Of a stretch of 21,662 nucleotides of DNA, positions 1-21,662 are shown piece after piece. This stretch comes from a virus. Below the pieces are notes generated by a model. The model made no database searches. It was not told where the DNA came from and saw nothing but the letters and a program-made list of their open reading frames with translations. How positions within the stretch are numbered: position 1 is the stretch's first letter; the number at the start of each line of letters is the position of its first letter. The translations under genes and the position numbers were made by a program. The stretch covers positions 1 through 21,662 of IMG/VR virus record IMGVR_UViG_3300046451_000389. One strand, written 5' to 3'.

Positions 1-3000
1 GACTCTACATCTAACTCGTACTTACCATTAGAGAATCTTAGAATACCATTGAAGTGCTCCAACATAGAGTTTACATTGTTAAAAACAGGAGTCTCTGTTC
101 TGATTACAGCATTAGTCTGGTGCCTAGTAACCTCTCGTTGATCATGGGTTTGCCAACCCATATACCGCCAGTATTTTACATCATCAGAATCATATAAATC
201 ATACCCATTTATTGCAAAGCTACTAGTTCCACCTGCTTGTTTAAACTGCTTAACTACAGGATTATGATCAGCAGAAGAAGCCTCCTCGGTACCTGATATA
301 AATACAGCCGCAGTAATACTAGTATTATCTGCTCTAACTATACTCAGACCGCTTAAAGCTGTTAGCCCATCCACAGTACTGGAGGATATAGTACCTGTAC
401 TACCCGAATTAATATATAGCTTGTTCAAGAAAGGGGACGAGGCATCTTTTCTGTAAAAAGCTTGCCCCGTTTCAAATTCTTTCCAGTCATTCCATTGGTA
501 ACAAATTTTACCAATACAGTCTGTAAAAGTAACTTGTTTGTAAGTAGTGCCTAAATAAACTATACTCTCTATCTTCTTTACTTTACCTTGCCACTGGAAG
601 TACTCCCCCGCCTGTGGTTGTCCTGCTGGAATTATTGTACTAGTGAACCATTCCTGCCCTAATACTAAACTAGTGGAGTTAGCAACAGATAGGGTAATAT
701 CAGAACGAGTATCACATAGTCTAGCAGTTTGTTTAAAAGTCTCTAAGCGAATGTCTTTACCTAAGTCCAGACCCCTGCCAAATCTCTCATTCTGTAAGTA
801 GTCTAGCAACTGTATTGCAGGATTTATTGAAACTTTCTTATCGCCTATAGGTGAGATTTCGTACGTATCCCCTATTAATGGTTGGAAATCGAAAGCAGAT
901 GGAGTTAATACAGCCCCTGCACCCCCTTTACGTGTAAACACCATAAACATGCCAGCAAGGATAGAAACTTCTTTAGTAAGTGTAACCTGTGTACCCGATA
1001 TACTGTGAATTCTAGTACCTGAAGGAATCTGATTCGGAAACGTAATCCTTGCCGCCTCAGTATCTGTGATATAGTCTCCAGGAGCAAGATTTGTTGTTAT
1101 ATTCAGATTTATAACCTTAGTATTATTAACAGACGCGGTCAGTTTGTGCTGACTAGGGGTAGTACCTGTAGTAATGATGGAGTCATTTGAACTATCAGTC
1201 GAGGCAGTAGACCCTACAAAAGCAACTCTACCAGTGCCCCCTGTGTAAGCAACTATCTCTCTTTCCTGTGATTTTACGGTACCGTCTGTTTCTTCGTGAC
1301 TCACTCTAATAGTATGATTATTGTAGAATCCCACAGTAGAGGATGCAGTATCGTTTAATTTTATAGCATTAAGTACCACAATCTTAGCAACCCCACCCTT
1401 ATCTAGATTACTAGTACCTAGGTTATTTATGGTGGTGGTGGTTCCTGATGTAAGTATTTCTGGTTGAGACTGGACTAATTTACGAGTACCAGCTTCGTCA
1501 TTAGTACTTATACCGTCGCCTACTAAAGAAACTATTACTACTCTATTATCAGATGCTCTGTCAAACTCCAGTATGCTTTGAAGTAGAGTACTAAGCTCAG
1601 TAACGTCAACCCCCGCACCTGAGGCATTGTTAGCTATAACAGCTTTGCCTGCTCCAGAGCTGGTATGGACCGCCTGCTCTAGTATATTTGCGCTGCTTAA
1701 GGTGCCTATGTCTACCTTGTGATCCCAAGTTACCAAGCGGAATCTATCGTTAGAGCTAGAGGAGACACCTGCTTTTACCATATAAAAATCGGTTTCCTCA
1801 CCAATAGTTAAGTTAACCCTCTTGTTGGGGTCACTTGGGAAACGAAATTTAGTAAATAAAGTTTCTCGGGCATCCACATAAATGTACTTATCCACAATCT
1901 GTACATTTTGCGCCATAGCACTACCACTAGTAGTATAGAAATCTACCTTATCCCCTAGCTTAAATTTTGCTGCTTGAACATCGGTAGTTAGGCCCCCAGA
2001 GTAGGCAGGGTTAGGGTGGGGCCTATAAGAAAAATCATAGTTGTACTGCTCTATCTCTCTACCTCTAACTACGAAATCCATAGTAGGTATTGTTACGTCG
2101 CCATCCTCAACTATAAATTTTGCAGCCACATACGCAGTATCTAATAATCTATGATTTGAGGTCCAATATTGTTTACTATTTTCGGCTGAATCTTGTAGTT
2201 TAAAACCTTTCCCAGCTACGTGACCGTCTGCAGCAATTGCTGATATCATATCATCGGATCTTTGATGTGCTCTACCCGCATGAAAGTTAAGAGTTGTCGC
2301 GATAGGAGTCTGAAAAGTAGTTTTCTTTTCATGAGTTACTCCTGTACTAGAGTTATCCTGCAGGGTATCAGTGACACTTAACATGTACCTGTAGTACATT
2401 GCGTCCCACAGTGCTCCGCCAAACATACCTCCTCTATGCGTAGTAGCACTAGCATAGGCAGACGCATCAATTAGTGCGGTTTTCTGTACAAAGGCGGCGG
2501 AACTCATTGTGTCGCCTCGGTCCATACGGCCTTCACACGCTGCTCCTTCATTGGAGTCTGAGTTACCTGATCTATCAGTACCGTCCTGCGCATCTACACA
2601 TATTCTAGGCTCATCATCAATATAAATATCTAACAGCCCACTAATTTCGCCCTCGCATAGTGCGTATACCGCGTATATTTCATTCGCAGCGTCTGCTTTA
2701 GTATCCGCAAAAATAGGTATACTATCTATTCTATTAACACCATATACTACAGGAAGATACTTTGCTTCTAGATTAAGTTTTAAGTCTACATCCCTATCTA
2801 CAGTTACTCTATACTCTTTTAACTTCTTTTTAAGCCCAAAAAGACCAGAGCTTTTCATCTTGTACCTAGTTTCTTGGACTTGGTAGGTAGCCATCATATT
2901 TATAGCTTGCTCGCTATGCATGAATCCGTAGTCGTTTCCGTACTCATACCTATGCAGAGCATTTCCATCAATTTGTCCGTTGGTGCCAATTGCTCTATGT

Positions 3001-3860
3001 TCACTGTCTGAAGTTATTCGTCCATTGACCCGGACGAAGTCGCCCCAATGACTAGACATACTCCAAGTCATTGTAGACTTAGAAGTAGGATCTTCTTTAA
3101 GTTTTCCCTTACTTATTATACCTTTAAATATTAAAAATGGTGTGCCTATTATAACTCCAGTATCCGGCACTATATGAGCTTTATAAATAAAAACTTCCCT
3201 ATTAATATAGCCATTGTAAGTAGCATCTAAGGGATCATTAAGTAGTGCTGCGACCTCATCTGTTGTGAGTGTGATAGTATAAGCACTATTATTACTAACA
3301 TTACTGAATACATAGCTAGGATTGTTACAAACAGCAGTCATATTATTATTAGTAAAGTTCTGAATAGTTACAGACGAATTATGATTAGCGTCGGAAGTGT
3401 TACTATTATGAGTAAAGGTTATTTTATCACCTTCCGAAAACCCACTCTCTACCCAGGTGTCCCCCGTATTTAGCTGTACTGTTACTATTGAATTGGCACT
3501 AGTAGAGCTAATATTAATACTAGCTCCCGCAATAGTAGAGTTTAAAGCTATAGAAGATATATCTATACTTAAGTTAGAAGCTTTTGCCTCTGTTGTCTCA
3601 TTGATAGATCCTACTTTTAAAAGCCTATTAGCAACATATGTCTGTGCTCCATTGGCTCCTCCTGCTAAGTCTACGCTACCATCATCATAGCTGATATTAA
3701 AAGAACAGTCTGTCAAATAAGAATAGTCACTACCTGTTTCTGCGGGCTTACCGCTTACCGTAGTAACGACTCTTTCAAATTTTACTAAATGTGCATATAG
3801 GAAAGCATCCTCATTTAAAAGTGACGTTACTAGGCTATTATCTAAACTTCTTATACTCAT
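1..3860 (-). CDS. Large tail-tip / host-specificity protein (lambda J-like), C-terminus cut by window edge
   Basis: I translated this frame by hand: it starts with ATG at 3860 and stays open to base 1, at least 1286 codons with no stop, so the protein is incomplete at its C-terminus. The first ~100 residues (LVKFER, SYLTDC, SYDDGS, TYVANRLLKVGS) look like a separate minor tail module of the kind that sits upstream of J in other phages. From about residue 350 it reads like a J/tip-attachment protein: LPVVYGVNRIDS, then ALCEGEISGLLDIYIDD and a loop with two cysteines. A Ser/Thr/Asn-rich insertion lies at roughly 740-950 before the fold resumes (NPAIQLLDYLQNERFGRGLD). Near the window edge FNGILRFSNGKYELDVE is typical of tip proteins. 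The ATG overlaps the stop of the upstream gene (ATGA). Likely role: central tip of the tail, receptor contact and start of DNA ejection. Family assignment is from recognised motifs; receptor unknown. Confidence 0.85.
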   Translation of the reverse strand, partial: MSIRSLDNSLVTSLLNEDAFLYAHLVKFERVVTTVSGKPAETGSDYSYLTDCSFNISYDDGSVDLAGGANGAQTYVANRLLKVGSINETTEAKASNLSIDISSIALNSTIAGASINISSTSANSIVTVQLNTGDTWVESGFSEGDKITFTHNSNTSDANHNSSVTIQNFTNNNMTAVCNNPSYVFSNVSNNSAYTITLTTDEVAALLNDPLDATYNGYINREVFIYKAHIVPDTGVIIGTPFLIFKGIISKGKLKEDPTSKSTMTWSMSSHWGDFVRVNGRITSDSEHRAIGTNGQIDGNALHRYEYGNDYGFMHSEQAINMMATYQVQETRYKMKSSGLFGLKKKLKEYRVTVDRDVDLKLNLEAKYLPVVYGVNRIDSIPIFADTKADAANEIYAVYALCEGEISGLLDIYIDDEPRICVDAQDGTDRSGNSDSNEGAACEGRMDRGDTMSSAAFVQKTALIDASAYASATTHRGGMFGGALWDAMYYRYMLSVTDTLQDNSSTGVTHEKKTTFQTPIATTLNFHAGRAHQRSDDMISAIAADGHVAGKGFKLQDSAENSKQYWTSNHRLLDTAYVAAKFIVEDGDVTIPTMDFVVRGREIEQYNYDFSYRPHPNPAYSGGLTTDVQAAKFKLGDKVDFYTTSGSAMAQNVQIVDKYIYVDARETLFTKFRFPSDPNKRVNLTIGEETDFYMVKAGVSSSSNDRFRLVTWDHKVDIGTLSSANILEQAVHTSSGAGKAVIANNASGAGVDVTELSTLLQSILEFDRASDNRVVIVSLVGDGISTNDEAGTRKLVQSQPEILTSGTTTTINNLGTSNLDKGGVAKIVVLNAIKLNDTASSTVGFYNNHTIRVSHEETDGTVKSQEREIVAYTGGTGRVAFVGSTASTDSSNDSIITTGTTPSQHKLTASVNNTKVINLNITTNLAPGDYITDTEAARITFPNQIPSGTRIHSISGTQVTLTKEVSILAGMFMVFTRKGGAGAVLTPSAFDFQPLIGDTYEISPIGDKKVSINPAIQLLDYLQNERFGRGLDLGKDIRLETFKQTARLCDTRSDITLSVANSTSLVLGQEWFTSTIIPAGQPQAGEYFQWQGKVKKIESIVYLGTTYKQVTFTDCIGKICYQWNDWKEFETGQAFYRKDASSPFLNKLYINSGSTGTISSSTVDGLTALSGLSIVRADNTSITAAVFISGTEEASSADHNPVVKQFKQAGGTSSFAINGYDLYDSDDVKYWRYMGWQTHDQREVTRHQTNAVIRTETPVFNNVNSMLEHFNGILRFSNGKYELDVE

Positions 3861-4645
3861 AAGTATTCTTCCAATTTCAAACTAAACTTGTACAAATTAT
3901 CAACATCCAAGCTGTACGTACGTACGGCTTTAGGAAGTATTACTTTAAACCTAGGATTCTGAAAGTTTAAAGTGCTTCCACTACTAACACTACGACTTAG
4001 CGGAGGGCTTATACCTAATCTCATATGAGCTACAGCAGGCTGAGTTACACTATAGTTAGTGCGCGTTTCTACATAAGTAATCATGTAAACTTTTGTATGA
4101 TTACTATCACTAGTATCATTTATGGTAAATATCTCACCAGGAGACGGTAAAGCTGTTGCTTCTACTCCCCCTACCGCAGTAACATTCCAGTTAGGAGACC
4201 CTATCAGTATACTTGATGTTCCCGCAGCGTGTACGCTAGCTCCTTGAGTAGCAAATTGAAATACAGCACCACTGTTTATAGCCCCATTACTGTTAGTTAG
4301 AGTACTTAACCAATTTGCGTTTTTAAGAATACTATACTGAGGTAGCGTTACAAAGAAGGGTGTAAGAGGCCCCTGCTTCATCATTAGAAAGCTATTTACA
4401 GGATCAAACTCATCTCTTGTCATAGGATTATACCCTATGTCTATTTTCCACCTCTGCCCTGCTACAGCTCTAGCGATCACTCTTTGTGAATTTGTTCTGC
4501 TAATCAGCGTGTTCTGCTCAGAGGTCAGTTTAACAGAAGCAAAGCCAGGGCCTAAGTCTCCCACCCCTGCAATTACATTAGCACCACTAGTGTGTCTCTT
4601 ATACGACGGATCTGGAAGTTGGTCTGAAAAAGTAAACTGAGGCAT
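3857..4645 (-). CDS. Distal tail protein (Dit-like / minor tail protein)
   Basis: A 262-residue protein between the tape measure and the tip protein, the position of the distal tail protein in siphophages. The N-terminus (MPQFTFSDQLPDP, then SEQNTLISRTNSQRVIARAVAGQRWKI) and a central GPLTPFFVTLPQ segment followed by a beta-rich region (GSPNWNVTAVGG, PGEIFTIND, KVYMITYV) fit a tail-end hub protein that builds a jelly-roll ring. The C-terminus (NLYKFSLKLEEYL) resembles the ends of such proteins. The start ATG shares one base with the tape-measure stop (TAATG), and its own stop overlaps the next start (ATGA), so it is tightly coupled on both sides. No signal peptide or membrane segment. The role as the ring that closes the tube and carries the tip is inferred from position and length; exact family not certain. 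Confidence 0.7.
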   Translation of the reverse strand: MPQFTFSDQLPDPSYKRHTSGANVIAGVGDLGPGFASVKLTSEQNTLISRTNSQRVIARAVAGQRWKIDIGYNPMTRDEFDPVNSFLMMKQGPLTPFFVTLPQYSILKNANWLSTLTNSNGAINSGAVFQFATQGASVHAAGTSSILIGSPNWNVTAVGGVEATALPSPGEIFTINDTSDSNHTKVYMITYVETRTNYSVTQPAVAHMRLGISPPLSRSVSSGSTLNFQNPRFKVILPKAVRTYSLDVDNLYKFSLKLEEYL

Positions 4646-7600
4646 TATGCTCTCCCTACTGCTGGAGTAGTGTAAGTACTTTCATCTATATCTTCCATAA
4701 AGTCTTCCCCATAAGAATTTGCTGCTTCTCGTAACATACTGATTATGTTCCCTCTTTGTTCCATTAGTACTGATTCCACGCCAGAAGCGTCTATTGCGCT
4801 TATATTAATACTTACGTTTCCACCACCGCCTGCTTCAGCTATATCATCCGAAGGTACTATGGTACCCGGACGATCTGGCATAAACAACTCCGGCCCTTGC
4901 TCCCCTACTATATAACCTGCATTGCCTCCCGCTGCTCTATGTTTGTATCCTGAGAATGCTGATTTAAAGTTTTCAGCTCCTCCTGTCCCTTGTGCTCCAC
5001 GGAAGTAAGCTAATTCTCCTCTAGCTGACTGAGACTTTCCTAAGTCTGAAGAGGTACCTCTTTGCCCCATTGAGACGCTAGTAGGTGTTCCACCACCGCT
5101 ACCTACTCCTCCTCCACCTTGAAAGGAAGTTCCAGCAATCATACCAAGTTGAGCTGCGCCCATTGCAATTACAGTTCCTGTCATTATAGACGCCCACACT
5201 TTTGTAAGATCCATAGGATTAGCATATAACTGAGCAACGGCAGCAGCAGTAGAGACTATAACATTTGCCATTTGCATTTTCTTATTCATCTCGAAGTTTT
5301 TACGAGCCATATCCTCTTTTTTCTTTTCCAGGGACTTAATTCGGGCTAGACTCTGTTTTGATTTCCCATCTTTCTTCTTCTCCGCTGCGATTTCCGCATC
5401 TATTGCTGCAGTTCTACCTTTGTGGGCCGCATTCATGATCCCGCTAACTGTTGCTATTGCTGCTCCTGCTATTTGGAATCCTGCCTGCATTTTTTGGGCA
5501 GAGGAGGCTCCCGCTTCTCCCATAAGTTCTACTGAGCTTATTACAGTACTCATGCCCATGGACACCTGAGACATTAGCTCACCTTGAGGGCCTAGAGCAG
5601 CAAAGTCACCTGCCATATTTTTAAAAATATCCTTGCTCTGCCCGTCACTCAAAGTTTTCATTGAGCCCTCCACAGCGCTTATTTCACCTGGCAATGACTT
5701 AAGTCTCTCCTGCTGCTCGGAGGTTAGAGGTCCATACATGCTTTCAAGCCCTGCTTGTTCTTTTTGTAGGCCTGCTTTATCCCCTTTCAGTCCGGACATA
5801 TTCATAGCAAATTGCATGCCTCCAGTAGCAGTTTTAGATCCACCTGCTGCGCCCACCTCACCTGAAAGACGCCGTATTTTAGCTTGCTTAGTAATTCGCT
5901 CTTCTATACCTAGAATCCTAAGTTTCTGACTGAGAGAGGCTGCATCTGTGTCATTCTGTGCTTGTGCCAGCTGTACCCTAACACGAGCTATTTCATTCGT
6001 TTTAAGCCTTATATCTAGCTCTTCTTGTAGTAGGGTTTTTGACGTACCCTGTAGTCCATTAACCATAGCTTGACTAGTTGCTATTGCATCGGTCTCTTCT
6101 TGAAGAGCAATCAGAGTGGCTAATAGTTCATTAGTATTTGTACCCTTGCCAAACAGCTCTTCAAATGTTGCCTGCAGCTCTTCTAGTTTACCAGTCTGTC
6201 CGGTTACTCTTTCTATCCCTTCTCCTGCATCATTTCCTGCCTCTCTTAATTGCATTAATGCTGTAATGCCTTTTCTCATATCACCGCCAGCTAAACTATC
6301 TTTTACTGAACTTTTTGTACTCTCCAAGCCCTCTTCAAAGAATTTAAGCTGTACATTGGTATCCGTAATATCTTTAGAAAGGGCTACTAAATCTGTACTG
6401 TCCCCGTTTACAGCTTTCTCTAGCGCAGCAGCTACCACAGGAGATATCTCGTTTAACCCCTGCATTCTTTTTATTAGTTCCGCAGTGGCCGAAGCCTGAT
6501 CCTTTATATTCATTATAGATTTAGTATCAAACTGTTTAGTTTCTGTATTCCAAACTTTATACTCTTTAGCAATAGTAGCAAATAAACCCCCAATGTCTGA
6601 GCTAGCTAAACCATTAAATGCTTTTGTCCCTCTTTCAGCCCCATTCTTCGCTTGGTCTAACCCAAGTACTATACCTGCTATACTTTTTTCCGAGCTTTTT
6701 GCTGACTCTATAAATGCCTTTAAAGCTTGTGCACTAAGTTTAAGTGCATCTGCCGCCGATTCAACACCAGTTGCCCACTCGCCTATAGCACTGTCGTTAA
6801 GCATCTGCTCAAACCTGTTACCCTCTACATTTATCTTTACATACCCGTCTGCCATATTACTAATTTCAGCGGTTACTTTCGCATAGTTTTTAGGGTCAGG
6901 GGGGTCAGTTAAGTCAAACGTGTCTAAGTTTGACTCTGTAATTATATTAAAAGTCTCTATTAGTCCGTTCGCAGCCTCTTTAGCGGAATTAATAGCTTCC
7001 ACTATTTTTGTAGCAAAAGATAGCTTAATATCTGTAATTATATTAAGTACTCCTGATTTAATACTATTCCAAGTATTAAGAACAGAATCACCCATACTCA
7101 GAAAACCCTTAGCTAAGAAATCTAATACAGGGGCTGTAAAATTCACTATACCATCTGCCATTCTAGCAAATCCAGTAAGTACCGTCATGGGCGACTGTGC
7201 AAGCCCCATTACAGCATCAAAGACTAACTTAATTATTCCTATTACGCCTGCGAACTTCAAAGCCCTGTCCATTTGTCTTCCTGCGAATGCGGCAGTTTTA
7301 GCCATTCCGACAAACATTATTCTCCCTGCAGCACCTACACCTTTGAAGACTACTTTGGCTCCTTTACCCCATACTACAATTCTTTTGGTCATTCTGCCAA
7401 AAGTTGAAGTAGTTTTTGCATTCATTCTATTCATGGCACCACTCAGGCCTGTTACAATCTCTGAGTTAACCTTAGCGAACATACCCCTTACTTTTTTAGT
7501 TCCATCTTTTGCATTTTTTTCAAATGCGGTTATAGCTGTTTTAATTCTTGCATTATCTTGGGGGGTTGCTTTACCCTCTGCTGCACGCTTAAGGCTAGGA

Positions 7601-8715
7601 GAGTCAGCTCCTTGATCTATTGCTTTTTTAGCGAATGCTTGATAATCTTGAGCGCCGCCGGCTTTGGTTGCCTCAAGCTGCTCCTGAGCAACTTTAACTT
7701 CGGTAGTAAACTCTTTTAACTCGGCTACAGCTGTATCAAACCCTGACGTTGCATTAGCTGCAAAATCTGTTAACTTTGTATTCATTTCTTCCATAGGAAG
7801 AATAGTCTTAAAAATACTAGCACCCAACAACCCGAAAGCGGCTATAGCTGAGGTTGCACTACCTGAGAGCAAGTTAGCAATACCTTGAAACATGGGTAAA
7901 AAGAACTCTGTAACTTGTTTTATAATATCATCGAAAGTTTTTGATAGGCGAACGAAAGGGTTAACAGCACCGTCCATGCCGCCAAAGTTCTTTTCGAGCT
8001 GGCTTTGGGTTTCTATTAAGACCGCTTGGCTTCTTTGATACGTGTTTAGTTCTTTAGCACTCTTACCAATAGATGCAGCATATTTTTTAGTAGCATCTTC
8101 AAGCCTAAGAGTAATACCTAATTCATCCAATAGTTCGGGCTCAGCCTTGGAAGCACCACGAATAAGCCTGTCAAAAGCGTCTTCGAAGTTACGTCCAAGA
8201 GCTACAGAAGCTCTTTTAGCACCATCAGCAAGAGCCTCTAGCTGTGCGGGAGAAAACCCTTTCGCCATACCGATAGCAGCTGCTTGTGCGGATTCTTTAA
8301 ACCCAAGCATGCCGCCACTTGCCTCTCTTAAACGCTGTGTAATACTACCAAGAGCTATACCAGTGTTTTCGGCATAAGATATTTGAGAGGCTTCTAGGTT
8401 TGATAAATCTGCAGCTCGTTTGAAGAACTCAAAAGCCGCACTTAGGGCAAATACATTAGATGCAAGAATAGCATAGGCAGGTACTAGCCCTCCCGTCATG
8501 CCTTGTTGCATCTTAGAGAAGTTTTTACTAGCATTAGCGGACTGCTTAGACAGTCCTTTCATATTACGATCAGCGCCTTTAGCAGACTTAGCAGTTTTGT
8601 CGGAAGCGTTCCCTACTTTGTCCAGCTCTTTAGAGGCTTTTTTGGCTTCTTTAGCAACAACGGAAAGGCTACCGTCATCAGCGACTTTGATACTAAGCTT
8701 AATTTCATTTGCCAC
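4645..8715 (-). CDS. Tail tape measure protein
   Basis: A 1356-residue protein, by far the longest complete gene here, placed after the tail chaperones as in almost all siphophages. Residues 1-70 are Lys/Ala-rich and helical. A hydrophobic stretch follows near 75-100 (VPAYAILASNVFALSAAF), then a recognisable tape-measure segment (EASQISYAENTG, GFSPAQLEALADGAKRAS, LLDELGIT). The middle is mostly helical coiled coil with more hydrophobic patches around 455-520 and 1120-1200 that could insert in the host membrane. The C-terminus is Gly-rich (GGGGVGSGGG), then GYIVGEQGPELFMPDRPGTIVPSDD, a common tape-measure tail signature. At the usual ~1.5 angstrom per residue the tail would be about 200 nm. 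The start is GTG at 8715, sharing one base with the upstream stop (TAGTG); no strong ribosome binding site is visible, so translation is probably coupled. Confidence 0.93.
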   Translation of the reverse strand: MANEIKLSIKVADDGSLSVVAKEAKKASKELDKVGNASDKTAKSAKGADRNMKGLSKQSANASKNFSKMQQGMTGGLVPAYAILASNVFALSAAFEFFKRAADLSNLEASQISYAENTGIALGSITQRLREASGGMLGFKESAQAAAIGMAKGFSPAQLEALADGAKRASVALGRNFEDAFDRLIRGASKAEPELLDELGITLRLEDATKKYAASIGKSAKELNTYQRSQAVLIETQSQLEKNFGGMDGAVNPFVRLSKTFDDIIKQVTEFFLPMFQGIANLLSGSATSAIAAFGLLGASIFKTILPMEEMNTKLTDFAANATSGFDTAVAELKEFTTEVKVAQEQLEATKAGGAQDYQAFAKKAIDQGADSPSLKRAAEGKATPQDNARIKTAITAFEKNAKDGTKKVRGMFAKVNSEIVTGLSGAMNRMNAKTTSTFGRMTKRIVVWGKGAKVVFKGVGAAGRIMFVGMAKTAAFAGRQMDRALKFAGVIGIIKLVFDAVMGLAQSPMTVLTGFARMADGIVNFTAPVLDFLAKGFLSMGDSVLNTWNSIKSGVLNIITDIKLSFATKIVEAINSAKEAANGLIETFNIITESNLDTFDLTDPPDPKNYAKVTAEISNMADGYVKINVEGNRFEQMLNDSAIGEWATGVESAADALKLSAQALKAFIESAKSSEKSIAGIVLGLDQAKNGAERGTKAFNGLASSDIGGLFATIAKEYKVWNTETKQFDTKSIMNIKDQASATAELIKRMQGLNEISPVVAAALEKAVNGDSTDLVALSKDITDTNVQLKFFEEGLESTKSSVKDSLAGGDMRKGITALMQLREAGNDAGEGIERVTGQTGKLEELQATFEELFGKGTNTNELLATLIALQEETDAIATSQAMVNGLQGTSKTLLQEELDIRLKTNEIARVRVQLAQAQNDTDAASLSQKLRILGIEERITKQAKIRRLSGEVGAAGGSKTATGGMQFAMNMSGLKGDKAGLQKEQAGLESMYGPLTSEQQERLKSLPGEISAVEGSMKTLSDGQSKDIFKNMAGDFAALGPQGELMSQVSMGMSTVISSVELMGEAGASSAQKMQAGFQIAGAAIATVSGIMNAAHKGRTAAIDAEIAAEKKKDGKSKQSLARIKSLEKKKEDMARKNFEMNKKMQMANVIVSTAAAVAQLYANPMDLTKVWASIMTGTVIAMGAAQLGMIAGTSFQGGGGVGSGGGTPTSVSMGQRGTSSDLGKSQSARGELAYFRGAQGTGGAENFKSAFSGYKHRAAGGNAGYIVGEQGPELFMPDRPGTIVPSDDIAEAGGGGNVSINISAIDASGVESVLMEQRGNIISMLREAANSYGEDFMEDIDESTYTTPAVGRA

Positions 8716-9038
8716 TATTTCTTTCTCTTCATCTTATCATATTCCCGCTTCATTTGATCTGCGGACTTTTTGACAGCTCGGGCATCCAGCCACTCTAGTA
8801 TCTCTAAGAAAAAATCATCATCCTCATCTACGCCATAGACTTTCTGGTATGTATTAAGATTTGTGTAATCTTTACCTATATATCCTATATCAGGGTAAAT
8901 TCTATCCCCTAGTCTATTGAAAGTACTTATAGCACTTATCACTACGTCTGGGAAATCTCCTAAATCTAGTGGGATTTCCTGTATCTCTATTTCATTTCCC
9001 ATCTGCTCCTGCATTTCAAAATAACGATCAGGAGTCAT
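8715..9038 (-). CDS. Tail assembly chaperone, downstream (lambda T-like) part
   Basis: A 107-residue acidic-to-basic protein beginning MTPDRYFEMQEQMGNEI, with DLGDFPDVVISAISTFNRLGDR and IGYIGKDYTNL in the middle and a basic end (MKREYDKMKRKK). It sits directly before the tape measure, the place of the second tail chaperone gene. In lambda and many other phages this part is made only as a fusion with the upstream gene by ribosomal frameshifting. Here the reading frame is +1 relative to the upstream gene and stays open upstream of the ATG for 25 codons, back to a TAG at 9114-9116. The ATG has only AAGG one base upstream, a poor spacing. It may therefore be translated as a frameshift product spanning 9498-8715 (about 260 residues), by coupling, or both. 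Likely role: a scaffold that keeps the tape measure soluble and recruits tube subunits; absent from the finished virion in known cases. Confidence 0.7.
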   Translation of the reverse strand: MTPDRYFEMQEQMGNEIEIQEIPLDLGDFPDVVISAISTFNRLGDRIYPDIGYIGKDYTNLNTYQKVYGVDEDDDFFLEILEWLDARAVKKSADQMKREYDKMKRKK

Positions 9039-9045
9039 GCCTTGA

Positions 9046-9498
9046 TCACTCTGCTTTAGCAGTTTCTCTAGGTTTTCTAGGCACAGACTTTGTTGGAGTA
9101 CTGCGAAAGTTTTCTAAATCGAAGACTACCTCGTTGAGCCAGGTATCAAATTCGTTAGATTGGCTAACAAGTACTTCTGCATTGTCAGGTGTAAACTCTA
9201 CCTCTGCGGAATGGTCTTCATCACCCACTTCAATTAAAATCAACGTTTCAAGATGCTCTAGTGTGAGGCCTTTCCAGTTCAAGACAGAAACTCTGGAGAA
9301 CTCTGTAACAAACTTCTCTTCATCCAAAACTTCTTCTACTGCTCTGCTTTTCCTGTTGAATTTTGAAGTTGTACACTTTTTTCGTAAGCCGTTAAGTTCT
9401 TTTCTTGATAGATTAGCTACTTCTACTTCGAAGCCCTCTAAGCCTCCGAATTCCACCCAGCTACTTTTACTATCAACTACTAGCTTTTTTAAATCCAT
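9046..9498 (-). CDS. Tail assembly chaperone, upstream (lambda G-like) part
   Basis: A 150-residue acidic protein lying between the tube proteins and the tape measure. It begins MDLKKLVVDSKSSWVEFGGLEGFEVEVANLSRKEL, the style of a small beta-rich tail chaperone domain, continues with a basic patch (KKCTTSKFNRKSRA), and has an acidic helical second half (FVTEFSRVSVLNWKGLT, TPDNAEVLVSQSNEFDTWLNEVVFDLENF). The last 19 residues (after F131) are rich in Lys, Arg, Pro and Thr and look unlike the folded part, as expected if some ribosomes leave this frame at F131. Its start is 18 bases after the previous stop, with AAAGGA about 11 bases upstream. Function by position and gene order; sequence similarity alone would not settle the family. 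Confidence 0.7.
   Translation of the reverse strand: MDLKKLVVDSKSSWVEFGGLEGFEVEVANLSRKELNGLRKKCTTSKFNRKSRAVEEVLDEEKFVTEFSRVSVLNWKGLTLEHLETLILIEVGDEDHSAEVEFTPDNAEVLVSQSNEFDTWLNEVVFDLENFRSTPTKSVPRKPRETAKAE
9103..9108 (-). promoter_or_regulatory. Candidate +1 ribosomal frameshift site (UUU CGC)
   Basis: In the chaperone mRNA the zero-frame codons read AAC UUU CGC AGU. A Phe tRNA on UUU can move forward one base to UUC, giving GCA GUA next, which is the frame of the downstream chaperone part. UUU followed by CGN is the same core as the known +1 shift site of influenza PA-X (UCC UUU CGU). The new frame opens only at the TAG at 9114-9116, two codons before the site, so the slip lies at the first possible place. 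This is the only classical +1-prone tetramer I see in the ~70-base overlap. Predicted product: residues 1-131 of the upstream protein plus 129 residues. Not proven. Confidence 0.4.
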
Positions 9499-9516
9499 AT
9501 TAGTTATATTCCTTTA

Positions 9517-10557
9517 TTAATTAGTTGTGTAAGTTATTGCGCTACCCAGCGCGATTCGTTCTGTCATTCTCCAACTATACTCTTCCAAGTATACATCCGA
9601 GTCTTGCAATCTGTTCGTAAAAGAACAGTTAAAATCAAAAGTAAGCCCTCTAAAAGTTCCTGCAGTACCTACTTTTAAGAGTAAAGCACTATTAGTATCC
9701 CAGGTAAGTAAGTCAGGGCTATCTTTTATATATCTAGTAATAGCTCCTGCGACTACTCGCGTTCCTACTGTAAAGTTAGAAGGAAACATAGAAGTGGCTG
9801 CATTTGTAGCAGTCACTGCACCTTGTATAGTATCATACTTATTCCAATTAATGTCGTTTTGTATCCCTATACTTAAAGCAACGGTCTGACTAGATATATC
9901 AGTGCCTGCAAGAGTCAAGGAGGTAACCTTTGGTATAATATAGGTAGTAGTAGTGGGGTAAGCAGGACTAGGTAGAGTGCCTGGTATTACTTCAACTACT
10001 GTTCCCGTTCCAACGGTATTACCTGTTGCAACAAATATATGCCCTACTACATTCTCTGTAGCTCCGACAAGTTTAAAGTCGGTACTAGCTTCTACACTAG
10101 TAATGTAAACATACTTTCCTGCTATAGCACTTGCAGCTATACTCACTCCCGTAGGGGTATATTTTGATAGCTTAGACGCTTCTCCAGAAATGCTTAATCT
10201 CAAGGGTCTTGATCTATTGATCTCGAACGTCCCATCCTGAATAATGCATTTTTCTAGTTTGAAAACATCTTGCTCAGATGATATGTATAAATCGAAAGAT
10301 GTGCAATCGAGTAACCGATCGAACACAACTTTGTGTGTTGCTTCCTCCAGAAGAGCTGTATTTAAGCTGAACTCTGCTGGGTTAGCCCTATTTATATTAG
10401 AGCCTTCAAAGCCTATTTGATTATGAAGAGTTTTTACTTCATAACTTTTTTCCTGAAAAGACTGGCTGAATGCTATGTCGCTTATATCTATCTTATACTT
10501 TATACCACTATGTACAAGGAAGACTTGCGCTTCTTTCTTAAAGATATAATTTGCCAT
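9517..10557 (-). CDS. Second tail tube-like virion protein
   Basis: A 346-residue beta-rich protein between the first tail tube-like protein and the tail chaperones. The N-terminal half (FKKEAQVFLVHSGIKYKIDISDIAFSQ, VKTLHNQIGFEGSNINRANP, FSLNTALLEE) and the C-terminal half (FRGLTFDFNCSFTNRLQDSDVYLEEYSWRMTERI) look like the two sides of a tube-type fold. Between them at about residues 135-190 is an inserted Val/Gly/Thr-rich stretch with TDFKLVGATENVVGHIF and ATGNTVGTGTVVEV, a motif I recall from several virion proteins of marine phages. It could be the true major tube protein, a minor tube or tail-completion subunit, or a decorated paralogue of the 566-residue neighbour. The gene has its own perfect promoter upstream and a good ribosome binding site (AAGGGA, four bases before ATG), so high expression is likely, which favours an abundant structural protein. 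Confidence 0.6.
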   Translation of the reverse strand: MANYIFKKEAQVFLVHSGIKYKIDISDIAFSQSFQEKSYEVKTLHNQIGFEGSNINRANPAEFSLNTALLEEATHKVVFDRLLDCTSFDLYISSEQDVFKLEKCIIQDGTFEINRSRPLRLSISGEASKLSKYTPTGVSIAASAIAGKYVYITSVEASTDFKLVGATENVVGHIFVATGNTVGTGTVVEVIPGTLPSPAYPTTTTYIIPKVTSLTLAGTDISSQTVALSIGIQNDINWNKYDTIQGAVTATNAATSMFPSNFTVGTRVVAGAITRYIKDSPDLLTWDTNSALLLKVGTAGTFRGLTFDFNCSFTNRLQDSDVYLEEYSWRMTERIALGSAITYTTN

Positions 10558-10576
10558 TTCGTCCCTTCATAAGATA

Positions 10577-10597
10577 AGGGGGCCAAAAAGACCCCCT
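10577..10597 (-). promoter_or_regulatory. GC-rich leader hairpin in the 5' UTR of the second tube gene
   Basis: On the transcript AGGGGGUC, a UUUUU loop, then GGCCCCCU form an 8-pair stem (one U-G wobble). It begins about ten bases after the predicted start of transcription from the promoter at 10614-10642 and ends ten bases before the AAGGGA ribosome binding site. The following bases (UAUCUUAUG) are only moderately U-rich, so as a terminator it would be weak. It may stabilise the mRNA 5' end, attenuate, or stop transcripts coming from the upstream gene. Confidence 0.6.
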
Positions 10598-10613
10598 CAC
10601 TTTCATACCATAT

Positions 10614-10642
10614 ATTATATTTCAATTCACCTGCGGTGTCAA
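10614..10642 (-). promoter_or_regulatory. Perfect-consensus sigma70-type promoter (P2)
   Basis: On the minus strand TTGACA (10642-10637) and TATAAT (10619-10614) are separated by exactly 17 bases. Immediately upstream lies an A/T-rich tract (AAAAAAATATTTC) resembling an UP element. It is in the 102-base gap between the first and second tail tube-like genes, so it is not constrained by coding. Transcription should start near 10607 and drive the second tube protein, chaperones, tape measure and tail-tip genes. Twelve of twelve consensus bases with optimal spacing is rarely a coincidence. Confidence 0.85.
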
Positions 10643-10659
10643 GAAATATTTTTTTACAG

Positions 10660-12360
10660 TTATACTCCTATGTACTTGAGAGTTACCTCGTCGCCCTCAC
10701 TCATACCAGAACCTAATCCGTGGAAGTTGGTCTCCAAAGAGATTACATCTTCAACAGAGTGGCTTGGAATTTCAAGGTGAGCATTCGGCAGATTTATTTC
10801 GAAACGAGGTTTCGTTGCATCTGTGCCGCCTACTTTCAAGGTAATCGCAAATTTGTTAATAACAGTATTAGTGTCAGAAACTAAGTCTGCAAACAAGTCC
10901 CGGCTTCTATTAGTAGCCGCATCTGAGCTTGCCAAGTAACAAGTAGCACTGCCTGTGACAGTACGTGTTCCTGTAACGTGCTCGATTGGTTGGTTAACCT
11001 TACCAAGTTCCTCAGGAGTCAAGTAGTTAATATTATTACTAATAGTAACATTTCCACCTGTAATAGCAACTGAGTACGCAGTTTGATACTGAGTATCTGC
11101 AGTACCTGCTTTAGTAAACCTAGTACCATCTTGAAACGCAGTCTCTGGCGCCAAAGTAAGCTGTGTGAGTCGATTACGAATAAAGTTACCTGTGTTGGTA
11201 GTTCCTTCATCAATAACTGACCACCAGTTGTTACCAGCAGTTGGGTTAATATAGAAACGGTCACTATCATTAGTGTCGATCCATATCGCTCCTGCTCCGT
11301 GACTTCCAGATACGGGAGAAGTATTATCTGCATGGTACTTACCAGCAGTAATAGTATTAGTATCATCTGCGTCTTCTTCTACTTCTGTAATTTGACCCGC
11401 CATACCAGACCAGTTAATTGTTGCAATACCATCAATATCAAAATCAATGGCTGCTTCATTAACAACAGCGTCTTTCAGCTTGTAGATCAAACGACCGGCA
11501 GTTCTATCACTAAATACATAGTATAAGTTAAATGTACCTAAAGATGCTCTACTAGAGTCGAAAAAGTTAATATCCAAAGAACTTCCTGCTACACCCGCTG
11601 CACCAGTATCTGCACTAGTTGAAGTTACAGTAAGAGTAACGTTATCTGCAGTAGTTGAACCACCGAGGGCCGCTCCTGTAATAGTAATAACGTCACCTGT
11701 TACAAAGCCTGTTCCTCTTTCAGAAATAGTTGCAGTTACATCTGCGTCAGTGCCATCATCAGTAAGAGTAACACTTACTACACAGTTAGCACCATTAGTA
11801 CTATTAGTACTGGCACCTGTTGTGCTTCCTCCAAGAGTACTATTACTAACAGTAAAGACATAAGGAGTAGCACTTGCTGTACCTCCGTTACCCTCTACTA
11901 ACCCACCAAGGGTCAAGTTACTAATTGCACCACCGGCAGCAGGGGAACCAAATCTTCCTGTAGTTCCTGTATAGACGTTTTTACCTGCCATTGCAACCCA
12001 GAGAGCTTCTTCAACAGCATGGATGCTATTTGCAGTACTATCCGCAATACCTTTCTTCACTGAACCTGTTGTTCCGGCAGCTCCGACTCCACCTCCGTCT
12101 AAGTTGCCAGATACACCAGCAGACTTAAAGGGCCTAATGTAAGTACTGAAAGACCACTCAGCAGCAGACAAAGAGTCAGTAAACATTTTACGGCCTCTAC
12201 GCGAGCGACCTGTTGAGTCCTCCATTTCGTTAAGGGTTATCTCAGAGGCATTCGTGGCCTGAGAGAAACTAAATCCATCAAGCACCGGAACAGACCAGAG
12301 ATAACCATCTTTTTCCATGTAGAGTCGCGAGTCTCTACTAAAATGTAAATATTCAGCCAT
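10660..12360 (-). CDS. Major tail tube-like protein with inserted Gly/Ser/Thr-rich domain
   Basis: A 566-residue beta-rich protein following the tail terminator gene, where the major tail protein normally lies. N-terminal residues (LHFSRDSRLYMEKDGYLWSVPVLDGFSFSQ, NEMEDSTGRSRRGRKMFTDSLSAAEWSFSTYIRPF) and C-terminal residues (TPEELGKVNQPIEHVTGTRTVTGSATCYL, LEIPSHSVEDVISLETNFHGLG) look like the two parts of a tube protein. At about 145-260 is a Gly/Ser/Thr/Asn-rich insertion with GTGFVTGDVITITGAALGG, a small beta-domain motif seen, as I recall, in many marine phage virion proteins; such domains often decorate the tail outside. A further insertion (ADNTSPVSGSHGAGAIWIDTNDSDRFYINP) follows near 345-375. 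It is much longer than a typical 150-250 residue tube protein. The gene has a good ribosome binding site (GGGAG, 8 bases before ATG). Confidence 0.72.
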   Translation of the reverse strand: MAEYLHFSRDSRLYMEKDGYLWSVPVLDGFSFSQATNASEITLNEMEDSTGRSRRGRKMFTDSLSAAEWSFSTYIRPFKSAGVSGNLDGGGVGAAGTTGSVKKGIADSTANSIHAVEEALWVAMAGKNVYTGTTGRFGSPAAGGAISNLTLGGLVEGNGGTASATPYVFTVSNSTLGGSTTGASTNSTNGANCVVSVTLTDDGTDADVTATISERGTGFVTGDVITITGAALGGSTTADNVTLTVTSTSADTGAAGVAGSSLDINFFDSSRASLGTFNLYYVFSDRTAGRLIYKLKDAVVNEAAIDFDIDGIATINWSGMAGQITEVEEDADDTNTITAGKYHADNTSPVSGSHGAGAIWIDTNDSDRFYINPTAGNNWWSVIDEGTTNTGNFIRNRLTQLTLAPETAFQDGTRFTKAGTADTQYQTAYSVAITGGNVTISNNINYLTPEELGKVNQPIEHVTGTRTVTGSATCYLASSDAATNRSRDLFADLVSDTNTVINKFAITLKVGGTDATKPRFEINLPNAHLEIPSHSVEDVISLETNFHGLGSGMSEGDEVTLKYIGV

Positions 12361-12422
12361 AGTTTATCTCCCTATGAACTTGAAAAGACGGGTCGTGAAC
12401 GTTTGTTCTTGCCAGTATTTTC

Positions 12423-12875
12423 TTAATAACGAACTTCTATAAGTATTTCGCCTACTCCTAAAGGTTCTAGCACACCTTCATCAGTATCTATACTGATAAC
12501 TGTGATCTGTTGCGTAAAAAAGACATTATTCATTTTGTCCGTATACGCCAATCTTGAATTATCTTCGATGACGGTTTCGACATCTTCCATTAACTCATTT
12601 AAAGCTTCTTGAGCATCATCTTCTTGTACATAACATCGTATTGTTACTGCTAAAAATCGATCCCGAATGCCTGCGGTTTGGTAAAGTCTTGTTTCACTTC
12701 CTGCATTTAAGTGAAGGGCCGGAAACTCCTCTACTTCATCCCAGAACTTTAATCTTGGTTCTACGTTTTCACCTACATCAGTGAGGAAAGCGCCTTGGCC
12801 ATTTATAGTTTTTAACTTAGCTACAAGACCATCAATTATGCGCTTTCTTCGTGAAGCATAAACTCTTGCGGTCAT
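12423..12875 (-). CDS. Tail terminator protein (lambda U-like)
   Basis: A 150-residue protein between the neck protein and the tail tube protein. It begins RRKRIIDGLVAKLKTINGQGAFLTDVG and continues with FPALHLNAGSETRLY, RFLAVTIRCYVQEDDAQEALNELMEDVETVIEDN and an all-beta end (ITVISIDTDEGVLEPLGVGEILIEVRY). This alpha/beta order, with a long acidic helix between strands and a final strand ending in VRY, is typical of tail terminator proteins, which form the ring that stops tube growth and docks to the head. Its ATG shares one base with the stop of the neck gene (TAATG). The gap after it (12361-12422) holds no clear promoter or terminator. Family call from pattern and position. Confidence 0.72.
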   Translation of the reverse strand: MTARVYASRRKRIIDGLVAKLKTINGQGAFLTDVGENVEPRLKFWDEVEEFPALHLNAGSETRLYQTAGIRDRFLAVTIRCYVQEDDAQEALNELMEDVETVIEDNSRLAYTDKMNNVFFTQQITVISIDTDEGVLEPLGVGEILIEVRY

Positions 12876-14239
12876 TAAATTCTCCTAGTGTAAAGTCGTC
12901 CCATTGCCATTGTTGCTGCTATCTCTCTAATTGACTGATCTATCACAATTCTAGGGTCTCTTTTTGCGTCTGAGAATCTAGTTCCACTAGAGCTCTCGTA
13001 TACTTGATAGGGGTCTTTCTGGTAAGTGTAGCCCACACTAGGATACCCTTTACTTGTTTGTATAACTTCTGTAACTCTAACACTTTGTGCAAATTTACCT
13101 GTTCTGGATTCAAGACCGGGGGCTCGCATGTTGTCAAGAACGGTACCAGGGAGTTTTGTATTAATTATACCTAACATATTATTTAAAGAAATTTTACTTG
13201 TTTTAGCTACGTGTTTTTTAGCTTTTGTAAGTGCTATGGGCGCCAAACCGGCTGCTTTCATTCTCCTAGGCTTGGACGCGCCACCGGGCTTTGCTGTCTT
13301 CTTCTTCTTTTTAGGGTCTACCTTTGCTGACCTAGCTCCACCCCTTATGGCAGGATCAAGTATGTTTTGTATCTGCTCCCCTATGTGCTGGGCAATTGAA
13401 GGCGAGCCTTGTAAGTTTGAAATATCAAAGCCTGCAAAAGCCGCATTAAATAAAGTAGGCGCCTTATTTGTTACTATCTCTTGAAATATCTTACCTAGTT
13501 CTTGAGACAAGGCGGTCTTAGCCCCTTGGTTTATCTTCTGGCTCTCCATAGTAAATACAACTTCACCTTTAACACCTTTGAAAGCGTCTACTATAGCGGA
13601 GGCATCTGCCCCTACATCCCAGTTAGATGTTAGGAGGTCTTTCTCTAGTTCTACCAGCTCCCTGACAGACATTTTTGCCTCATCTGTTTTTGCATCAATT
13701 TTTCTACAGACTAATATCATTGCCTTCAGAGGCTGAATACGTTTATCCTTTGGATTATGCTTTTGTATATCTTTAAGCGCCAGAGCCATTTGTCCAATCA
13801 AAATACTAAGGCTCTCATGGCCCATCTCGGTGACCTTTGCCATGTCTTTAAATAATTTACCCATTATAGGTCTGTTGCTTTCTCCAAGGTAACGATACTT
13901 GTATCTGTCCCTAGCTCCTCCCTGATTCTCTACGGTATTTGATATTCTGCTACCTTCGTCTTTTGTATAGGTTGAACCGTCAAACTCGAACTCGCCTTTG
14001 TCGTTTTTAGCACTGAACGCATACGCTATTTTAAACTGGTTATATTTTTTAGCGTAGTCGCCGTCTAACTTTAAGATATTTTTGGTAACGTCTGCCTGAT
14101 CAATACCATCTCTTATAAAACTTGACAGTATTGTATTACCTTTTGTCATTTCATCTACGAGATACTGAAGACCTGCTGCGCCTCCGCCGGCAGCTTTTCT
14201 ACCCTTTCTAACCTCTACTGTACGCGCATTCGCTGCCAT
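12875..14239 (-). CDS. Neck / tail-completion protein (gp10-like C-terminus) with a large extra N-terminal domain
   Basis: A 454-residue protein between the head-tail adaptor and the tail terminator, the slot of HK97 gp10-type joining proteins, which are usually 100-180 residues. The C-terminal ~110 residues (ISLNNMLGIINTKLPGTVLDNM, SRTGKFAQSVRVTEV, SVGYTYQKDPYQVYE, RDPRIVIDQSIREIAATMAMGRLYTRRI) have the expected gp10-like helix-strand-helix pattern. The N-terminal ~300 residues are helical with no domain I can name, joined through a very basic linker (DPKKKKKTAKPGGASKPRRMK, about 308-328). The first 20 residues are also basic (VEVRKGRKAAGGGAAG). Its start shares one base with the adaptor stop (TGATG) and its stop with the next start. 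Possible roles of the extra part: binding DNA leaving the head, or enlarging the neck. Virion neck role fairly likely; N-domain function unknown. Confidence 0.6.
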   Translation of the reverse strand: MAANARTVEVRKGRKAAGGGAAGLQYLVDEMTKGNTILSSFIRDGIDQADVTKNILKLDGDYAKKYNQFKIAYAFSAKNDKGEFEFDGSTYTKDEGSRISNTVENQGGARDRYKYRYLGESNRPIMGKLFKDMAKVTEMGHESLSILIGQMALALKDIQKHNPKDKRIQPLKAMILVCRKIDAKTDEAKMSVRELVELEKDLLTSNWDVGADASAIVDAFKGVKGEVVFTMESQKINQGAKTALSQELGKIFQEIVTNKAPTLFNAAFAGFDISNLQGSPSIAQHIGEQIQNILDPAIRGGARSAKVDPKKKKKTAKPGGASKPRRMKAAGLAPIALTKAKKHVAKTSKISLNNMLGIINTKLPGTVLDNMRAPGLESRTGKFAQSVRVTEVIQTSKGYPSVGYTYQKDPYQVYESSSGTRFSDAKRDPRIVIDQSIREIAATMAMGRLYTRRI

Positions 14240-14826
14240 CAGAAATTCTTGTACAAGTCTAGGACTCTTTTAATGTGGTCGGGAAATGCTACGTTGTTAG
14301 ACTGACTTGAGCTACCCGCATTCTGTATACTTGCTCCTTGTATTGTTCTGCGCTCTTTATGCTCGTCCTTAACATAGTAAGTAATTAAATCAATTACTGC
14401 TAGTTTTAAGTCTGCAGGGACTGCACTGTATCCGGCAGTGTAAATAATTTTAACTGCGCCAACGCCGGTTGCCCAGTTCTGATACCCTGCAGAAGTAGTT
14501 CGAAGAAGACTATCAGTATTACTATCTAAGTAGTATTGGTGAGCTGTAGTAGTAAGTACAGTATAAGAGCTACTATAGTTGCTTCTCTCCTGTACACTAG
14601 TTATTGCATTCACGGGGCTTTCAGTAAGCTGAACTATATGAGTCCCCCAATCTATGTTTAGTAATTCAGTCTTTGCAGAGCTATAAAAGTCTACAAAGCT
14701 ATTTCCACAATAAGTTTTTATTAATTGACTTACAGACGGAATCGTAGTGCTTATCTTTAAATCCTCTTTCGGAGTAGATAAACCCTGCGCGTCTTTATAT
14801 TCCTGTAATGTTATTAAATCAGCCAT
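14239..14826 (-). CDS. Head-tail connector / adaptor protein (gp6-like)
   Basis: From ATG at 14826 this is 195 residues. The N-terminal MADLITLQEYKDAQGL and SVSQLIKTYCGNSF are the usual opening of adaptor proteins that bind below the portal. Next come a beta-rich centre (VQLTESPVNAITSVQER, HQYYLDSNTDSLLRT), then VKIIYTAGYSAVPADLKLAVIDLITYYVKDEHKERR and a helical end (PDHIKRVLDLYKNF). The GYSAVPADLKLAVIDL motif is characteristic of HK97 gp6-type connectors. The frame is open further upstream to a TTG at 14865, but that would place the start inside a transcription terminator stem, so the ATG is preferred. Only a weak ribosome binding site (GGA, three bases upstream) precedes it, suggesting low expression, as suits a 12-copy ring protein. 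Confidence 0.8.
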   Translation of the reverse strand: MADLITLQEYKDAQGLSTPKEDLKISTTIPSVSQLIKTYCGNSFVDFYSSAKTELLNIDWGTHIVQLTESPVNAITSVQERSNYSSSYTVLTTTAHQYYLDSNTDSLLRTTSAGYQNWATGVGAVKIIYTAGYSAVPADLKLAVIDLITYYVKDEHKERRTIQGASIQNAGSSSQSNNVAFPDHIKRVLDLYKNF

Positions 14827-14835
14827 AAGTCCATT

Positions 14836-14864
14836 AATAAAAACTGGGGGAGAGAACTCCCCCA
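14836..14864 (-). terminator. Intrinsic terminator after the capsid gene
   Basis: On the minus strand TGGGGGAG, loop TTCT, then CTCCCCCA form a perfect 8-pair GC-rich stem, followed by G and five T. It lies about 31 bases after the capsid stop and just before the adaptor ATG at 14826. Flanking A and T runs extend the stem after one mismatch, so it might also stop plus-strand transcripts. Partial termination here would give far more capsid mRNA than adaptor mRNA. Confidence 0.85.
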
Positions 14865-14871
14865 ATTTCCA

Positions 14872-14889
14872 TGATTACAAAAGTAATCA
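14872..14889 (-). other. AT-rich hairpin directly after the capsid stop
   Basis: TGATTAC, loop of four, GTAATCA: a perfect 7-pair inverted repeat beginning six bases after the capsid stop codon. It stands in tandem with the terminator stem 8 bases further on. It could protect the 3' end of the capsid mRNA or be a protein-binding site; no function is shown. Confidence 0.6.
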
Positions 14890-14895
14890 GTACTA

Positions 14896-16305
14896 TTATG
14901 TGTACTCTGCTCGAATTGCAGAAGTACCAGTAACCAGCTGATTAAAGCCGAGTGACTGTGCAGCAACAATAGCCGTACGCTGACCAGCTACTTCGTAGTC
15001 AGTCTCAATGCTAACACCCTTCAAACGGGGGATAACATAGTTGCGGTGGGCAACTGCTACAGCAGCGGTCGTACCAGTAGCACGTGAGATAGCATCAGTG
15101 GCAACTACAGGAGATCCGTAAACAGATCCAACCTGACCAATAAGCTTCATCGCTGTGTCGGAACCGACCTCTGAAACGTCAGAGAAGTCTCCGTCGCTGA
15201 TCAAGCTGAAGTACTCTTCATTGTTGACAATGTAGACTATATCGCTTGGGCTTCTGATACCATACTTGCCCATTTCGGACCTAAGGCTCATGAGCATAGC
15301 TGCGGTGAGAGGAACTGAACCATTGTTGTTCAAGTCCGCTACAGTAGCAGAGTCTGCGGCATAAGGACTATTAGCACCATCAGTACCTGTTCCACCTACA
15401 AGACCTTTAAAGGCAGTTTGACCAACCATGAAGGCCTGATCAATAGCTCGTGCATGAGCACGTGCCAGGGCAGAAGTAATGATTGGAAGCATAGTAATTA
15501 CTACTTGCTCTTCAACATCATTCGCGATATAAGTACCAGAAATCAATCGATGAGCACGTAAGATCACGTTACCAACTGAATAGTTGTTGTCCGAAGCGCC
15601 CGCTTCTTCCAACAGGTTGTTGACAGTTTCAAGGCCGGTAGCATTCCAGTTTGCGTTCTCGGTATCTGGAGCTATTGGCATTACAGTTGAGCCAGAATTT
15701 ACAGCAAGCTCACGGAAGATACCAGCAACGCGCTGCTCTTGCCTGACTTCCTCTTCGAAAGTATTTGCAACAATTACATCAATGTTAGCTGACGTAGTAG
15801 CTGATCCATAATCGACTCCGGCTTTCTCGAGTACTGATTTTGCGTAGTCAGTATCCCAGCCTTTTCGAGTAATTTTACCAAGAATGCTAGCATGTACCAG
15901 TTCTTGTTTTTGTGCATCAGTCCATTCGGATTGTCCTCGATCTGAGAACACACGCTTGGAATCACGCATCTTAGAAATCTCATCAGACCTCTCTTTAAGA
16001 TCAGCTTCATGCTCACGCATAATTTGATCAATCTGAGCATCCTTCTCTGCTACTTTAGAGTCGAGGTCTTTGAGCAAACGCTCGGTACCTGATTCCATAG
16101 CAGAGATTACTGCAGATTTAACTTCTTCCTCTTGCTGGGACTTAGCTTCTGCATTTGCAGTTGCTTGGTCTTCAAGATCTTTTTGGGCAGCCACTTCTGT
16201 GGCTTTTTGCTCGGCTTGCTTCATTGCGATTTTAGCAGCAGTTTCCTCAGCTACTTTTTTAGCAAAAGCTTCCAAGTCAACGGGTTGAGTTGTCTCTTCA
16301 GACAT
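14896..16305 (-). CDS. Internal in-frame start: major capsid protein alone (469 residues)
   Basis: The ATG at 16305 is residue 180 of the protease-capsid fusion (MSEETTQPVDLEAFAKK) and is preceded by AAGGAGA with six bases between GGAG and the ATG, the best ribosome binding site in the window. Translation from it gives the delta domain plus the capsid protein, exactly what a stand-alone HK97-like capsid gene would encode. Several hundred capsid copies but few protease copies are needed per head, so a nested start would set that ratio from one gene. The site falls exactly at the junction between protease and scaffold domains, which supports a real function. Inferred from sequence; whether the fusion is also made is not visible. 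Confidence 0.75.
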   Translation of the reverse strand: MSEETTQPVDLEAFAKKVAEETAAKIAMKQAEQKATEVAAQKDLEDQATANAEAKSQQEEEVKSAVISAMESGTERLLKDLDSKVAEKDAQIDQIMREHEADLKERSDEISKMRDSKRVFSDRGQSEWTDAQKQELVHASILGKITRKGWDTDYAKSVLEKAGVDYGSATTSANIDVIVANTFEEEVRQEQRVAGIFRELAVNSGSTVMPIAPDTENANWNATGLETVNNLLEEAGASDNNYSVGNVILRAHRLISGTYIANDVEEQVVITMLPIITSALARAHARAIDQAFMVGQTAFKGLVGGTGTDGANSPYAADSATVADLNNNGSVPLTAAMLMSLRSEMGKYGIRSPSDIVYIVNNEEYFSLISDGDFSDVSEVGSDTAMKLIGQVGSVYGSPVVATDAISRATGTTAAVAVAHRNYVIPRLKGVSIETDYEVAGQRTAIVAAQSLGFNQLVTGTSAIRAEYT

Positions 16306-16842
16306 TTGTATCTCCTTTTGGACTTGCGTCCCGTCACTAATAGTGAAAGTTTTTTTGAAATCCTCATACTCTGCCATAGAGTCAAAAGATTTCGCTAGTG
16401 AAAAAGTAGCTGACTGATTACACGGTACCGATACTACCGATACTTCAAACAACTCAGCGTCCTTTATTCTTAATCCGTCGGTTTCCTCTAAATAATCAGC
16501 GTCCTTGACTCGAAAACCAACAGAAAAGGCTCCAAGAACACCGTCTTTAACTAACTCTGCTACATCCTTAGCAGCCTTACTGATTTTCGCAGTAAGTTCC
16601 AATCCATTTTCAGTGCTCTTTAAACCAGTAGCTCTTCCAATAGGTCGGTTGTAATCGTGATTGAAAAGAATAATAGGATTCTTCTCGAAATTATTCAATC
16701 CACCTTTAGTCCATGCGTCCGCAGAAATAGAATCGCCCGCGCGATCAAAATCAGCAGTACTTGCCATGCCGCGAATCATAATGCTACCATCATCCTCGGT
16801 ATGAGACTTAAAAGTAGAGGTGAGATTAAATATCTTTTCCAT
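14896..16842 (-). CDS. HK97-type prohead protease fused to major capsid protein
   Basis: A 648-residue single frame with three parts. Residues 1-150 are an HK97-family (S78) prohead protease: FNHDYNRPIGR with catalytic His62, LGAFSVGF with Ser107, and LFEVSVVSVPCNQSA, the conserved motif near the third catalytic acid (E130/E133). Residues ~180-300 are an acidic/basic Ala- and Glu-rich coiled coil, the delta/scaffold domain removed on maturation. Residues ~300-648 are an HK97-fold capsid protein (TFEEEVRQEQRVAGIFRELAV, ISGTYIANDVEEQ, ALARAHARAIDQAFMVG, and the C-terminal FNQLVTGTSAIRAEYT). In most HK97-like phages protease and capsid are separate genes; fusions are known but less common. The start ATG overlaps the upstream gene by 17 bases and has AGGTGG close upstream. 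A strong internal start at 16305 suggests that the capsid part is also made alone. Confidence 0.93.
   Translation of the reverse strand: MEKIFNLTSTFKSHTEDDGSIMIRGMASTADFDRAGDSISADAWTKGGLNNFEKNPIILFNHDYNRPIGRATGLKSTENGLELTAKISKAAKDVAELVKDGVLGAFSVGFRVKDADYLEETDGLRIKDAELFEVSVVSVPCNQSATFSLAKSFDSMAEYEDFKKTFTISDGTQVQKEIQMSEETTQPVDLEAFAKKVAEETAAKIAMKQAEQKATEVAAQKDLEDQATANAEAKSQQEEEVKSAVISAMESGTERLLKDLDSKVAEKDAQIDQIMREHEADLKERSDEISKMRDSKRVFSDRGQSEWTDAQKQELVHASILGKITRKGWDTDYAKSVLEKAGVDYGSATTSANIDVIVANTFEEEVRQEQRVAGIFRELAVNSGSTVMPIAPDTENANWNATGLETVNNLLEEAGASDNNYSVGNVILRAHRLISGTYIANDVEEQVVITMLPIITSALARAHARAIDQAFMVGQTAFKGLVGGTGTDGANSPYAADSATVADLNNNGSVPLTAAMLMSLRSEMGKYGIRSPSDIVYIVNNEEYFSLISDGDFSDVSEVGSDTAMKLIGQVGSVYGSPVVATDAISRATGTTAAVAVAHRNYVIPRLKGVSIETDYEVAGQRTAIVAAQSLGFNQLVTGTSAIRAEYT
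16311..16317 (-). promoter_or_regulatory. Strong internal ribosome binding site for the capsid protein
   Basis: AAGGAGA on the minus strand, in the coding sequence for QKEIQ, ends five bases before the internal ATG at 16305. Few other starts in the window have such a match; neighbouring genes mostly rely on weak sites and stop-start overlap. Confidence 0.8.
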
Positions 16843-17155
16843 CTACCACCTCGCTTTCCGCTTTACTAGCGGGCTTTGCCTTATCCATTTTAACTGCAAT
16901 AGTAGGCTTTACTTCTTTTTCTACGGGCTTCTCAGTTGAGATGCCACTCATAACATCACCACGATGCCACTGAGTAGTGCATTTGACCATCATAGACCAT
17001 GATCCAAATATTCTTTTAATATGCTTTAAGAAGTATTGTGGCGGCCTACTAGAGTCCTCATTAAAGTCTCTAGAGTTACCAATATAGCCTTTCTCAGCAA
17101 AGTACATTGCCATAGTAGCTGCCAGGGCTTTTTTCTGTTTCGATGATCCTGCCAT
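16826..17155 (-). CDS. Small unknown protein between portal and protease
   Basis: A 109-residue protein that I do not recognise. Residues 1-60 look folded and helical (KKALAATMAMYFAEKGYIGNSRDF, PPQYFLKHIKRIFGSWSMMVKC, HRGDVMSG). Residues 68-109 are low-complexity, rich in Lys, Glu, Pro, Val and Ala, and probably disordered. No signal peptide or membrane segment. Its start shares one base with the portal stop (TAATG) and its end overlaps the protease start by 17 bases, so it is translated as part of the portal-capsid unit. Candidate roles, all inference from position: a head accessory or scaffold-like protein, or a portal-associated assembly factor. Confidence 0.75.
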   Translation of the reverse strand: MAGSSKQKKALAATMAMYFAEKGYIGNSRDFNEDSSRPPQYFLKHIKRIFGSWSMMVKCTTQWHRGDVMSGISTEKPVEKEVKPTIAVKMDKAKPASKAESEVVDGKDI

Positions 17156-18345
17156 TATTCTTCCTCTTCTTCCTCGACGGGCCTGCCGCCTTCGTCTGGA
17201 TTTGCTGCGCTACCTGCGATGTTTGCAGGTATACGTACTTCTTCCCCTCCTGCTACAACTTCGTAACCTAGGGCCGTTCTGGCTTCATTAGGGGATATGA
17301 TGCCCCCATTAACTAGTGAAGTATAGTAAGAGGACTGGTCTCTGAGTTCAGGCTGTAGAGCAGGAATATCAGTGATATCTTCTTTAATTGTAAAACCAAA
17401 AAATCTTTCCATCCCAAAGTTGATTTTCCTAACAATAGGAAGTATAGTCTCCAAATAATATAATCGTAAATTTGGGCGAATGTTGGCATTGTTACCAGAG
17501 TCCAAAAGTATTGGAGGGACTCCGAGCGCCTTTAAAATTATCTTTTCATTTTCAGCTATGGAACTTTGAAAATCCAAATCTTTAAAATTTACATTAGATA
17601 AGGCATCAACCTCTATACCACCGTCCAGGATTAAAGGTCTACGCCCTCCTGCATCCGGCTTGTATCGTGCACCCCAAGACTGGATCATACGTTCTTTGAT
17701 CTTCTCGGATAAAGTATTAGGGCTTTTAAGTACCAGCCCTGGTACTGCCCCATTCTTAAAGAAGTTATCTTGGAATTTGCGCATAGACCCCATGAGCTGC
17801 ATAGTACGCAGTGCGGGACTAAGCCTAGGAACCCCCCTGTAGATTGAGTAAAAGGAATTTTCCTTTATATGTATAATCTCTTTGGGGGAATATTCTATGG
17901 TCTGAGAGAAGGTGTACTTCTCAACATAAGTATCCTTACTGGCATGTATTGTTACTTTACTGGAAGGCAGATGGTACAGATGAACACCATCGTAATAGAT
18001 AAATATGTTACCATCAAGTATAAAGTCTGTTATTAGATTACGCTTGAAGGTGTTAATATCTTGAAACAGGTTAGGCTCGTGATTTAGAAGTAGATCAACC
18101 TTGGATCTTTTTATTCCTTTAATTACACCATTAAGACGGGTGTTGCCTGATATAATACTAGGTATTTCTGCGGAGTCGTCTACAATCATGTTCACTGCAC
18201 GGTTTACAATTTCGAGCTCTTCATATTGTCGCTCGTAACTGACAGTAGGCTCCCTCGACGTTTCTGTCGAGACTCCCATGTATTCCTGGGCGGGGTTTAG
18301 TTTTTCCTGCACCTCCCCACCAAAAATATTATTATACCATGCCAT
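17155..18345 (-). CDS. Portal protein, HK97 family
   Basis: A 396-residue portal, near the usual HK97-family length. Recognised segments: the N-terminal wing (YEELEIVNRAVNMIVDDSAEIP, 41-62), DFILDGNIFIYYDG (107-120), the stem-side region YRGVPRLSPALRTMQL, FFKNGAVPGLVL (195-206), and the highly typical LKALGVPPILLDSGNNANIRPNLRLYYLETILP (271-303). Near the end the motif LVNGGIISPNEARTALG is usual for the family. The protein ends in an acidic tail (six consecutive Glu). Twelve copies form the ring through which the terminase pumps DNA. The start ATG overlaps the HNH gene by 14 bases and its stop shares one base with the next start. The promoter at 18734-18762 would transcribe it together with the HNH gene and capsid genes. 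Confidence 0.95.
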   Translation of the reverse strand: MAWYNNIFGGEVQEKLNPAQEYMGVSTETSREPTVSYERQYEELEIVNRAVNMIVDDSAEIPSIISGNTRLNGVIKGIKRSKVDLLLNHEPNLFQDINTFKRNLITDFILDGNIFIYYDGVHLYHLPSSKVTIHASKDTYVEKYTFSQTIEYSPKEIIHIKENSFYSIYRGVPRLSPALRTMQLMGSMRKFQDNFFKNGAVPGLVLKSPNTLSEKIKERMIQSWGARYKPDAGGRRPLILDGGIEVDALSNVNFKDLDFQSSIAENEKIILKALGVPPILLDSGNNANIRPNLRLYYLETILPIVRKINFGMERFFGFTIKEDITDIPALQPELRDQSSYYTSLVNGGIISPNEARTALGYEVVAGGEEVRIPANIAGSAANPDEGGRPVEEEEEE

Positions 18346-18700
18346 TATGCTTTTCTCTTTGAATCTCGACCCACCGCATTTGTTTCTTTGCTGTGCCTAA
18401 ACCGGGGTCTCTACCGTATACTTTGTGTAACTGCACATGGTGCTTGTGGCACAATGTAGCAGTATAATCGTACAGTTCGGCTCTATACTTCTCTATAAAG
18501 TCATCTCTTATTGCCAGGATGTATTCTGGGTTAAGGTTATTGTCCTTCAACCACTTATGCACTAGTGGTGCAAGGGTGTAGAAATGGTGAAAGTCTAGCG
18601 GCTCTGTCACGTCACAAATCTCACAAGCCGAACCCTTTTCGTAGTCGTTCTTTGCCTTATCCCGTATATATTTTACTACATCTCGTTTTAATCTAGTCAT
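18332..18700 (-). CDS. HNH endonuclease next to the terminase
   Basis: From ATG at 18700 this is 122 residues: a helical start (TRLKRDVVKYIRDKAKND), then CEIC (C26, C29), LDFHHF (H38, H39) and a long spacer followed by ATLCHKHHVQLH (C84, H87, H88, H92), ending in a basic helix. Two Cys pairs for zinc plus the His-His and final His make a complete HNH/McrA-type nuclease. HNH proteins beside the terminase are common, and in HK97-like phages one is needed with the terminase for DNA packaging. It could instead be a free-standing homing enzyme, but its location in the operon favours packaging. The frame extends upstream to a GTG at 18766 (144 residues), but that stretch is the promoter, so the ATG is the likely start. 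Its ribosome binding site is weak. Confidence 0.85.
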   Translation of the reverse strand: MTRLKRDVVKYIRDKAKNDYEKGSACEICDVTEPLDFHHFYTLAPLVHKWLKDNNLNPEYILAIRDDFIEKYRAELYDYTATLCHKHHVQLHKVYGRDPGLGTAKKQMRWVEIQREKHNGMV

Positions 18701-18733
18701 CGGGTTCTTAAGATTTCTATTTTCAGTAAAAGA

Positions 18734-18762
18734 ATTATATCTAGTTTGAGGTACTATGTCAA
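18734..18762 (-). promoter_or_regulatory. Perfect-consensus sigma70-type promoter (P1)
   Basis: On the minus strand TTGACA (18762-18757) and TATAAT (18739-18734) are exactly 17 bases apart, with an A-tract (CAAAAATA) just upstream. It lies in the 84-base gap between the large terminase stop (18785) and the HNH ATG at 18700. Transcription should begin near 18727 and cover the HNH, portal and protease-capsid genes to the terminator near 14850. Same layout as P2, with similar A-rich sequence upstream of -35. Confidence 0.85.
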
Positions 18763-18784
18763 ACACTATTTTTGAGTAGGTATC

Positions 18785-20089
18785 CTAAAAACTTGTTGCC
18801 GAAGTCTCGAATGAGTATAATGCATACCTTAACGCGTCCGCCATGTGCGATGCGTAATTGTGCTTCGGCTTCTCTCTTGCTAGGTTAGGGTTGGCGTCCC
18901 ACTGGTATTGGTCTAACGCAGACAACGTATGATTACAGCCTTGCTCAACAAACAATTTATTATTATCTACTATTGCAGCAACGTGACCAATACCATCAAG
19001 TACGGACTTCTTGGCGTTCATAGTGGAGATGTCGTAGTTTTGTGCAAAGTCAAATCGAGTCTGCTGTGCTGCTGAATCGATGTAAATATAGTCTATATCC
19101 CATTTCGTTATCAAAGCCTGAATCTCTTTGGCGTGCTTTTCTGTTGTCTGCTCTGCGTCCAGGTACTCGTCGAGTAAGTAGTACTTCTCAGTATCCCAGT
19201 CATAGGCAATTACACAGAAGGCGGTAGGGTCTCTATAGCCTACGTCCAACCCCGCGAAGACGTCCATGTCTGTAGTGTCAAACTCACTACCATTTAGAAT
19301 GCACTCTTCGTGGTCGAACGTCCATATCTGACCTTCGTAGGTATTGAAGTCAGCTTCGTACTCTTGCTTAAACTCTGCTTCGGACATAGATTTTCTAGCT
19401 TCCGCAATATCGCTTTCAGACATGCGAGGGTTATCTCTATAAGTAGCTCGAATAGACGCCCACTCAGGGAACTCTTCTGAGAAGCCCCTCCAAAAGAATT
19501 CAGAGAACCAGTTGCTTTTTCCACGAGGAGTTGATATAAAGATTGCTTTCGAATTTGGTTTATCCAATGTAGGACGTAGGGCTACGTTAAATGCATCCTT
19601 TCCATCCGCTAGGGCCGCCTCATCAAAGATGATTAGGTCGTAAGAGCGGCCAACGCAAGAATCAACTTGGTTGACTGAACCCATACGAATTGTCGAACCG
19701 TTAGATATTTCAATTACTTTATCCTTCGCGTTATCTTTCGTAACTTCTAAATCAAAATGCTTTATGAGAGTTCTTTGCAGGTCAAAAGAAATCTGAGACA
19801 AGGCGTAGTTCGGTGACATTATCAGTATGTTTGAATTGGGAACCAGAGAGACAAGTTGTCCAATTATATTTGCGATGTAGGTTTTACCCTGCCTCCGAGA
19901 TACCGCCGCACATACAAAACGGTATTTCGGATTGTTGATCGCATTAATGATAGCCTTTTGTGAATCTAGAGGCTCTATGCCGAGCATCTCCAAATAAGGA
20001 GATACTGGTAGTTTGAGAAACCTCGTCTCAGATTGATAATCGAATAGTCGTTCTGCAACTATATCTTTCCTGCTAATCTCTATTGCCAT
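18785..20089 (-). CDS. terL: Terminase large subunit
   Basis: A 434-residue DNA packaging motor with ATPase and nuclease domains in the usual order. Walker A is SRRQGKT (64-70), Walker B LIIFDE (152-157) with catalytic Glu157, and the coupling motif is STPRG (186-190). The RNase H-like nuclease has GLDVGYRDPTAF (Asp282), YIDSAA (Asp338) and NYASHMADALRY (His415, Asp418). All key residues are present, so it should be active. It drives DNA into the prohead through the portal and cuts the concatemer. The start ATG is three bases after the upstream stop, without a strong ribosome binding site; coupling is likely. The closest branch appears to be the T4/terminase_6-like group by motif style, but only a tree can place it and predict the packaging strategy. 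Confidence 0.96.
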   Translation of the reverse strand: MAIEISRKDIVAERLFDYQSETRFLKLPVSPYLEMLGIEPLDSQKAIINAINNPKYRFVCAAVSRRQGKTYIANIIGQLVSLVPNSNILIMSPNYALSQISFDLQRTLIKHFDLEVTKDNAKDKVIEISNGSTIRMGSVNQVDSCVGRSYDLIIFDEAALADGKDAFNVALRPTLDKPNSKAIFISTPRGKSNWFSEFFWRGFSEEFPEWASIRATYRDNPRMSESDIAEARKSMSEAEFKQEYEADFNTYEGQIWTFDHEECILNGSEFDTTDMDVFAGLDVGYRDPTAFCVIAYDWDTEKYYLLDEYLDAEQTTEKHAKEIQALITKWDIDYIYIDSAAQQTRFDFAQNYDISTMNAKKSVLDGIGHVAAIVDNNKLFVEQGCNHTLSALDQYQWDANPNLAREKPKHNYASHMADALRYALYSFETSATSF

Positions 20090-20092
20090 TTA

Positions 20093-20404
20093 TTACTTCT
20101 TATTTGATGAATATGCTTGACTGCCGAAAAAGGCTGCCACTATACCGGCCACGGCTACAAAGTATGTAGGTGCCATAGAACCCAGTGTTTTCTGTGCTTC
20201 GTCTAACCCCGCTAGGGATGCTAGCACTACTGCAAAAGGGTAGAGTAGTAATCCACCTAGTGCAAACCAAGTCATCTTTCTTTGAGCATCACGCATTGCA
20301 TCTGCGTCTTCTAGCTCCTTACGTTTAAATTCCAGAAACATCTCTTCTTCAGTCTCTGAAACCTTACCATCCCCGTTAGTATCTGCAGGATGCGCCTCGC
20401 TCAT
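20093..20404 (-). CDS. Two-TM protein with a canonical EF-hand loop (holin-like)
   Basis: A 103-residue membrane protein. Residues 8-19 (DTNGDGKVSETE) match the 12-residue EF-hand loop at every ligand position (D, N, D, G, V, S, E). They are followed by a charged helix (FLEFKRKELEDADAMRDAQRKM) and two membrane segments, about 44-66 and 76-98, joined by a short loop. Small size, two membrane passes and a charged end fit a holin, but here the charged, calcium-binding part is N-terminal. I recall similar short EF-hand membrane proteins from marine phages. Its ATG overlaps the stop of the lysine-rich gene (ATGA), and the large terminase follows three bases after its stop. Calcium binding is inferred from the motif; a lysis role from topology only. 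Confidence 0.8.
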   Translation of the reverse strand: MSEAHPADTNGDGKVSETEEEMFLEFKRKELEDADAMRDAQRKMTWFALGGLLLYPFAVVLASLAGLDEAQKTLGSMAPTYFVAVAGIVAAFFGSQAYSSNKK

Positions 20405-20535
20405 TTCTTCTTCGCTTTTTTCCTCTTAGGGTGCTTTGAACCCCTCATCATTTTCCCGTTGGCCATACGATGATAGCCTTTCTTACCCTTCTTCTTACCT
20501 TTTTTCTTCTTACCCTTCTTCTTTCCGTAAAGCAT
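20401..20535 (-). CDS. Lysine-rich 44-residue protein
   Basis: ATG at 20535, TGA at 20401, 44 codons. Upstream is AGGGGG with five bases to the ATG, a good ribosome binding site, and the stop overlaps the start of the next gene (ATGA). It has 20 Lys, three Arg and no acidic residue: runs of three or four Lys separated by Gly (residues 5-19), then YHRMANGKMMRG and a basic end. The DNA holds two exact copies of a 17-base unit (AAGAAGAAGGGTAAGAA) 27 bases apart, so the Lys-Gly part may have grown by duplication. It fills the only large gap in this part of the operon. Possible roles, not shown: DNA or RNA binding, condensing the genome in the head, or membrane disruption. Confidence 0.75.
   Translation of the reverse strand: MLYGKKKGKKKKGKKKGKKGYHRMANGKMMRGSKHPKRKKAKKK
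20480..20523 (-). repeat. Two 17-base direct repeats inside the lysine-rich gene
   Basis: AAGAAGAAGGGTAAGAA occurs at 20523-20507 and again at 20496-20480 on the minus strand. The 27-base period equals nine codons, so duplication keeps the reading frame. Confidence 0.85.
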
Positions 20536-20544
20536 ATTTACCCC

Positions 20545-20991
20545 CTATACTCTTGTCCATACTGTGAACACTCCATAAGCTACTACCCAGAGGAACACTA
20601 CGGATAAAACAATTACGCCTAAAAAGTTCATTAACTCTTTCATCTCTTTACGCTTCTTTCTCATTCGTGCAACGTCTTTCACATGCTGCAGTCGCGACTC
20701 TTCCATTCTTGATTTGATGGACGTATACAAGTCGTACTGACCCTGCATCATACAAATGTCTTTCAACTGCTGATCAAAGTTAGCAAGTTGTCTCTTTGCA
20801 CTCTCCATATCAAGTGCTTCTTTATACGACATCTTACCCGTCTTCTTTACTTCTACGTCTCTTACTTTTTCGTCAGCTTCTGCCCACTTACCCACAATAG
20901 AAGATAGATTGCCTTTCGACTCCTTAACTGTAGCAATGCCATCGTTAAGAGCCTTAAGAGCAGACAGTACTAGTGCCACTTCTCCGATCAC
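20545..20991 (-). CDS. Coiled-coil protein with one C-terminal membrane segment
   Basis: A 148-residue protein starting with GTG (VIGEV... read as Met). Residues 1-40 are helical and mildly hydrophobic (IGEVALVLSALKALNDGIATV). Residues 50-120 form a long charged helix (YKEALDMESAKRQLANFDQQLKDICMMQGQYDLY, then a strongly basic ARMRKKRKEMKEL), and residues 121-144 one membrane segment. The basic patch before the membrane segment predicts that the long N-terminal part stays in the cytoplasm. It is followed by a 9-base gap and the lysine-rich gene. It could be part of the lysis set (holin partner or inner-membrane spanin) or a membrane-bound assembly factor. I recall similar proteins in marine phages without known function. 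Confidence 0.75.
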   Translation of the reverse strand: MIGEVALVLSALKALNDGIATVKESKGNLSSIVGKWAEADEKVRDVEVKKTGKMSYKEALDMESAKRQLANFDQQLKDICMMQGQYDLYTSIKSRMEESRLQHVKDVARMRKKRKEMKELMNFLGVIVLSVVFLWVVAYGVFTVWTRV

Positions 20992-21016
20992 TTTAGTTCT
21001 CTAGGGAGCCCCCTCT

Positions 21017-21223
21017 CTACCCATTAAGTAGTGTTAAAATTATTCCTCCTAAAAATATGATTACTGTACCTGTTGCAGTTAGTAGCATGCTAGTTAACTT
21101 GTCCATCTTTTGTTCCATAACTTCAAGTCTTAAAAAGATGGTCTTCCATCGCTCTTCGCACTGTGCTTCGTGTGAAGCGAAGCGTGTCTTTAAGTTTACG
21201 TCATCCGTCGACCGTGACTCCAT
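21017..21223 (-). CDS. Small coiled-coil/one-TM protein (XhlA-like)
   Basis: A 68-residue protein: a charged helix (CEERWKTIFLRLEVMEQKMDKL, about 22-43) followed by one membrane segment (about 45-66) and almost no tail. This is the layout of XhlA/haemolysin-type small phage lysis proteins, which help holins. It starts inside the end of the small terminase gene (23-base overlap), so its translation is probably coupled to it. The lysis role is inference from architecture; a membrane anchor with another role is possible. Confidence 0.65.
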   Translation of the reverse strand: MESRSTDDVNLKTRFASHEAQCEERWKTIFLRLEVMEQKMDKLTSMLLTATGTVIIFLGGIILTLLNG

Positions 21224-21662
21224 TTAGTAGTTTATCCATTAACTTGCCGTAATTACCTTGACCAAATGGAATTCCCTCATTAATCTGAACATTTGTTTGA
21301 TTTTTGATATTGGAACCCTCTGCCTTTTCAAGATCCGCTTGTGCTTTAATCTCGTCCATACGCATCTTATGTGCCATTTGTAATAAGTCTGCCAAGTCCT
21401 TGCTAGAATACACGCCACTTTCTTGGGCCTCTTCCAGCTTTGATTGAATCATCTCATCCAGTAAGGATGCAATGTTATTTTTATTCCGGTACCCAGTATC
21501 TAGGTACACAGTATCGATGTACTTCTTAACTTCCCGTCGATTTAAAATATCAACTACTGTTTTTTCTGCGACTTGCAAATGCTCACAAACGCCCTTAATA
21601 TTACCAAGCGTTAAGTAAGATGCTGCTACTTCAAGTCCTTCAGGTGAAATGGTTGTTATCTC
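21201..21662 (-). CDS. Terminase small subunit, 5' end outside the window
   Basis: The frame is open from the right edge to the stop at 21201, giving at least 153 residues. Residues visible before the first TTG (21578) continue the fold: EGLEVAASYLTLGNIKGVCEHLQVAEKTVVDILNRREVKKYID, a helix-turn-helix of the type that binds packaging sites. The next part (LLDEMIQSKLEEAQESGVYSSKDLADLLQMAHKMRMDEIKAQADLEK) is helical and matches the oligomerisation core of small terminases. The C-terminal part (INEGIPFGQGNYGKLMDKLL) could contact the large subunit. So the TTG is not the start; the true one lies beyond the window. Role: recognises phage DNA and feeds it to the large subunit. Four small genes separate it from the large subunit. 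Confidence 0.78.
   Translation of the reverse strand, partial: EITTISPEGLEVAASYLTLGNIKGVCEHLQVAEKTVVDILNRREVKKYIDTVYLDTGYRNKNNIASLLDEMIQSKLEEAQESGVYSSKDLADLLQMAHKMRMDEIKAQADLEKAEGSNIKNQTNVQINEGIPFGQGNYGKLMDKLLNGVTVDG

Follow-up and report, generated by a model that had tools for sequence, protein, structure and literature searches.

In-phase nested protease-scaffold genes are well established in phages lambda (C/Nu3) and Mu (I/Z), in which the C-terminal part common to both products is made in excess from an in-frame internal start, and this part delivers the protease. In all T5-like records that we examined, including those of T5, Ceto, phiR2-01, D37 and PM135, the prohead protease and the capsid protein are encoded by separate adjacent genes. 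The capsid gene begins 7–17 nt after the protease stop in T5, Ceto, D37 and PM135, and in T5 itself the pb11 protease and the D20-21 (pb8) capsid genes lie 17 nt apart. Fusions of the two are described for Arthrobacter phage clusters AM, AU and AN and Rhodococcus phage RRH1 (PMC5513430) and for thaumarchaeal proviruses (PMC6563490). A single protease-capsid gene is also present in the actinophages Circum, Gordon and Maggie, in Lactococcus phage 1706 and in Pseudomonas phage PAJU2. The excerpts of PMC5513430 and PMC6563490 that deal with fused genes do not mention a nested start, and we found no literature linking prohead protease, capsid and an internal start. Here we describe a gene of an uncultured T5-related phage that appears, from its sequence and that of its relatives, to have two products, a fusion of protease and capsid protein and the capsid protein alone.

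The window, by which we mean the whole 21.7-kb virus record, contains a 648-aa open frame on the minus strand in which a prohead protease of the S78 type is followed by a scaffold and a capsid protein of the HK97 type (Table 1). Pfam placed Phage_capsid (PF05065, E 2.7e-8) at residues 357–632 of the same uninterrupted frame that carries the S78 domain, and the PHROGs labels were head maturation protease and major head protein. Protease and capsid share one frame in all 184 codon-aligned relatives as well, and in 10 MAG loci. The sequence-only reading of this DNA had proposed such a single frame and had stated that protease-capsid fusions are known in some phages; the former agrees with the one ORF and its two Pfam domains, the latter with the actinophages, PAJU2 and the thaumarchaeal proviruses. 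The neighbors of the gene are T5-like (terminase, portal, head completion protein, T5 p143-like protein, tail terminator and p140-like tube protein). As in the Demerecviridae head module, homologous head genes stand in the T5 order of portal, small gene, protease, capsid, head completion, T5 p143-like protein and tail terminator, with approximately 50% identity for the protease and 28–33% for the capsid protein, whereas the two separate genes of T5 are one frame in the window. According to its record, T5 pb8 is cut after K159, which aligns with residue 339 of the fused protein, and on this alignment a maturation cut after K340 is predicted. An internal promoter was discarded as a candidate, the consensus matches being weak and near the chance rate (12 versus 8.1). 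The MAG titles of related contigs name mostly Gammaproteobacteria, which is weak evidence on the host.

Three scans of viral contigs gathered the 184 relatives of the fused gene (185 genes with the window). They share ancestry and do not amount to 185 independent tests, and the 19 replacements beside the fixed bases, described below, are the safer number; changes were counted on a 114-sequence tree in which any two sequences shared less than 97% identity. In L223, the fused frame is split into pieces of 556 and 194 aa, perhaps an assembly error. The protease of L058 is 98% identical to that of the window and its capsid protein 41% (amino acids; window positions 16333–16842 and 14899–15822 compared), and the corresponding values for L038 are 81% and 66%. 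Judged by such alignments, the two halves have clearly been exchanged between phages, for example in L058, L034 and L069, and the conserved junction between them may be the crossover point. In the protease tree, the T5-like phages formed a separate branch of unfused genes, with the fused relatives L206, L226 and L208 outside or beside this clade. Because L206 and L226 branch outside it, albeit with modest support and long branches, the separate genes of T5 could be derived by the splitting of an older fusion.

Within the fused frame, the ATG of M180 lies 6 nt after AAGGAG, the sequence upstream of it being AAGTCCAAAAGGAGATACAA. M180 stands where the T5-like phages begin their separate capsid gene, which is also the junction of the protease and scaffold domains. 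An in-frame ATG at 16305 with AAGGAGA at the domain junction had been reported from the sequence alone, and both its position and its good spacing stand. The motif itself is not rare (AGGAGN{5,8}ATG occurs 4 times in the window, versus 3.2 expected from shuffles); the significance of the site derives from its location in frame at the exact junction and from its conservation. AGGAG, the 6-nt spacer and ATG are kept exactly in 185 of the 185 fused genes, so that the loss of the AAGGAGA/ATG pair in close relatives that keep the fusion, which the same reading had named as evidence against its proposal, was sought and did not occur. Codon 176, which precedes the GAG, encodes Lys in 126 genes, Gln in 36 and Glu in 23, and is always xAG; on the 114-sequence tree its first base underwent 19 parsimony changes and its second and third bases none. 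The ATG and the GAG of codon 177 showed no changes on the same tree, against a gene-wide average of 22 at third positions, and codon 177 is GAG in 185/185 genes, in which GAG makes up only 37% of the Glu codons. Since residue 176 varies while bases 2 and 3 of its codon are fixed, selection acts on the nucleotides of the ribosome-binding site and not on the peptide. Deeper fused relatives from MAGs, with 31–45% identity, also have a Shine-Dalgarno sequence and ATG at the junction (L224, AGGAG; L225, AAGGA; L226, AGGAG), as do the still more distant fused ORFs L206 (AGAGGA) and L208 (GGAGGT). The gene therefore has an internal in-frame start with its own ribosome-binding site, apparently selected as such, as expected of an in-phase nested gene of the lambda C/Nu3 type. 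Comparison of the relatives strongly supports the nested start at 16305 as a selected feature, and initiation there would be the best explanation of the invariance. Downstream of M180, the first 30 codons (187–213; window 16200–16282) likewise have unusually constant third positions, without a clear fold; GAC189, for example, is present in 184/185 genes.

Table 1 Coordinates of the features of the fused gene and its flanks in the window
Feature	Coordinates	Strand	Basis or remark
Fused prohead protease-scaffold-major capsid gene, 648 aa	14896..16842	minus	ORF, Pfam, PHROGs
Shine-Dalgarno GAGGTG, 4 nt before the full-length ATG (16842)	16847..16852	minus	not conserved among relatives
Peptidase_S78 domain, residues 22-156	16375..16779	minus	Pfam PF04586, E 3.9e-16
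Hairpin 1 (24 consensus pairs), inside protease codons 101-129	16456..16542	minus	conserved RNA structure
Hairpin 2, codons 150-162, 11 consensus pairs with covariation	16357..16393	minus	conserved RNA structure
Nearly invariant single-stranded stretch AAAACTTTC, codons 164-166	16345..16353	minus	
Internal Shine-Dalgarno AAGGAG	16312..16317	minus	AGGAG invariant 185/185
Internal start codon ATG (M180), in frame	16303..16305	minus	ATG in 185/185
Predicted second product, scaffold-capsid precursor, 469 aa	14896..16305	minus	start = T5 D20-21/pb8 and Ceto gp25 start
Scaffold (delta) domain, residues 180-340, inferred	15823..16305	minus	alignment to T5 pb8
Mature capsid protein, residues 341-648 (predicted)	14899..15822	minus	Phage_capsid PF05065
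Terminator-like hairpin GGGGGAG-TTCT-CTCCCCC then CAGTTTTTA (T-run), directly 3' of the capsid gene	14847..14863	minus	

Fusions of this kind were already known; what is new are conserved RNA hairpins inside the protease coding sequence, which the earlier reading had missed. Measurement of synonymous change revealed a block at codons 97–134 in which third positions hardly vary. An overlapping frame was ruled out as the cause, the other frames on both strands being broken by stops in nearly all sequences. RNAalifold predicted a long hairpin at this block on the sense strand only, with many G-U pairs and an unfolded reverse strand. Its shape is that of a long imperfect duplex of roughly 20 consensus pairs in the stem, topped by an apical helix and interrupted by a conserved large internal loop. 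Standard pairs are formed by 98.9% of the cells in 99 distinct sequences, compared to 30–56% when the partner was slid by 1–3 bases. One pair exchanges G-C to A-U in 24 sequences; the covariation score was reached by 0 of 500 shuffles. Wobble bases with a partner in the stem are limited to those that can pair: CTT (Leu103), GGT (Gly109), GTC (Val112) and AAG (Lys127) are each used in 94/94 cases, whereas codon usage predicts 43–56 pairing-compatible cases of 94. For hairpin 2, 97.8% of the cells are paired (33–49% in the slid controls), four pairs show changes on both sides in a total of 56 cells (19 when shuffled), and one position has four different pair types. Slid partners, shuffles and the codon-usage expectation together control for compositional effects. 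Pairing percentages of this kind are to be read with the caveat that random codons consistent with the alignment columns rarely reach similar values (mean 0.80, maximum 0.998 in 3000 trials); chance codon choice cannot yield two-sided changes, and these, found mostly in hairpin 2, answer the caveat. Both hairpins are situated downstream of the full-length start and upstream of the internal one, with hairpin 2 ending about 50 nt short of the internal ATG, and codons 164 and 165 had no third-position changes in the 114 sequences. No other conserved fold of comparable strength was found in the approximately 6.8 kb around the gene. The apical loop of hairpin 1 contains AAGGA (window 16502–16506, codon 113), and AAG is present there in 183/183 sequences although the wobble base of Lys113 is unpaired; this sequence might be contacted by the ribosome or by a protein. 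The sequence AAGGAYGCTGA of codon 113 is found again at codon 127.

Hairpin 1 is absent as a fold from the T5-like separate-gene phages, in which only 9–18 of its 24 pairs can be formed and weak matches to its model reflect the shared protein; this rules it out as an ancestral T5 feature. Neither is it formed in the distant fused relatives L206, L208 and L226. These have the nested start without hairpin 1, which is therefore not needed for a nested start.

We consider it probable, from the conservation of both the site and the RNA structures, that the gene is an in-phase nested pair, with the fusion started at 16842, the capsid precursor at 16305, and hairpins that help set the output. Initiation at 16842 would give the protease-scaffold-capsid fusion, the only protease source of the locus, and initiation at 16305 the scaffold-capsid precursor, which would form the bulk of the shell. 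The fusion would bring the protease into the prohead through its own scaffold and capsid part, and the protease, once inside, would remove the scaffolds. Located in the protease portion of the mRNA, the hairpins probably contribute to setting the output of the internal start, and may in this manner tune the ratio of fusion to capsid protein. They would do so by lowering the share of the fusion or by freeing the internal site, be it through mRNA processing, limited ribosome traffic over the internal site or a bound regulator.

The hairpins could also serve another purpose, which is a point against their part in this control. There is a chance only somewhat below even that they act on translation, by slowing or thinning the ribosomes or by binding a capsid or protease regulator, or else have a role unrelated to the nested start. 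Their location in the translated protease region, ending near the internal site, and their nature as G-U-rich structures of the sense strand are compatible with this, but elongating ribosomes normally melt such stems, and the presence of the nested start without hairpin 1 in the three distant relatives also counts against this reading. We regard as rather unlikely that the hairpins are a site for RNase III or a similar enzyme, which would cut the protease part and release a downstream transcript that can be translated from the capsid start only. Long imperfect duplexes with a large internal loop are known from RNase III sites of phages. Hairpin 1 is compatible with such a site in its shape; it lies between the two starts and is not formed in the T5-like phages with separate genes, but the window had no match to a known RNA family in Rfam at the gathering threshold.

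The internal site had been called far better than the full-length one, which is wrong for the window: GAGGTG pairs with the anti-Shine-Dalgarno at least equally well (−11.0 to −12.3 kcal/mol for the full-length site, −8.7 for the internal site), and the RNA around the internal start is not predicted to fold less strongly. Superiority of the internal site is a property of the group, not of the window. Of 93 distinct relatives, 82 have the stronger site at the internal start and 8 at the full-length start, with 3 ties; the full-length site varies across the group from none to strong, while the internal site is constant. Given the strength of the full-length site in the window, the ratio of fusion to capsid protein cannot be read from site strength, and translating ribosomes could occlude the internal site, which counts against the nested start. 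An output of little fusion and much capsid protein is nevertheless plausible by analogy, because the protease is minor in the proheads of HK97 and D3, both separate-gene systems, with protease:capsid copies of approximately 60:415 and 90:540, respectively (PMC12749128). A nested start would give an excess of capsid protein and a plain fusion would not; a nested start thus fits these counts.

It is improbable that the full-length fusion is the sole product and that its protease is released by self-cleavage, giving capsid and protease at 1:1, with the internal site as the leftover of a separate capsid gene. The PAJU2 fusion has been described in such terms, with autocatalytic cleavage (as cited in PMC8306868), the full-length site of the window is strong, and in the T5-like relatives, whose genes are separate, a site is found at the same position. 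Yet a leftover site would decay at third positions, given the mean of 22 changes per codon, and no decay is seen; the site is also kept in very distant fused relatives, and the 1:1 ratio departs from the counted stoichiometries. Least credible, and very improbable, is that the bases are fixed by a K/Q/E-E-x-x-M peptide or that the junction is a preferred crossover point of protease and capsid modules, for although the parts are swapped between phages (as in L058), K, Q and E interchange freely before the Glu while the last two bases of their codon never change, the GAG is never GAA, and the flanking codons differ in sequence and number.

Other known fusions, which are unrelated or very distant to the window gene in sequence, have start-like sites of their own, and none of these families matched the hairpin 1 model. 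In the Circum group (L215 and L228–L234, which takes in Streptomyces phages and Lactococcus phage 1706; 35–93% identical), GGAAGG or AAAGGAG stands a short distance before an apparently unannotated ATG, TTG or GTG in 8/8 members examined. This start is at the N-terminus of the capsid protein proper, M(A/S/T)xNVFD, and not of the scaffold as in the window. M165 of Circum was dropped as the nested start, as it is not conserved; the conserved site of the group is at alignment column 342. PAJU2 (L210, M197) and EH1846 (L214, M193) have AGGAGG and AAGGA, respectively, before an aligned ATG at the protease-scaffold junction, and in the Maggie group the nested site is not consistent. The sites of the Circum group and of PAJU2 and EH1846 are the reason that the nested arrangement may be general among protease-capsid fusions, with differing sites, and those of PAJU2 and EH1846 suggest a re-reading of the 'self-cleaving polyprotein'. 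The broadest form of the proposal is tentative, with slightly more doubt than belief: an undescribed cis-acting RNA element, made up of the two hairpins and the invariant internal ribosome-binding site, would set the protease:capsid ratio in a large marine T5-related group, and nested starts would be general for fusions, including the 'self-cleaving' ones.

Hundreds of phages carry annotated protease-capsid fusions, and a 1:1 ratio is at odds with the 1:6–7 counted for HK97 and D3. This conflict would be resolved by a nested start, which predicts a second, unannotated product for each such phage and would mean that present annotations misplace the N-terminus of the capsid precursor. To structural biologists it would indicate the construct to express for proheads, and with the RNA element, regulation embedded in coding sequence can be put to the test. 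In design, the gene would work like the in-phase nested genes of lambda (C/Nu3) and Mu (I/Z). These differ in that the part common to their two products is confined to the scaffold and their protease is unrelated (of the S49 type in lambda), whereas the predicted products of the window gene share the scaffold together with the major capsid protein.
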